This document shows, piece after piece, positions 1-64,000 of a stretch of DNA of 64,000 nt. The notes beneath the pieces were generated by a model that had not been told where the DNA came from, ran no database searches, and saw only the letters and a list, made by a program, of their open reading frames with translations. The DNA is from Rhodobacterales bacterium HKCCSP123 (GTDB taxonomy: Bacteria > Pseudomonadota > Alphaproteobacteria > Rhodobacterales > Rhodobacteraceae), in assembly GCA_015689745.1 (NCBI GenBank), contig WVSO01000010.1, positions 1-64,000 on the forward strand, read 5' to 3'. Positions within the stretch are counted from its first letter, which is position 1; each line of letters starts with the position of its first letter. Position numbers and translations under genes: made by a program.

Positions 1-867
1 CAGGCGCTCGCAAGCGCCGAGGCCCGCGTGGCGCAGGCCGAAACCGCGCTCGACCGCCGCCGCATCGCGCTCTCCGAGGCCGAGCGGAGGCTGGCGCGCA
101 CCACGCTGACCGCCGAGTTCGATGGCGTGCTGTCGGAGGTGGATGTCGTCGCCGGTCGGCTGGTGAACCGCAACGAACAGGTGGCCCGGCTGATCGACCC
201 GGACGCGCTGGAGGTGTCCTTCCGCATCTCGACCGCGCAATACGTCCAGCTGATCGGCGAGGCCGGCACGCTGCCGCAGGCGGGTGTGCGCGTGATCCTC
301 GATGTCTTCGGCCTCGACATGGTGGCCGAAGGGGTGCTGACCCGCGAATCCGGCGCGGTGGAAGAGGGGCAATCGGGCCGCCTGCTTTTCGCCCGCATCG
401 ACGACCCGCGCGGGTTGCGCGTTGGCGATTTCGTGCGGGTGGAAGTCGAGGAACCGCCGCTGGAGTTCGTCGCCCGCCTGCCCGCCACCGCGCTGGGCTC
501 GGACGGGCAGATCCTTGTCCTCGGCGAGGAAGACCGGCTCGAGGCCGTCGGGGTCCAGCTGCTCCGCCGTCAGGGCGACGACGTCCTGATCCGCGCCCGC
601 GGCCTGCAGGGCCGCGAGGTGGTGCTTGCGCGCACCCCCGTCCTGGGTGACGGCATCCGCGTGAACCCGATCCGTGACGCGGACGCCGGCCCGGTCGAAC
701 CCGAGACCATCGCGCTGGACCCCGAACGGCGCGCGCGCCTCATTGCCTTCGTCGAGGCCAACGGTTTCATCCCATCCGACGTCAAGGCGCGGATGCTCAA
801 CCAGCTCCAGCAGGACGAGGTGCCGGCCCAGATGGTCGCCCGCCTCGAAAGCCGGATGGGAAGCTAG
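1..867 (+). CDS. RND efflux periplasmic adaptor (HlyD/MFP family), 5'-truncated by window edge
   Basis: The reading frame is open from base 1, so the N-terminus lies outside the window; 288 residues remain. The visible part opens in a charged alpha-helical hairpin rich in Ala, Glu and Arg, followed by a lipoyl-like stretch (TTLTAEFDGVLSEV) and beta-barrel segments, which is the usual order in membrane fusion proteins that link an inner-membrane RND pump to an outer-membrane channel. The C-terminal tail of about 60 residues after the barrel is longer than in AcrA-type adaptors. The stop codon lies 3 bases before the RND permease start, so the two are one transcription unit. The substrate cannot be read from the sequence. 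Confidence 0.85.
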   Translation, partial: QALASAEARVAQAETALDRRRIALSEAERRLARTTLTAEFDGVLSEVDVVAGRLVNRNEQVARLIDPDALEVSFRISTAQYVQLIGEAGTLPQAGVRVILDVFGLDMVAEGVLTRESGAVEEGQSGRLLFARIDDPRGLRVGDFVRVEVEEPPLEFVARLPATALGSDGQILVLGEEDRLEAVGVQLLRRQGDDVLIRARGLQGREVVLARTPVLGDGIRVNPIRDADAGPVEPETIALDPERRARLIAFVEANGFIPSDVKARMLNQLQQDEVPAQMVARLESRMGS

Positions 868-870
868 GCC

Positions 871-3800
871 ATGCGCAGCCTTCCCCCCGGCGGCGCCGGC
901 ATCCTCGGTTATTTCACGCGTCACCGCACGGCGGCGAACCTGCTTCTCGTTCTCATGGTCGTCGCGGGCCTTGCGGCCATGCCGCAGATGCGGGCGCAGT
1001 TCTTTCCCGACGTCGTCTCCGACGAGATCGACATCGTCGTGACCTGGGACGGCGCCGGCGCAGAGGATGTGGACGAGGCCATCGTCGCGGTGATGGAGCC
1101 CGTTCTGCTGGCCGTGCCCGGCGTTGCCGGATCCTCGGCCAACAGCCGCGAGGGGCGGACCTCGATCGCGCTGGAATTCGAGCCGGGCTGGGACATGGGC
1201 CGCGCCGCAGACGAGGTGCAGCAGGCGCTGGACGCCATCACCGACCTGCCCGAAGACGCCGGCGACCCCGAAGTGCGCCGCGGTGCCTGGTGGGACCGCG
1301 TGACCGACGTCGTCATCACCGGCCCCGTCGCGCCCGCGCAGTTGGGCCGCTTCTCGGACGAACTCGTCGCCCGCCTGTTCGATGCGGGCGTCACGCGCGC
1401 CACGATCCGGGGCGTCGCGGCACCGCAGACGGTGGTCGAGGTCCCCTCGGCCTCGCTCATCCGCTACGACGTCTCGATGGCCGAGATCGCCGAGGTGATC
1501 GCAGCGGCCGCGTCGACCTCGCCGGCCGGCGACGTCGATGCGGCCAACGCCCGCATTCGCACCGGGGCCGCGCAGCGCAGCGCCGCCGAGATCGCCGCGC
1601 TGACCCTTCGGACCAACGCGGACGGGTCGGCTCTGACCATCGGCGACGTCGCCGTCGTCCGGACCGAGGGCGTCGACCGCGAGCGCGCCTACTTTGTCGG
1701 CGAGAACCCCGCCATCTCGATCCGCGTCGACCGCTCCGAGGACGGTGACGCCATCGCCATTCAGCGCGTGGTGGAAGAGGTCGCCGCCGAGATGCAGGCG
1801 ACCCTGCCCGAAGGCACCACCATCGACCTGATCCGCACACGGGCCGATGCGATCACGGGGCGGCTCAACATCCTTCTGGACAACGCGCTCCTCGGTCTTG
1901 CCCTCGTCGTGGGCCTGCTCTTCCTGTTCCTCAACGCGCGCACGGCCTTCTGGGTGGCCGCGGGAATCCCCGTCGCGCTGACCGCGGCCATCGCGCTGAT
2001 GTGGGTGGCGGGGCTGACCATCAACATGATCTCGCTTTTCGCGCTGATCATCACGCTCGGGATCGTCGTCGATGACGCCATCGTGGTGGGCGAGCACGCC
2101 GACTACCGCGCCCGGAAGCTGGGCGAAGACCCGGTAACCGCTGCCGAAACCGCCGCCCGCCGCATGGCCGCACCGGTCTTCTCGGCCACGATCACCACCG
2201 TTCTGGCCTTTGCCGCGCTCACCTCGGTCGGCGGGCGCTTCGGCAGCCTGATCGCCGACATCCCCTTCACGGTGATCGTTGTGCTGATCGCCTCGCTGGT
2301 CGAGTGCTTCCTGATCCTGCCCAACCACATGGCGCATGCGCTCGCCCACTCGGCGAAGACGCATTGGTACGACATCCCCTCGCGCGTGGTGAACCGCGGC
2401 TTCGATTGGGTGAAGGAACGGCTCTTCCGCCCCGCCATGCGGCTTGTCATCGCCGCGCGATACCCGGTGCTGGCAGCGGTCATCCTTGTCCTTGCCACGC
2501 AGGTCGCCAGCTTCATCCGGGGTGACGTGACCTGGCGTTTCTTCAACGCGCCCGAGCTCAGCTCGGTCTCGGGCAACTTCGCCATGCTCGACGGCGCGAC
2601 GCGCGAAGACAGCCTTGCCATGGTGCGCGAGATGCAGCGCGCCACCGAGGCGGTTGCCGCCCGTTACGAGGAAGAACACGGGCTGAATCCGCTGCTCTAC
2701 GTGCTGGCCGAGGTCGGCGGGAACACGGGCGGCGGTCTCTCGGGGGTCGACAACAAGGATGCCGACCTGCTCGGCTCCATCGCGATCGAACTGATCGACG
2801 CCGACCTGCGCCCCTATTCCAGCTTCGCCTTCGTGGCCGCCCTTCAGGACGAGGTGCGCCAGCTTCCGCTGACCGAAACCGTCAGCTTCCGCGGTTTCCG
2901 CGGCGGGCCGGGCGGCGATGCCATCGACGTGCAGATCTTCGGCGCCGACACCGCGACGCTGAAGGCGGCGGCGGTCTCTCTGCAAACCCAGCTCGGCCGC
3001 TTCGGCGAGGTTTCGGGCCTGCAGGACAGCATGGCCTATGACCGCGAGGAACTGTCGCTCGAACTGACCCCGCAGGGCGAGGCGCTTGGCTTCGAGATCG
3101 GTGCGCTGGGGCGCGTGTTGCGCAACCGCCTCGGCGGGATCGAGGCGGCGACCTATCCCGACGGGCCACGCACGGCCTCGATCCGGGTCGAGCTGCCGGC
3201 GGGCGAGCTGACCGCCGATTTCCTCGACCGCACGCTTCTGCGCGCGGCCTCGGGCCAATACGTGCCGCTGGCCGATATCGTCACCGTCACCGCGCGGCAG
3301 GGCTTTTCCACGATCCAGCGCGAGAACGGCGTGCGCCTGATCTCGGTCACCGGCGACCTGTCCGAGGATGACCCCGCCCGCGCCGCCGAGATCATGACCG
3401 AGCTGCAGGAGGTCATCATACCGGGGATCGAGGAACGCTTCGGCGTCGCCACGCGGCTCTCGGGCCTGGCCGAGCAGGAGCGGGAGTTCCTCGACGACGC
3501 CATGACCGGCTTCGTCCTGTGCCTGCTGGGCATCTACCTTGTGCTGGCCTGGATCTTCGCCAGCTGGACCCGGCCGATGGTCGTGATGGCAATCATCCCC
3601 TTCGGCCTTGTGGGCACGATCTACGGCCATGTCCTGTGGGATGTGCCGCTCTCGATGTTCACGGTCGTCGGGCTGATCGGGATGACCGGCATCATCATCA
3701 ACGATTCGATCGTGCTGGTGACCACCATCGACGAATACGCCGAGGACCGCGGGCTGATCCCCGCGATCATCGACGGCACCTGCGACCGCCTGCGGCCCGT

Positions 3801-4251
3801 GCTCCTGACCACGCTCACGACCGTTCTCGGGCTTGCGCCGCTGCTTTACGAAGGGTCGGCCGATGCGCAGTTCCTGAAGCCGACGGTCATCACGCTGGTC
3901 TATGGCCTTGGTTTCGGCATGGTGATCGTCCTGTTGGTCGTGCCAGCCATCCTCGCCATGCAGCAGGATTTCGCCAAGCAGCTGACGGCGCTCCGCCGGG
4001 CCACGGGAACGCTCTCGCGGCATCCGGCGATGGGGCTGGGTCTGGGCGCGCTGGGCGTGGCGCTTGCCGGCCTCTTCGCAGCGACGCTGGGCAGCGCGCT
4101 GGCGACGGGCGGCATGATCGGCCCGCTTGCCGGGCTGGGTGACGGGACGGGACCGGCGCTCGGGGTGTTCCTTGGCGGAGCTGCGATGCTTTGCGTCGCG
4201 GCCTGGATCGTCGCCGCGCTGCTGCACGCTGTCAGTCGCCGCACGACGTAG
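871..4251 (+). CDS. RND superfamily efflux permease (AcrB/MdtC-like, HAE1-type)
   Basis: 1126 residues, a proton-driven inner-membrane exporter working with the adaptor just upstream. It has the RND layout: a first transmembrane helix near residues 20-40, a large periplasmic loop, a first helix cluster with the proton-relay motif GIVVDDAIVVGEH, a second periplasmic loop, and a second cluster with GIIINDSIVLV. The start ATG follows the adaptor stop by 3 bases. The protein is longer than the usual 1020-1050 residues because of an Ala/Gly-rich hydrophobic C-terminal tail of about 80 residues that could form two extra helices. Substrate class (drug or heavy metal) is not evident, though the DD pair fits drug-type pumps better than CusA. 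Confidence 0.92.
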   Translation: MRSLPPGGAGILGYFTRHRTAANLLLVLMVVAGLAAMPQMRAQFFPDVVSDEIDIVVTWDGAGAEDVDEAIVAVMEPVLLAVPGVAGSSANSREGRTSIALEFEPGWDMGRAADEVQQALDAITDLPEDAGDPEVRRGAWWDRVTDVVITGPVAPAQLGRFSDELVARLFDAGVTRATIRGVAAPQTVVEVPSASLIRYDVSMAEIAEVIAAAASTSPAGDVDAANARIRTGAAQRSAAEIAALTLRTNADGSALTIGDVAVVRTEGVDRERAYFVGENPAISIRVDRSEDGDAIAIQRVVEEVAAEMQATLPEGTTIDLIRTRADAITGRLNILLDNALLGLALVVGLLFLFLNARTAFWVAAGIPVALTAAIALMWVAGLTINMISLFALIITLGIVVDDAIVVGEHADYRARKLGEDPVTAAETAARRMAAPVFSATITTVLAFAALTSVGGRFGSLIADIPFTVIVVLIASLVECFLILPNHMAHALAHSAKTHWYDIPSRVVNRGFDWVKERLFRPAMRLVIAARYPVLAAVILVLATQVASFIRGDVTWRFFNAPELSSVSGNFAMLDGATREDSLAMVREMQRATEAVAARYEEEHGLNPLLYVLAEVGGNTGGGLSGVDNKDADLLGSIAIELIDADLRPYSSFAFVAALQDEVRQLPLTETVSFRGFRGGPGGDAIDVQIFGADTATLKAAAVSLQTQLGRFGEVSGLQDSMAYDREELSLELTPQGEALGFEIGALGRVLRNRLGGIEAATYPDGPRTASIRVELPAGELTADFLDRTLLRAASGQYVPLADIVTVTARQGFSTIQRENGVRLISVTGDLSEDDPARAAEIMTELQEVIIPGIEERFGVATRLSGLAEQEREFLDDAMTGFVLCLLGIYLVLAWIFASWTRPMVVMAIIPFGLVGTIYGHVLWDVPLSMFTVVGLIGMTGIIINDSIVLVTTIDEYAEDRGLIPAIIDGTCDRLRPVLLTTLTTVLGLAPLLYEGSADAQFLKPTVITLVYGLGFGMVIVLLVVPAILAMQQDFAKQLTALRRATGTLSRHPAMGLGLGALGVALAGLFAATLGSALATGGMIGPLAGLGDGTGPALGVFLGGAAMLCVAAWIVAALLHAVSRRTT

Positions 4252-4321
4252 AGCGGGCGCCCTTGCCCGCCGCCCGCCACGCTGCACCTGCGCCGCGATG
4301 CTGTCGTGATGGCCACGGCCC

Positions 4322-5146
4322 TCAGCCGGTGCAGCCGTCCAGTTCCACGGCCATGCGGGTCCCGATCACTGTGATCCGAAGGTCCGAGCGGTTCAGCGCG
4401 AACGGTCCGCTGTCCGCGGGCACGACATCCACCGTTCCGCGGATCGTGCCGCCCTCGCGGCGGGTGACCGCCTCGGACACCCAGATCTGCGGGTCGCGGT
4501 GTTCCACCACCAGGGTCTCGTCGTTCCCGGTCGAGGGCATCGGCGCGGAGACCGTCACCCGCAAGCCGTCCGAGATCGGCTCGATCGCGCAGGTCGCCTG
4601 GCCGGCGCCCGCCTCTCCGGCGGTCAGCGGACGGTTCGACAGCGCGAGCCCGATCTCGCGGACCCGCTCGGTCACCTCGGGCAGAATGCCCTCGAGGTCC
4701 AGTGTCACCGGCATGCACACGTCGAGACAGACACCCATGTCCACGCGGCCCGCGATCTCGACCGAGCCATCGCCGCTCAGCGCGAACTCGACGGGCAGCA
4801 CCACGTCGTTGCGATAACCGATCGACCGCATGCCGTTGGTGAAGAAGACCTCGGGGCGCGGCCAGTGGATCGCCATGCCGGTGATGCCGTCGGCCTCGGT
4901 CAGGCGCAGCACCGTTGGAACCCCGCCTTCGCCCGGCGCGCGCCAGTAGGTCTTCCATCCCGGCGCCAGCACGATCTGGATGCCCGCCATGTGGTTCCCG
5001 TTGGCCATTCGCCAGCCGGGCAGGAACGAGACCTGCACCACGTCCTCGACCGTCCGGCCTTCGAATTCCGCGAAGGCGGGGGCCGCCGACAGGGCGGTTG
5101 CGCAGGCCAGGAGCGAGGCGAGGGTTTTTCGGGCGGTGTCGAGCAT
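4322..5146 (-). CDS. Periplasmic DsbD N-terminal-domain-like protein
   Basis: 274 residues starting with a signal peptide (ends about residue 26, AFA|EFEG). The body resembles the immunoglobulin-like thiol-reductase domain (DsbD alpha, also seen in ScsB) found in electron-relay proteins of the periplasm. A Cys pair (C140-LDV-C144, in GVCLDVCMP) is the likely redox centre. There is no membrane domain, so it would act as a free periplasmic thiol carrier or chaperone. The ATG at 5146 was chosen because it opens the signal peptide; the frame is open further upstream without signal-like sequence. It is divergent from yqgE. Partner and substrate are unknown. Confidence 0.75.
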   Translation of the reverse strand: MLDTARKTLASLLACATALSAAPAFAEFEGRTVEDVVQVSFLPGWRMANGNHMAGIQIVLAPGWKTYWRAPGEGGVPTVLRLTEADGITGMAIHWPRPEVFFTNGMRSIGYRNDVVLPVEFALSGDGSVEIAGRVDMGVCLDVCMPVTLDLEGILPEVTERVREIGLALSNRPLTAGEAGAGQATCAIEPISDGLRVTVSAPMPSTGNDETLVVEHRDPQIWVSEAVTRREGGTIRGTVDVVPADSGPFALNRSDLRITVIGTRMAVELDGCTG

Positions 5147-5269
5147 CTCACCGGAGCTAGGCAGTGACGACTGAAATGGAAAGTCACGTTTTGGCGAAAC
5201 GCCCGTGTCTGTGACCACCTTGCCGCGCCCCGCTTGATTGCCGGGGATGCAAACCCCATCCTTGGCAGC

Positions 5270-5851
5270 ATGACACGTCACCCCGCGCCGCCCGAAGACC
5301 TGACCGGCAAGCTGCTGATCGCGATGCCCGACATGGGCGACCCGCGGTTTCATGGCAGCGTGGTGTTCCTCTGCGCGCACTCCGGCGACGGCGCGATGGG
5401 GCTCATCGTCAACAAGCCGATGCCGGACGTGCGCTTTCCGCAGCTCCTCGACCAGCTCGAGATCACGCATGGCCCCGTCACGCCCGACATCTCGGTCTGC
5501 TACGGCGGCCCCGTCGAGCTGCGCCGCGGCTTTGTCCTGCATTCCGCCGAATATCACGGCGACCGAGAGGAGCGCCTCGAGATCGACGACCGCTTCGCCA
5601 TGACCGCGACGCTCGACGTGCTCGAGGACATGGCCCGCGGCACCGGCCCCGCGAAGGCGCTTCTGACGCTGGGTTATGCCGGCTGGGGTCCGGGACAGCT
5701 CGAGGGCGAGATCCGCGATAACGGCTGGCTGACGACCGAGGCCGCGCCGAAGATCGTCTTCGACACACGCATGGAGGCCAAGTGGGAAGCGGCGCTGGCC
5801 TCGCTCGGCATCTCGCCCCTGACCCTCTCCTCCAGGGCCGGGCATGCCTGA
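5270..5851 (+). CDS. YqgE/AlgH family protein (DUF179)
   Basis: 193 residues, the usual family size. The family signatures are all present: an N-terminal LTGKLLIAMPDM, then FLCAHSGDGAMGLIVNKP, a YGGPVELRRGFVLH block and a C-terminal GYAGWGPGQLEGEI motif. Proteins of this family are small alpha/beta cytoplasmic proteins; AlgH was linked to alginate control in Pseudomonas but a biochemical activity is not established. I start at ATG 5270 because the conserved sequence begins right after it; a TTG at 5234 would add 12 residues. Confidence 0.9.
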   Translation: MTRHPAPPEDLTGKLLIAMPDMGDPRFHGSVVFLCAHSGDGAMGLIVNKPMPDVRFPQLLDQLEITHGPVTPDISVCYGGPVELRRGFVLHSAEYHGDREERLEIDDRFAMTATLDVLEDMARGTGPAKALLTLGYAGWGPGQLEGEIRDNGWLTTEAAPKIVFDTRMEAKWEAALASLGISPLTLSSRAGHA

Positions 5852-5878
5852 TCCGGACCCCATCCGAAAGGACATCGC

Positions 5879-6514
5879 ATGAAGCTTGCCGTCATCGGCG
5901 CAAGCCGAGGGATCGGCCGCAAGGTCGTCGACTATGCCCTGAGCCGCGGCCATTCCGTGCGCGCCGTCGCCCGCAGCGCCGGCGAGATGGGGATCGAGGC
6001 CGAGGGCTTCGAGGCAATGCCGGGCGATGCCACGGACAGGGCGCTCCTCGCCCGCGCGGTCGAGGGGGTGGATGCCGTGATCCTCGCCATCGGCGCACCG
6101 CGGGACCTGCGCGTGGTGAAGCCGACGACACTTTTCTCCACCGTTGCACGCGCGCTGATCCCGGCAATGGAAGCGGCAGGGGTCAAGCGTCTTCTGGCCG
6201 TGACCGGCTTCGGCGCGGGCGACAGCGAGGCGAAACTGTCGACGCTGGAAAAGATCCCCTTCAAGCTGCTTCTCGGCCGCGCCTACGCCGACAAGGCGGT
6301 GCAGGAGGAAATGATCAAGGCCTCGTCGCTCGACTGGACCATCGCGCGGCCCGGCCTTCTCAACGACAACGCGATGACCGGGAAGTACAAGGTGCTGGTC
6401 GAGCCCGAGACCTGGCGCCAGGGGCTCATCAGCCGTGCCGACGTGGCCCATTTCCTCGTCCACGCCGCCGAGGACGCCAGCCACGTCCACCAGACCCCGG
6501 CCCTCCAGCGCTGA
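5879..6514 (+). CDS. NAD(P)-binding atypical short-chain dehydrogenase/reductase
   Basis: 211 residues with a Rossmann glycine motif at the N-terminus (VIGASRGIGRKV, GxxxxxG) and a WTIARPGLL segment typical of atypical extended SDR proteins of the SDR_a5 / NmrA-like / biliverdin reductase B type. The classical YxxxK catalytic pair is not evident (the RAYADK segment is only similar), so it may act as a redox sensor or bind flavin or NADPH without classical SDR chemistry. It follows yqgE by 27 bases on the same strand and is likely co-transcribed. Its 3' end is followed directly by the TTGCAA palindrome array. Confidence 0.75.
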   Translation: MKLAVIGASRGIGRKVVDYALSRGHSVRAVARSAGEMGIEAEGFEAMPGDATDRALLARAVEGVDAVILAIGAPRDLRVVKPTTLFSTVARALIPAMEAAGVKRLLAVTGFGAGDSEAKLSTLEKIPFKLLLGRAYADKAVQEEMIKASSLDWTIARPGLLNDNAMTGKYKVLVEPETWRQGLISRADVAHFLVHAAEDASHVHQTPALQR

Positions 6515-6530
6515 GGCCCGCCACGGGCGG

Positions 6531-6635
6531 CAAGGCGCTTGCAAGCGCCTTGCAAGGCGCTTTCGACGCGATTTGCAAATCGCGTGACAAGCCCGTTGCA
6601 ACGGGCTTCGCCCAACCCACACGCAAGCGCGTGGG
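6531..6635. repeat. Array of TTGCAA-centred perfect palindromes
   Basis: Four perfect palindromes, 20 to 22 bp each, lie almost end to end: 6531-6552, 6543-6562 (overlapping the first), 6566-6585 and 6589-6608. All share the core TTGCAA but the arms differ completely and are self-complementary in each copy. A fifth, imperfect one (6616-6635) has a different centre (CGCAAGCG) and one mismatched pair. Centres are spaced 11, 23 and 23 bp. The array sits in the 126-base gap between the 3' ends of the convergent SDR gene and caiB. The arms would form strong hairpins in RNA from both strands, so a bidirectional terminator-like or REP-type role is possible. Confidence 0.8.
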
Positions 6636-6640
6636 CCGGG

Positions 6641-7780
6641 TCAGTCCCGCGGGCTCCAGCCGTCGCGGGCGTCATCCTCGCCGAGCCGCGGCGCGGGCCG
6701 CTCAAGCGCCACCTCCGCGTCGGAGAAGCGGAAGGGCGGGCGCACGCCCGGCACGCCGTCCAGCTCGATCCGTGCGCCGCGTGCCTTCACCTGCGGGTCG
6801 GCGAAGACCTCGGCCAGGTCGTTGATCGGCCCCGCGGGCACGCCCTCGGCCTCGCAGGCGGCCAACAGGTCGGCCTTGGCCCAGGTCAGGGTCGCACCCG
6901 TCAGGCGCCGGGTCATCTCGGCGCGATGCGCGATCCGGTCGGCATTGGTCAGGTAGTCGGGATGCCCTGCCATCTCGCCGAGCCCCAGGATGCCGCAGAG
7001 CCGCCGGTATTGCGCGTCATTGCCGGTGGCGATGATGATCCAGCCGTCGGCGCAGTCGAAGACCTGGTAGGGCGTCAGGTTCTGGTGTGCGTTCCCGATC
7101 CGCTCCGGCGCGACGCCGGTCGTCAGGTAGTTCATCGCCTGGTTCGCCATCACGGACACGGCGGTGTCCAGGAGGCTCATGTCGATATGCTGGCCCGTGC
7201 CGGTCGCCTGCCGCAGGTGCAGCGCGGCGAGGATCGCGTTCGAGGCATAAAGCCCGGTGAAGATGTCGGTGACCGCCACGCCCACCTTCTGCGGCTGCCC
7301 CTCGGGTGCGCCGGTCACCGACATCAGCCCGCTCATGCCCTGGATGATGTAATCGTAGCCAGCCCGGTGCGCATAGGGCCCGGTCTGGCCGAAGCCGGTG
7401 ATCGAGCAATAGATCAGCCCGGGGTTCACCGCCCTAAGGCTCTCGTAGTCGAGGCCGTATTTCGCGAGCCCGCCGAGCTTGAAGTTCTCGATCAGGACAT
7501 CCGCCCCGCGGGCGAGGGCGACCACGCGGGCGCGGCCTTCCTCGGTGCGGAAGTCCGCCGTCACGGACCGCTTTCCACGGTTGCAGGCGTGAAAATAGGC
7601 GGCCGAGCGGTCGCCCTCCCGCTCGACGAAGGGCGGGCCCCAGCGGCGGGTGTCGTCGCCCTCGGGCGCCTCGACCTTGATGACCTCGGCGCCCAGGTCG
7701 GCCAGCGTCTGACCGGCCCAGGGGCCGGCCAGGATGCGCGCCAGTTCGAGGACGCGGACGCCCTTCAGCGGCGCGGTCAT
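6641..7780 (-). CDS. CaiB/BaiF family CoA transferase (class III)
   Basis: 379 residues. Class III CoA transferases move CoA between carboxylic acids by way of an aspartyl-CoA thioester. Visible signatures are the N-terminal VLELARILAGPWAGQTLADLGAEVIKVE, the GDDTRRWGPPF block, DVLIENFK and the SLLDTAVSVMANQAM region; the Asp in IDMSLLD is the probable nucleophile. The start codon overlaps the dsbA-like stop by 4 bases (ATGA), so it is the last gene of a dciA-dsbA-caiB operon. The acyl substrate cannot be predicted; formyl-, succinyl- or other CoA donors are possible. Confidence 0.9.
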   Translation of the reverse strand: MTAPLKGVRVLELARILAGPWAGQTLADLGAEVIKVEAPEGDDTRRWGPPFVEREGDRSAAYFHACNRGKRSVTADFRTEEGRARVVALARGADVLIENFKLGGLAKYGLDYESLRAVNPGLIYCSITGFGQTGPYAHRAGYDYIIQGMSGLMSVTGAPEGQPQKVGVAVTDIFTGLYASNAILAALHLRQATGTGQHIDMSLLDTAVSVMANQAMNYLTTGVAPERIGNAHQNLTPYQVFDCADGWIIIATGNDAQYRRLCGILGLGEMAGHPDYLTNADRIAHRAEMTRRLTGATLTWAKADLLAACEAEGVPAGPINDLAEVFADPQVKARGARIELDGVPGVRPPFRFSDAEVALERPAPRLGEDDARDGWSPRD

Positions 7781-8451
7781 TGCGCGGCGAGCGCCGCGTC
7801 GATCAGGCCCGAGAAATCCTCGTAGCTCATGTTCCCGTGCAGCGTTCCGTCGATCACGAAGGCGGGGGTGCCGGGGATGTCATGCACCTGCCGGTTCGCC
7901 GTGTCGTGATCGATCAGCGCCTGCGCCATGGCGGCATCGGTCAGGCAGGCGTCGAGCTGCTCGTTGCTGAGGCCCGCGGTGCGCCCGATGCGGCGCAGGT
8001 TCTCGGCCACTTCCGCGGGCGAGCCCTGGGTCCACTCGGCCTGCCGCTCGTAGATCATGTCGACGATCCCGAAATAGCGCATCGGCCCGGCACAACGCGC
8101 GACCATCCCGGCCCAGAGGCCGAAGCGGTCGAAATAGACCTCGCGGTAGACCAGCCGCACCTGCCCTGTGTCGACGTAGTCGGCCTTGAGGCGGGGCAGG
8201 GTGTTCGCGTGGAAGTTCCGGCAATGCGGGCAGGTGAAGGACGCGTATTCGATCACCTCGACCGGCGCGTCGGGATTGCCCAGCACCATCTCGACGATCT
8301 CGGGCGTCTCGCCCATCGCGCCCGAGGCGTCCTGGGCATTGGCGGGCCGCGGCAGAAGCGGGATGGTGCCCTGCCCGGGGCGCAGCAGCGCGTAGGTTCC
8401 GACAGCCACGGCGCCGGCTCCGGCGCCCATCAAGAGGGTCCTGCGATCCAT
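7777..8451 (-). CDS. DsbA family thiol:disulfide oxidoreductase
   Basis: 224 residues, exported. The N-terminus MDRRTLLMGAGAGAVAVG has a twin-arginine and a hydrophobic stretch, so Tat export is possible. A thioredoxin-fold redox centre C74-P-H-C77 is followed by a long helical insertion and a cis-proline loop (GTPAFVIDG). The CPHC motif is the classical DsbA one, so it probably introduces disulfides in periplasmic proteins. It lies 15 bases downstream of dciA and overlaps caiB by 4 bases. Linkage of dciA, dsbA and mutY is often seen in Rhodobacterales. Confidence 0.92.
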   Translation of the reverse strand: MDRRTLLMGAGAGAVAVGTYALLRPGQGTIPLLPRPANAQDASGAMGETPEIVEMVLGNPDAPVEVIEYASFTCPHCRNFHANTLPRLKADYVDTGQVRLVYREVYFDRFGLWAGMVARCAGPMRYFGIVDMIYERQAEWTQGSPAEVAENLRRIGRTAGLSNEQLDACLTDAAMAQALIDHDTANRQVHDIPGTPAFVIDGTLHGNMSYEDFSGLIDAALAAQ

Positions 8452-8466
8452 GGTGGATTTCTCTCC

Positions 8467-8997
8467 TTAAGATTTTCGCGGGGTTAACACGTTTTCGGCA
8501 AGGCGGGCGAGGGCCTGTTTCAGCCCTTCGTCCTCGATCCCCTCGGCGGCCTGCAAGGCGCGGGCGAGCCGGGCGGGGTCGGGCTTGGCGGGGGCCTCCG
8601 GCGGTGCGGGCCGGAACGCCACGCGCCCCTCGGCAAAGCCGGTGGGGGCGGTCTGGGTGACGTGGACATGCGCCACGGCGCGATAGCCGTACGTGGCGTT
8701 CACCCGGTCGATGATCCGCTCCTTCTGCATCTCGAGAACCGGGGCGTTCGCGCCCGTGGTCAGCACCACCAGCGTCCCGCCGAAGCCGCGCCCGTAGGTG
8801 ATCTTCACCGGCCGCGCGATCGCGGCGAGGTCCTCGCCCACGATCTCGGGCCAATGCGTCAGCAGTTTGGCCTCGCCGAACCCGCGTTTCTCGGCGAGCG
8901 CTTTCATCTCCCGCGACAGGAGCGCCGCCGCCGTCTCGAAGCCGCGCATGCGGCGCCGGGGCGGCTGTGTCTCCTTGGGGGTGGTGCTGCGCGGCAT
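8467..8997 (-). CDS. dciA: DciA-like protein (DUF721), predicted DnaB helicase loader
   Basis: 176 residues. The N-terminal half carries the DUF721 domain (LTHWPEIVGEDLAAIARPVKI, then LVVLTTGANAPVLEMQKERIIDRVNATYG), the family identified as the ancestral loader of the replicative helicase in bacteria that lack DnaC or DnaI. The C-terminal third is Pro/Ala-rich with a terminal helix. I start at ATG 8997; open frame continues upstream without conserved sequence. It heads the minus-strand operon with dsbA and caiB and is divergent from mutY across 82 bases that must hold both promoters. Confidence 0.85.
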   Translation of the reverse strand: MPRSTTPKETQPPRRRMRGFETAAALLSREMKALAEKRGFGEAKLLTHWPEIVGEDLAAIARPVKITYGRGFGGTLVVLTTGANAPVLEMQKERIIDRVNATYGYRAVAHVHVTQTAPTGFAEGRVAFRPAPPEAPAKPDPARLARALQAAEGIEDEGLKQALARLAENVLTPRKS

Positions 8998-9079
8998 GGG
9001 TTGCTTTCCTCGGTTCACAGGCACTCTATGCCGTAACGCGATGCTAACCAATAACAGGCGGCGAGGACGCAGATAAACC

Positions 9080-10165
9080 TTGCGTGACGGGCGATCCCAC
9101 GGCTTTTCCGACGACGCGCCGGCGGCGGCTCTCCTGCCGTGGTACGACCGGCATGCCCGTGCCCTTCCCTGGCGCACCGGACCCGAGGCGCTGGCAGCGG
9201 GCGAGCGCCCCGACCCCTACCGGGTCTGGCTGAGCGAGATCATGCTGCAGCAGACGACGGTGGCCGCCGTCCGCGACTACTTCCACCGCTTCACCGCGCG
9301 CTGGCCCACCGTCGCCGCGCTGGCAGGGGCCGAGGATGCCGAGGTCATGGCCGAATGGGCGGGCCTCGGTTACTATGCCCGGGCCCGGAACCTTCTGAAA
9401 TGCGCGCGCGTGGTGGCCGGGGACCATGGCGGCGTCTTCCCCGACACCGAAGACGGGTTGCGCAGCCTGCCCGGTATCGGCCCCTATACCGCGGCGGCCA
9501 TCGCCGCCATCGCCTTCGACCGTCCCGCCGCCGTCATGGACGGCAACGTGGAACGGGTCCTGTCCCGCCTTTTCGCGGTCGAGAGGCCGCTGCCCGCCTC
9601 CAAGCCCGAGCTGCGCGCCCTCGCTGAGCGGCTGACCCCGGACATCCGCCCCGGGTGCTACGCGCAGGCCGTCATGGACCTCGGCGCGACCGTCTGCACG
9701 CCGAAATCACCGGCCTGCGGGATCTGCCCGCTGATGTCGCTCTGCGCGGCCCGCGCCGGGGGTATCGCCGCCGACCTGCCTCGCAAGCTGCCGAAGAAGG
9801 CCAAGCCGACCCGACTTGGCATCGCCTATATCGCCTTGCGCGCGGATGGCGCCGTCCTGCTCGAGACGCGCCCGCAGAAGGGTCTTCTCGGCGGCATGCT
9901 CGGCTGGCCCGGCACCGACTGGACCGAGGGCCCGCCCGAACCCGCACCGCCCGTTCCCGCCCCCTGGCACGACCCGGGGCTTGAGCTGCGCCACACCTTC
10001 ACGCATTTCCACCTGCGCCTGGCGCTTCGCCTCGCCCGCGTGCCGCTTGACGTGTCGCCCGCGCGCGGAGAGTTTCACGATCGCGCCACATTCCGGCCCG
10101 CAAGCCTGCCTACGGTCATGCGCAAGGCCTGGGACCTGGCCGAAGGGGCCTGGCCCGAGGATTGA
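9080..10165 (+). CDS. mutY: A/G-specific adenine glycosylase MutY
   Basis: 361 residues. Removes adenine mispaired with 8-oxoguanine. Visible elements: the catalytic Glu in SEIMLQQTTV (E53), the helix-hairpin-helix LPGIGPYTAAAI with catalytic Asp in VMDGNVERV (D154), the 4Fe-4S ligands C206-x6-C213-x2-C216-x5-C222, and a C-terminal Nudix-like domain with a THFHLRL segment used for 8-oxoG recognition. The start is a TTG at 9080; no in-frame ATG lies near, and the first 18 residues are not conserved, so the exact start is uncertain. Confidence 0.95.
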   Translation: MRDGRSHGFSDDAPAAALLPWYDRHARALPWRTGPEALAAGERPDPYRVWLSEIMLQQTTVAAVRDYFHRFTARWPTVAALAGAEDAEVMAEWAGLGYYARARNLLKCARVVAGDHGGVFPDTEDGLRSLPGIGPYTAAAIAAIAFDRPAAVMDGNVERVLSRLFAVERPLPASKPELRALAERLTPDIRPGCYAQAVMDLGATVCTPKSPACGICPLMSLCAARAGGIAADLPRKLPKKAKPTRLGIAYIALRADGAVLLETRPQKGLLGGMLGWPGTDWTEGPPEPAPPVPAPWHDPGLELRHTFTHFHLRLALRLARVPLDVSPARGEFHDRATFRPASLPTVMRKAWDLAEGAWPED

Positions 10166-10211
10166 CGATTACCCCGTCACGCGCGACCCTCGATGCGACG
10201 GAGGACGAGGA

Positions 10212-11357
10212 GTGGACCGGCCGATGATCCCCGCCACGCAGGTTGCCCGCATCAGCCGCGCGCTTCCCTTCTGGCTGTCGCTCGGGTTGTTCCCGCTCAT
10301 CACCCTTGCCGCGGCGCAGGGGGGATGGTGGCTGATCGTCATGCCGCTTGCGACCTGGTGGCTCTTCGGCGGGCTTGACGCGGCCCTGGGGCTCGAGCTG
10401 GAGAACGCCGACCCGGACACGCCGGACGATCACCTCTTCTGGTATCGCCTTGTCACGCTCATCTGGTTCCCGCTGCAAGTCGTCACGATCTTCGCGCTGA
10501 TCTGGTACGCCACCCGCGCGCCGCACCTCTCGACGCTCGAGCAGTTCGGTCTCTTCTTCGGGGTCGGGTTGATCTCGGGCACCATCGGGATCAACTACTC
10601 CCACGAGCTGATGCACCAGAAGAACAGGCTGGAACGCTGGCTGGCCGACCTGCTGCTGGCGACAGTGCTCTATTCGCACTTCCGCTCGGAACACCTGCTC
10701 GTCCATCACCGCTATGTCGGCACCACCCGCGACCCGGTGACGGCTCGCTACAACGAGGGGTTCCACCGTTTCTTCCCGCGCGTCCTGCGCCAAAGCGTCG
10801 TCAGCGCCTTTGCAGCGGAAAAGGCCATGCTCGCGCGCAAGGGCCAGCCGTGGACCGACCCTGCCAATCCCTTCTGGCGGTACTGGGCGTTGCAGGGCGC
10901 CTGTCTTGTCGCGGCCTTCGCGCTTGGTGGCTGGTTGGGTGTCGCGCTCTTCCTTCTCCAGGCGTTCACCGCGATCTGGCAGCTCGAGTTGACCAACTAC
11001 ATCGAGCACTACGGCCTGACGCGCCGGCACCTCGGCGAGGGAAGATACGAACATGTCCTGCCGCGCCACAGCTGGAACGCGGCGCACAAGGCGTCGAACT
11101 GGCTTCTGATCAACCTGCAGCGGCATTCCGATCATCACTACAAGCCCGACCGCCGCTTCCCGCTGCTTCAGAACTACACCGATGAGGATGCGCCGCAGCT
11201 GCCCTTCGGCTACCCGGTGATGACCGTGGCAGCCATGATCCCGCCGCTCTGGAAACGGGTGATGAACCCGCGCGTCCGGGAATGGCGGCGGCGCTACTAC
11301 CCCGACATCGAGGATTGGCACCCCTACAACAAGGGGCTGAACCCCGCGCCCCGCTAG
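10212..11357 (+). CDS. alkB: Alkane 1-monooxygenase-like membrane di-iron hydroxylase (AlkB family)
   Basis: 381 residues, an integral membrane non-haem di-iron enzyme. All AlkB histidine boxes are present: HELMH (131-135), EHLLVHH (160-166), NYIEHYG (262-268) and QRHSDHH (303-309), with hydrophobic helices between. Family members oxidise the terminal carbon of alkanes using rubredoxin; no rubredoxin gene is nearby. I chose the GTG start at 10212 because a GGAGG lies at 10200-10204, 7 bases ahead; an ATG at 10224 is the alternative. Substrate could be medium-chain alkanes or another hydrophobic compound. The 3' end overlaps the convergent sigma-factor remnant by 4 bases. Confidence 0.88.
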   Translation: MDRPMIPATQVARISRALPFWLSLGLFPLITLAAAQGGWWLIVMPLATWWLFGGLDAALGLELENADPDTPDDHLFWYRLVTLIWFPLQVVTIFALIWYATRAPHLSTLEQFGLFFGVGLISGTIGINYSHELMHQKNRLERWLADLLLATVLYSHFRSEHLLVHHRYVGTTRDPVTARYNEGFHRFFPRVLRQSVVSAFAAEKAMLARKGQPWTDPANPFWRYWALQGACLVAAFALGGWLGVALFLLQAFTAIWQLELTNYIEHYGLTRRHLGEGRYEHVLPRHSWNAAHKASNWLLINLQRHSDHHYKPDRRFPLLQNYTDEDAPQLPFGYPVMTVAAMIPPLWKRVMNPRVREWRRRYYPDIEDWHPYNKGLNPAPR

Positions 11358-12217
11358 AACCGCCGGGCCAGCCAGGCACTGACGGCCGCATCGTCGGTCA
11401 GCGCAATGGCCTGGACGCGGGCGGCCTCGGCCCCGGGCGTGTCGCCTGCGCGCAGGCACAGCTCCAGCCGCGCGGCCCACCAGGGTTGATAGGCCGCGAT
11501 GCGGGAGGCCGGGATCGCATCGAGGATCTGCAGCCCCCGCTCCGGTCCGCGCGCCGCGCCATGCACGACGGCGCGCGCGACCTCCGCCGCGAGGCTCGGC
11601 CAGCGAGAGACGAGGAAATCGTAGAGCGCGGAAAGCACCGCCGGATCGCCCGTGCTGCCCCTGGCCGCCTGCACCTGCACCGACTGGATCGCCGCCTCGG
11701 TCTGGAACCGGCCCGGCCGCGCCATCCGCGCCGCGGCCTCGAGGCTCGCCTCGGCCTCGGCCACCATCGCGCCGTCCCAGAGCGCGCGATCCTGCGCCGC
11801 GAGCGGGACATAACCGCCCGTCGCATCCCGCCGTGCGCCGCGCCGTGCCTCGCAATAAAGGACCAGCGCAAGCAGGCCCAATGGCTCCGGTTCCTCCGGC
11901 ATCAGCTCGGCCACCAGCCGCGCGAGAAACAGCGCCTCGCCCGCCAGGTCCTCGCGCCCGCGCCCCGCAGCCAGACCGCCCGGCACCTCCCAGCCAAGGC
12001 CGTAGGCGGCGTAGATCGCGAGCAGCACATCATCGAGCCGCCCCTCGATCTCGCCCTTCCCCGGCACACGGAACGGCACGCCCGCGCCCCGGATCTTGGC
12101 CTTGGCCCGGCTGAGCCGCTGGCCCAGCGTCGCGGGCGGCACCACGAAGGCCCGCGCGATGCGCGCGGCATCGAGCCCCAGAACCGTCTGCAGGATCAGG
12201 GCCGCCCGCACGCCCAT
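11354..12217 (-). pseudogene. Sigma factor of the SigJ/ECF42-like type with DUF6596, lacking sigma region 2
   Basis: 287 residues that align by eye with the C-terminal two thirds of ECF-type sigma factors carrying a DUF6596/TPR-like extension. The protein opens inside the region-4 helix-turn-helix (ARIARAFVVPPATLGQRLSRAKAKIR) and continues through PYRVP-like, MPEEPEPLGLLALVL and repeat-like C-terminal blocks. About 120-130 residues expected upstream, including the core-binding region 2, are missing. In frame, a TAG stop lies three codons before the ATG, and the SLC13 gene starts only 58 bases away on the other strand, so no room exists for the missing part. It is probably a remnant, though a free C-terminal regulator is conceivable. 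Confidence 0.65.
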
Positions 12218-12275
12218 GCATCGCTAGAGTGAGACCTCGCGACATGGCCGTCCCGGCCCACGCGAAGGGACACGA

Positions 12276-14057
12276 ATGATCGAGCTTCCCCTGTCTCAGA
12301 CCGGCCACGGCCTGCTGACCCTCGCCATCCTCCTGGCCATGTTCGTCCTGTTCCTGCGCGAACGATGGCCGACCGAGGTCGTCGCCATCGGCGGCGTGGC
12401 GCTTCTGCTCATCCTGGGCCTCCTGCCCACAGACCGTGCGACCGAGGTGCTGGCGAACCCCGCCCCCTGGACCATCGCCGCCATGTTCATCGTCATGGGC
12501 GCGCTGGTGCGCACGGGTTCTCTCGACCGGCTGACCAAGTTCGCCGAGGCCCGCGCCGCGTCGAACCCCGCCCTCGCGGTCGCCACGCTTCTCGGCTTCG
12601 TCGCCATCGCCTCGGCTTTCATGAACAACACGCCCATCGTCGTGATCATGATCCCCGTCTTCGTGCAGATCGCCCGCATCCTCGGCACCGCCACCTCCAA
12701 GCTGCTGATCCCGCTCAGCTACGCCGCGATCATGGGCGGCACGCTCACGCTGATCGGCACCTCGACGAACCTGCTGGTCGATGGCGTGGCCCGCGCCGAG
12801 GGGCTTGCGCCCTTCACCATCTTCGAGATCACGCCCATCGGCCTCGTCGTCGTCGGCTGGGGGATGATCTACCTCCTCCTGATCGGCCGCCGCCTTCTGC
12901 CCGAACGCAGCTCGATGGCCGCCCTTCTCGGCGCCGGCCGCTCCAGGGCCAAGTTCTTCACCGAGGTCGCGGTGCCCGAGGGCTCCGCCCTGATCGGCCA
13001 GAACGTGACCGAGGTCGACCTGTTCCGCCGCGACGGCGTGCGCCTGATCGACGTGCTGCGCGGCGACGCCTCGCTCCGCCGGGACATGTCGGGCGTCGTG
13101 CTCCAGGCCGGCGACCGCATCGTCCTCAGGACGGAGATGTCCGAGGTCCTCGGCCTGCAGGCCTCCAAGGAGCTCAAGACCGTCGACAAGCTCTCCTCGG
13201 TCCGGACCACCACGGTCGAGGTCCTCATCACCCCGGGCGCGCGCATGGTCGGCCGCACGCTGGGCAACCTGCGCCTGCGCCGCCGCTACGGGGTCTACCC
13301 GCTCGCCGTCCACCGCCGGAACCAGAACATCGGCAGCCAGCTCGACAACCTCACCGTGCGTGTCGGCGACACGCTGCTCCTCGAAGGGGACCCCGCCGAC
13401 ATCCAGCGGCTTGCCGCGGACATGGACCTCGTCGACGTCTCCCAGCCCTCCGAACGCGCCTACCGCCGGGCCAAGGCGCCCATCGCCATCGCCGCCATGG
13501 CGGGCATCGTGGCGCTCGCCGCCTTCGACGTCGCCCCCATCCTCGTCCTCGCCGTCATAGCCGTCGCCGTCGTGCTGCTCACCGGCTGCATCGACGCGGA
13601 AGAGGCCTTCTCCTTCGTCGAGGGCCGCCTGCTCGCCCTCATCTTCGCCATGCTCGCCGTGGGCGCCGCCCTCGACCACACCGGCGCGATCGAGCTGATC
13701 GTGGGACAGGTCGCGCCCGCGCTCATGGACCTGCCGCCCTGGGTGCTGGTCTGGGCGGTCTATTTCATCACCACGATCCTGACCGAGCTCGTCTCCAACA
13801 ACGCCATCGCCGTCATCATGGCCCCCATCGCCATCGCGCTGGCCCAGGCCACCGGCGTCGATCCGCGCCCCCTCGTCGTCGCCGTGATGATCGCGGCCTC
13901 CGCCTGCTTCGCCACGCCCATCGGCTACCAGACCAACATGCTGGTCTACGGCCCCGGCGGCTACCGCTTCACCGATTTCATGCGGATCGGCATTCCCCTC
14001 AACCTCAGCCTCGGCGTGGTGGTCTGCCTGACCATCCCGCTGATCTGGCCCCTCTGA
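12276..14057 (+). CDS. SLC13 family permease with central TrkA-C domains
   Basis: 593 residues. An N-terminal half with about six hydrophobic helices including the conserved MNNTPIVVIMIPVF segment, a soluble middle part (about residues 210-390) with two TrkA-C-like (RCK-C) domains, and a second helical half ending with LVSNNAIAVIMAP, the repeat-related ion motif of SLC13/ArsB-type carriers, and a terminal helix pair. Proteins of this design transport anions such as sulfate or dicarboxylates with sodium; the cargo here is not evident. The ATG at 12276 is preceded by GGGACACGA, a usable ribosome site. A lipoprotein gene follows 20 bases later. Confidence 0.88.
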   Translation: MIELPLSQTGHGLLTLAILLAMFVLFLRERWPTEVVAIGGVALLLILGLLPTDRATEVLANPAPWTIAAMFIVMGALVRTGSLDRLTKFAEARAASNPALAVATLLGFVAIASAFMNNTPIVVIMIPVFVQIARILGTATSKLLIPLSYAAIMGGTLTLIGTSTNLLVDGVARAEGLAPFTIFEITPIGLVVVGWGMIYLLLIGRRLLPERSSMAALLGAGRSRAKFFTEVAVPEGSALIGQNVTEVDLFRRDGVRLIDVLRGDASLRRDMSGVVLQAGDRIVLRTEMSEVLGLQASKELKTVDKLSSVRTTTVEVLITPGARMVGRTLGNLRLRRRYGVYPLAVHRRNQNIGSQLDNLTVRVGDTLLLEGDPADIQRLAADMDLVDVSQPSERAYRRAKAPIAIAAMAGIVALAAFDVAPILVLAVIAVAVVLLTGCIDAEEAFSFVEGRLLALIFAMLAVGAALDHTGAIELIVGQVAPALMDLPPWVLVWAVYFITTILTELVSNNAIAVIMAPIAIALAQATGVDPRPLVVAVMIAASACFATPIGYQTNMLVYGPGGYRFTDFMRIGIPLNLSLGVVVCLTIPLIWPL

Positions 14058-14077
14058 CCGACCCGAAAGGCCATTCC

Positions 14078-14440
14078 ATGCGCATTGCAATCGCCCTGAC
14101 CGTCCCGCTCGCGACACTGGCCGCCTGCGCCACCGGCCCCGCCACGCCCGTGCGCGTCAGCCTCGATCCCGACCTCCTGGCGGTCACCATGTCGGACGCC
14201 ACCACCTGCCTCGGCCCGGCGCCGGTCACGGGCGCGGACACCGGCTGGTCCGGGCGCCTCACCGGCTGCCCCTGGGATTACGCCTACACGGTCGAGATCG
14301 ACCCGGGCACCAACCCGATCCGCTTCCTGCTGACCGAGGTCTTCGGCGAGGGCATCCTCAGCCCGCTGGCCACGGTCACCATCACGGACGCCACCGGCCA
14401 CATCCGCCGCTTCCAGACGCCTGAGCACGCCGACGACTGA
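14078..14440 (+). CDS. Small putative lipoprotein
   Basis: 120 residues with a lipoprotein signal (lipobox LAAC, Cys17). The mature part contains two further cysteines about 30 residues apart (TTCLGPAP and TGCPWDY), which could form a disulfide in the periplasm. I do not recognise the family. It follows the SLC13 gene by 20 bases and is probably co-transcribed. An ATG with upstream AAAGG supports the start. Confidence 0.7.
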   Translation: MRIAIALTVPLATLAACATGPATPVRVSLDPDLLAVTMSDATTCLGPAPVTGADTGWSGRLTGCPWDYAYTVEIDPGTNPIRFLLTEVFGEGILSPLATVTITDATGHIRRFQTPEHADD

Positions 14441-14494
14441 CCCCGGTCCAAGGGCCCCGCATCTCTATCCCTCAAGTATGGCGGGGGGAGGCCG

Positions 14495-14590
14495 AAGGCC
14501 GGGGGCAGAGCCCCCCACTTCCGGCGCACCGCCCCCGCCCCGAAGCGACATCAGCCATGTCGGGCGCAGCCGCACCCCGGAACGGGGTGC
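14495..14590. other. Cluster of stem-loops between lipoprotein gene and bchJ
   Basis: Three short inverted repeats lie in the 202-base gap between the convergent lipoprotein and bchJ genes: G/C runs at about 14502-14516 (GGGGG-CAGAG-CCCCC), 14546-14562 (CGACAT and ATGTCG arms) and 14572-14590 (GCACCCCG and CGGGGTGC arms, 3-base loop). No T-tract follows on either strand, so they are not classical intrinsic terminators, but they may stabilise or end the bchEJ transcript. I see no gene in this gap. Confidence 0.45.
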
Positions 14591-14642
14591 CACCGCCGTC
14601 GCTTACGCAGGCCGCAGGCCGAGATGCGCGGCAAGGCCCCGC

Positions 14643-15242
14643 TCAGGTCCCGCGCGGCGCCCGGCTCAACTCGAAGCGGCAGGCCGCATGTCCCTGCGCG
14701 CAGCACCCGGTCTCCACGACCCGCCAGCGCGGGCCGCACAAGGCCGAGAAGAGCCGCTCGAAGACCGCCGCATGCCAGTGGCAGAGCGGCACGTCGGAGC
14801 GTTCCCCGCGCACGACGGGGTTGTCCGCGATCTCGAAGACCGCGGGCCAGGCGGACACCAGCCGGAACGCCCCCGATCCGCAGAATGTCCAGGCATGTTT
14901 CGCGATCGCCCGCGACAGGATCGGCACCGCCAGCCGCGCGGGCAAGACCCGCAGCAGCCGCTGCGCCCCCTTCGGAATGCGATGGGCGAGGATATACTCC
15001 CCCGTCCGCCAGCCCGCCTCGCGGGCCAGCATCGGCGCCACCTCGGGCATCTCCAGCCGCATCGCCTGGTGCAGCCGGGCGGCGGGCGCCTCGTCGATCA
15101 GGCCCCCCGCGGGATCGGGCAACTCGAAGATGCCCGCCATCGCCAGCACATGCGCCGTCCAGTCGCGGCCCGCCGACTCCTCGAGCACGGGCACCAGTTG
15201 CAGGATCGCGTTCGGCCCGATTCTCGCGCGCGCCTCCGCCAT
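14643..15242 (-). CDS. bchJ: BchJ, bacteriochlorophyll 4-vinyl reductase-associated protein
   Basis: 199 residues. Matches BchJ in length and in its V4R-type C-terminal block (CHWHAAVFERLFSALCGPRWRV, then TGCCAQGHAACRFEL) with the conserved Cys/His cluster of V4R domains. BchJ was first called the divinyl reductase but is now thought to be an accessory factor that binds the substrate or channels it between enzymes, the main reductase being BciA or BciB. It begins 6 bases after bchE ends, so the two form an operon. Confidence 0.9.
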   Translation of the reverse strand: MAEARARIGPNAILQLVPVLEESAGRDWTAHVLAMAGIFELPDPAGGLIDEAPAARLHQAMRLEMPEVAPMLAREAGWRTGEYILAHRIPKGAQRLLRVLPARLAVPILSRAIAKHAWTFCGSGAFRLVSAWPAVFEIADNPVVRGERSDVPLCHWHAAVFERLFSALCGPRWRVVETGCCAQGHAACRFELSRAPRGT

Positions 15243-15248
15243 GGGGCG

Positions 15249-16922
15249 CTACTCCGCCGGTTCCGTGACGCGGTCCTCGCGCATCTGCTCGGTCCCCCCG
15301 CCACAGGCCTTGACCGAGGCCGGATCGCGCCCCGCCACCGCCCCGTTCGGCATCAGGAATTCCCCGTTCCGCGACATCTTCGCCGCCCGCTTCTGCGCCG
15401 CGATATCCTGCTTGGACTGCCAATCGTCCGTCTGCGCCTGCGCGATCGTCCGGGTCCGGTCGAAGTTGAAGTTGAGCTTCCCCTTCGACTGCGGCCCCCA
15501 GTAATCCACCTTGCCGAGGTCGTAGAACTGCCGCGCGAAACCCGCCTTCATGAAGGCCTTGAGGCAGCCCAGCAGGTATTTCCGCCGATACCCCGTGCCG
15601 CGCCACGGGTAATGGAACAGCGCCTTCTTCGAATAGAACCGCCGGTAGTTGTTCATCACCCGATCCAGAAGCTCGTCGCGGTCCATCGCCTCGGGCTTCA
15701 TGATGGGCGTCACGAAATTGTATTTCGAGAAATCGAAGATCTCGACCTTGTCGCCGAGCTCCTGGAAGAGCGGCGTGAAGGGCCAGGGCGTGTACATCGC
15801 CCAGTTGGCGAGGTCCGGCTGCCAGTCCCAGGCCATCTTGTAGGTCTCTTCCAACGTCTCCGGCGTCTCGTTGTCGAGCCCCACGATGAACTGCGCCTCG
15901 GTGAAGATGTCGGCCTCGCGCAGCAGACGAATCGCCTCCTTGTTCTCCTCGACCTTGGTCTCCTTGTTGAACTGGTCGAGCTTCAGCTGCGCCGCGGCTT
16001 CCGTCCCGAGGCTGATATGCACCAGCCCCGCCGAGCGGTAGAACTTCAGCAACTCCCGGTCGCGGTAGATATCCGTCACCCGCGTGTTGATCCCCCATTG
16101 CACGCGGCGCGGCAGGTCGCGCTTGATCAGCTCCTCGCAGAACTGGATGAACTTGCGCCGGTTGATCGTCGGTTCCTCGTCGGCCAGGATGAAGAACCCC
16201 ACCCCATGCTCGTTCACGAGGGTCTCGATCTCGTCCACGACCTTGATCGGATCGCGCACGCGGTAATCGCGCCAGAATTTCCACTGGCTGCAGAAGGAAC
16301 AGGTGAAGGGACAGCCCCGCGCCATGTTCGGGATCGCCACCTTCACGCCCAGCGGCACGTAGATGTAGCTGTCCCATTTCAGCAGTGACCAGTCCGGCGT
16401 GATCGCGTCGAGGTCCTTCACCGTCGAGGCCGCCGGCGTCGCCACGATCTCCTCGCCGTCGCGATAGGCCAGCCCCTTGATCGAGGCGCGCTCGGCAGGC
16501 CAGCGCCCCTCGTCCATCGCGCGGATCAGCTCGACGATGATCTCCTCGCCCTCGCCGCGCACGATCACGTCGATGCCCGTGGCCTCGGACAGCACCTGTT
16601 TGTACATGAAGGTCGCATGGATGCCGCCAAGGATCGTGCGCACCTTCGGCAGCACCTCCTTGGCCACCGCCAGCGTCTCCTCGGCCACGTAGATCGACGG
16701 CGTGATCGCCGTCGTGCCCACCACGTCGGGCTGCATCTCGGCGAGCTTCACCCGAAGCTGGGCGGGGCTCAGGTGATCCGTCATCGCGTCGAGGAAATGG
16801 ATGTCGGTGTAGCCCGCGGCCTTCAGGGCGCCCGCGATATAGGCGACCCAGGCCGGCGGCCAGTTCCCTGCGATCTCGGCCCCCCCGGAATGGTAATTGG
16901 GATGGATAAGACAGATTCGCAT
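15249..16922 (-). CDS. bchE: Anaerobic Mg-protoporphyrin IX monomethyl ester cyclase (BchE)
   Basis: 557 residues. Oxygen-independent formation of the fifth ring (ring E) of bacteriochlorophyll by a cobalamin-dependent radical SAM enzyme. The N-terminal 130 residues form a B12-binding fold ([19 protein letters not shown] start, [11 protein letters not shown]), the 4Fe-4S ligands are C204-x3-C208-x2-C211 ([10 protein letters not shown]), and the C-terminal part carries [18 protein letters not shown], typical of BchE rather than other B12 radical SAM proteins. The promoter region upstream holds a PpsR-type palindrome overlapping an FnrL-type box. bchJ follows in the same operon. No other photosynthesis gene lies within the window. 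Confidence 0.95.
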
Positions 16923-16965
16923 GGCTGGCTCCCCGCATTATGTCAGGGAATCAGATCACACAAAC

Positions 16966-16983
16966 TGTCAACTTGACTTGACA
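16966..16983. promoter_or_regulatory. PpsR/CrtJ-type operator upstream of bchE
   Basis: An exact TGTC-N10-GACA match, fulfilling the TGT-N12-ACA consensus bound by the aerobic photosynthesis repressor PpsR (CrtJ). It lies 44 bases upstream of the bchE start. A second, imperfect copy (TGT at 16941, ACA at 16958, spacing 14) lies nearer to the gene; PpsR usually binds two sites cooperatively. It would repress bchEJ under oxygen and light. Confidence 0.75.
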
Positions 16984-16991
16984 CAGATCAA
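16978..16991. promoter_or_regulatory. FNR/FnrL-type box upstream of bchE
   Basis: The sequence TTGAC-ACAG-ATCAA differs by one base from the FNR/FnrL consensus TTGAT-N4-ATCAA. It overlaps the right half of the PpsR-type site by 6 bases. FnrL activates bchE at low oxygen in Rhodobacter species, so this position fits published biology; competition between the two proteins at the shared bases is my inference. Confidence 0.65.
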
Positions 16992-17025
16992 GTTTCCGCC
17001 GCCCGCCCGGCCACCCCTTTCATCG

Positions 17026-17033
17026 TTAACCAT
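17026..17033. promoter_or_regulatory. Possible CtrA half-site upstream of cfa
   Basis: TTAACCAT matches the CtrA half-site known from alphaproteobacteria and lies 60 bases before the cfa start. A single octamer is weak evidence; chance occurrence in this GC-rich context is uncommon but possible. Confidence 0.25.
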
Positions 17034-17092
17034 TTTGGTGCAGACTAATTGTCGCAGGTTCAAGCAGGCCACGAACGCGAGGAGATGACGCG

Positions 17093-18319
17093 ATGTGGGA
17101 CCGAGTTCTTGACGGTATGCTGCGCCAGTTCTTTACCATCGGCGCCCTCGACCTGACCTTCCCCGACGGCACCACGCGACGCTACGGCCCCGGGGACAGG
17201 AGCGATGTTCACCTGACCCTCGCCGATCCCGGCCTCCCGCGCCGGCTGGTCCTGTCGACCGAACTTGCCCTGGGCGAGGCCTACATGGACGGCACCGCCG
17301 TGATCGAGGGCGACGACCTCGACGCCTTCTTCACGCTCGTCATCCGCAACGCTGCGCGCAACCGGGCGTGGTGGCGCACGTGGTCGGCACGGCTGCGCAA
17401 GTGGAAACGCTGGATCGACCAGAACAACCCCGCCCACCGCGCGCGCGAGAACGTGGCCCATCACTACGATCTCTCGGGCGCGCTCTACGATCTCTTTCTC
17501 GACGCGGACCGCCAGTATTCCTGCGCCTATTTCGCCCGGCCGGGCATGACGCTGGAACAGGCCCAGGCCGCCAAGAAGCACCACATCGCGGGCAAGCTCT
17601 GCCTCGAGCCGGGGATGGAGGTCTTCGAGATCGGCTGCGGCTGGGGCGGCATGGCGCTGACGCTGGCGCAGGACTACGGCGTCAAGGTGCTCGGCGTCAC
17701 CCTCTCCGAGGAACAGCACAAGATCGCCACCGACCGCGCCGCGCGCGCGGGGCTCTCGGACCGCGTCCGCTTCGAGCTGCGCGACTACCGCGCGGTGAGC
17801 GGCCAGTTCGACCGCATCGTCTCGATCGGCATGTTCGAGCATGTCGGCGCGCCGCATTTCGTCGAGTATTTCGGCACCGTCCGCGACCGGCTCAAGGAGG
17901 ACGGCATCGCGCTGATCCACACCATCGGGCGCACCGCGCCGCCCGGCGCGACCTCCCCCTGGATCACGAAATACATCTTCCCCGGCGGCTATTGCCCGTC
18001 CCTCTCCGAGGTCTCGGCGGCGGTCGAACAGGCCGACCTCTACCCGACCGACATCGAGGTCTGGCGCCTTCACTACGCCGAAACGCTCCGCCACTGGCAC
18101 GAGCGTTTCGCCGCGAACGAGGACCGCGCCCGCGCGCTCTACGATGACCGCTTCTGCCGGATGTGGCGTTACTACCTCAAGGCCAGCGAACACACCTTCC
18201 GGCACAACCGCCAATGCGTCTTCCAGCTTCAGATGGCACGGCGGCAGGAGTCCGTGCCGCTGACGCGCGACTATCTCTACCCGGCATCGGCCGAGCGGCA
18301 GATGCGGGCGGCCGAGTGA
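17093..18319 (+). CDS. cfa: Cyclopropane-fatty-acyl-phospholipid synthase family protein
   Basis: 408 residues. Transfers a methylene or methyl group from S-adenosylmethionine to the double bond of membrane lipid acyl chains. Seen: the N-terminal lipid-binding domain (residues 1-115), VAHHYDLSGALYDLFLD, the SAM-binding loop EIGCGWGG (179-186), GVTLSEEQ and SIGMFEHVG, and a C-terminal RMWRYYLKASE block. AGGAG ahead of ATG 17093 supports the start. It is divergent from bchE and shares a 170-base regulatory gap with it, so both could respond to related redox signals; that is inference. Confidence 0.92.
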   Translation: MWDRVLDGMLRQFFTIGALDLTFPDGTTRRYGPGDRSDVHLTLADPGLPRRLVLSTELALGEAYMDGTAVIEGDDLDAFFTLVIRNAARNRAWWRTWSARLRKWKRWIDQNNPAHRARENVAHHYDLSGALYDLFLDADRQYSCAYFARPGMTLEQAQAAKKHHIAGKLCLEPGMEVFEIGCGWGGMALTLAQDYGVKVLGVTLSEEQHKIATDRAARAGLSDRVRFELRDYRAVSGQFDRIVSIGMFEHVGAPHFVEYFGTVRDRLKEDGIALIHTIGRTAPPGATSPWITKYIFPGGYCPSLSEVSAAVEQADLYPTDIEVWRLHYAETLRHWHERFAANEDRARALYDDRFCRMWRYYLKASEHTFRHNRQCVFQLQMARRQESVPLTRDYLYPASAERQMRAAE

Positions 18320-18320
18320 G

Positions 18321-19004
18321 CTAGACCCGCTCGCGCAGCATCAGCAGGTCGGGCGACAGCCGCGTGACGACGGGCACACCCTCGGGAAAGATGCGGTCCG
18401 ACGCCGCCCAGCCCGGAAACCCGAAGGTGTCGAGACCCGCACCCCTTGCCGCCTCGGCGCTTTCGGGCGTGTCCTCGATGGCCAGCACCTCGTCCGCCGA
18501 CAGGCCCAGCACCTCCAGCGCCCGCCTGTAGATGTCGGGGGCGGGCTTGGGGGCCTCCACCATGCTCCGGTCACCCACGAAGGCGAAATCGGCCTCGGCC
18601 AGCGACCCCGACAGCCCCTCCAGCATCAACTCGACCGTCTGACGCCCCGTGGTCGTGACCCATGCGACCGGCATCCGCGCGGCCTGCGCCGCCTGCAGCA
18701 TCCCGATCACGCCGGGCCGCGGGGTCAGCCCCTCGCGCAGCACCCCGGCGCGGAAATTGGCCACCTTGCGGGCATGGACCGCCTCCGCGTCGACCAGGTC
18801 GCCCTTCGCCGCGGCGTAGTCGGCGATCCGCCGCATGCCGCCGGGCCGGCGCAGCATCTCCCGGTAGCCTACCCGGTCCCACTCCCAGTCGAGGCCGGCC
18901 TGCCGGAAGGCAAGGTTGTAGGCCTGTCGCTGGATCTCGGATGTTTCGGCCAAGACGCCGATCGCCCCGAAGACGAGCCCGCGATACGTGGTGATCTCGG
19001 ACAT
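18321..19004 (-). CDS. HAD-like protein lacking the motif I aspartates
   Basis: 227 residues with the overall layout of a CbbY/beta-phosphoglucomutase-type HAD phosphatase. Motif II (AWVTTTGRQ), motif III lysine (KPAPDIYRRAL) and motif IV (IEDTPESAEAARGAG) are present, but motif I reads VFGAIGVL where active enzymes have FDxDGT(L/V): both catalytic aspartates are replaced by Gly13 and Ile15. It is therefore unlikely to be a phosphatase and may bind a phospho-ligand. It is similar to the protein at 44834-45526. Convergent with cfa (1-base gap). Start ATG 19004 chosen; the frame stays open upstream without conserved sequence. Confidence 0.8.
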   Translation of the reverse strand: MSEITTYRGLVFGAIGVLAETSEIQRQAYNLAFRQAGLDWEWDRVGYREMLRRPGGMRRIADYAAAKGDLVDAEAVHARKVANFRAGVLREGLTPRPGVIGMLQAAQAARMPVAWVTTTGRQTVELMLEGLSGSLAEADFAFVGDRSMVEAPKPAPDIYRRALEVLGLSADEVLAIEDTPESAEAARGAGLDTFGFPGWAASDRIFPEGVPVVTRLSPDLLMLRERV

Positions 19005-19137
19005 TGGAAAAGCCCCCCCTTTGTGTCCTGCCGCACTAGGGATACTCCCGGGGGTCCCTGACGGTTCACTCTTGCCTGCCTGACCCTGCGGAAACCGGCG
19101 CGACCGGCCCCCACCGTCGCAGGCGTCGCGATGCGGG

Positions 19138-19165
19138 TTGCGTGCCCGCCCGCCATGTCTATAAG
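19138..19165 (+). promoter_or_regulatory. Candidate promoter of carB
   Basis: TTGCGT (19138-19143) and TATAAG (19160-19165) are separated by 16 bases and would start transcription about 50 bases before carB. The match is to the general housekeeping consensus only. The rest of the 217-base gap between the HAD-like gene and carB holds a GGGATACTCCC-like dyad at about 19035 and nothing else I recognise. Confidence 0.4.
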
Positions 19166-19221
19166 GACGCCAATTTGCCCGCCGCCCTGCGCTGCGGGCC
19201 TGCGCGCATCCGGGGGACGAC

Positions 19222-22566
<3,345 letters not shown>

Positions 22567-22570
22567 CGCC

Positions 22571-22623
22571 GTAGGGTGGGGTTCCACACCACCACACCGC
22601 CGTAGGCCGGGCTTCAGCCCGGC
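22571..22623. repeat. Two adjacent intergenic palindromes (GTAGGGTGGG and GTAGGCCGGGC types)
   Basis: A degenerate copy of the GTAGGGTGGG family (22571-22592) is followed by a perfect hairpin at 22606-22623 (GCCGGGCT, 2-base loop, AGCCCGGC). The second contains the stop codon of the HicB-like gene (22614-22616) in its loop, so the last three residues of that protein are encoded by the repeat. Related elements lie at 38990, 53211, 53254, 57535, 61398 and 61463. Confidence 0.75.
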
Positions 22624-22832
22624 ACGTCCGGCCGCCCCTTCAAGAACTCCACCGCCCAGTCCGGGTCCCCGTCCTTCCCCCGTTCGGCAAAGAACTGCGC
22701 CGCCCCGCTTGCGCCCACCTTCTCGGCCAGCGCCAGCGCGATGAACTGGTTCAGGGAAACCCCGTCCTTCGCGGCGAATTCCTCCGCCGCCCGCTTAAGC
22801 CATTGGGGAAGTCGAACCGTGGTCCTCGGCAT
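22614..22832 (-). CDS. Small ribbon-helix-helix protein, HicB-like orphan antitoxin
   Basis: 72 residues. The segment MPRTTVRLPQWLKRAAEEFAAKDG followed by SLNQFIALALAEKV is a typical Arc/CopG ribbon-helix-helix DNA-binding fold as found at the C-terminus of HicB antitoxins. No HicA-type toxin lies on either side. AAGGG 7 bases ahead of ATG 22832 supports this start. It lies 58 bases downstream of the BrnA-like gene and is probably co-transcribed. It may be a stand-alone regulator or a leftover of a toxin-antitoxin locus. Confidence 0.75.
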   Translation of the reverse strand: MPRTTVRLPQWLKRAAEEFAAKDGVSLNQFIALALAEKVGASGAAQFFAERGKDGDPDWAVEFLKGRPDVPG

Positions 22833-22890
22833 AGGAGCGCCCTTTCGATCAATCTCCGGATAGCACCACGACGCGCTCGGCAAAACAACC

Positions 22891-23289
22891 TCACTCCCCC
22901 CTCTTCCCCGCCCGCTCCTTCTCCGTATCCCCCCACTCCGGCATCCGCTGGCGCGCTTGCCAGTTCTCCTTGAAGGGCTCCACCGTCTCCTCCCCGTGCA
23001 GGAGCCCCGCCAGCTTCGCATGCATGAAGGCGCGCAGCACGTCGTTCATCCGGGGCTGATACCCCGGCCCCATCGAGCGGAACCATTTCACCACGTCCGC
23101 ATCCACCCGCAGCGTCAGCTGCACCTTCGGGCTTTCGCGCCGCGTCGCGATGTCGTGCCATTCCACCGGGATGCGCTGGTCCAGCCAGATGCGCTGGTGC
23201 ATGTCCCATTCGAAGCGCCTCAGCGCGTCGACCATGTAATAGTGATGCTCCCGCTGGCGTGGGCCCAGCGGCTTCTCGGTGTCGGCCAT
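22891..23289 (-). CDS. BrnA-like antitoxin without a BrnT partner
   Basis: 132 residues. The C-terminal half (about residues 55-105: VQLTLRVDADVVKWFRSMGPGYQPRMNDVLRAFM) is the ribbon-helix-helix domain of BrnA/DUF4415 antitoxins. The first 50 residues form a separate charged segment (HHYYMVDALRRFEWDMHQRIW) found in longer BrnA-type proteins. No BrnT toxin reading frame lies next to it on either strand. ATG 23289 is chosen; a GTG at 23295 is possible. An RNA hairpin covers the ribosome-binding region and an operator-like inverted repeat lies further upstream. Confidence 0.75.
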   Translation of the reverse strand: MADTEKPLGPRQREHHYYMVDALRRFEWDMHQRIWLDQRIPVEWHDIATRRESPKVQLTLRVDADVVKWFRSMGPGYQPRMNDVLRAFMHAKLAGLLHGEETVEPFKENWQARQRMPEWGDTEKERAGKRGE

Positions 23290-23294
23290 CGCCA

Positions 23295-23318
23295 CCCCCG
23301 TTTCGACCAGAACGGGGG
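23295..23318 (-). promoter_or_regulatory. Hairpin covering the ribosome-binding region of the BrnA-like gene
   Basis: A perfect 8-bp stem (arms 23295-23302 and 23311-23318, 8-base loop) would form in the transcript. The downstream arm contains the GGGGG that serves as ribosome site and ends 5 bases before ATG 23289, so folding would hide the start region. Translational control is inference. Confidence 0.45.
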
Positions 23319-23358
23319 CAGTCTCGGACGAATTGGTTAAAATCGTCTGTAGGCGGCG

Positions 23359-23379
23359 TGTAGCTACGGGATAACTACA
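23359..23379. promoter_or_regulatory. Operator-like inverted repeat upstream of the BrnA-like gene
   Basis: TGTAGCTA and TAACTACA are inverted around a 5-base spacer with one mismatch; a further TGTAG lies at 23349. Antitoxins with ribbon-helix-helix folds bind such repeats to control their own promoter. The site is 70 bases ahead of the start. Confidence 0.45.
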
Positions 23380-23408
23380 GGATCACGACGGAAACCCGAC
23401 GCCGGGTT

Positions 23409-24752
23409 TCACCCCATGTGGGGCGCGTAGATCTCCGCCACGCGGGCCAGTGCGGCCTCCGGCGACAGCTCCTCGCTTTCGCCCGTCCGGCGGCTCGTCA
23501 GCTCCACCTTCCCGGCGGCAAGGCCGCGCGGACCGACGGTGATCCGCCAAGGCAGGCCGACCAGGTCCATGGTCGCGAATTTCGCGCCGGCCCGCTCGCC
23601 ACGGTCGTCGTAGAGCGGCTCCAACCCCTTGGAAACGAACGCCTTGTAGAGGTCCTCACAGGCCGCGTCGCAGGCGGCATCGCCCTGTTTCAGGTTCACG
23701 ATCCCGACATGGAAGGGCGTCACCCCCTCGGGCCAGATGATGCCGTTCTCGTCATGGCTGGCCTCGATGATCGCGCCCACAAGGCGGCTTACCCCGATCC
23801 CGTGAGAGCCCATGTGAACAGGCACCCGGCCGCCCTTGCCGTCATCGACAAGCGCCCCCATCGCATCCGAGTACTTGGTCCCGAAATAGAAGATCTGCCC
23901 CACCTCGATCCCGCGGGCAACGCGTTGACGTTCCACGGGAATTTTCGCGAAAAGCTCGGGGTCGTGGGTCTCGTCGGTGCGGGCGTAACGGGATGTGAAC
24001 TCTTCCAGGACAGACTGGCACTGCTCGCGGGAATCATAGTCGATCTCCCGATCCCCGAAGCGGAGGTCCGTGATCTCGGAATCGTAGAACACCTCGCTCT
24101 CGCCGGTTTCGGCCAGCACCAGGAATTCATGGGTGTCGTCGCCCCCGATCGGCCCCGAATCCGCGCGCATCGGGATGGCCTGCAGGCCCATCCGCTCGTA
24201 GGTGCGCAGGTAGCTGACCAGGTGCCGGTTATAGGCGTGAAGCGCGTCTTCCTTCGTCAGGTCGAAGTTGTAGCCGTCCTTCATGTAGAACTCGCGCCCC
24301 CGCATCACGCCGAAACGCGGGCGGATCTCGTCGCGGAACTTCCACTGGATCTGGTACATCGTCAGCGGCAGATCCTTGTAGCTGGTCACATGCGCGCGGA
24401 AGATGTCGGTGATCAGCTCTTCCGCCGTCGGCGTGAACAGCATGTCGCGCTCGTGCCGGTCCTTGATGCGCAGCATCTCGGCCCCGTAGGCGTCGTAGCG
24501 CCCGCTCTCGCGCCAGAGGTCGGCGGACTGGATCACCGGCATCAGCATCGGCAGGTGACCCGCGCGGATCTGTTCCTCGTGAACGATCTGCTCGATGCGC
24601 TTCAGCACCTTGTAGCCGAGCGGCAGCCAGGAATAGATCCCCGCCGAGGCCTGCTTGATCATCCCCGCCCGAAGCATCAGCCGATGGCTGACGATCTGCG
24701 CCTCGGAGGGCGTTTCCTTCAGAACGGGCAGGAAATAGCGGCTGAGGCGCAT
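23409..24752 (-). CDS. proS: Prolyl-tRNA synthetase (short alphaproteobacterial type)
   Basis: 447 residues, a class II aminoacyl-tRNA synthetase. It lacks the YbaK-like editing insertion found in the longer bacterial form, as usual in alphaproteobacteria. Visible: motif 1 ([24 protein letters not shown]), motif 2 ([27 protein letters not shown]), motif 3 ([14 protein letters not shown]) and the C-terminal anticodon-binding domain. I start at ATG 24752 because conserved sequence (MRLSRYF) begins there; upstream in-frame ATGs exist at 24761 and 24791. Confidence 0.95.
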
Positions 24753-24809
24753 GGGGCGCATCCCTCTGGCAAGTGGCGTCCGGGGACGCATACGCCAAAG
24801 GAAAACGCC

Positions 24810-24974
24810 TCACAAGCCGCGCGCGCAGTCCCGGGCCTGCGGGGCAGGGCAGCCGGCGACCGACCCACCGGCAAGGCTCCCCCGGATATCCGCCCCTGCC
24901 GAACCGATCGACAGGACCAGCGCCAGCAAAGCCGAGGCGACGAGGTAGAGGAGGCTTGGTGCAATCCGTGCCAT
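24810..24974 (-). CDS. Small membrane or secreted protein, 54 residues
   Basis: A hydrophobic helix (PSLLYLVASALLALVLSI) ends in a possible signal-peptidase site (SAGA), followed by a short tail with two cysteines (GCPAPQARDC). The start overlaps the stop of the preceding 42-residue gene by one base (TGATG), and GGAGG lies 7-8 bases ahead, so both are probably translated from one mRNA. I do not recognise the family. Confidence 0.5.
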   Translation of the reverse strand: MARIAPSLLYLVASALLALVLSIGSAGADIRGSLAGGSVAGCPAPQARDCARGL

Positions 24975-25102
24975 CACGAGGCCTCCACATGACCAGGGGG
25001 CAGCGGGTCCGCGCCCGCGGCCTGCAGTCCTGTCACGAGGACCACCCCCGCGGCCAGCGACAGCGCAAGAAGCGCGGCTGAAAGGATGTTGAAGAGCGAC
25101 AT
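24974..25102 (-). CDS. Small membrane protein, 42 residues
   Basis: One predicted transmembrane helix (ILSAALLALSLAAGVVLVTGL) and a short Pro-rich tail. GGAGA lies 7 bases ahead of ATG 25102. It is followed by the overlapping 54-residue gene. An upstream GGGTAGGGA element is shared with the 32-residue gene. Family unknown. Confidence 0.5.
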   Translation of the reverse strand: MSLFNILSAALLALSLAAGVVLVTGLQAAGADPLPPGHVEAS

Positions 25103-25168
25103 GGCACTGTCTCCGGTGCTGGGTGCCGCGAGGGTAGGCGGCAGGTCCGTGGCGCGACAGTCAGGCTT

Positions 25169-25177
25169 TCCCTACCC
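25169..25177 (-). promoter_or_regulatory. GGGTAGGGA element upstream of the 42-residue gene
   Basis: Read on the minus strand, GGGTAGGGA is followed by AAGCCTG and lies 67 bases ahead of the start. The same nonamer occurs upstream of the 32-residue gene (25420-25428). The pattern TAGGGA-WW-nCC resembles half-dyads bound by LuxR/NarL-type response regulators. Binding protein unknown. Confidence 0.35.
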
Positions 25178-25184
25178 ACCAGGA

Positions 25185-25212
25185 AAAAAGGCCCCCCAAG
25201 ACGCGGGGGGCC
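25185..25212 (-). terminator. Intrinsic terminator after the 32-residue gene
   Basis: A GC-rich hairpin with arms GGCCCCCC and GGGGGGCC (25190-25212 on the plus strand) is followed on the minus strand by a run of six T. It ends the transcript of the 32-residue gene 28 bases after its stop codon, supporting that gene as a real, separate transcription unit. Confidence 0.75.
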
Positions 25213-25239
25213 AGTCCATCAGGGATGGGAAAACAAAGA

Positions 25240-25338
25240 TCACGCCGCCCCTGTCGGGCCCGGCCCGAAAACGATCACCGCGAACACCAGGGCCACGAAC
25301 GCCACGAGGGACGAGACGCGCATGCCGCGGATGAGCAT
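25240..25338 (-). CDS. Very small membrane protein, 32 residues
   Basis: A single hydrophobic helix (SLVAFVALVFAVIVFG) with a positively charged N-terminus. GGAG lies 8 bases ahead of ATG 25338, an intrinsic terminator follows 28 bases after the stop, and a GGGTAGGGA element lies 82 bases upstream. These surroundings are those of a real gene. Family unknown; it could be a stress-induced single-helix peptide. Confidence 0.5.
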   Translation of the reverse strand: MLIRGMRVSSLVAFVALVFAVIVFGPGPTGAA

Positions 25339-25419
25339 GGCAGCATCTCCGGGCCGGGCCGATCGGGACGACGCCATCATGAGCCTAGATGCGACCGCAC
25401 CCCGGCCACATGGCGGGAA

Positions 25420-25428
25420 TCCCTACCC
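25420..25428 (-). promoter_or_regulatory. GGGTAGGGA element upstream of the 32-residue gene
   Basis: Read on the minus strand, the nonamer continues as TTCCCGCC, forming a GGGA-TTCCC dyad. It lies just before the 3' end of ppx. Same nonamer at 25169-25177. Confidence 0.35.
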
Positions 25429-25433
25429 CCGGT

Positions 25434-27005
25434 TCAGTCGGCGCCCTCGACGATCGGCTCCACCTCCATCGCGGCGGCCAGCGCCTTGAAGCGGGCCTGC
25501 GCCACCTCGCCGAACAGGTCACGCCCCGCGTCGGTGTGAAGCTTCAGCACGAGTTCGCGCCGTTTGGGCCGGAAGGTCAGCGTGCCGTGCTCGGAGGGGT
25601 TGGCGACCGCGAACATCGCGCCGAAGCGCATCGCGCGGCCCAGCGTCTCGGCCTCTTTCACCTGCGCTTCGGGCAGGAGTTTCAGAAGCGCCGTGTCAAA
25701 GCCCGTGCCGTCGCGGTTGCCCTTGTAGCGATGCAGAAGCGCGAGGCCGAGGAAGACCCTCTCGGCATGGGTCATGCCACCGAGGTTCGCGCGCGTCGCG
25801 TTGTCGAAACAGACCTCGGCGCGGTAATCGGGATGCGCCCGCCAGCTCACGTCATGCAAGAGGCAAGCGGCCCGGATCAGGCGTTTCTTTTCGGCCCGCG
25901 CGCGGGGAAACAGCGGCTCCACGAAACGGTAGAGCTGCCGGCCGAAGCCGGGCATCCGGGCGTATTGCGCCTCGGAATGGCGGGCGGCCTCGATCAGGGG
26001 ATCGCGCGCCTTGAGCGTTTCGGACATCTGCTCGTAGAGCAGCCCCTCGCGGATCCCGTAGGAAGAGACCGCGATCTCCTTCGGCTTCAGCTTGCGCACC
26101 AGCACCTTCAGCACCTCGGCCGCATGCGGCACAAGGCGCATCCGCTCGGCGCTGGTGCCGGTCCTGAGGCGCAGCTCCTCGATGTCGGACTTGCCGATGT
26201 ACTTGATCGTGTCGAGGATACCCTTGGGCGTCATCCGGTATTCGTGGAGCACCTTCAGCGGGTAGCCGCGCCGCTCCATGTCGATGCGCGCGATGGCCCG
26301 CCACGAGCCGCCGACAAGGAAGAGCCGCTCGGGCAGGTCGTCGCGGAACCCCTCGGCCAGTTTCGCGACCTCGGCCTTGATATGGGCGCGGAGCACCTTC
26401 TTGCCGCCGGTCATGCCCATCAGCTTCAGCGGGCCAAGCCCCGAGGTCACCCGGTGCCCGACCGCGCCGCCGCCCTTCAACTCGGCCAGTTCCATCGATG
26501 AGCCGCCGATGTCGCAGATCAGCCCCTCGGCGCCGGGCCAGCCCAGGAGAACGCCCTGCGCCGACAGCCGCGCCTCCTCGGCGCCGTCGATCACCCGGAT
26601 CTCGAGCCCCGTCGTCGCGCGCACCTTCTCGCGGAAGTCGGCCCCGTCCTCGGCATCGCGCACGGCGGCGGTCGCCACCGCCAGAAGGGGCGAGACCTCG
26701 GCCGCCTCGGCCAGCCGGGCAAAGCGGCGCAGCGCGGCAAGGGCGCGGGTCTTGCCCTCGGGGTTCAGGCGACCGGTCTCGGAGAAGCCCGCGCCAAGCC
26801 CGCAGAGGATCTTTTCGTTGAAGAAGTAGGCCGGGCTGCGCGCCGCGCCGTCGAAGATCACCATCCGCACCGAGTTCGAGCCGATGTCGATGACCCCCAC
26901 GCGCGCCAGCGCCTGTGCCTCGGGGCCGTCGAAAAGCGGCACGCCGAACGGGCCCCATTCGGGGTGCGTCTCAGCGTCTTCCGCGCGCATCTGCCGTCCA
27001 GTCAT
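25434..27005 (-). CDS. ppx: Exopolyphosphatase / Ppx-GppA phosphatase family
   Basis: 523 residues. Degrades inorganic polyphosphate or pppGpp. The first half is an ASKHA-fold ATPase-like domain with VGVIDIGSNSVRMVIF, a catalytic VATAAVRDAEDG segment and the phosphate loop ICDIGGSSMELAEL; the second half has an HD-like helical domain with CLLHDVSWRAHPDY. It lies 66 bases downstream of ppk on the same strand, pairing synthesis and breakdown of polyphosphate. An alternative ATG at 26990 (residue 6) is possible; neither start has a strong ribosome site. Confidence 0.93.
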   Translation of the reverse strand: MTGRQMRAEDAETHPEWGPFGVPLFDGPEAQALARVGVIDIGSNSVRMVIFDGAARSPAYFFNEKILCGLGAGFSETGRLNPEGKTRALAALRRFARLAEAAEVSPLLAVATAAVRDAEDGADFREKVRATTGLEIRVIDGAEEARLSAQGVLLGWPGAEGLICDIGGSSMELAELKGGGAVGHRVTSGLGPLKLMGMTGGKKVLRAHIKAEVAKLAEGFRDDLPERLFLVGGSWRAIARIDMERRGYPLKVLHEYRMTPKGILDTIKYIGKSDIEELRLRTGTSAERMRLVPHAAEVLKVLVRKLKPKEIAVSSYGIREGLLYEQMSETLKARDPLIEAARHSEAQYARMPGFGRQLYRFVEPLFPRARAEKKRLIRAACLLHDVSWRAHPDYRAEVCFDNATRANLGGMTHAERVFLGLALLHRYKGNRDGTGFDTALLKLLPEAQVKEAETLGRAMRFGAMFAVANPSEHGTLTFRPKRRELVLKLHTDAGRDLFGEVAQARFKALAAAMEVEPIVEGAD

Positions 27006-27071
27006 GTGCGGGAGTGATGCACGGCCCCCACCCGCGCGTCAATTGCACGGGCGTCGCGGGGGCCTGTTGCG

Positions 27072-29246
27072 TCAATCGTGGCTGTGGGCCAGTTCCGGCA
27101 CGTCCTTGGCGCCGGCCGAGCCGCGCCCGGAGAGCGAGGGGTTCTCCATGAAGAAGCGGTGGCAGGAAAACGGGTTCTCGACCTGGCCGAGGTCGGGGCG
27201 CACGAAGCTGCCGTCGGGTTGCAGCACCCAGCTTTGCGCCACGTCCGCCAGGTTCGCGGCCATGATCTGCCCCACGATCTGCGCCTTCACGGTCGGGTTG
27301 GTGCATTCCACCAGCGTCTCGACGCGGCGGTTGAGGTTGCGGCCCATCCAGTCGGCCGAGCTGATATAGACGCGCGCCTTCTTGGCCGGCAGGCCGTGCC
27401 CGTTGCCGAAGCAGACGATGCGGCTGTGTTCGAGGAACCGGCCCACGATGGATTTCACGCGGATGTTCTCGCTCAGCCCCTTCACGCCGGGGCGCAGCCC
27501 GCAGATGCCCCGGATGACGAGGTCGATCTTCACGCCCGCCCGGCTCGCCTCGTAGAGCGCGTCGATGACATCCGGCTCGATGAGCGAGTTCATCTTGGCC
27601 CAGACCATCGCGGGTCTTCCGGCGCGGGCGTGTTCGGCCTCGGCGGCGAGGTTCTCGATGATCGTGGATTTCAGGTTCAGGGGCGAGATCCGCAGGTTCT
27701 CCAGCCGCTCCGGCTCGGCATAGCCGCCGACGTAGTTGAAGACCTTGGTGGCATCGCGCCCCAGCGCGTCGTCGCAGGTGAAGAGGCTCAGGTCGGTGTA
27801 GATGCGCGCCGTGATCGGATGGTAGTTGCCGGTGCCGAAATGGGTGTAGGTGACCAGCCGGTCGCCCTCGCGCCGCACCACGGTGCTGATCTTGGCGTGG
27901 GTCTTGTAGTTGATGAAGCCGTAGATCACGTGCGCGCCGGAGCGTTCCAGCTTGCGCGACTGGCGGATGTTGGCGGCCTCGTCGAAACGTGCCTTCAGCT
28001 CCACCAGCGCGGTGACCGACTTGCCGTTCTCGGCCGCCTCGCAGAGCGCGTCGACGATGGGGGACTCGTTGGACGTGCGGTAGAGCGTCTGCTTGATCGC
28101 CACGACATTGGGATCGCGCGCCGCCTGGCTGAGGAAGCGGATCACCATGTCGAAGGTCTCGTAGGGGTGATGCAGGAGCATGTCCTTCTGCCGGATCGCG
28201 GCGAACATGTCGCCGTCGTGGTCCTGCACCCGTTCCGGCACCCGCGGGGTGAAGGAGCGCCAGAGCAGGTCGGGCCGGGCGTCCGTCACCAGCTCCTTGA
28301 GGCTGACGAGGCCGATCATGCCCTTCACCTCGACCACCTCGTCACCATTGACGTGGAGCTGGTCGATGATCTCCTGCTTCAAGTCGCCCGGCGCGCCCGC
28401 GCTGATCTGAAGGCGCACCACCTCGCCCCGCCGGCGGCGTTTGAGCGCCGTCTCGAACTCGCGCACAAGGTCCTCTGCCTCTTCCTCGACCTCGAGGTCG
28501 CTGTCGCGCAGCACCCGGAACATGCAGGAGCCGGTCAGCTTGTAGCCCGGAAACAGCGCGCCGATGTGCAGGCGCAGAAGTTCTTCGAGCGGCAGGAAGC
28601 GGATCTGCCCGTCGCGCGTGGGAAGTTGCAGGAAGCGGTCGATCTGGCCGGGAATCGGCAAAAGCGCCTGCAGCACCCGCCCGTCCCGGTCGCGGGTCAT
28701 CTGAAGCGCCAGTGCGATCCCCTCGTTCGGGATGAAGGGAAAGGGGTGCGCGGGGTCGATCGCGAGCGGCGAGAGCACCGGGAAGACGCGGGCGAGGAAC
28801 ACCTCCTCCAGCGCCTTGCGGTCGGCGGCGGTCAGCTTCGAGGCGGTGACGACGGAAAGCCCCTCGGCCTCCATCTCGGCCTTGAGCGCGACCCATGCCG
28901 CCTGCTGGTGCTGCATCAATCGCCGTGCGTCTGCGTTGATGAGCTTCAACTGTTCGGCGGGCGTGCGCCCGTCGGCGCCGGGTGTCAGGTTGCCCTCCTG
29001 CGCCAGCTCGCGCAGGCCCGCAACGCGGACCGTGTAGAATTCGTCGAGATTGCCCGCCGAGATCGACACGAAGCGCACCCGTTCCAGCAGCGGCACACGG
29101 GGGTTCCCGGCCTCTTCCAGCACGCGCCAGTTGAAGGCGAGCCACGAGAGCTCGCGGTTGAAGAAACGCTGCGGGCCGGTGATCTGCGCCTCGGGCAGGG
29201 TCACGGGCTCGGGCAGGGGGGCGGTGAGGAAATCGGCGAAGCTCAT
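27072..29246 (-). CDS. ppk: Polyphosphate kinase 1
   Basis: 724 residues, the normal PPK1 size. Makes polyphosphate reversibly from ATP. Domains in order: N-terminal helical ([19 protein letters not shown]), head domain, and two phospholipase-D-like C domains. The autophosphorylated His lies in [18 protein letters not shown], and the second C domain has [18 protein letters not shown]. Part of the AI-2E transporter, hda, ppk, ppx block, all on the minus strand. Confidence 0.96.
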
Positions 29247-29339
29247 GGGCTGGGGCCTAGTCGCGGTTCATGTCGGTTGCGTGACGGTGGCGCTCATACT
29301 GCGCCTGCGCGGCGGTGCCGTCGAGGGGGGCCGATCGTC

Positions 29340-30020
29340 TCAGGCGGCGAGCCGCTGCAGCACGGCGCGCGCGTGCTTCGTGCCCGGCTTCTGCTTGGCG
29401 GCCAGCGCCTCGGCATCCAGCTCGGCGATGAAGCGCTGGGCATAGGCCAGCGAGCGGTCGATGCGGGGCAGGACATAGGCCAGCAGAGCGGGCGTCAGTG
29501 CCAGCTGCCGGTCGGCGGCGAGCTTCACCAGGACCGCTGTCAGAAGCGCGTCGTCGGGGGTGTCGAGCGTCAGGAGGCCGGCCTGCTCCATGCGGCTTTG
29601 AAGGTCGGGCAGGCGCAGGCCCCAGCGGCGCGCAGGCCCCCGCGCCGTCAGCAAGAGCGGCGTGCCGCGGCCCGCGGCGGCGTTGTGGAGGTGAAACAGC
29701 GCCTCCTCGGCGGCGGCGTCGCCCGCGATGCGGTCGGCATCCTCGATCACCAGGGCGGACGCTTCGGCGGTGTCGGCCGGATCGAGGCCGTGGAGCGCCT
29801 CGGCCGCGATGATCCGCGCGCCCGCCTGCGCGGCGAAGACATGCGCGAGATGCGTCTTGCCCGCCCCCTCGGGGCCGGTCAGGAGCATCTTGGCGCCGGG
29901 CCAGTCGCGCCAGCCGTCGATCCCCGCCACGGCGGCGGCGTTGGCGGCCGAGACGAAGAAATCGTCGCGGCCCATCGCGGCGCGAAAGGGCAGGTCGAGC
30001 ACGAGCTGGCGGGCCATCAC
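29340..30020 (-). CDS. hdaA: DnaA-related regulatory protein Hda
   Basis: 226 residues, an AAA+ protein related to the ATPase domain of DnaA. It has Walker A GPEGAGKTHLAH and Walker B-like ALVIEDAD, but no DNA-binding domain IV. The N-terminus RQLVLDLPFR contains the QL-x-L-D/xLPF-type clamp-binding motif, which lets Hda act with the DNA polymerase clamp to stimulate DnaA-ATP hydrolysis and prevent re-initiation. Its ATG overlaps the AI-2E transporter stop by 4 bases; ppk follows. Confidence 0.88.
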   Translation of the reverse strand: MMARQLVLDLPFRAAMGRDDFFVSAANAAAVAGIDGWRDWPGAKMLLTGPEGAGKTHLAHVFAAQAGARIIAAEALHGLDPADTAEASALVIEDADRIAGDAAAEEALFHLHNAAAGRGTPLLLTARGPARRWGLRLPDLQSRMEQAGLLTLDTPDDALLTAVLVKLAADRQLALTPALLAYVLPRIDRSLAYAQRFIAELDAEALAAKQKPGTKHARAVLQRLAA

Positions 30021-31099
30021 TCCGCCTCGTCGTCAGGCCACGCCCGCCCTTCGATCCCGCGGTAGAGGAGCCCGCCCTTGTACTGTGCGATCAGGAAGCG
30101 GACGAGGACGCCGATGGCGGCGGCGACCGGCACGGCGACCAGCATGCCGACGAATCCGAAGAGGGTGCCGAAGGCCGAAAGCGCGAAGATCAGCCAGACG
30201 GGGTGCAGGCCGACGGAGGACCCCACCAGCTTGGGTGTCAGGATGTTGCCCTCGACCATCTGGCCGACCTGGAAGATCGCGGCGACGGCGATGATCAGCC
30301 ACCAGTCGCCCCAGAACTGGAACAGCGCCAGCCCCACCGACAACGCCCCGCCCACCAGCGCGCCGACGTAGGGAATGAAGGTCAAGAGCCCCGCGATCAG
30401 CCCCACGACCAGGCCGAACTGAAGCCCGACGACCATGAGCGCCACGGCATAGAACGTCCCGAGGATGAGGCAGACCGTGCCTTGACCGCGCACGAAGCTG
30501 GCGAGCGTCCGGTCGATCTCGGCGGCGAGGTGGCGGATCGTCGGCGCATGGTCGCGCGGCAGAAGCTCGTCGATGCGGGCGACCATGCGGTCCCAGTCGA
30601 GCAGCATGTAGAAGGCGACGACCGGAACGACGACGAGGAAGACCAGCACGTTGACGACGCCCGCCGCGCTGCTGAGGACCTGCTGCAGCAGCTCGCCCCC
30701 CCGCGCCTGGATCGTCTCGCCGATCGAGGCGAGCGACTGGCGGATCGGCGAGGTCTCGTCGATCACCTCGGGGAAGCGCTCGGTCAGCCATGTGCGCAGC
30801 TGGTTGAAAAGGTCCGGCGCGGCCTGGATCAGGTCGTTGGTCTGTTGCACCAGCGTCGGGATGATGACCAGCATCGACAGGATCACCACGGCCAGAAGCA
30901 GAACGAAGATCACCACGGTCGACAGGACGCGGCTGAGGCCCATCCGCTCAAGCCGGTCGGCGACGGGATCGAGGAAATAGGCGATCGCGCCGCCCACGAG
31001 GAAGGGCAGGATCACCTGCCCCAGTGCCCAGAGCAGGAAGAAGAACACCGCCGCGGCGATGCCCCAGTAGGTCACTTGCTGTCGAACCGGCAGGGCCAT
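30017..31099 (-). CDS. AI-2E family transporter (PerM/YdiK type)
   Basis: 360 residues with about eight transmembrane helices; the arrangement of two N-terminal helices, a periplasmic loop (about 60-150) and a C-terminal helical block with TFIPYVGALVGGALSVGLAL and EGNILTPKLVGSSVGLHPVWL is characteristic. Members export autoinducer-2 or act as sodium-proton antiporters; the substrate here is open. It is the first gene of the hda-ppk-ppx strand block and overlaps hda by 4 bases. Confidence 0.88.
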   Translation of the reverse strand: MALPVRQQVTYWGIAAAVFFFLLWALGQVILPFLVGGAIAYFLDPVADRLERMGLSRVLSTVVIFVLLLAVVILSMLVIIPTLVQQTNDLIQAAPDLFNQLRTWLTERFPEVIDETSPIRQSLASIGETIQARGGELLQQVLSSAAGVVNVLVFLVVVPVVAFYMLLDWDRMVARIDELLPRDHAPTIRHLAAEIDRTLASFVRGQGTVCLILGTFYAVALMVVGLQFGLVVGLIAGLLTFIPYVGALVGGALSVGLALFQFWGDWWLIIAVAAIFQVGQMVEGNILTPKLVGSSVGLHPVWLIFALSAFGTLFGFVGMLVAVPVAAAIGVLVRFLIAQYKGGLLYRGIEGRAWPDDEAE

Positions 31100-31173
31100 G
31101 GGAACCTCTCCTGTCGGCTCCTAGATGCGGGACGGGGGCCGCGGCTGCAAGGGGAAGCCGCAGGGGAGAGGCC

Positions 31174-31656
31174 CTAGGGCCGCGACAGTTCGGTTGCCAG
31201 GCGCTGCCCGATGCGGGCCTGCAGCGCCATCATCTGCGGGCCGACCCGGTTCATCGCCTGCGCCATGTAGGGCTGCATCTTGGTCATGACGCTTGCACCC
31301 TCGGGCGTTGCGAGAAAGGCGTCGAGCGCCTCGACCTCGGAAAGGGTGAAGGTCATGATCGCCGCCTCGACCATCGCGGCCTCCAGATCGGGGCGCAGCG
31401 TCGCCAGTTCCTCGGCGCTGATCCGCCCCGCGATCTGCAGTTGCTCTTCGGTCAACTGCGGGGCGACGGCGCGAATCTGGGCGACCATGGCGTCGGCAGA
31501 CAGCATGTCGTCCATCATCCGTTGTTGCACGGGGTTGGCCACATAGCGCTCGACGGCGGCACGCAGCGCATCGTCCTCGGCGGTTGCGGGATGCGCTGCG
31601 GCCAACGCGAGGGCAAGACAAAGGGCAAGACGGCGCATAATCGTTATTCTCCTCAC
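31174..31656 (-). CDS. DUF2059 domain protein, exported
   Basis: 160 residues with a signal peptide (cleavage about residue 26, HPATA|E). The mature protein contains a DUF2059-like segment of paired helices (FTLSEVEALDAFLATPEGASVMTKM, then YMAQAMNRVGPQMMALQARIGQRL). The function of this family is not known; members are small periplasmic helical proteins. It lies between scpA and the AI-2E transporter, same strand as both. Confidence 0.8.
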   Translation of the reverse strand: MRRITIMRRLALCLALALAAAHPATAEDDALRAAVERYVANPVQQRMMDDMLSADAMVAQIRAVAPQLTEEQLQIAGRISAEELATLRPDLEAAMVEAAIMTFTLSEVEALDAFLATPEGASVMTKMQPYMAQAMNRVGPQMMALQARIGQRLATELSRP

Positions 31657-31701
31657 AGGTCGTCAGGCACCTTGATGGACGTGCGGGGCGAGGCTGGCAA
31701 G

Positions 31702-31737
31702 CGGGACGCTCCGCCGGGTGAGCGGCGGGGCGTCCCG
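31702..31737. other. Strong stem-loop downstream of scpA
   Basis: A hairpin with about 15 paired bases (arms starting CGGGACG and ending CGTCCCG, one G-T pair, 6-base loop) lies 5 bases after the scpA stop. There is no T-run behind it on the minus strand, so it may protect or attenuate the transcript instead of ending it. Confidence 0.55.
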
Positions 31738-31742
31738 TCGGA

Positions 31743-33875
31743 TCAGGCCGCGCGCGCCGCGCGGATCAGCTCGAGGATATCGCGCGCCGCGGCCGGGATG
31801 TTGGTGCCCGGCCCGAAGATCGCCTTGACCCCCGCAGATTTCAGGAACTCGTAGTCCTGGTGCGGGATCACGCCCCCGCAGATCACGATGATGTCGCCCG
31901 CGCCCTCGGCCTGCAGCGCCTCGATCAGCTTGGGTGCAAGCGTCTTGTGTCCTGCCGCCTGCGAGCTGATGCCGATCACGTGCACGTCGTTGTCGATCGC
32001 GTCCTGCGCCGCTTCCTCGGGCGTCTGGAACAGCGGGCCGACATCCACGTCGAAGCCGATATCGGCGAAGGCCGTGGCGATCACCTTGGCGCCGCGGTCA
32101 TGGCCGTCCTGGCCCATCTTGACCACCAGCATCCGGGGGCGGCGCCCCTCTTCCTCGGCGAAGGCTTCCACGTCGCGCTGGATCTGGGCAAAGCCCTCGT
32201 CCCCGTCATAGGCCGCGCCGTAGACACCCGCGAGCGTCTTCACCTCGGCCCTGTGACGGCCGAACACCTTTTCCATCGCCATGCTGATTTCCCCCACGCT
32301 TGCGCGCGCCCGGGCGGCCTCGACCGCCGCCTCGAGCAGGTTGCCGCCCTCTTTCGCCCGCCGTTCCAGTTCGGCCAGGGCCGCGTCGCAGGCGGCCTGG
32401 TCGCGGCTGGCGCGGATGCGTTCCAGCCGGGCGACCTGCGCCTCGCGGACCTTGTCGTTGTCGATCTCGAGGATGTCGATCGGGTCTTCGCGGTCCTTGC
32501 GGTACTTGTTGACGCCGACGATCACCTCTTCGCCACGGTCGATCATCGCCTGGCGGCGCGCGGCGGATTCCTCGATGCGGAGCTTCGGCATGCCGGTGGC
32601 GACCGCCTTGGTCATGCCGCCCATCTCCTCGACCTCCTCGATCAGGGCCCAGGCCTTTTCGATCAGGTCGCCCGTCAGCGCCTCCACGTAGTAGGAGCCC
32701 GCCAGCGGATCGACCACCTTGGTCACGCCCGTTTCTTCCTGCAGGATCAGCTGCGTGTTCCGCGCGATGCGCGCGCTGAATTCCGTGGGCAGCGCGATGG
32801 CCTCGTCGAGCGCGTTGGTGTGCAGCGACTGCGTGCCGCCGAGAACCGCCGACATCGCCTCGTAGGCGGTGCGGATGACGTTGTTGTAAGGGTCCTGCTC
32901 CTGCAGCGACACGCCCGAGGTCTGGCAATGGGTGCGCAGCATCTTGGAGCGTTCGGACTTCGCGCCGAACTCGGTCATGATGCGGTGCCAGAGCGTGCGC
33001 GCGGCGCGCAGCTTGGCGGCCTCCATGAAGAAATTCATGCCGATGGCGAAGAAGAAGGACAGTCGTCCGGCGAACTTGTCCACGTCCATGCCCGCCGCGA
33101 TGGCCGCGCGCACGTATTCGCGCCCGTCGGCCAGCGTATAGGCCAGCTCCTGCACCAAGTTCGCGCCCGCCTCCTGCATGTGGTAGCCGGAGATGGAGAT
33201 ACTGTTGAATTTCGGCATGTTGTCGGAGGTGTAGCCGATGATGTCCGAGATGATCCGCATCGAGGGCTCGGGCGGGTAGATGTAGGTGTTGCGGACCATG
33301 AACTCCTTCAGGATGTCGTTCTGGATGGTCCCCGACAGCACCGACTTGTCGTGGCCCTGCTCTTCGCCCGTGACGATGAAGTTCGCCAGGATCGGGATCA
33401 CCGCGCCGTTCATCGTCATGGAGACACTGACCTTGTCCAGCGGGATGCCGTCGAACAGGATCTTCATGTCCTCGACGCTGTCGATGGCGACGCCCGCCTT
33501 GCCGACGTCGCCGATCACGCGGGGGTGGTCGCTGTCGTAGCCGCGGTGGGTGGCGAGGTCGAAGGCGACGCTGACGCCCTGCTGACCGGCGGCCAGCGCC
33601 TTGCGGTAGAAGGCGTTGCTTTCCTCGGCGGTCGAGAAGCCGGCATATTGCCGGATCGTCCAGGGCCGGCCCGCGTACATCGTCGCCTTCACCCCGCGGG
33701 TGAAGGGGCCAAATCCGGGCAGGCCACCCATGTGGGGCAGCCCCTCGGTGTCCTCGGCAGTGTAGAGGGGTTTGACGCGGATGCCCTCCAGCGTCTCCCA
33801 GGTCAGGCTGTCGGCTGCGCGCCCGCGCAGTTCCTTTTCAGCCAGAGTGCGCCATTCGGCCAGCTTCTCCGTCAT
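31743..33875 (-). CDS. scpA: Methylmalonyl-CoA mutase
   Basis: 710 residues, single-chain homodimeric type. Isomerises (R)-methylmalonyl-CoA to succinyl-CoA with adenosylcobalamin, the last step of propionyl-CoA use. The TIM-barrel substrate domain covers residues 1-560 ([34 protein letters not shown]), and the C-terminal B12 domain holds DGHDRG (590-595), whose His592 is the lower cobalt ligand, followed by the GPGTNIP segment. In the same region as pccA, pccB and the ScfR regulator. No ScfR-type box is seen just upstream. Confidence 0.96.
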
Positions 33876-34115
33876 CGGATCGTCCTCTTCCTTGTCCTGT
33901 CGGGGCGCGGGGGGCGTGCCCCGCCCTCGTCGAATTGCTCCGCAAGCCCCGAGGCCCCGGCGGCAGGCCGGGTGGTGACTTCGGCATGGTGGTCACGTCG
34001 CGCGGACGGCCCGGGCGACGCCATCGTGGCGGTGTCCCCGATGCCGCGACGGCGCGCGGTATTTCCCTTCGCTTTCCGGGGGGGCGTGCCTATATCAGGC
34101 CGGAACGGAGGATGC

Positions 34116-34607
34116 ATGCGACCGACCCCCCTTGCCCTGATCTTCGCGCTGGCGCTTGCCGCGCCTGTCCACGCCCAGACCGATGGCGACAGCGTCGCCA
34201 TGGCGGCCACCGACACACCTGCCGAGAACACGATGGAGGCGGTCGATCCCCTTGCGCCGCGCGAGGCGGCGGAGGTCACGCTCGAGGAGTTCCTGTGGGT
34301 CGCGCGGCCCGTCATCGTCTTCGCCGACAGCCCCAACGACCCCCGGTTCCGCGAACAGCTCGAGTTGCTCGCGGCCCGGCCTGGCCCGCTCATGGAGCGC
34401 GACGTGGTGATCCTGATCGACACCGACCCCTCGGCGCGCTCCGCGATCCGCACCGCGCTGCGTCCCCGCGGCTTCTCGCTCGTGGTGATGCAGAAGGACG
34501 GCAGCGTCGGCTTCCGCCGCCCCAGCCCGCGCGACGTGCGCGAGATCGTGCGTGGCATCGACAATTTCCAGTTCCGGCAGGAGGAACTGCGCAGCGGGGG
34601 GCAGTGA
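34116..34607 (+). CDS. DUF4174 domain protein, exported
   Basis: 163 residues with a signal peptide (MRPTPLALIFALALAAPVHAQ, 1-21). The C-terminal 110 residues match the DUF4174 type, a thioredoxin-like fold lacking the CxxC pair (RPVIVFADSPNDPRFREQL, VVILIDTD, SLVVMQKDGSVGFRR). Function unknown. It lies on the opposite strand between scpA and pccA, so it interrupts the propionate genes. AACGGAGGATGC ahead of ATG 34116 supports the start. The 240 bases upstream (33876-34115) hold no other feature I recognise. Confidence 0.82.
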   Translation: MRPTPLALIFALALAAPVHAQTDGDSVAMAATDTPAENTMEAVDPLAPREAAEVTLEEFLWVARPVIVFADSPNDPRFREQLELLAARPGPLMERDVVILIDTDPSARSAIRTALRPRGFSLVVMQKDGSVGFRRPSPRDVREIVRGIDNFQFRQEELRSGGQ

Positions 34608-34652
34608 CCCCCCGCCCGTCGGTCGATATGCGGCGTGTGGCAGATCACGGCG

Positions 34653-36698
<2,046 letters not shown>

Positions 36699-36752
36699 GG
36701 GCAGTCGTCCCTTCCTTGCGGGGCTCGTGCCCCGTTCTGATTCAAAACGAAA

Positions 36753-36786
36753 AAGGCCACCGGGGGCATGCTGCCCCGGTGGCCTT
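36753..36786 (-). terminator. Intrinsic terminator after the glycine-zipper lipoprotein gene
   Basis: A perfect 13-bp stem (arms 36753-36765 and 36774-36786, 8-base loop) is followed on the minus strand by TTTT-C-G-TTTT. It lies 48 bases behind the lipoprotein stop and 55 bases ahead of the pccA start, so it separates pccA from upstream transcription. Confidence 0.8.
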
Positions 36787-36833
36787 CATGTCGGTTGAAC
36801 CCTGTCAGGCCGCGCGCAGGGCGCGGCCGGTGA

Positions 36834-37046
36834 TCAGTTGCAGACCCCCACGTCGTCGCAGAGCGCACCACCGGCCGCGCCGATGAGAATGCCCGTGCCG
36901 ACATTGCCGTCGAGTGCGGCCGCGGTGACGCCGCCTGCGACCGCGCCAAGGCCGGCCCGCTCGATATCGGCGGTGACACAGCCCGACAGCGCAAGCGCCG
37001 CGGCAAAGAGGGTTGCGGTGAATGTGGTCTTGTGGATGGCGCGCAT
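36834..37046 (-). CDS. Small glycine-zipper lipoprotein
   Basis: 70 residues with a lipoprotein signal (LSGC, Cys23). The mature part contains a glycine-zipper-like stretch (GLGAVAGGVTAA, GTGILIGAAGGALC), typical of small outer-membrane lipoproteins of the OsmB/YjfI type, and two C-terminal cysteines. AGGAG ahead of ATG 37046 supports the start. Followed by a strong terminator. Confidence 0.75.
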   Translation of the reverse strand: MRAIHKTTFTATLFAAALALSGCVTADIERAGLGAVAGGVTAAALDGNVGTGILIGAAGGALCDDVGVCN

Positions 37047-37141
37047 TTTGCGTCTGCTCCTGTCGATATGCCTCGTAAGGACAGGTATACACGCAATTTC
37101 CTTGACGCGATAGTACACTGCGTCGCCGCGGCGCCGTCGGC

Positions 37142-37178
37142 AAAAAAAGGCGGTCGGCACAGCAAGCTGGCCGACCGC
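37142..37178 (-). terminator. Intrinsic terminator in the gap before the lipoprotein gene
   Basis: A 9-bp stem (arms 37150-37158 and 37170-37178, 11-base loop) followed on the minus strand by seven T (37148-37142). It lies 167 bases behind the stop of the gene at 37345-37719, a long way for a simple 3' end. Confidence 0.8.
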
Positions 37179-37344
37179 GTCGAAGGGGAAGGGTAACACG
37201 TCTTGTCGTGACCGGCCGTTGAATTGCTGGGGACAGTGGCCGGCAAGGTGACCATGCCACGGTTTTCCGGCCGCGAAAGAGCGATCTGCCCTTCGGGTGC
37301 GTGGTGCGCGCGAAACCGCGCAAGCCGGGTGGCGCTGCGCGAAA
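37142..37344 (-). ncRNA. Candidate small RNA or long 3' UTR ending in the terminator
   Basis: The stretch between the stop of the 124-residue gene and the terminator contains further complementary segments when read on the minus strand (GCGGCCGG with CCGGCC, and CCGGCC with GGCCGG), so it can fold strongly. The minus-strand frame across it encodes Arg/Ser-rich sequence with no resemblance to a protein. It may be a 3'-UTR-derived small RNA. No promoter is evident inside it. Confidence 0.3.
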
Positions 37345-37719
37345 TCATGCCGATCGTCCCTCCCAGACGCCGGAGCCATCGAAGGCCTCGGGAAAGGCGG
37401 CGCGGGCGCGATCCTCGTCGATGACGAGCAGGGCCTCGTAGCTTTCCGGGTCGAAGGGGTCCTCGGCCGGGATCACCTCTCGGCCGAAGAGCCAGCCGAG
37501 CCGCCCGGCGTCGAGGTTCCCCCGTTCGAAGGGCTCGGTGCCGAAGTAGAGCCAGAGCGCCTCCATGAAGGCGGCGTCGGCGCGCCGGTCGGCGGGGCGG
37601 CGGTCGGCATAGCGTTCGCGCGCGATCAGCTTCGTCGCGCCCTCCTTGTTGGCACGGCGGATGGTGAACTGCAGGTCGCTGCCGGGCAGACGGGAGGGGA
37701 AGCCGCGATACTTGATCAT
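37345..37719 (-). CDS. Conserved hypothetical protein, 124 residues
   Basis: A soluble acidic/basic protein without signal peptide or membrane helix. It contains TKLIARERYADRR and WLFGREVIPAEDPFDPESYEALLVIDEDRARAAFP, which look like a folded globular domain, but I do not recognise the family. It lies in the run between pccB and pccA on the same strand, 75 bases downstream of the small lipoprotein gene. Confidence 0.7.
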   Translation of the reverse strand: MIKYRGFPSRLPGSDLQFTIRRANKEGATKLIARERYADRRPADRRADAAFMEALWLYFGTEPFERGNLDAGRLGWLFGREVIPAEDPFDPESYEALLVIDEDRARAAFPEAFDGSGVWEGRSA

Positions 37720-37794
37720 GCGGGCACCCCCATGATGGCGGGTGCAGGGATATGCCGGGCGAGGGCGGTGCCCCGCCCGAACATCAATTTGTCT

Positions 37795-37941
37795 TCACTC
37801 GTACTTGTTCGACACCGGATCGTGGGTGATCGGTGCAGGTTCGATGAAGAGGATCTCTTGCTGCTCGGGCACCGGTGCGGCGCAGGCTGCGACGCCTGCC
37901 ACAAGGGCCAAGGAAAGAAGCGCATGGAACGTGCGCGACAT
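37795..37941 (-). CDS. Very small lipoprotein, 48 residues
   Basis: MSRTFHALLSLALVAGVAAC is a lipoprotein signal with Cys20 as the lipid anchor; the mature peptide of 29 residues is Pro/Glu-rich (EQQEILFIEPAPITHDPV). AAGGAGAGCGAG precedes ATG 37941. It lies between the DUF6497 gene and the 124-residue gene. Small lipoproteins of this kind in Rhodobacterales are often overlooked because of size. Confidence 0.65.
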   Translation of the reverse strand: MSRTFHALLSLALVAGVAACAAPVPEQQEILFIEPAPITHDPVSNKYE

Positions 37942-38046
37942 CTCGCTCTCCTTGGGTTTCGGACCGTGACCGGATCCAGCGACCCGGCCACGGCCAGAGG
38001 TACAGCTGCACGGGGGCAGCCAATGCCAAGGATACCTTCAGGCGAG

Positions 38047-38078
38047 GTTTCTCCACAGGATTTTGCACAGGTGGAGAA
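38047..38078. other. Inverted repeat with DnaA-box-like sequences
   Basis: TTTCTCCAC and GTGGAGAAA form a perfect 9-bp inverted repeat around 14 bases; CACAGG occurs twice between. TTCTCCACA and TTTTGCACA each differ by one base from the DnaA box TTATNCACA. It lies in the 205-base gap behind the DUF6497 gene. It may be a weak terminator or a DnaA-binding site. Confidence 0.35.
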
Positions 38079-38146
38079 AGCCTGTGACTCGGTTGCATCA
38101 CACCGAGAGAGACTTGAACGTCGTTTCGCAACATGTTGTGCAAGCA

Positions 38147-38572
38147 TCAGAAAAGCTCCCAGATACAGATGGGGCCTTCGAGGCGATAGCTTTCGAAATA
38201 GCGACGGACACCCGGCGCGGTGACACCACGCTCGACCGGCGCTTCCATCATCTCGACGATGACCCAATCGGGGGTCATGGATCGGGTTTCGGCCACTGGT
38301 ACGCCCCAGGTTCTGCAGGCCCAGTCCATGTCCTCGCGCAGCTCGGAATTGGTCAGGCGATCCCCCGCGATGGACGGCGCAAGCAGCCGCACCACGACCT
38401 GCAACTCGCCGGACCAGGGGTTTTCCTCGACCAGCAGGCCGTGCAGCGTGAGGGGCTGGCCCGATGGCGCGTCGATCTCGCCCATGGGCCAGTCGCCCTG
38501 CAGAACCTCGCTCGCGCCCGCGATGGGTGCGAGCGACAGGCAGCAGGCAAGTGGCAGGGCGGTCTGGATCAC
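38147..38572 (-). CDS. DUF6497-like exported protein
   Basis: 141 residues with a signal peptide (ends about residue 20, IAGAS). The C-terminal half contains WVIVEMMEAPVERGVTAPGVRRYFESYRL and ends in CIWELF, a pattern I associate with a Rhodobacterales-specific family (DUF6497); function unknown. The GTG start at 38572 overlaps the RidA stop by 4 bases (GTGA), which decides it over frame extension into the ridA gene. Confidence 0.7.
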   Translation of the reverse strand: MIQTALPLACCLSLAPIAGASEVLQGDWPMGEIDAPSGQPLTLHGLLVEENPWSGELQVVVRLLAPSIAGDRLTNSELREDMDWACRTWGVPVAETRSMTPDWVIVEMMEAPVERGVTAPGVRRYFESYRLEGPICIWELF

Positions 38573-38979
38573 CGGGCGCCTCCGTCGGGCCTGCGGGCGA
38601 TGCAATCGATCTCGACCAGCGCGCCGACGGCAAGCGCGGTGACGCCCACGGTGGTGCGCGCAGGCCGCCGGTCAGGCGGGAAGAAGGACTGGTAGGTCTC
38701 GTTGAAGGCGGCGTAGTCGCGCTCGAACTCGGTCAGGTAGGCGCGCATCTGCACGACATGGCTCAGGTCAAGGCCCACGCCCTGCAGGATCATCCGAAGG
38801 TTGTCCATCACCCGCGCGGTTTGCGCCTCGACCCCTTCGGGAAGGGGCGCGTCGGGGGCGGCGGGGTCGGTCGGCATCTGGCCCGTGAGGATCACCCAGC
38901 CGTCCACCTCGACCGCGTGCGAGAAGGGGGCGACGGGGCGCGGGCCACCGGTGATCATGTGGAAGACGGGGTCGGTCAT
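38569..38979 (-). CDS. RidA family protein
   Basis: 136 residues, the chorismate-mutase-like fold of Rid proteins that hydrolyse reactive enamine/imine intermediates. FSHAVEVDGWVILTGQMPTDP and TTVGVTALAVGALVEIDCIA are family blocks. The catalytic Arg of archetypal RidA (in the RxxxG region) is in RPARTTVGV. The start ATG 38979 follows palindromic repeats that separate it from pccB; translational coupling to the DUF6497 gene is clear. Confidence 0.85.
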   Translation of the reverse strand: MTDPVFHMITGGPRPVAPFSHAVEVDGWVILTGQMPTDPAAPDAPLPEGVEAQTARVMDNLRMILQGVGLDLSHVVQMRAYLTEFERDYAAFNETYQSFFPPDRRPARTTVGVTALAVGALVEIDCIARRPDGGAR

Positions 38980-38989
38980 CGGTGTCTCC

Positions 38990-39045
38990 GTAGGGTGGGC
39001 ATTCCTGCCCGCCGCGCCGGTGAGGTGGGCAGGATTGCCTACCCT
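38990..39045. repeat. Paired palindromic repeat (GTAGGGTGGGCA family) at the pccB 3' end
   Basis: Two copies in opposite orientation (38990-39013 and 39024-39045) give a large imperfect inverted repeat; each copy also contains its own GGGCA-TGCCC dyad. The right copy ends at the pccB stop codon (39045-39047). Same family as at 53254, 57535, 61398 and 61463. Confidence 0.75.
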
Positions 39046-40577
39046 CAGAGCGGAATGTTGTCGTGCTTCTTCCAAGGCATCTGCTTGCGCTTGGTCCTGA
39101 GTTGCGCAAAGGCCCGGCAGACCCGCCGCCGGGTCGAGCGCGGCTGGATCACCTCGTCGATGAAGCCGCGTTCCGCCGCGACGAAGGGATTGGCGAAGGC
39201 GTCCTCGTACTCCTTCGTGCGCTGCGCGATCTTCTCGGCATCGCCAAGTTCGGAGCGATAGAGGATCTCGGTGGCGCCCTTGGCGCCCATCACCGCGATC
39301 TCGGAGGTGGGCCAGGCGTAGTTGATGTCGCCGCGCAGGTGCTTGGAGGACATCACGACGTAAGCGCCTCCATAGGCCTTGCGGGTGATGACCGTGACCT
39401 TCGGCACCGTCGCCTCGCCATAGGCGAACAGGAGCTTCGCACCATGCTTGATGACGCCGTTGTATTCCTGCCCGGTCCCCGGCAGGAAGCCGGGAACGTC
39501 GACCAGCGTCAGGATCGGGATCTCGAAACAGTCGCAGAACCGCACGAAACGCGCGGCCTTGCGCGCGCTGTCGATGTCGAGAACGCCCGCCAGCACCATC
39601 GGCTGATTGGCCACCACGCCCACGGTCTGCCCCTCCAGCCGGATGAAGCCGGTGATGATGTTCTTCGCGAAATCCTCCTGGATCTCGTAGAAATCCCCCT
39701 CGTCCGCGACCTTGGTGATCAGCTCCTTCATGTCGTAGGGCATGTTGGGGTTGTCGGGCACCAGCGTGTCGAGGCTTTCCTCGATGCGGTCGGGGCTGTC
39801 GTAGAAGGGGCGGACGGGCGGCTTCTCGCGGTTGGAGAGCGGCAGGAAATCGACCAGCCGCCGCACCTCGGATAGGGCCTCCACGTCATTCTCGAAGGCG
39901 CCGTCGGCGACGCTCGACTTGCGGGTATGCGTCGACGCGCCGCCCAATTCCTCGGCGGTGACCTGCTCGTTCGTCACGGTCTTCACCACGTCGGGGCCGG
40001 TGACGAACATGTAGGAGCTGTCCTTCACCATGAAGATGAAGTCCGTCATCGCCGGCGAATAGACCGCGCCGCCCGCGCAGGGGCCCATGATCATGCTGAT
40101 CTGGGGGACCACGCCCGAAGCCTCGATGTTGCGCTGGAAGACCTCGCCATAGGCGGCAAGGCTCGAGACCCCCTCCTGGATCCGTGCCCCGCCCGAGTCG
40201 TTGATGCCGATCACCGGCGCACCGTTCTGGATCGCCATGTCCATGATCTTGCAGATCTTCGCCGCATGGGTTTCCGACACGGACCCGCCCAGCACGGTGA
40301 AATCCTGGCTGAAGACATAGACCATGCGGCCGTTGATCGTGCCCCAGCCGGTGATGACGCCATCGCCGCGCGGCTTCGAGGCCGCCATCCCGAAATCGGT
40401 GCAGCGGTGGGTGACGAACATGTCGTATTCCTCGAAGGACCCCTCGTCGAGCAACAGCTCGATCCGCTCGCGCGCGGTCAGCTTGCCCTTGGAATGCTGG
40501 GCGTCGATCCGCTTCTGCCCGCCGCCGAGGCGTGCCTCTTCGCGGCGATGTTCGAGCTCCTGCAGGATGTCCTTCAT
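39045..40577 (-). CDS. pccB: Propionyl-CoA carboxylase beta (carboxyltransferase) subunit
   Basis: 510 residues. Transfers the carboxyl group from biotin to propionyl-CoA. Blocks: [17 protein letters not shown], the oxyanion-hole segments [14 protein letters not shown] and [17 protein letters not shown] in the N-terminal crotonase-like domain, and [36 protein letters not shown] with KAYGGAY in the second. A tandem TTTGCAAA-type site for the ScfR/PccR regulator lies 118 bases upstream. Start ATG 40577 matches the conserved MKDILQELE opening. Confidence 0.96.
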
Positions 40578-40694
40578 CTGTCGTCCCTTCCGACTGGTCC
40601 TGTCCCTCCTGGTGTCCTCGCCTGGCGCGGACAACCGGGGATTGTCGCGGACACTATGGACGCAGCGCCGCCCGCGCGAGTCGGAATGCGCATA

Positions 40695-40714
40695 TTTGCA
40701 AATCAGTTTGCGAA
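40695..40714. promoter_or_regulatory. ScfR/PccR operator upstream of pccB
   Basis: TTTGCAAA-TCAG-TTTGCGAA: the TTTGCAAA-N4-TTTGCAAA motif described for the short-chain fatty acyl-CoA regulator PccR, with one mismatch. A further TTTTGCGAA lies at 40724-40733. It lies between pccB (minus) and the DUF486 gene (plus), 118 bases from the pccB start. Confidence 0.85.
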
Positions 40715-40824
40715 CCCGATGCTGTTTTTGCGAAATTGCTAACAAGGCGTGCCATCGCCTACCGGTCGGCATTCCGTCGGGCTACACCGGGCCAAGACCC
40801 CTCAGCCCTGCCCGGTCCCCGCTC

Positions 40825-41178
40825 ATGCCGCACATCCCCGTTCCCGTCACGACCATCGGCCTGTTGATCCTGTCCAACATCTTCATGACCTTCGCGTGGT
40901 ATGGCCACCTGAAGTTCAAGGCGGCGCCGCTCTTCGCCGTCATCCTGATCAGTTGGGGCATCGCCTTTTTCGAATACCTTCTGCAGGTGCCGGCGAACCG
41001 GATCGGGCATGGCCATTTCTCGGCGGCCGAGCTCAAGACCATCCAGGAAGTGATCACCCTGACGGTGTTCGGGCTCTTCTCGGTGGTCTACCTGCGCGAG
41101 CCGTTGGCGTGGAACCACCTCGTCGGCTTCGGCTTCATCGCGGCGGGGGCCTTCTTCGTGTTCCATCGCTGGACCTGA
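40825..41178 (+). CDS. DMT family protein DUF486
   Basis: 117 residues, four predicted membrane helices. The pattern ILSNIFMTFAWYGHLKF, WGIAFFEYLLQVPANRIG and FSVVYLREPLAWNHLVGFGFI is the DUF486 family, half-size relatives of drug/metabolite transporters. Cargo unknown. It starts 111 bases after the ScfR site on the other strand, so the same site could also affect it; this is inference. Confidence 0.88.
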   Translation: MPHIPVPVTTIGLLILSNIFMTFAWYGHLKFKAAPLFAVILISWGIAFFEYLLQVPANRIGHGHFSAAELKTIQEVITLTVFGLFSVVYLREPLAWNHLVGFGFIAAGAFFVFHRWT

Positions 41179-41253
41179 GCGCACAGGCCCCTCTGCGCGG
41201 CTGCACGCCCCGGAGGGCTGGACCCGGGCGACGGTTGGGCCTATTCCGTTGCC

Positions 41254-42468
41254 ATGGCAACAATCGACCCGGTGCGCTTTCTCGACCGCGCGACCCCGCC
41301 CCACATCTTCACGCTGATCGTTCTGACGGGTCTCGGGGCCCTGTCGATGAACATCTTCCTGCCGTCCCTGCCGCAGATGACGGAGTATTTCGTCACCGAT
41401 TACAGGCTGATGCAGCTGTCGGTGGCGCTTTACCTGGCGGTCAACGCAGGGCTGCAGATGGTCATCGGCCCGATCTCGGACCGGTTCGGGCGCAGGCCCG
41501 TGCTGCTGGTCGGGATCGTCGTATTCCTGGCCGCGACGCTCGGCTGCATCCTTGCACCCAACATCGAGGTCTTCCTCTTCTTCCGGATGCTGCAGGCGGT
41601 GATCGTCGTGGGTCTGGTGCTGGGTCGTGCGGTCGTGCGCGACATGTACCCGGCCGACCAGGCCGCAAGCCAGATCGGTTATGTCACCATGGGCATGGCG
41701 GTGGTGCCGATGATCGGCCCGGCCATTGGCGGCGTGCTTGACCAGACCTTTGGCTGGCAGGCGAATTTCTGGCTCCTGTTCATCCTTGGCGTCATGGTTC
41801 TCGGGCTGACCTGGCGCGACCTGGGCGAGACGGCGCGCGCCACCTCGACCAGTTTCGCCGCGCAGTTCCGCGAATACCCCGAGCTGCTCACCTCGCGCCG
41901 GTTCTGGGGCTATTGCATGACCGCGGCCTTCGCCTCGGGCGCGTTCTTCGCCTATCTCGGCGGCGCGCCTTTTGTCGGCTCCGAGGTCTTCGGCCTGCCG
42001 CCCGCGCTGGTCGGCTTCTACTTCGGCGCGCCCGCGCTGGGGTATTTCTTCGGCAACTGGATCTCGGGCCGCTTCTCGGTGCGGCTGGGGATCAACGCGA
42101 TGATCCTGTGGGGCACGACGATCTCCGCGGTGGGTCTGACGATGTCGCTGATCCTGTTCCTCCTCGGGTTCAAGACGGCCCTCGTCTTCTTCGGGTTCAT
42201 GACCTTCGTGGGCCTCGGCAACGGCATGGTGCTGCCCAACGCGACCTCGGGCATGCTGTCGGTGCGTCCGCACCTGGCGGGGACGGCCTCGGGGCTTGGG
42301 GGCGCGATCATGATCGGCGGCGGCGCGGCGCTCTCTGCGCTTGCGGGCGCGCTCCTGACGGGCGGCAACGGGGCCTATCCGCTGATCGGGATCATGCTCC
42401 TCACCTCCATCCTCGCGGTGCTCTCGATCCTCTACACGATCCGGCGCGAGCGCCAGGTCGTCCGCTGA
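41254..42468 (+). CDS. Bcr/CflA family multidrug efflux MFS transporter
   Basis: 404 residues, 12 helices. The helix 2-3 loop has the MFS motif GPISDRFGRRPVLLVG, and helix 5 the antiporter motif GMAVVPMIGPAIGGVL. The N-terminus SMNIFLPSLPQM is typical of Bcr. It lies between the DUF486 gene and scfR, same strand. Possible substrates include bicyclomycin-like compounds or metabolites. Confidence 0.9.
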   Translation: MATIDPVRFLDRATPPHIFTLIVLTGLGALSMNIFLPSLPQMTEYFVTDYRLMQLSVALYLAVNAGLQMVIGPISDRFGRRPVLLVGIVVFLAATLGCILAPNIEVFLFFRMLQAVIVVGLVLGRAVVRDMYPADQAASQIGYVTMGMAVVPMIGPAIGGVLDQTFGWQANFWLLFILGVMVLGLTWRDLGETARATSTSFAAQFREYPELLTSRRFWGYCMTAAFASGAFFAYLGGAPFVGSEVFGLPPALVGFYFGAPALGYFFGNWISGRFSVRLGINAMILWGTTISAVGLTMSLILFLLGFKTALVFFGFMTFVGLGNGMVLPNATSGMLSVRPHLAGTASGLGGAIMIGGGAALSALAGALLTGGNGAYPLIGIMLLTSILAVLSILYTIRRERQVVR

Positions 42469-42483
42469 GACCTTGCGCGCGGC

Positions 42484-42512
42484 TTTGCAAATCGGCAAAA
42501 CGGCATTGCAAA
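42484..42512. promoter_or_regulatory. ScfR/PccR-type sites ahead of scfR
   Basis: TTTGCAAA (42484-42491) and ATTGCAAA (42505-42512) are separated by 13 bases, with a GGCAAAAC element between. The pair lies 20 bases before the scfR start and suggests autoregulation by the regulator it precedes. Confidence 0.65.
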
Positions 42513-42531
42513 CCACTCTGCCGGAGGCGCC

Positions 42532-43926
42532 ATGTCCGCCCGCAAACTCTATGCCGGGGCCAAGCTGCGCGAGATCCGCACGCGGCTTGGCCTGACGCAG
42601 AAGGATTTCGCCCAGAAACTCGGCGTCTCGCTGCCCTACCTGAACCAGATGGAGAACAACAACCGCCCGGTCTCGACCGCGGTGGTCCTCGGCCTTGCAC
42701 AGGAGTTCGGCATTGACGTGACCGAGTTGCGCGCGGGCGATGCCGAGCGCCTGGTCTCGGACATGCGCGAGGCGCTGGCCGACCCCGTCTTCGCCGAGGC
42801 CGCGCCGCCGCTCGCCGACCTGCGGCTTGCCGCCTCTAACGCGCCGGCGCTGGCGCGCGCCTTTCTCGACCTGCACCGGGCCTATCGCCAGACGCATGAG
42901 CGGCTCGCCTCGCTCGACGAGGCATTGGGGCAGGACCGGCACGCCGCCCCCTCCCCCTGGGAAGAGGTGCGCGACTTCTTCCACTACTGCGACAACTACA
43001 TCGACGCCGTCGACCGCGCCGCCGAGCGCTTCGCCTCGAAGGCCGAGGGCGATCTCGCGGCCCACACCGAGGCGGTGCTGGCGGGCATGGGCGTCACCAT
43101 CCGGCACGAGGCGGGGCAGGGCGTGCGCGCCTACGACACCGCCACCCGCGTCCTGACGCTCAGCCCACGGGCGGCACCGGAAACGCAAAGGTTCCAGCTC
43201 CTGCACCAATATGCGCTCCTGGGACAGGCGCAGCTGATCGAGGCGACGCTCGACCTCGCCCGGTTTCAGTCCGACACCAGCCGCGAGATCGCGCGGATCG
43301 GCATGGCCAACTATTTCGCGGGCGCGGTTCTCATGCCCTACACCCGCTTCGCCGGCGAGGCGCGCGAGACGCGCCATGACCTCGAGCGGCTCTCGATCCA
43401 GTTCGGCGCATCGATCGAGCAGGTGGCCCATCGCCTCTCGACCCTGCAACGCCCCGGCGCCAAGGGCATCCCCTTCTTCTTCGCCCGGGTCGACCAGGCG
43501 GGAACGGTCACCAAGCGCCACTCGGCCACCCGGCTGCAATTCGCCCGCTTCGGCGGGGCCTGCCCGCTCTGGAACGTGCACCAGGCTTTCGAGACGCCCA
43601 CCCGCTTCCTGCGGCAACTGGCCGAGACGCCCGACGGGGTGCGTTACGTGATCCTGGCCCGCGACGTGTCGAAGTCCGGTGGGGCATGGGGGACGCCCAC
43701 GCGGCGCTTCGCCATCTCGCTCGGATGCGAGGTCAGGCACGCGCCCGATCTCGTCTATGCGGACGGTCTCGACCTCGACCGGGACACGGCGTTCCAGCCG
43801 ATCGGCATCTCCTGCCGGATCTGCGAGCGCGAGGCCTGCCACCAGCGCGCGGTGCCGCCGCTGGAGCGGCGCCTGACGGTCGATCCCAACCGCCGCGGCA
43901 CGCTGCCCTACGAGATAGGACGTTGA
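42532..43926 (+). CDS. pccR: Short-chain fatty acyl-CoA regulator (ScfR family, PccR-like)
   Basis: 464 residues. An N-terminal XRE-type helix-turn-helix (residues 8-62: LREIRTRLGLTQKDFAQKLGVSLPYLNQMENN), a central domain like the ImmA/IrrE region but with the HExxH motif lost (RFQLLHQYALLG), and a C-terminal Cys-rich block (GISCRICEREACHQRAVPP) of DUF2083 type. Homologues sense propionyl-CoA and control pccB. Its sites lie upstream of pccB and of itself. Assignment to PccR rather than PrpR or RamB subfamilies is from the linked genes. Confidence 0.88.
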   Translation: MSARKLYAGAKLREIRTRLGLTQKDFAQKLGVSLPYLNQMENNNRPVSTAVVLGLAQEFGIDVTELRAGDAERLVSDMREALADPVFAEAAPPLADLRLAASNAPALARAFLDLHRAYRQTHERLASLDEALGQDRHAAPSPWEEVRDFFHYCDNYIDAVDRAAERFASKAEGDLAAHTEAVLAGMGVTIRHEAGQGVRAYDTATRVLTLSPRAAPETQRFQLLHQYALLGQAQLIEATLDLARFQSDTSREIARIGMANYFAGAVLMPYTRFAGEARETRHDLERLSIQFGASIEQVAHRLSTLQRPGAKGIPFFFARVDQAGTVTKRHSATRLQFARFGGACPLWNVHQAFETPTRFLRQLAETPDGVRYVILARDVSKSGGAWGTPTRRFAISLGCEVRHAPDLVYADGLDLDRDTAFQPIGISCRICEREACHQRAVPPLERRLTVDPNRRGTLPYEIGR

Positions 43927-43948
43927 TCGGGCGTTGATAGGACGTTGA
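43914..43948. repeat. Phased CGTTGA repeats
   Basis: CGTTGA occurs at 43921, 43932 and 43943, exactly 11 bases apart, with the longer unit GATAGGACGTTGA at 43914-43926 and 43936-43948. They cover the scfR 3' end and the gap ahead of the CoxG-like gene, on the same face of the helix. A regulator site is possible. Confidence 0.4.
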
Positions 43949-44004
43949 CGGGCCCACGCGCCCCGCCCTACTCCTGATCCGACGGACAGGGAGGATTGAC
44001 CGAC

Positions 44005-44463
44005 ATGGAAATGCACGCCACGCGCACCATCGCCGCCGACCGGATGACGGTCTGGCAGGCGCTGAACGACCCCGAGGTGCTGAAAGCCTGCATCCCCGGT
44101 TGCGAAGAGCTGACCGGCTCACCCGAGGAGGGCTTCAGTGCCGTGGTCAAGCAGAAGGTCGGACCGGTCAAGGCGACCTTCAAGGGCGAGGTGACCCTGT
44201 CGGATATCGTCGAGGGGACAAGCTACACCATCTCGGGCGAGGGCAAGGGCGGTGTCGCGGGCTTCGCCAAGGGCGGTGCGCAGGTCAGGCTCGCGGATGC
44301 CGAGGGCGGCGGCACGGAGCTGCAGTACGATGTCGAGGCCAAGGTCGGCGGCAAGCTGGCGCAGCTGGGGTCGCGCCTTGTCGACAGTTTCGCGACCAAG
44401 ATGGCCGACCAGTTCTTCGAGCGCTTCCAGGCGCATGTCGAGGGATCGGGCGCGGAAGCCTGA
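44005..44463 (+). CDS. CoxG-like SRPBCC family protein
   Basis: 152 residues, a START/Bet v1-like fold. The sequence MEMHATRTIAADRMTVWQALNDPEVLKACIPGCEEL is a CO dehydrogenase subunit G (CoxG) hallmark. CoxG anchors the CO dehydrogenase to the membrane, but no coxMSL genes are near and many stand-alone homologues exist. GGGAGG 10 bases ahead supports ATG 44005 over a TTG at 43996. Confidence 0.85.
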   Translation: MEMHATRTIAADRMTVWQALNDPEVLKACIPGCEELTGSPEEGFSAVVKQKVGPVKATFKGEVTLSDIVEGTSYTISGEGKGGVAGFAKGGAQVRLADAEGGGTELQYDVEAKVGGKLAQLGSRLVDSFATKMADQFFERFQAHVEGSGAEA

Positions 44464-44492
44464 TCCCCCGTTCTCTTCCGCGTCGCGGGGCC

Positions 44493-44732
44493 TCAGGCCT
44501 TGGCGAGCATCCCCGCGATCTCGTCCTTCAGCGCCATGCGCTCCTTGCGCATCTTGGTCTCGGTGAAATCGTCCACCGGCTCCACCCCGGTTTCGGCGCG
44601 GTGCACCGCGCGATTCACCTCGTGATAGGCGTCCATCAGCTTGGCGAAATGCGGGTTCGACACCTTGAGCTCATGGATCTTCTCGGCGTCGTTTGGGAAT
44701 TCCTCGGCCAGTTCGTGCGGCGTGTGTGACAT
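44493..44732 (-). CDS. YdcH family protein (DUF465)
   Basis: 79 residues, two helices in a hairpin: FPNDAEKIHELKVSNPHFAKLMDAYHEVNRAVHRAE and MRKERMALKDEIAGML. Small cytoplasmic family of unknown role, widespread in proteobacteria. Convergent with the CoxG-like gene, 29 bases apart. GGAGACACG ahead of ATG 44732 supports the start. Confidence 0.88.
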   Translation of the reverse strand: MSHTPHELAEEFPNDAEKIHELKVSNPHFAKLMDAYHEVNRAVHRAETGVEPVDDFTETKMRKERMALKDEIAGMLAKA

Positions 44733-44833
44733 GCGTGTCTCCTTCCTCGCTCCTGTCTGTCGGGCTGGAGACTAGGGCGGCGGGGCGCGCGCCGGCCTTG
44801 AGCCAGATCAACCGCGCCGCGCTTTCCGTGGCG

Positions 44834-45526
44834 TCACTCGGCGGCCTGGCTGCGGGCGCCATGCCAGGCGGCGGTCAGCGCCTCGGGGCTGAGGACATGT
44901 GCCGTCGGCACCTGGCCGAAGACCTCGGGCTCGGCCTCGCCGAGACGACCGGGGAAGGCCAGCACCGGCAGGCCTGCACTGCGCGCCGCCTCCAGCGCCG
45001 CGGCGGTATCGACGACCGCGACGGCCCGGCCGGGCCCGATGCCCAGCTCGGTCACGGCGGCCACCATCGCCTCGGGGCTTGGCGCCATCCGCTCCACGTC
45101 GCCGCGAAGGATGGCCACGTCGAAGGAGGTGCCGCCCCGCTCCCGCGCCGTCGCCTTCAGAAGCGCACGCACCGGTTCATGGTCGGACCGGCTGACCAGG
45201 GCCAGCTTCACCCCGCCGCGTGCGGCCCAGTTCATCACGCGCGCCACGCCCGGCCGCAGGGGCACGCTCCCGGCGAGCATGGTGGCAAAGTGGCGCTGGT
45301 GGCTTTGATCCAGCGTCTCGGCATCGACGAGCATGCCCAGATGGGCGGCATAGCGGGCCGCGAGCTGGCGATCTCCGCCCGGGCGCATCAGTTCGGCATA
45401 GGTATCCCAGGACCAGTTCCAGCCGATGCCATGGGTGCGAAAGGCCGCGTTCCATGCCGCGCGGTCGAGCTCGGCCACTTCGGCCAAGGTGCCCATTCCG
45501 CCAAAGATCAAAGCTTCCAAGGTCAT
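44834..45526 (-). CDS. HAD-like protein lacking catalytic aspartates (second copy)
   Basis: 230 residues, similar throughout to the protein at 18321-19004 (shared LVFG/LIFGG start, LAE-x-E-LDRAAWNAAFR, GWNWSWDTYAELMRPGG). Motif I reads IFGGMGTL, so Gly9 and Met11 replace the two aspartates; the motif III lysine is replaced too (MAPSPEAM). Motif II (LALVSRSDHE) and motif IV (VAVVDTAAALEAARSAG) remain in part. Unlikely to be a phosphatase. Start ATG 45526 opens the conserved fold. Confidence 0.8.
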   Translation of the reverse strand: MTLEALIFGGMGTLAEVAELDRAAWNAAFRTHGIGWNWSWDTYAELMRPGGDRQLAARYAAHLGMLVDAETLDQSHQRHFATMLAGSVPLRPGVARVMNWAARGGVKLALVSRSDHEPVRALLKATARERGGTSFDVAILRGDVERMAPSPEAMVAAVTELGIGPGRAVAVVDTAAALEAARSAGLPVLAFPGRLGEAEPEVFGQVPTAHVLSPEALTAAWHGARSQAAE

Positions 45527-45678
45527 GCGGTTCCTCCACGTGACCATCGGAATCAGGATGGCGGCCACCGGACAACCGCGGCGCGGGAATCGCTGCGTTG
45601 CAGCGCGGGGCTTTGGCATCCCCCTGTGCGCATCGGTGCATCGGTGCACAATTCTCAGGCGAAACTAAAATGCCCGTT

Positions 45679-46629
45679 TCAAGCGCCGTGCGCTTCGGGC
45701 GCAGGCGTGACCGGCCGCTTGCGCCGGGCTTCGCGCCAGGTCACCAGCGTGATCGCCGCGATGATCATGGCCCCGCCCAGCATGACGTAGATGTCGGCCG
45801 GTTCCCCGAAGATCACGACGCCAAGCAGCGTGGCCCAGACCAGCTGAAGGAATGTGACGGGTTGCGTCACCGTCAGCGGTGCCGCGGCAAAGGCCAGCGT
45901 CATCGTGTAATGCCCCGCCGTCGCGAAAGCGGCGGTCAGCGCCAGCCAACCCAGCTCGGTCAGTCCGATGGGCACCCAGACCGCCCAGGCGACGGGGGCC
46001 AGAACCACCGGCACCACGACCGAGAGCATGAAGACCACCACCTGCGGCTTGGCGCGGTCCGCAAGCAGCTTGGTCATGAAGTAGCTGCCCGCCATGAAGG
46101 CAGCGGTGAACAGCATCGCGACATGGCCGATGTCGACCTCGCGAAACCCAGGGCGCACGATCACCAGCGTGCCGAGGAACCCCACCACGACGGCCCCGAT
46201 GCGCCAGGGCCCGATGCGTTCCTTCAGCAGAACGACGGCCAGCAGCATGACATAGATCGGGTTGAGATAATTGAGCGCCGTCACGTCGGCGATCGGGATT
46301 CGGGCCATCGCGTAGAACCACAGGATGACGGCTACGGAATGGCACAGTCCCCTGAGCCCGAACAGGCCCAACGTCTGCCTGTCGAGCGTCGCCGCCCTGA
46401 CCGCGGGCCACATCGGGATCAGGAACACGAGACCCAGCGCATAGCGCAGGAAGGCGGATTGCGGAGCGGGGACCTCGGTGCCGACCATCTTGACGCTGGC
46501 GGTGACCGCCACGAAGCAAAGGCCCGTGACGATCATCCAGACGACGCCGGCGATCGGTCGCCCCGCCGGATCGGTGGCGGGCTTGGTCCGGGCCGAGGTG
46601 TCGGGGACAGTTGCCATGGCCAAGGACAT
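45679..46629 (-). CDS. EamA/DMT family permease
   Basis: 316 residues with ten hydrophobic helices arranged as two EamA repeats (residues about 28-160 and 170-295). GVVWMIVTGLCFVAV opens the first, and VTQPVTFLQLVWATLLGVVIFGEPADI the last helices of the second. Exporter of small metabolites, cargo not evident. Alternative start at 46617. The 152 bases before it (45527-45678) contain short GCATCGGT repeats only. Confidence 0.88.
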   Translation of the reverse strand: MSLAMATVPDTSARTKPATDPAGRPIAGVVWMIVTGLCFVAVTASVKMVGTEVPAPQSAFLRYALGLVFLIPMWPAVRAATLDRQTLGLFGLRGLCHSVAVILWFYAMARIPIADVTALNYLNPIYVMLLAVVLLKERIGPWRIGAVVVGFLGTLVIVRPGFREVDIGHVAMLFTAAFMAGSYFMTKLLADRAKPQVVVFMLSVVVPVVLAPVAWAVWVPIGLTELGWLALTAAFATAGHYTMTLAFAAAPLTVTQPVTFLQLVWATLLGVVIFGEPADIYVMLGGAMIIAAITLVTWREARRKRPVTPAPEAHGA

Positions 46630-46659
46630 GGCGCAGCCGGTGGGGACTGTCCAGCGGGC

Positions 46660-47265
46660 TCAGCCGCCGAGCGCGAGTTTCGCCGCCAGCGCCAGCATGG
46701 TGACGCCGACCAGGGCGTCGAGCAGCTTCCATGCCATCGGCCGTGCGAAGAGCGGCGCGAGCGCCCGGGCGCCGTAGCCGAGGAGGACGAAGAACAGCAC
46801 CGAGGCCGCCAGCGCGCCGGACCCGAACATCCACCGTGCCGGCCCGTAGGTGGTCGCCACCGCGCCGATCAGGCCCAGCGTGTCGAGGTAGACATGCGGG
46901 TTCGCCCAGGTCAGCGCAAGCGTGGTGGCGACGGCGGCGCCCAGGCCCTGCTCGGCCGGACCGCCCGCCTCTAGGGCCTCGGTCGCGGCCCAGGCGGCGC
47001 GCAGGCTCTTGAGGCCGTAGCCCACGAGGAACGCCGCCCCGCCCCAGCGCATCGCCTCGATCGCCCAGGGCGCGGCCTCGGCCAGCGCGCCGAAGCCCGC
47101 GACGCCGGAAAAGATGAGGATGCCCTCCGAGATGCAGCAGACCGCGACGACGGTACCCACATGCGCCCGGCGCAACCCCTGCCGAAGCACAAAGGCATTC
47201 TGCGCCCCGATGGCGAGGATCAGGCTGAACGACAGGGCGAAGCCTGCGGCGAATTCGGTGAGCAT
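46660..47265 (-). CDS. lysE: LysE/ArgO family amino-acid exporter
   Basis: 201 residues, six helices. The N-terminal ALSFSLILAIGAQNAFVLRQGLRRAHV is the LysE-ArgO signature, exporting lysine and/or arginine. Divergent from a LysG/ArgP-type regulator across 90 bases, the classic arrangement in which the regulator senses basic amino acids and activates the exporter. Confidence 0.92.
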   Translation of the reverse strand: MLTEFAAGFALSFSLILAIGAQNAFVLRQGLRRAHVGTVVAVCCISEGILIFSGVAGFGALAEAAPWAIEAMRWGGAAFLVGYGLKSLRAAWAATEALEAGGPAEQGLGAAVATTLALTWANPHVYLDTLGLIGAVATTYGPARWMFGSGALAASVLFFVLLGYGARALAPLFARPMAWKLLDALVGVTMLALAAKLALGG

Positions 47266-47355
47266 GACGATGTCCGTTCCAGTGTCGGCCAGGGCGATAC
47301 CGACGACCCGAACATCGGTCTAGCGAATAAAACTAAAGCAAGTTAAGTCTGGCTA
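47266..47355. promoter_or_regulatory. Divergent lysE/lysG control region
   Basis: The 90-base gap turns AT-rich over its last 40 bases (GAATAAAACTAAAGCAAG), next to the regulator start. TAGC and GCTA flank this stretch as an inverted pair (47322-47355), a layout expected for a LysR-type binding site. No exact consensus can be claimed. Confidence 0.4.
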
Positions 47356-48231
47356 ATGATCGACCGCGCTGCCCTCGCCGCTTTTTCGGCCGTGCTCCGC
47401 ACCGGCTCGTTCGAGGGGGCAGCGGTGCAGCTGGGTGTCACGCAATCGGCGGTGTCCCAGCGTGTGAAGGGGCTGGAGGAGCGGTTTGGCAGCGCCCTGA
47501 TCCGGCGCACCCGTCCCGCCACGCCGACGGAGGCGGGCCGCCGGTTGCTGGCCCATGCCGAGGCGGTGGGCCTGCTCGAGCAGGACCTGCTGCGCGATCT
47601 CGGCCAGACCGCGCCCGATGCACCGCTAAGGATCGCCGTGACCGCCGACAGTCTCGCGACCTGGGTGATCGCTGCGCTGGCCGAGGTCGAGGGCGTGCTG
47701 TTCGACCTCGTGATCGACGACCAGGACCATTCTGCGGATCTCCTGCGGGGCGGCGAGGTCGCGGGTGCGATCACCGCCTCGGACCGGCCCGTCCCCGGCT
47801 GCGATGCGCTGCCTCTGGGGTGCCTCAGCTACATCGCCTTCGCCGCGCCCGGGTTCGTGCGTCGCCACTTCCCCGACGGGGTGACAGCCGGGGCGCTGGC
47901 CCGCGCGCCCGCGCTTACCTTCAACCGCAAGGACCGCCTTCAGCGCGCCTGGGCCCGGGCGGCTACGGGCACACAGCCCGTTCTGCCCACGCATTACATC
48001 GGCTCGACCCACGCGATCACCGAGGCCGGGCTGGCCGGGCTGGGATGGGGGGTGAACCCCGACGCCATGATCGCGCCGCTTGTCGCCGAGGGACGCCTTG
48101 TCGACCTCGACCCCGCCATCCGGGTCGACACGCCCCTGTACTGGCAGGTGCCGCGGCGGATGGCCCCGGCACTGGCCGGGGTCACCCGCGCCCTGCGCCG
48201 GGCCGCGCCCGGGGGCGCTCAGGGCAGGTAG
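47356..48231 (+). CDS. lysG: LysR-type regulator, LysG/ArgP family
   Basis: 291 residues. Winged helix-turn-helix at 15-60 (TGSFEGAAVQLGVTQSAVSQRVKGLEERFG), then the effector domain. ArgP-type features are the RRTRPATPTEAGRRLLAHAE stretch and the region around NRKDRLQRAW. Its 3' end overlaps nlpD tail to tail by 13 bases. Predicted to activate lysE in response to lysine, arginine or histidine. Confidence 0.9.
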   Translation: MIDRAALAAFSAVLRTGSFEGAAVQLGVTQSAVSQRVKGLEERFGSALIRRTRPATPTEAGRRLLAHAEAVGLLEQDLLRDLGQTAPDAPLRIAVTADSLATWVIAALAEVEGVLFDLVIDDQDHSADLLRGGEVAGAITASDRPVPGCDALPLGCLSYIAFAAPGFVRRHFPDGVTAGALARAPALTFNRKDRLQRAWARAATGTQPVLPTHYIGSTHAITEAGLAGLGWGVNPDAMIAPLVAEGRLVDLDPAIRVDTPLYWQVPRRMAPALAGVTRALRRAAPGGAQGR

Positions 48232-49337
48232 CGCGTGGGGTTTACCGCCTCGAAGCCGCGCCGCACCTCGAAATGCAGGAAGGACGGATCACCGGGGCCG
48301 ACCTCGGCAATGGCCTGGCCCTGGGTCACACGGTCCCCCCGCGAGACGGTGATGTTGCGGATGTTGGCGTAGACCGTGAGCAGCCCGTCGGGGTGGCGCA
48401 CCACAAGGATCGGGATCTGGTCGGTGTCCTGCGTGATCGCCGCGACCTCGCCATCGGCGGCGGCGCGGACCGTCGTGCCGGTCGAGGCGCCGATGTCGAT
48501 CCCCTCGTTGCCGTTGCCGTAGGGCCGGATGACGCTGCCCTGCACCGGGTAGGCGAAGCGCGCGGTATTGGCCGCAGGGGCAGGCGCCGCCGGGGCCGGT
48601 GCGGGGGCAGATGCCGGCGCCGGGGCCTGCGTGCCGGGCGGCGGAAGCGGTGCCGCCTGGATCGGGTCGGGAAGAGGCGTCGCCGCCGAGGGCGGAAGGG
48701 GGGCAACCGAGCTGCCCGGCGAGGTGCCGCCCGCGACCGACGCCTCCTCGATGATGATCGGGATGATCAGGTACTGCCCCTCGCGCACGGACAGGTCCGG
48801 GCCGAGCCCGTTCCATTCCGCCAGTGCCCGGACCGAGACGCCGTAGAGCCGCGCGATGGAATAGGCCGTCTCGCCCCGGCTTACGCGGTGGCGCACCGGT
48901 TCCTGGCCGGGCTGGACCGCGGGCGCGGCGACACTGCCCTGCCGGGCCTCTGCCGCGTCGATCGCACCCGACGCGATTGCGGCGATATCGGTGCCCGATC
49001 CGGCCCGGGGCGCGACACGCCGCGGCAGCGCGAGAACCTCGTCGGGGCGCAGTTCATCGGTTGGGCTGCGCCCGTTGAAGCGTGCAAGCTCCTGCGGGTC
49101 CATGCCGATGCGCCGCGCCACGTCGGCCACGGTGTCGCCTCGGCGGGCGACGACCATCTGGTAACTTTCATAGGTGATCAGGCCATTGGAGTCCGGTTCG
49201 GGACGCGGCGCGGCCTCGCCCGCACCCCGGGTCGAGATGCGATCGGGGCGAAGGTCGAAATCCATGTCGGACCCCACGCAGCCTGCAAGGACCGAAAGGC
49301 AAAGGCCAAGGGCCAGGAGCTTGGGCGCTGGGGTCAT
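48219..49337 (-). CDS. nlpD: NlpD-like LysM/LytM lipoprotein, probable amidase activator
   Basis: 372 residues. Lipoprotein signal with lipobox LAGC (Cys20), two LysM domains (about 58-105 and 150-200), a long Pro/Ala linker (210-270) and a C-terminal LytM/M23 domain. The zinc site is incomplete: NEGIDIGAS replaces HxGxD, so the first His is lost, although LHFEVR keeps part of the last HxH. Such degenerate LytM proteins activate AmiC-type amidases at the division site. Its neighbours pcm and surE are the usual nlpD neighbours. Confidence 0.85.
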   Translation of the reverse strand: MTPAPKLLALGLCLSVLAGCVGSDMDFDLRPDRISTRGAGEAAPRPEPDSNGLITYESYQMVVARRGDTVADVARRIGMDPQELARFNGRSPTDELRPDEVLALPRRVAPRAGSGTDIAAIASGAIDAAEARQGSVAAPAVQPGQEPVRHRVSRGETAYSIARLYGVSVRALAEWNGLGPDLSVREGQYLIIPIIIEEASVAGGTSPGSSVAPLPPSAATPLPDPIQAAPLPPPGTQAPAPASAPAPAPAAPAPAANTARFAYPVQGSVIRPYGNGNEGIDIGASTGTTVRAAADGEVAAITQDTDQIPILVVRHPDGLLTVYANIRNITVSRGDRVTQGQAIAEVGPGDPSFLHFEVRRGFEAVNPTRYLP

Positions 49338-49505
49338 CGCTCGGGTCTTCCTCAACTGCTCCGGCGCATCGTGCCGGTTACGCACAGGTCCACGCCCCGC
49401 GAACCGGGGTCTCGGACATCCCGCGCGTTCTACATCGAAAACGGCCTGCGAATAAAGCCCTGCGGCGGGGAATCGCCGATGCCCGTTCCCCCGGGGCGGG
49501 GCCGC

Positions 49506-50159
49506 TCAGTCGCGGGGCAGGCCATCGACCAGCGGCACGAAGCGCACCGGCAGAAGCTCGTCGTAGTCGAAGCCCGATCCGTCGGCGCGACGCGTCACCT
49601 TGATCAGGCTCTGTACGGAATCCGACTGCCCCACCGGAACGACCATCACGCCGCCCGGCTTCAGTTGGCGCAGAAGGGGGCCGGGCGGGTCCTCGGCCGC
49701 GGCGGTCACGAGGATACGGTCGAAGGGCCCCTGTTCCGGCAGGCCGAAACTGCCGTCGCCGGTGAGCACCGTGATGTTGCTCAGGCCCAGCCGGGTGAAC
49801 CGCTCCTCGGCCTCGCGGGTCAGCGTCCGGTGCCGGTCGATGGTGTAGACCCGCCGCGCAAGCTGGCTCAGGATCGCGGCCTGGTAGCCCGATCCGGTCC
49901 CGATCTCGAGCACGGTGTCGCGCGGCTGCACCCCGAGCGCCTGCGTCATCAGCCCCACCACCGAGGGCTGGCTGATCGTCTGCCCCGAGGCGATGGGCAG
50001 GGGCATGTCCTCGTAGGCGCGCGCCTCGAAATGGCCCTTCACGAAATCGCCGCGGTCGATGCGTTCCATCGCCTCGAGCACCCGCACGTCCGTGACCCCC
50101 TTCGAGCGCAGCTGGAAGAGGAACTGCATCTTGCGGGTGGCCTCGTCCTCGGGGGTCAT
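49506..50159 (-). CDS. pcm: Protein-L-isoaspartate O-methyltransferase
   Basis: 217 residues. Repairs isoaspartyl residues in aged proteins by SAM-dependent methylation. SAM-binding motif [19 protein letters not shown], then [24 protein letters not shown], both family hallmarks. Its ATG overlaps the surE stop by 4 bases. The 168 bases between nlpD and pcm hold no feature I recognise. Confidence 0.94.
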
Positions 50160-50941
50160 TCGAGGGCGGCCCTCAATGCCTCCAGCCGGTCATGCGCGGT
50201 CAGGTCGACGCGCATCGGCGTGACCGAGATGTAGCCCTCGAGGTTGGCGTGCGCATCGGTGCCCGGTTCGGTCGCCACGTCCTGCCGCCCGCCCCTGATC
50301 CACAGGAAGCGGCGCCCGTTCGGCGCGACATGCGGCTCGACCCCGAACTTCGTCTCGCGCCGGTAGCCCTGCGCGGTGACGCGCGTGCCCTTCACCTCGG
50401 CGGCGGGGACGGGCGGGAAATTGACGTTGTAGAAGACGCGGTAATCGGTCTCGTCCCAGTGCCCGTTGTCCAGGAGCTTGCGGATCACCGCGGCGCCATG
50501 ATGCGTGGCCGCCTCGAAGCTGTTCTCGAGCGTCACGTTGCGCGGCCCGTAGTACTGCGAGAGCGCGATGGCCGGCAGGCCCTGAAGCGCGGCCTCCATC
50601 GCGCCGCCGATGGTGCCGGAGTAAAGCACGTTCTCGGCGGCGTTGTTGCCGCGGTTCACGCCGGACAGGACCAGGTCGGGCGGGCCGTCGGCCAGCACGT
50701 CGTAAAGGCCCGCAAGGATGCAGTCGGCGGGCGAGCCCTCGGCCGCGAAGCGGCGGGGGGCAAGCTCGGCGATCATCGTGGGATGGACGTAGGAGATGCA
50801 GTGCCCGACGCCCGACTGCTCGAAGGCCGGGGCGACCGTCCAGACCTCACCCTCCGGGCCCGCGATCTCGGCGGCGATGGCCTCGAGCACCTTGAGGCCC
50901 GGGGCGTTGATGCCGTCGTCGTTGGTCAGAAGGATGCGCAT
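50156..50941 (-). CDS. surE: 5'/3'-nucleotidase SurE
   Basis: 261 residues. Metal-dependent survival protein acting on nucleoside monophosphates. N-terminal [15 protein letters not shown] gives the metal ligands Asp8 and Asp9; [11 protein letters not shown] and [25 protein letters not shown] supply the Ser/Asn ligands. Operon with pcm (4-base overlap) as in many proteobacteria. Confidence 0.95.
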
Positions 50942-51014
50942 GAACTCTCCGGTCCGGTCAGGGTCCGGGCCGGTCTAGCGGCTGGGTCCGGGCACGGCAA
51001 TCCCCGTGGCCGCG

Positions 51015-51749
51015 TCAGGCGCGCGCCTGTGTCATGGCGAGCCACAGAAGGCCCGCGGCCCCGATCCCCGCAACGACGGCGAAGGCCGTCAGGGTCGCGG
51101 CATTGGCAACGACCACGCCGAAAAGCGCCCAGGCCACGGCGATCGGATAGGTCGGCACGCGCAGGCGCCGCGCGAGCGGCACCGCGATGGCCAGCGCCAG
51201 CGCCAGACCCGCCCAACTGATCGCCACCGGGCTGCCAAGCCCGTAGCCCATCGCCACCGTCCCCAGCGCGACGCAGCTGGCCGCGGTCAACCACCCGGCG
51301 TAAAGCCCCAGGGGCAGCGCGTTCCACGCCCGGTCGCGCTGTGGCGCGCGGACCAGCGCCCAGAGCGCGCCGATGAGCATGACCCAGATCAGCGCCGTCG
51401 CGATGACCGGGTCGCGCAGCGCGATGGCGATCCACGACGCGCCTATGGCGATGCTGACGATCAGCCCCCAGCGGCCCGCGTCCCAATCCTCCGCTGTGTC
51501 GCGCTTGATCAGGCCGTAGCCCGCGGACCCCAGCAGCCACAGGTAGATCACCCCCCAGATCGAGAAGGCGTAGCCCTCGGGCTGGATCGGCGGTTCCTCG
51601 ACGGGGACAGGCAGTTGCGCGGAATCGAAGCCGGTGAAGGGCTGCGTCAGGAAGGGCGTGACGACGAAGGCGACGGTGGCCACGACCAGAAGAACCGCCT
51701 TGAGCTTGGCGGTGTCCTTCGGGTCGTCGGGGTGTTCGAGATCAGGCAA
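51015..51749 (-). CDS. TspO/MBR-like Trp-rich integral membrane protein
   Basis: 244 residues with about seven helices. The segment [21 protein letters not shown] resembles the Trp-rich core of TspO (FxxxWxxLY), but the protein is longer and lacks other TspO positions. Members of this extended group are common next to serS in Rhodobacterales. Ligand unknown. Its start overlaps the serS stop by 8 bases, so it is co-transcribed with serS. Confidence 0.75.
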
Positions 51750-53034
51750 GTTTTCCCTCGGGCGTGATGCGCGTCTTGCCCCCCATGTAGGGATACAGCA
51801 CCTGCGGGAGAAGGACCGAGCCGTCTTCCTGTTGGCCGTTCTCCAGCACCGCGATCAGGCAGCGCCCCACGGCGAGGCCGGAGCCGTTCAGCGTGTGCAG
51901 GAACTCCGGCTTGCCGCCGCCCGCGGGGCGGAAACGGGCGTTCATCCGCCGCGCCTGGAAGTCGCCGCAGGTCGAGACCGAGCTGATCTCGCGGTAGGTG
52001 TCCTGCCCCGGCAGCCAGGCCTCGATGTCATAGGTCCGGCGCGCGCCGAAGCCCATGTCGCCAGTGCAGAGAACGACGGTTCTGTAAGGAATCTCAAGGC
52101 GTTCAAGGATGCCCTCGGCGCAAGCAAGCATGCGCTTCTGTTCCTCGTCCGAGGCGTCGGGATGGGTGATCGAGACCATCTCGACCTTCTCGAACTGGTG
52201 CTGTCTGAGCATGCCCGCGGTGTCGCGGCCGGCTGACCCGGCTTCGCTGCGGAAGCACAGGGAATGGGCGGTGAAGCGCTTGGGAAGATCGGCCTCGTCG
52301 AGGATCTCGCCTGCGACGATGTTGGTCAGCGTCACCTCGGAGGTGGGGATGAGCCACCAGCCGTTGGTCGTCTGGTAGCTGTCCTCGCCGAACTTGGGCA
52401 GCTGGCCGGTGCCGAACATGGTCTCGTCGCGGACGAGGACGGGGCCGTTGACCTCGGTCAACCCGTTCTCAAGTGTATGAATATCCAGCATGAATTGCGC
52501 CAGCGCCCGGTGCAGGCGGGCCACCGCGCCCTGCATCACGACGAAGCGCGAGCCGGAGAGCTTGGCCGCCGTCTCGAAGTCGAGGCCGGGGGAAACGCCA
52601 GCGATGTCAAAGTGTTCCTTGGGCTTGAAGTCGAAGGCGCGGGGCGTGCCCCAGCGGTTGATCTCGACGTTGTCGGCCTCGTCCGCGCCGTCGGGGACAT
52701 CGGCGTAAGGCAGGTTCGGGATGCCCGCGAGCAGGTCGCGGAGGGCTGCGTCCTTCTCCTTGGCCTCGTCTTCGAGGTGGGCGATTTCCTCTTTCTTTTC
52801 AGAGACAAGGGCGCGGAGGCGCTCGAACTCGGCCTCGTCCCCGCGGGCCTTGGCGGCGCCCACGTCCTTGGAGGCGGCGTTGCGCTCGGCCAGCGCCGCC
52901 TCGGCCCGCGCGATGCAGCCGCGGCGCGCCTCGTCGAGGGCGAGGATGGCGGGCGACATCGGGTCCAGCCTCCGGCGGGCAAGGGCGGCGTCGAAGGCGT
53001 CGGGGGTCTCGCGGATGGCGCGGATGTCGTGCAT
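51742..53034 (-). CDS. serS: Seryl-tRNA synthetase
   Basis: 430 residues. N-terminal coiled-coil arm (about 1-105: long charged helices with [36 protein letters not shown]-type pattern, not written in full), then the class II core: [15 protein letters not shown], motif 2 ([20 protein letters not shown]), and motif 3 ([20 protein letters not shown]). Start at ATG 53034, where [14 protein letters not shown] begins; the frame stays open further upstream without conservation. Confidence 0.95.
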
Positions 53035-53119
53035 CGGGGGCCTCGTCTGGCTGTCTCGGGCCGGGGTATGCCAGAGCCCGGCGCAGGGGGGAAGGGGCGG
53101 GTTGCGGGGTGTCACACCC

Positions 53120-53147
53120 CGTGCACAGGGCGTGCACACCGCGTGCA
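53120..53147. repeat. Three phased CGTGCA repeats upstream of serS
   Basis: CGTGCA at 53120, 53131 and 53142; the first two extend to GTGCAC palindromes. The 11-base spacing puts all three on one face of the helix. It lies 86 bases upstream of serS and looks like an operator array for an unknown regulator. Confidence 0.4.
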
Positions 53148-53210
53148 TACGCGATTGGCGCACGGTTCGGGGTGGGGAGTGGGTTTTTTGTGCGGTGGGT
53201 GTGGGCGGGC

Positions 53211-53273
53211 GTAGTCCGGGCTTGAGCCCGGCTTACGGCGGTGGGCAGGGCGTGGTGGGCAGGTTTGCCCACC
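53211..53273. repeat. Two intergenic palindromes (CCGGGCT and GGTGGGCA families)
   Basis: 53211-53236 contains CCGGGCT-TG-AGCCCGG with GTAG and TTAC ends; 53254-53273 contains GGTGGGCA-GGTT-TGCCCACC. The first matches the family at 22606 and the second those at 57535 and 61398. Confidence 0.75.
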
Positions 53274-53450
53274 GCGGGGTGTCGCTCAGGGCGGGGGTTG
53301 CCCCCGCGCTTGCCTGCGCCCATGTGACCGGGATGCGCGACGGGGCGCGCGCCTTGCCTTCCCGGGACCCCGGAATTAGGGTGCGCCGGATTTTGACCAG
53401 GGGGGCTTTCGCCCCTCGTCCGTGATGCCGCAACAAGGACCGCTCAAGCC

Positions 53451-53735
53451 ATGGAAGCCTTTGCCCAGTTCGTCCCGCTGATCCTGATCTTCGTGATCAT
53501 GTATTTCCTGCTGATCCGTCCGCAGCAGAAGAAGGTGAAGGAGCACCAGGCGATGGTCGCGGCCCTGCGCCGGGGGGACGAGGTCGTCACCCAGGGCGGG
53601 CTGATCGGCAAGATCACCAAGGTGAAGGACGACACCGAGGTCGAGGTGGAGCTGGCGCAGGGCGTCAAGGTGCGCGTGCTGCGGCCGACGATCTCGCAGG
53701 TCCGCTCCAAGACCGAGCCCGCCGCCAACGACTGA
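53451..53735 (+). CDS. yajC: Preprotein translocase accessory subunit YajC
   Basis: 94 residues with one N-terminal membrane helix (FVPLILIFVIMYFLLIRPQQKK) and a soluble SH3-like tail with GDEVVTQGGLIGKITKV. Part of the SecDF-YajC complex that helps the Sec channel in late export. secD follows after 44 bases. Confidence 0.95.
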   Translation: MEAFAQFVPLILIFVIMYFLLIRPQQKKVKEHQAMVAALRRGDEVVTQGGLIGKITKVKDDTEVEVELAQGVKVRVLRPTISQVRSKTEPAAND

Positions 53736-53779
53736 CGCCCGCCCGCGCACTCGCCTGAGACCTACGGCCGAAAGGGCCC

Positions 53780-55450
53780 ATGATGCTGCAGATCCCGCTC
53801 TGGAACCGGCTGATGATCATTCTCGTGGTACTGGCGGGGCTGGCCTTTGCCATGCCCAACCTCTTCTACGATCGGGTCGAGCGGCACAACGATGCCGTCG
53901 CGGTGATCGAGGACACCGGCGCCACCAATGACGCGCTGGAATCAGAGCGGGGGCTCTGGCCCGATCTCCTGCCCTCGACGCTGGTGAACCTGGGTCTCGA
54001 CCTGCGGGGCGGTGCGCATCTGCTGGCCGAGGTGCAGGTCGCCGATGTCTACGAGGCGCGGATGGACGCGCTCTGGCCCGAGGTGCGGGACGCGCTGCGC
54101 GACGTGCGCGACGAGGTCGGCACGATCCGGCGGCAGGATGCGCCCGCGGGCGAGTTGCAGGTGCGCATCAGCCGACCCGAGGGGATCGCCGCGGCGGTGG
54201 CCGCGGTGCGGGAACTGGCGACGCCGGTCGTGAGCCTGACCGGGGTGGGTTCGCCCACGCTGGACGTGCGGGGCGAGAACGACCTTGTCACCGTCACGCT
54301 CAGCGAGGCGGAGCGCGAGGCGACGGACAACCGCACCATGCAGCAGTCGGTCGAGATCGTGCGCCGCCGCGTCGACGAGGCGGGCACGCGGGAGCCCACG
54401 ATCCAGCGCCAGGGTCGCGACCGGATCCTGATCCAGGTGCCGGGCATCGGGTCGGCGCAGGAGCTGAAGGACCTGATCGGGACGACGGCGCGGCTGACCT
54501 TCCACCCTGTCGTGCGGCGCGCGGCCTCGGCCGAGGCGGAGGTCGAGAGCCGGCAGATCCTGCTGCCCTCGATGGACGAGGAGGGGGTCTTTTACGTGCT
54601 GGAGCAGACGCCGGTGGTGACGGGGGATGACCTTGTCGACAGCCAGCCGGCGTTCGACCAGCAGACCGGGCAGCCGAGCGTCACATTCCGGTTCAACCCC
54701 TCGGGCGCGCGGGCCTTCGGCGAGTACACGGCGGCCAACGTGGGCGCGCCCTTCGCCATCGTTCTGGATGAAGAGGTGATCAGCGCGCCAGTGATCCGGC
54801 AGGCGATCACGGGCGGCTCTGGGCAGATCACCGGCAACTTCAACGTTGAGACATCGACGGAACTGGCGGTTCTGCTGCGCGCGGGCGCGCTGCCCGCCGA
54901 GATGGTGTTCCTCGAGGAGCGGACGATCGGGCCGGAGCTGGGTGCGGACAGCATCGCCGCGGGCGAGATCGCCGCGGTGGTGGCCTTTGCGGCGGTGCTG
55001 GTCTTCATGGTGCTGAGTTACGGGCTCTTCGGGGTCTTCGCCTCGCTCGCGCTGATCCTGAACGTGGGGCTGATCTTCGGGGTGCTGAGCCTCATCGGGG
55101 CCACGCTGACCCTGCCGGGGATCGCGGGGATCGTGCTGACCATCGGCATGGCGGTGGACGCGAACGTGCTGGTCTTCGAGCGCATCCGCGAGGAGCTGAA
55201 GACCGCCAAGGGGCCGGCGCGGGCGATCGAGCTGGGCTACTCGCGGGCACTGAGCGCCATCATCGACGCGAACCTGACGACATTCATCATCGCGGTGATC
55301 CTCTTCGCGTTGGGCTCGGGCCCGGTGCGGGGCTTCTCGGTCACACTGGGGATCGGGATCCTCACCTCGGTCTTCACCGCGATCTACGTGACGCGCCTTT
55401 TCATCGTGACCTGGTTCGACCGGCGTCGCCCGAAAACCATCGAGGTCTGA
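53780..55450 (+). CDS. secD: Protein translocase subunit SecD
   Basis: 556 residues, six membrane helices. Uses proton motive force to pull exported proteins out of SecYEG. The large periplasmic domain sits after the first helix (about 35-360) and contains LGLDLRGGAHLL, the SecD D1 motif. The helix 4 region has GIVLTIGMAVDANVLVFERIREELK, with Asp in GMAVDANV for proton transfer. A second ATG (53783) follows directly. Confidence 0.95.
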   Translation: MMLQIPLWNRLMIILVVLAGLAFAMPNLFYDRVERHNDAVAVIEDTGATNDALESERGLWPDLLPSTLVNLGLDLRGGAHLLAEVQVADVYEARMDALWPEVRDALRDVRDEVGTIRRQDAPAGELQVRISRPEGIAAAVAAVRELATPVVSLTGVGSPTLDVRGENDLVTVTLSEAEREATDNRTMQQSVEIVRRRVDEAGTREPTIQRQGRDRILIQVPGIGSAQELKDLIGTTARLTFHPVVRRAASAEAEVESRQILLPSMDEEGVFYVLEQTPVVTGDDLVDSQPAFDQQTGQPSVTFRFNPSGARAFGEYTAANVGAPFAIVLDEEVISAPVIRQAITGGSGQITGNFNVETSTELAVLLRAGALPAEMVFLEERTIGPELGADSIAAGEIAAVVAFAAVLVFMVLSYGLFGVFASLALILNVGLIFGVLSLIGATLTLPGIAGIVLTIGMAVDANVLVFERIREELKTAKGPARAIELGYSRALSAIIDANLTTFIIAVILFALGSGPVRGFSVTLGIGILTSVFTAIYVTRLFIVTWFDRRRPKTIEV

Positions 55451-55454
55451 TCCG

Positions 55455-56423
55455 ATGCGCCTGCGCCTTGTTCCCGACGAGACCAATATCGATTTCTTCA
55501 AATGGGCCCGGTTGACCTTCGGGGGCTCGGTCGTGGCGATGGTGCTGTCGCTCGGCATCTGGTTCGCCATGGGGCTGAATTTCGGGATCGACTTCCTGGG
55601 CGGGACGACGATCCGGACCGAAAGCTCGGAGCCGGTCGACGTGGGGGCCTACCGGGCCGCGCTGGAGGCGCTCGAGCTGGGCGACGTGTCGATCACCGAG
55701 GTCTTCGACCCGACCTTCGGGCCGGACGAGAACGTGGCGATGATCCGCATCCAGGCGCAGGAGGGACAGGAGAGCGTCACCCCCGAGACCGTGACCGCCG
55801 TGCAGGAGGCGCTCCGCACGGTCTATCCGGCGATGAGTTTCCCCAGCGTGGAGTCGGTGGGGCCCAAGGTCTCGGGCGAGCTGATCCAGACGGCGATCAT
55901 CGCGGTCCTGGCCTCGCTCGGCGCGATCCTGGTCTATATCTGGCTACGCTTCGAATGGCAGTTCTCGATCGGTGCCGTGGCGGCGCTGATCCATGACATC
56001 GTGCTGACGATCGGGGTGTTCTCCCTTCTCCAGATCCGGTTCGACCTGGCCACCATCGCGGCGCTGCTGACCATCGTGGGCTATTCGATCAACGACACGG
56101 TGGTGATCTTCGACCGGCTGCGCGAGAACCTGATCAAGTACAAGCAACGCGACCTGCGGGACGTGATGAACCTGTCGGCCAACGAGACGCTGAGCCGGAC
56201 GCTCATGACCTCCGGTACCACCTTGCTGGCGCTGCTGGCGCTCCTGGTGCTGGGCGGCGACGTGATCCGCGGCTTCGTCTTCGCGATCTTCTGGGGCGTG
56301 ATCGTGGGGACCTATTCCTCGATCTACGTGGCCAAGAACGTGGTGCTGATGATCGGCGTGAAGCGCGACTGGTCGAAGCCCGACGCCAAGGCCGGGACGC
56401 AGTTTTCCAACATCGATGCCTGA
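55455..56423 (+). CDS. secF: Protein translocase subunit SecF
   Basis: 322 residues, six helices. LNFGIDFLGGTTI is the SecF signature (GIDFxGG), and GYSINDTVVIFDRLREN holds the proton-relay Asp. Follows secD by 4 bases. The stop overlaps the TauE/SafE-like gene by 8 bases. Confidence 0.95.
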   Translation: MRLRLVPDETNIDFFKWARLTFGGSVVAMVLSLGIWFAMGLNFGIDFLGGTTIRTESSEPVDVGAYRAALEALELGDVSITEVFDPTFGPDENVAMIRIQAQEGQESVTPETVTAVQEALRTVYPAMSFPSVESVGPKVSGELIQTAIIAVLASLGAILVYIWLRFEWQFSIGAVAALIHDIVLTIGVFSLLQIRFDLATIAALLTIVGYSINDTVVIFDRLRENLIKYKQRDLRDVMNLSANETLSRTLMTSGTTLLALLALLVLGGDVIRGFVFAIFWGVIVGTYSSIYVAKNVVLMIGVKRDWSKPDAKAGTQFSNIDA

Positions 56424-57168
56424 GGGGCTTCTGGCGGCGCTTGCGCTGCCGGGGCTTGTCTGGCTGCTCGGGGCGATTTTCGTCTCGGGGACGGTCTATG
56501 GCTTCGCGGGCTTCGGGGCGGCGCTGATCTTCCTGCCGGTGGCGGTTGCGGTGGTGCCGCCGGAGCTGGCGATCGGGGCGTTTTCGCTCTCGGCCCTGTC
56601 GTCGATGGTGACGGTGGTGCCGCGGGCCTGGGCCACGGTGGACAAGCCCGCGCTGGGGCAGTTGCTGCTGGCGGCGATGCTGGGCTTTCCCGCGGGGGTC
56701 TGGGTGCTGGCGACATGGGACGAGGCGGCGATCCGCTGGATCGTCTCGGGCGTGGTGCTGGTGACGCTGGCCGCGCTTCTGGCGGGGTGGCGGCTGACGG
56801 CGGCGCCGGGCGTGGCCGCGCGGCTTGGCGTGGGGGCGGCGACGGGCGTGGTCGGCGGGGCGACCGGGCTGACCGGGCCGGTGGTGATCCTGTTCAACCT
56901 GGGCGCGGGGGCGCCGGCGGCCGTGACGCGGGCCAACACGCTGGTGTTCCTGACGCTTTCCTCGGGGCTGCTGCTGCCGCAGATGTGGGCGCAGGGGCTG
57001 CTGCGCCTCGAGGCGCTGTGGCTGGGTCTTTTGCTGGTCGGGCCCTATGCTCTGGGCAACCGGATCGGGCAGGCGCTGTTCGATCCCGGGGCCGAGGCGG
57101 TCTATCGGAGCGTGGCCTATGCGATCATCGCGGCCTCGGCGCTGGCGGGGCTGCCGGTCTGGAACTGA
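56416..57168 (+). CDS. TSUP (TauE/SafE) family exporter-like protein
   Basis: 250 residues, about eight helices. SGTVYGFAGFGAALIFLPVAVAVVPPELAIGAF and its repeat GATGVVGGATGLTGPVVILF are the TauE/SafE glycine motifs. Family members transport sulfite, sulfoacetate or other organosulfur anions. The start overlaps secF by 8 bases; the combination with secDF is a genome-level habit and not a clue to function. Confidence 0.88.
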   Translation: MPEGLLAALALPGLVWLLGAIFVSGTVYGFAGFGAALIFLPVAVAVVPPELAIGAFSLSALSSMVTVVPRAWATVDKPALGQLLLAAMLGFPAGVWVLATWDEAAIRWIVSGVVLVTLAALLAGWRLTAAPGVAARLGVGAATGVVGGATGLTGPVVILFNLGAGAPAAVTRANTLVFLTLSSGLLLPQMWAQGLLRLEALWLGLLLVGPYALGNRIGQALFDPGAEAVYRSVAYAIIAASALAGLPVWN

Positions 57169-57184
57169 GAGACGGAGAGACGCA

Positions 57185-57538
57185 ATGCGCATGAACGAGG
57201 TGACATTCGACGACAGCCGCCCGGTGGACGGCTACGGGCCGGGGTTCTTCCGGGTCGGCGGGCATGTGATGGAAGGAGCGGTCGTCGTGCTGCCCTCGGG
57301 GGTGTTTTCCTGGGGCGGCTACGAGGATGCCGCGCGGCTGACGGCGGCGGCGGGCGAGATCGACGTGCTGCTGGTGGGGACGGGGGCGGAGATCGCGCAT
57401 ATCCCGAAGGGTTTGCGGAGCGCGCTGGAGGCCGCGGGTCTCGGCGTCGAGGTGGCGGCGAGCCCAGCGGCCTGCCGCACCTACAACGTGCTTCTCTCCG
57501 AGGGGCGGCGCGTGGGTCTGGCGGTTCTGCCGGTGTAG
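57185..57538 (+). CDS. Mth938-like domain protein (DUF498)
   Basis: 117 residues. Ligand-binding fold of the Mth938/NDUFAF3 family (VDGYGPGFFRVGGHVMEGAVVVLPSG, DVLLVGTGAEIAHIP, ACRTYNVLLSEGRRVGLAVLPV). The human homologue NDUFAF3 assists respiratory complex I assembly; a bacterial role is unproven. It follows the TauE/SafE gene by 16 bases. Its TAG stop is the first part of a GTAGGGTGGGCA repeat. Confidence 0.85.
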   Translation: MRMNEVTFDDSRPVDGYGPGFFRVGGHVMEGAVVVLPSGVFSWGGYEDAARLTAAAGEIDVLLVGTGAEIAHIPKGLRSALEAAGLGVEVAASPAACRTYNVLLSEGRRVGLAVLPV

Positions 57539-57559
57539 GGTGGGCAATCCTGCCCACCG
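57535..57559. repeat. GTAGGGTGGGCA-type palindrome at the Mth938 3' end
   Basis: GGTGGGCA and TGCCCACC flank a short loop; the element starts with GTAG, and the TAG at 57536 is the stop codon of the Mth938-like gene. Same family as 38990, 53254, 61398, 61463. Confidence 0.75.
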
Positions 57560-57777
57560 TGCCGGGTGTCTTGGGTTTTGTACGACCCTTGGTGGCGGGG
57601 AACGGTTGTCCTCACGTTGTCCTGGTGGAGAGTGCGGGAGCCTCCGGCGGGGATATTTAAGAAACGGAGAAGCGGGGCGGGCGCGCGTTAACCTTAACGA
57701 GGGGGTGCGGGTGGCGTTGGGGTCGTGGCTGTGGTGGCGCATCGTTGGGCGGCGGGCGCGTTAACCTTGACGTGGGG
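57560..57777. other. Intergenic region with a duplicated 17-base element
   Basis: GCGCGTTAACCTTAACG (57683-57699) recurs with one change at 57756-57772, 73 bases apart; both have TTAACC, half of a CtrA box. A GGCGGGGATATTTAAG motif lies near 57645. No gene is evident. Confidence 0.45.
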
Positions 57778-58482
57778 TTACTGCGGGAGCTGGCCCGTCG
57801 GGAGCGCCAGGCCGCCGAGGATCATCACGCGCAACTCGCGCTCCAGCTTGCGGCGCATGGTCTCGGCGAAATCCTCGTGGCTGGCGGCAAATTCGACGAA
57901 GGCGCCGGGGCCGCGGATGATTTCCTCGAGGTAGTACTCCTCGATGCCCCGCGAGGCGCCGCCGATGGCCAGCCCGTTCACCGTGACCCCGTCGAAGGGG
58001 AAGTGCTCGTAGGCCGCGATCGGCGGGAAGCCGTCGTTGTTCTGCCCGTCGCCGGAGATGTCGAGCGTCTGGAAGAGGCAGGGTGGCGCGCTGGCGAAGC
58101 GGTCGGCGGCGAAGCCGAGCGCGTAGCCGAGGGCGGTCGGGAAATCCTCGTGCGAGCGGACCTGGCGGGCGACGCGCTCGGCGATGGTGGTGAGCGTCTC
58201 TTCCGATGTAACGAGGGTCCAGTCGACGATCACGTCCTGCTGGAAGCGGCCGGACCATTCGAAGATCGAGAGCGCGACGGGGCCTGGCCCCTCGAGGAAG
58301 GCGGTGATGATCTCGGGCGCGATCAGCGCGCTTGCGAGCCCGTCGAGTTGCCGCCGGTATTCCTCGGCATCGACCGAGGCGGAGACGTCGAGGCCCAGCT
58401 GCAGCGCGAGGCGGCACTGGTCCTGCGCGGCGGCGGGGGTGGCCGCGCAGGCAAGCGTCAGGGCGAGGGCGGCGGCCCTCAC
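57778..58482 (-). CDS. DUF1194 domain protein, exported vWA-like
   Basis: 234 residues with a signal peptide (ends about residue 20, AAAQD). The mature protein has a von Willebrand A-like fold of the DUF1194 family: LGLDVSASVDAEEYRRQLDGLA (DxSxS metal site), then LDISGDGQNNDGFPP and GVTVNGLAIGG. Role unknown. The GTG start (58482) overlaps the VOC stop by 4 bases (GTGA), which decides the start. Confidence 0.85.
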   Translation of the reverse strand: MRAAALALTLACAATPAAAQDQCRLALQLGLDVSASVDAEEYRRQLDGLASALIAPEIITAFLEGPGPVALSIFEWSGRFQQDVIVDWTLVTSEETLTTIAERVARQVRSHEDFPTALGYALGFAADRFASAPPCLFQTLDISGDGQNNDGFPPIAAYEHFPFDGVTVNGLAIGGASRGIEEYYLEEIIRGPGAFVEFAASHEDFAETMRRKLERELRVMILGGLALPTGQLPQ

Positions 58483-58907
58483 CAGTGGCCCGTGTTGCCC
58501 ATCGAGGCCCAGGGCTCGGCGGGCGCGAGCGCCTCGCCGTCCTGCAGAAGCTCGACGGAGATGTTGTCTGGGGAGCGGACGAAGGCCATGCGCCCGTCGC
58601 GGGGCGGGCGGTTGATGGTGACGCCGTTCTCCTGCAGGTGGCGGCAGGTCTCGTAGATGTTGGGAACCGAATAGGCGAGGTGGCCGAAATGGCGGCTGTC
58701 CGAGGGCAGCCCCTCGTCGCCGTCCCAGTTGTAGGTGAGCTCGACCGGGCAATCCTCCTGCCCCGGGGGGGCCATGAAGACCAGGGTGAAGCGGCCCTGT
58801 TCGTTCTCGTGGCGGCGCGTCTCGTGCAGGCCGAGAAGCTGGTAGAAGGCCATCGAGGCCGCGAGGTCCTTCACCCTCACCATCGTGTGCAGGTAGCGGA
58901 TGCCCAT
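58479..58907 (-). CDS. gloA: VOC family protein, glyoxalase I (GloA) type
   Basis: 142 residues. Two beta-alpha-beta-beta-beta units: LHTMVRVKDLAASMAFYQLLGL with metal-ligand His7 and the second HFGHLAYSVPNIYETCRHLQENG with FVRSPDNISVELLQ (Glu). The pattern H, E, H, E and the RHENEQGRFTLVFM block match lactoylglutathione lyase, which converts the methylglyoxal-glutathione adduct. Start at ATG 58907 (MGIRYLHTM). Coupled to the DUF1194 gene downstream. Confidence 0.88.
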   Translation of the reverse strand: MGIRYLHTMVRVKDLAASMAFYQLLGLHETRRHENEQGRFTLVFMAPPGQEDCPVELTYNWDGDEGLPSDSRHFGHLAYSVPNIYETCRHLQENGVTINRPPRDGRMAFVRSPDNISVELLQDGEALAPAEPWASMGNTGHW

Positions 58908-59023
58908 GTCGTCCCTCCGGTGTCGTCTTGCGTTGGGGGGAAGTCTAACGCGGGTCTTGCGGGGGAACAGCCCCCGGCTTGGGTAAATTTCCTGTGGGTA
59001 ACTGGGCGCGGCGCAGCCCCCTT

Positions 59024-59058
59024 TATCTTGCGGTACGGGGTGGGCGTGATGCAAGATA
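59024..59058. promoter_or_regulatory. Inverted repeat upstream of thyX
   Basis: TATCTTGC (59024-59031) and GCAAGATA (59051-59058) are perfect inverted octamers 19 bases apart, 41 to 75 bases before the thyX start. The arms resemble halves of boxes bound by nucleotide-metabolism regulators such as NrdR, but the spacing does not fit its consensus. Regulator unknown. Confidence 0.4.
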
Positions 59059-59098
59059 TGGGGGCACGCTGCCCCAGAGACGAGAGAGGAGAGGCCCC

Positions 59099-60004
59099 AT
59101 GCCGCTCAGCCCCGAGGCCCAGGCCGAGATCGAAGACGCCCGCGCGACGCCGCGCCAGACGCTGCGCGCCGTATCCGAGGGGATGGAGGCGCATCTGTAT
59201 ACCGCCCATCCCGTGCTGGATCACGGCTTTGTCCGGGTGATCGACTACATGGGCGACGATACCGCCATCGTGCAGGCGGCGCGGGTCAGCTACGGGGCGG
59301 GGACCAAGAAGGCGCGGGATGATGCCGGGCTGATCCGCTACCTGATGCGGCACTGGCATTCGACGCCTTTCGAGATGTGCGAGGTCAAGTTCCACGTCAA
59401 GCTGCCCGTCTTCGTCGCGCGGCAGTGGATCCGGCACCGGACGGCCAACGTGAACGAGTATTCGGCGCGCTACTCGATCCTGGACCGGGAGTTCTACATC
59501 CCCGAGCCGGATGCGCTGGCGGCGCAATCCACGGTCAACAACCAGGGCCGCGGCGCGGTGCTGGAGGGGGCCGAGGCGGCGCGGGTGCTGGAGATCCTGA
59601 AATCCGACGCGATGCGGGCCTATGACCATTACGAGGAGATGCTGTCGCAGGACGGCCAGCAAGGGCTGGCGCGGGAGTTGGCGCGGATGAACCTGCCCGC
59701 GAATGTCTACACGCAATGGTATTGGAAGACGGATCTGCACAACCTGTTCCACTTCCTGCGGCTCAGGGCGGATGCCCATGCGCAATACGAGATCCGGGTC
59801 TATGCGGAGCTGATGTGCCGCCTGGTGGCGGACTGGGTGCCGGCGGCCTATGCGGCCTTCGAGGATTACCGGATGGGGGGGGTGTCTTTGTCCGGGAAGG
59901 GGGTCGAGGTGCTGAAGCGCCGGCTCGCGGGGGAGGAGGTGACGCAGGAGACCTCGGGGATGAGCAAGGGGGAATGGCGGGAGTTTGTGGAGGTGTTTGG
60001 GTGA
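59099..60004 (+). CDS. thyX: Flavin-dependent thymidylate synthase
   Basis: 301 residues. Methylates dUMP with FAD/NADPH, replacing ThyA. The ThyX motif [11 protein letters not shown] (RHRx7S) is followed by [35 protein letters not shown] and [28 protein letters not shown] are family blocks. No ThyA is in the window. The stop codon overlaps the HEPN-like gene start (GTGA). An inverted repeat lies in the promoter region. Confidence 0.95.
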
Positions 60005-61356
60005 GTGACGATAACGATAAGATTGACTTCCTTAGGGTTCTTGTTCGCCAAGAGTCTCACGGAACTCTTGTTTCATTTAATTTTGGTCAAGGGTTTCCAT
60101 CTGGCTATAGTGACGAACCGGTAAGGAAACTCGGGCGTTTGTCGAATGAATGGACATCGTTCTGCATCAGTTTCTTTCGCGCAGTGCCTGAGATCTCGAA
60201 CTTTGGCTTCCAATTGGCAAAGGGTTCGGTAACTGAAGACTTCATGTCTTTCTTAAGGGAGCATTCTATCTCAAATGAAAGAAGGGAAGATGAAGATGGT
60301 GCATTGGAATACAGTTTCATTGTCCATGAGGATGACGCCGTTCTTGTCTTGAAGGAACATGGGAAGTCTGTGCGCTTTTTAAGAGCTGCGCGAGCGATGG
60401 AGAGTGCCACGCTTGGAGCTCTCATTTTTGAGTATGAAAGTTTTATAGACCGGCTATTAACTGCTTGCTCTGAAATTTTGCCGGAGCCATTTATTGCAGA
60501 GTTGGGTGCTATTGAGGCAAAAGAAGTATTCACTCAAGAGAATATCGAAGAATATCGTAAGAGCCTACTTTCAAAAAGCGTTGATTCAATACTCCGCCAT
60601 CGTTCTCATTTGGAAGTGTTGGACTGGATTGGGGAGCGGCTATCCATTAACACCAGTCTGCCCGAGCCTTTACGGCGAGAGTTTATTGAAATCTGCCAAA
60701 GGCGACATTTGCTGACGCATAACGGTGGGCGGGTTAACAAAAGATATATAGATCTCTGCGTAGCGGCTGGCTGGACTAAGGAAGACTTACCTGACGAGGG
60801 TGAATATGTTCAGGTTGGAAGAAAATATCTCCAGAGATCCACTGCCCGTGTCTGCCAAGTAGCCCTTTTTGTTTTGCATATGATCTGGCAAAAGCATCTC
60901 CCAAATGAAAGGCGGAGTTCCATCCAGAATCTTCTGAGTGTCAGTCACGACTTTCTTGAGGAGGGGCTGACTAAGATGGCTCGAAGGGTTATCGATTTCG
61001 CGCGATTTTCAAAGAAGGATTTTGATATTCGATTGGACATGTATTTCCGGATAAATGAAGCACTGTCTTGGTTGCTGGATCCGAACCTTGACGAGGCAGA
61101 GCAGAACAAGAGGGCACAAGCTGTCTTGGAGAAGGGCGATTGGTCCGTCACAACCCCAATAGTCGATCTTGCGCTCGCATGTGTTAGACGCGATTTTGTT
61201 GCGATACATGAACTTGCGGTGAAGGCCAATGAGGCGGGTATGACCTATAACGAAGCCCGTACGTTTGTAGTATTTGGTGAGGCGAGAGGTATCGACGGTT
61301 TTCTGGACTGCTTTCCCAAGAGCCTTCTTGAGCTTCCATCACCCTCGCCAGATTGA
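60001..61356 (+). CDS. HEPN-like protein of unknown function, AT-rich, possibly foreign
   Basis: 451 residues, the only AT-rich gene in the window (25 and 22 G+C of 60 in two sampled 60-base lines, against 40 of 60 in one thyX line). Central helices contain a HEPN-type RNase motif: R235-x4-H240 in [13 protein letters not shown], preceded by [16 protein letters not shown] and EFIE. The rest is helical, with a C-terminal part (300-440) that could hold TPR-like repeats. No membrane helix, no signal peptide. The GTG start at 60001 overlaps the thyX stop (GTGA), so translation is coupled. Members of HEPN groups act as toxins or antiviral RNases; activity here is inference. Confidence 0.6.
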
Positions 61357-61397
61357 TGGCTCAAGAGGGGCGTCTTCGTAGGGATGCGTCCGCTCAT

Positions 61398-61484
61398 GGT
61401 GGGCAGAATGCCCACCTTCCGGATGTTCCGACCCGCGGGGTTTGGGCTTGCGCGCCCCGCGTGGTGGGTTTCACCCACCCTACG
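61398..61484. repeat. Two palindromes between the HEPN-like gene and higA
   Basis: 61398-61416 (GGTGGGCA-GAA-TGCCCACC) and 61463-61484 (GGTGGGT-TTC-ACCCACC with CTACG). The second contains the stop codon of higA (61480-61482). Same family as at 57535 and 53254. They mark the right edge of the AT-rich stretch. Confidence 0.75.
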
Positions 61485-61791
61485 CCACCCGCATCCCCGC
61501 CAACTCCGCCTCGTCCAGCGCCGCCCGCGCCACCGCCAGCTCGTAGCCCTTCTGCAGGTTCATCCAGAATTCCGGCGTGGTGCCGAAGGCCGCCGCCAGC
61601 CGGAGCGCGGTGTCGCCCGTCACCCCGCGTTTGCCCGCGACGATCATCGACACCCGGTTGCCCGGTACGCCGATCCGCGCGGCCAGCGCGTTGGAGGAGA
61701 GGCCGAGGGGGGCCATGAACTCCTCGGCCAGCACCTCGCCGGGGTGGACCGGGGCGAGGCGGTCAGTGGTAATCGGTGAGTTCGACGTCAT
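61480..61791 (-). CDS. higA: HigA family antitoxin (XRE-type)
   Basis: 103 residues. Helix-turn-helix with VHPGEVLAEEFMAPLGLSSNALAARIGVPGNRVSMIVAGKRGVTGDTALRLAAAFGTT and then FWMNLQKGYELAVA (only key motifs given here), the HigA addiction-module pattern. It follows higB with 29 bases of overlap, the usual toxin-first order. It binds the promoter as a repressor in complex with HigB. Confidence 0.9.
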   Translation of the reverse strand: MTSNSPITTDRLAPVHPGEVLAEEFMAPLGLSSNALAARIGVPGNRVSMIVAGKRGVTGDTALRLAAAFGTTPEFWMNLQKGYELAVARAALDEAELAGMRVA

Positions 61792-62041
61792 GGGGGCCGT
61801 CCTTTTGCCAGGTGAAACAGATGCGGTACTGGTCGTTCACGCGGATCGAGTATTGCCCGGCGCGGTCGCCCCTCAGCGCCTCGAGCCGGTTGCCGGGCGG
61901 CGCGCGCAGGTCGTCGAGCACATGGGCCGCGTCCAGCATCGCCAGCTTGCGCAGCGCCGCGCGCTCGATGTGGGCGAAGCGCCGGACCCGCTGGCCGCGG
62001 GCAAGGCGCTCGGTGTCCCTGTCGGCGAAGCCTCGGATCAT
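61763..62041 (-). CDS. higB: HigB/RelE-like toxin
   Basis: 92 residues. MIRGFADRDTERLARGQRVRRF, RLEALRGDRAGQYSIRVNDQYRI and FTWQKDGPHDVELTDYH are HigB-type (RelE fold) blocks; it cleaves mRNA on ribosomes. Start ATG 62041 matches the family; an earlier in-frame ATG at 62059 exists. Neither has a Shine-Dalgarno sequence. The promoter (62048-62076) is so close that a leaderless transcript is possible. Confidence 0.88.
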   Translation of the reverse strand: MIRGFADRDTERLARGQRVRRFAHIERAALRKLAMLDAAHVLDDLRAPPGNRLEALRGDRAGQYSIRVNDQYRICFTWQKDGPHDVELTDYH

Positions 62042-62076
62042 ACGTGATACGTATTGCATATGGGTGCCGGGGTCAA
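62041..62076 (-). promoter_or_regulatory. Promoter and operator of higBA
   Basis: On the minus strand TTGACC (62076-62071), 17 bases, then TACGTA (62053-62048), with the ATG 7 bases further on. ATACGT occurs twice, and ATACGTAT is itself a palindrome (62047-62054), fitting HigA binding over the -10 region. Confidence 0.5.
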
Positions 62077-62167
62077 GTCGGCGCCGGCTTTCCCCCATCC
62101 GCCACCTGTGCAAGCGCCGCGGGGCCGCTAGGTTATGACCCCCGATGCCGCCAACAGGACCCGCCCC

Positions 62168-62572
62168 ATGTCGCTTCTCGTGCTCTTCCTCGTCACCTCG
62201 GTCGTCTTCCTGGTCGCCGACGCGATCATGCTGCGCTCGGTGATCCAGCCGATCTTCGCGCGGCACCTGGGCGATGCGCTCCATGACGGGGGGTTCCGGC
62301 TGCTGCCGGCGGTGCTGTTCTACCTCACCTACATGGGCGGCGTGCTGTATTTCGCCTCCTGGCCCGCGCTGCGGGATGGCGCGCCGGGGCAGGCGGCGGT
62401 GAACGGGGCGATCCTGGGGCTGGTGGCCTATGGCACCTATGAATTCACCAGCTGGGCCGTGATGCGCGACTGGCATCCGCAGATGGTGGCCGTGGACCTC
62501 GCCTGGGGGGCGGCGGTCACGGGGCTTGCGGCCTGGGCCGGGGTGGTGGTGACGCGGATGGTGCTGGGCTAG
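62168..62572 (+). CDS. DUF2177 family membrane protein
   Basis: 134 residues, four helices. LFLVTSVVFLVADAIML, PAVLFYLTYMGGVLYFAS and LVAYGTYEFTSWAVMRDW are DUF2177 hallmarks; role unknown. ATG 62168 is chosen because the family normally starts just before the first helix; ATG 62135 would add 11 residues. Divergent from higBA across 126 bases. Confidence 0.88.
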   Translation: MSLLVLFLVTSVVFLVADAIMLRSVIQPIFARHLGDALHDGGFRLLPAVLFYLTYMGGVLYFASWPALRDGAPGQAAVNGAILGLVAYGTYEFTSWAVMRDWHPQMVAVDLAWGAAVTGLAAWAGVVVTRMVLG

Positions 62573-62647
62573 GGCGCAGCGGGCAAAAGCCAGGGGCAAC
62601 CGCGCGCGCGGGCACCCTCTGGCGACATGCGGCGATGTCGGTCTGGC

Positions 62648-62857
62648 TCAGTCGGCCTTTTGCAGGTCGACGGCCGAGGCGCGGCCGTCGCGCCCCTCGC
62701 GGAGCTCGTAGCTCACCTTCATGTTGTCGGGCAGGCCGGTCATGCCCGCGCGCTCCACGGCGGAGATATGCACGAACACGTCCTTGCCGCCGTCATCGGG
62801 GGCAATGAAGCCATAGCCTTTGGTGGTGTTGAACCATTTCACGGTGCCGGTGGGCAT
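62648..62857 (-). CDS. cspA: Cold-shock domain protein (CspA family)
   Basis: 69 residues, an OB-fold RNA/DNA chaperone. RNP1 (KGYGFIAP) and RNP2 (VFVHISAV) present. Its 5' side has a 227-base gap to the ArsC-like start (62858-63084), enough for the long structured leader usual for cspA mRNAs, though I see no clear cold box. Confidence 0.95.
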   Translation of the reverse strand: MPTGTVKWFNTTKGYGFIAPDDGGKDVFVHISAVERAGMTGLPDNMKVSYELREGRDGRASAVDLQKAD

Positions 62858-63084
62858 CGGTCTTTCCCTCTCAAGTCAGTTGTCGCCCGCGCAACCCGCG
62901 GGGTTTGCATGTGGCTCGGTCCCATGGTGACCACTGTGCGGCCTTCTCGAGGGGGCGGTTCACGGGTTGAAACCTGGCGTCACGTGGAAAAGGATGGCGT
63001 GGATTGCCCGAAAAACAAGGGCGGAGTGGTGAGGGCCCCCCGGCGGGCCGGTTTTCGCGCGACGTTTGAGGGAGTTCCGGGCGG

Positions 63085-63432
63085 ATGGATGAAAAAGCGG
63101 GCGGCGTGACGGTATACGGGCTGAAGGCCTGCGATACCTGCCGGGCGGCGGTGAAGGCGCTGGAGGCCTCGGGGCGCGCGGTGCGGCTGGTCGACGTGCG
63201 GGCCGAGCCGCTGGAGGCCGCGCAGCTTGCGCGGTTCCTGGGGGCGTTCGGCGAGGCGCTGGTGAACCGGCGCTCGACCACCTGGCGGGGCCTGTCGGAG
63301 GCGGAGCAGGCACGCCCGCCCGAGGCTCTGCTGGCCGATCACCCGGCGCTGATGAAGCGCCCGGTGATCGAGGCGGGGGGTGCGCTTCACCTCGGCTGGG
63401 ATGCCGGGGTGAGGGGCGCACTGGGGCTCTGA
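63085..63432 (+). CDS. ArsC/Spx-family thioredoxin-fold protein (YffB type)
   Basis: 115 residues. TVYGLKACDTCRAAVKALEASG has the CxxC active-site pair Cys16-x2-Cys19; NRRSTTWRGLSEAEQ and LMKRPVIEAGG are family blocks. Members include arsenate reductase and Spx; the YffB-like subgroup has a glutathione-linked reductase role that is unproven. The end overlaps doxX tail to tail by 46 bases. Confidence 0.85.
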   Translation: MDEKAGGVTVYGLKACDTCRAAVKALEASGRAVRLVDVRAEPLEAAQLARFLGAFGEALVNRRSTTWRGLSEAEQARPPEALLADHPALMKRPVIEAGGALHLGWDAGVRGALGL

Positions 63433-63962
63433 CGGCGGGCGAGGAGCGCATCGACCGAGAGCGGGCCTGCGCCCTTCAGCACCAGCAGGATCAGCGGGAA
63501 GAGCCAGAAGCCGCGGTCGTCGATCAGCCCGTCGGCGTGGCGGTCGAACCATGCGCCGAGCGCGGCCCCGTGCCCCATCACGTCGACCCAGGTCTGCACG
63601 ACGACGAAGCCGATCATCCCCAGCGCGGCCAGCCGGGTGAAGAGGCCCGCGAGCAGCAGGAGGGGCAGGATGAACTCGGCCCATGTGCCGAGAAGGACGA
63701 CGGCGCGCGCCAGCGGCCCGAGCGCCGAGGGGTCGTAGCCCACGGCGTCGAAGACGCGGGGCAGGATCTGGATGTAGGCGCCCGTGTCGAGCCGGACGAG
63801 GCCGAGAAGACCATCGCCCGTCTTGGTCAGTCCCGAATTCCAGTAGTAGCCGAAAAGCGAGGCCACGAAGAGGAACCGCGCCAGCGTCGGCAGGAGGATG
63901 GGCGAGAGCGCGGCGTCGAGCGTGCCGAAGGCGCGGGCATGGATCTGGGCGAGGGCCTGCAT
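63387..63962 (-). CDS. DoxX family membrane protein
   Basis: 191 residues, four to five helices. FLFVASLFGYYWNSGLTKTGDG, LLGTWAEFILPLLLLAGLFTRLAALGMIGFVVVQTWVD and RGFWLFPLILLVLKGAGPLSVD are DoxX hallmarks. Possible redox-membrane function near quinones. C-terminus overlaps the ArsC-like gene antisense by 46 bases. Confidence 0.88.
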   Translation of the reverse strand: MQALAQIHARAFGTLDAALSPILLPTLARFLFVASLFGYYWNSGLTKTGDGLLGLVRLDTGAYIQILPRVFDAVGYDPSALGPLARAVVLLGTWAEFILPLLLLAGLFTRLAALGMIGFVVVQTWVDVMGHGAALGAWFDRHADGLIDDRGFWLFPLILLVLKGAGPLSVDALLARRQSPSAPLTPASQPR

Positions 63963-64000
63963 TTGGCGGCTCCTTTGTCGGGTCAGGGGGCGAGCGTCAG

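Follow-up and report, generated by a model that had tools for sequence, protein, structure and literature searches.

Between ppx and proS in the Roseicyclus group of the Rhodobacteraceae lies what we read, with confidence somewhat better than even, as two small-protein cassettes that are specific to the lineage and regulated locally; the first is probably an mRNA carrying a 3′ UTR-derived small RNA of a known kind. The evidence, all of it drawn from sequence comparison, comprises the resemblance of the two units, their conservation among relatives, a fixed spacing within their promoters and, in five relatives, an RNA core followed by a terminator. We further infer an activator, transcription, the processing and targets of the RNA, and a membrane location for the products; the label "membrane protein" for the small ORFs is based on hydrophobicity only.

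The three small ORFs, of 32 and of 42 plus 54 amino acids, lie within positions 24810–25428 of the window (the whole stretch of 64,000 nucleotides that was analysed), where the order on the minus strand is ppx – unit 1 – unit 2 – proS. The ppx side is defined by Pfam matches to Ppx/GppA phosphatase and polyphosphate kinase, the opposite side by one to a class II tRNA synthetase, which we read as proS. Unit 1 opens, some 10 bases past the ppx stop codon, with a putative promoter, P1 (25382–25427), in which the element GGTAGGGATTCCC (25427–25415) is followed by a -10-like TAGGCT (25387–25382), the two starts lying 40 bases apart. Its 32-residue ORF (25240–25338; coding 25338–25243, stop 25242–25240) encodes one hydrophobic segment (MLIRGMRVSSLVAFVALVFAVIVFGPGPTGAA), and its 3′ UTR holds a SorX/SorY/alphaR8-like module (25183–25260). 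Unit 2 has the same plan: a putative promoter, P2 (25131–25176), with element GGTAGGGAAAGCC (25176–25164) and -10-like TACCCT (25136–25131) at the same 40-base interval, then a 42-residue, signal-anchor-like ORF (MSLFNILSAALLALSLAAGVVLVTGLQAAGADPLPPGHVEAS; 24974–25102, coding 25102–24977, stop 24976–24974) and a poorly conserved 54-residue ORF with a signal-peptide-like N-terminus (24810–24974, coding 24974–24813), the ATG of which has one base in common with the preceding TGA (TGATG). GGAG ends 8 bases ahead of the 32- and 42-residue ATGs, and GGAGG ends 7 bases ahead of the 54-residue ATG. A separate promoter probably serves proS: CTTGTG, 18 bases and TATGCG (24787–24816), overlapping the 54-residue stop codon.

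A preliminary description had recorded three small ORFs with their ribosome sites, two upstream elements and a T-rich terminator behind the 32-residue gene; all are present on the minus strand, the terminator as a stem at 25212–25190 followed by six T. We saw no account of this locus among the open-licence papers surveyed, and searches of the small ORFs against Pfam and NCBIfam gave no model above its cut-off, the sub-threshold matches being to DUF5316 (E 0.1), DUF2964 (E 0.067) and TatA_Rickett (E 0.1). On the far side of proS, before a large ORF at 19222–22566, two further minus-strand ORFs match HicB (22614–23021; 26.4 bits, cut-off 21) and BrnA_antitoxin (22891–23295; 59.4 bits, cut-off 26.1), and are possible toxin-antitoxin relics.

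The distribution of the units was established by comparing the DNA after ppx in 13 genomes of the genus (G000 being that of the window) and in the top 80 among 528 named relatives; the best of these by ppx include records of Roseicyclus and Roseibacterium and another entered under the name Maritalea mobilis (L084). Both units occupy the same place in 4 of the 13 genus genomes (G000, G004, G011 and G012) and at three named loci: L084, and L085 and L086, which belong to uncultured Roseicyclus and are near copies of each other. G002, G005 and G008 have unit 1 alone, G010 and G003 a reduced unit 1, and no such unit was seen in G001, G006, G007 and G009. Profiles of the unit proteins recovered little more than the sequences' own genome: one weak match besides in 149 family genomes (profile A1) and one in 295 (profile A3), both short models of limited reach. 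The proteins of the two units are alike – each with an M-S/T-x-x-N start and one hydrophobic segment – and so are the contexts of their ribosome sites; together these likenesses indicate that the units are probably diverged duplicates. Among these close relatives the cassette of small genes appears to undergo both duplication and decay.

The scheme that we favour may be set out as follows. A promoter-plus-tiny-ORF cassette would have arisen, or arrived, between ppx and proS in the Roseicyclus lineage and then duplicated. Each copy would have a weak -10, its -35 region replaced at a fixed distance by a 13–20 base activator site (GGTAGGGAWWSCCnnMMT), and both would be turned on by one DNA-binding activator that works chiefly, perhaps exclusively, at this locus. 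Unit 1 would yield a single-pass membrane peptide of 31–34 residues and, in several relatives, an mRNA ending in a SorX/SorY/alphaR8-like RNA (CCUCCCUGUUGGACU before a strong terminator), which, like SorX, may be released from the 3′ UTR by cleavage and pair with other mRNAs at their Shine-Dalgarno regions. Unit 2 would yield a signal-anchored peptide of 42–69 residues, sometimes with a second small exported-looking ORF behind it. In the window's genome unit 1 keeps its putative promoter and its terminator, but constraint looks relaxed on the ORF and on the RNA core.

The promoter element and its spacing

The elements are commoner in the window than chance would give. GGGTAGGGA, at 25428–25420 and 25177–25169, occurs twice in the 64-kb window against 0.17 expected, a count that none of 100 shuffles attained, and TAGGGAWWnCC twice against 0.11. 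The bases between element and ATG number 81 for the 32-residue and 66 for the 42-residue ORF, in place of the 82 and 67 given in the preliminary description.

Thirteen promoter sites align free of gaps. What is conserved is GGTAGGGAWWSCC, together with a T that never varies at position 18, and, over positions 41–46, TAnnnT; the spacer between element and TAnnnT is poorly conserved. Of the 12 literal GGTAGGG sites, 11 have TAnnnT at exactly offset 40 from the start of the element, against a maximum of 3 at any one offset in 5000 shuffles, a control that understates chance agreement because related species do not furnish independent sites. Cleaner evidence for the spacing is the diverged pair of units within one genome, where the two spacers are only 10–50% identical. 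The offset is kept in 12 of 17 sites once five degenerate unit 1 sites are added; of those that fail, G010 reads CAGTCT, and G002, G005 and G008 have no TAnnnT at offset 40. An extra TAnnnT at offset 17, inside the element, is present in 4 of the 12 literal sites – all of them from unit 1 – and also in G002, G005 and G008, and may be an alternative -10 of the unit 1 sites.

Given a 17-base spacer, the -35 would fall at positions 18–23, at the element's end. A consensus scan of the segment found no sigma-70 consensus promoter (the proS-promoter-like sequence likewise went unreported), and these two features together give the layout of an activator-dependent promoter. In its geometry the arrangement resembles that of class II activated promoters of sigma-70 type, with the predicted activator site at the -35 region and the -10 at a set distance (offset 40 in 11 of the 12 literal sites, or 12 of 17 with the degenerate ones). 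GGTAGGGAWWSCC would then be the upstream half of a promoter, its fixed spacing fitting an activator that covers the -35 region. Sigma-54 and ECF readings of the element were discarded on inspection, the spacing being a misfit across the whole set of sites.

Taken locally, the claim that the two units answer to one activator is plausible. The fixed distance between element and -10, held in orthologues and paralogues alike, speaks for it; the sharing of the element is in part simple inheritance, since the units look like duplicates, and common ancestry inflates the apparent agreement between promoter sites. As a separate observation, about 45 bases past the ppx stop at L071 and L072 (G002 and G005) stand TTGGCACGCCTGTTGCA and TTGGCACGGCAGTTGCA, which we take to resemble the -24/-12 elements of sigma-54 promoters. 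They occupy the place of TAnnnT in most other unit 1 promoters, where G004 has TTGGCATAGCCTTTGCA, and the promoter type of unit 1 in G002 and G005 has possibly changed.

The 3′ end of unit 1

The likeness of the terminator region to SorX and alphaR8 RNAs, which the preliminary description missed, is the most informative addition made here, and it comes from the relatives more than from the window. Against Rfam the window's 3′ UTR scores 21.6 bits for SorX, 19.6 for suhB and 18.6 for SorY, all below gathering; those of the relatives, also all below gathering, reach 23.7–36.8 bits for SorX (36.8 and 36.7 in G002 and G005), up to 38.0 for SorY (G004) and 31.5 for suhB/MmgR (RF00519; G004, gathering 41). 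The SorX gathering cut-off (RF02784, 46.6 bits), which no unit 1 attains, separates little in this genus, since none of the 13 genomes has any match above it (best 43.4). Per-genome SorX E-values at unit 1 are 4e-7 in G002 and G005, 1e-5 in G012, 3e-5 in G004 and 0.003 in G011; the window's match has E 0.014 and ranks fifth in its own genome. Because 10 of 14 control genomes also match at E up to 0.5, only the strong matches count.

The core, CTCCCTGnnGGACT, is present in 39 copies across the 13 genomes as against 3 in the reversed control, and five of the 39 are at unit 1: those of G002, G004, G005, G011 and G012, out of 12 loci checked. The remaining seven (the window, G003, G010, G008 and L084–L086) lack it, so the RNA part either is not ancestral to all units or has been lost. 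Where it is found, the core stands just ahead of the terminator, as CTCCCTGTTGGACT in G002, G004, G005 and G012 and as CTCCCTGACGGACT in G011, in UTRs that have otherwise diverged. The exact alphaR8 10-mer, UUUCCUCCCU, is confined to G004 and G011 among the 12 loci, and is thus absent from the window; other unit 1 copies vary around it. Single folds place a terminator stem after the core in 15 of 15 stretches, with a clear hairpin ahead of it in unit 1 of G002, G004, G005 and G011 and in four LysR-linked copies, and a less clear one in the others; in a MAFFT alignment of the RNA region this 5′ hairpin does not align. Unit 1 in the five relatives looks like a micropeptide mRNA with a 3′ RNA of SorX/alphaR8 type, in which CUCCCUGnnGGACU is joined to the terminator.

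The window's own copy is apparently decayed, its core altered to ATCCCTGATGGACT, which differs from CTCCCTGTTGGACT at two positions. A special fold of the altered core was considered and rejected: the 5-bp stem predicted for a 28-base piece (-5.0 kcal/mol) is equalled by that of G002 (5 bp, -4.9), and a longer stretch of the window does not form it.

Elsewhere, among 30 loci inspected, the core turns up towards the end of two regulator genes and in a third setting. One gene encodes a response regulator of 228 residues, OmpR-type by eye, whose receiver domain scores sub-threshold when a 53-residue piece is searched; the other is of LysR type, its HTH_1 match exceeding the cut-off. In the third setting CTCCCTG(T/C)CGGACTGGCCGAC is embedded in conserved sequence that follows a T-rich terminator. 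This last setting is seen at L169, L173, L174, L176, L179, L180, L181, L183 and L185, in the window's own genome at G000 C90:43484. The likely SorX locus, after the response-regulator gene, exists in these genomes as a separate entity.

How closely does unit 1 correspond to systems already described? CcaF1 and CcsR1–4 are linked, and CcsR depends on RpoHII; we know of no tandem duplicate of either UdsC/RSP_7527 or CcsR1–4/CcaF1. With these two systems of R. sphaeroides unit 1 has in common an mRNA for a small or hypothetical protein that carries a regulatory RNA at its 3′ side (PMC9779115, PMC8625941, PMC10253847): UdsC is derived from the 3′ UTR of an mRNA for a hypothetical protein, RSP_7527-UdsC depends on RpoHII (both PMC9779115), and CcsR1–4 come from a 3′ UTR (PMC8625941). 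SorX of Rhodobacter sphaeroides lies 3′ of an OmpR-type gene, RSP_0847 (PMC8625941), is cut from the 3′ end of its mRNA and represses potA (PMC9438474, PMC8625941). Its core (ACCUCCCUGUUGGAC), terminator and position in an mRNA 3′ UTR (PMC8625941, PMC9438474) recall those of unit 1 in the five relatives that have the core, but the parent of SorX is a response regulator whereas that of unit 1 is a tiny putative membrane-protein ORF, and unit 1 scores below gathering. The alphaR8 RNAs (MmgR, SisA–D; RF00519, suhB) consist of a weak hairpin, an unpaired UUUCCUCCCU below it and a Rho-independent terminator, with SisA repressing many targets through the 10-mer (PMC12559287). Unit 1 approaches this plan, with the exact 10-mer in G004 and G011; unlike them it is adjoined, as far as the adjacent genes go, by ppx and proS and not by the N-formylglutamate amidohydrolase gene.

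Two readings of the 3′ end follow. The more ambitious, which we advance tentatively and at clearly less than even probability, is that unit 1 is a dual-function transcript: a single activator would raise both a membrane micropeptide and, out of the 3′ UTR, an extra sibling of the alphaR8/SorX RNAs, the duplicate unit giving the peptide alone. Were this true, the sibling RNA would add a new input to a shared anti-Shine-Dalgarno network, and a micropeptide-encoding mRNA would join the parents of the SorX/alphaR8 family, the SorX parent in Rhodobacter being a response-regulator gene. The window's genome would then be losing the RNA arm (its core having changed), with the second peptide still under selection.

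The sparer reading, less likely than not but of appreciable probability, is that the 3′ end is a mere terminator, its likeness to SorX and alphaR8 being chance or an inert relic, and that the units are just small-protein genes. The sub-threshold match of the window, with a core two positions off, and the seven coreless loci speak in its favour; it fits poorly with a core retained just ahead of the terminator in five relatives whose UTRs have otherwise diverged, with SorX E-values that descend to 4e-7 per genome, and with the terminator stem that follows the core in every stretch folded.

The small ORFs and proS

The coding sequences themselves show purifying selection at unit 2 and, in several relatives, at unit 1. 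Orthologues of the 42-residue ORF are found in G004, G011, G012 and L084–L086. Over the first 29 codons the window's copy gives pN/pS of 0.22, 0.23 and 0.42 against G004, G011 and G012 and 0.48–0.67 against L084–L086; the range among the four genus genomes, G000 included, is 0.22–0.51, and the comparisons of G012 with L085 and L086 reach 1.83 and 1.53. On these substitution ratios the 42-residue ORF is under purifying selection. The 54-residue ORF matches its same-position counterpart in L085/L086 weakly (34% over 50 residues, E 4e-4 for the pair alone), and no second ORF of this type was noted in G004 and G012.

At unit 1 the picture depends on the clade. Orthologues at the same place have the pattern MxxLNTLAxSLVxL, and pN/pS over the first 27 codons is 0.22–0.58 among G002, G004, G005, G011 and G012, except for the pair G002/G005, which differs by four synonymous and no nonsynonymous changes. 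The window's copy gives 0.59–1.36 against nine relatives; outliers are G004–L084 (0.93) and G003–G010 (5.4, on few changes). These ratios, on small counts, point to relaxed constraint in the window's clade, and the 32-residue ORF is probably decaying in the window's genome – of the three the weakest as a working gene.

Could unit 2 serve proS? Transcripts from P2 might run into the synthetase gene, proline codons or the promoter tuning its expression, an arrangement compatible with the cassette model that we favour. We think it unlikely, even though no terminator was reported between unit 2 and proS, which is directly next and in the same direction. Proline-rich tails are found in some unit 2 ORFs (prolines number 7 among 65 residues for G011, 8 among 69 for L084 and 8 among 61 for the second ORF of L086), but those of the window (3 of 42 and 3 of 54), G004 (1 of 51) and G012 (2 of 46) are not proline-rich, and the intervening proS-promoter-like sequence also precedes proS in genomes without units, for example L076–L079. 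Unit 1 cannot act as such a leader because it ends in a terminator. A curiosity of the same region is an exported-looking, proline-rich tail of TPxGGWGIDxPAP type, carried by the unit 2 protein or the next ORF of L074, L084 and L085/L086 just upstream of the prolyl-tRNA synthetase gene; it has no Pfam or NCBIfam match above cut-off.

Reach of the element beyond the locus

A profile of the whole 46-base promoter (R1), built from these sites and used to score 150 of 2207–6839 candidates per genome in the 13 genomes, returned nine sites whose E-values do not exceed 5.2e-4, every one of them at the ppx–proS locus; the next best stood at 0.041. In the window's own genome P1 scores 28.7 bits (E 7.4e-6) and P2 30.9 bits (E 1.5e-6), the model containing both. 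The exact 13-mer has 15 matches in the 13 genomes (8 in the reversed control), and a -10 accompanies all seven exact GGTAGGGAWWSCC matches within the locus and none of the eight elsewhere. With up to one mismatch the 13-mer has 48 matches in the own genome against 36 in the reversed control, and the 19-mer with up to three mismatches has 78 genome-wide against 229. Across 394 genomes of the family the 19-mer has 9 matches, spread over 8 genomes (6 matches in the reversed control); two are in the own genome, and one of these two is at the locus. A family-wide element was considered and set aside: the eight matches outside the locus look like chance, because none has TAnnnT at offset 40. We found no paper connecting TAGGGA with a Rhodobacter regulator.

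On this evidence no regulon is seen outside the locus, with the qualifications that 150 candidates per genome were scored and that diverged sites could be missed. The suggestion that the elements mark an envelope stress response finds no support, and the refuting condition that the preliminary description set for itself is largely borne out: neither the own genome nor the genus yielded another clear promoter of the kind. A wider regulon – two operons under an envelope-stress activator with many TAGGGA targets – is very improbable, for all that two elements, small hydrophobic products, a fixed promoter geometry and one weaker, correctly spaced candidate in the own genome might be cited in its favour, since there is little or no genome-wide excess of the element over reversed controls and the significant R1 sites, among the candidates scored, are at this locus only. 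If the scheme set out above is right, the activator site might have perhaps only two promoters, and the protein that binds it could be fished for directly.

The weaker candidate, at C35 of G000 (about 16189–16234, plus strand, within L059), consists of the element GGTGCGGATTTCC with TAACCT at offset 40. It lies 80 bases ahead of a 149-residue ORF with a signal-peptide-like start, and is a possible third target in the window's own genome.
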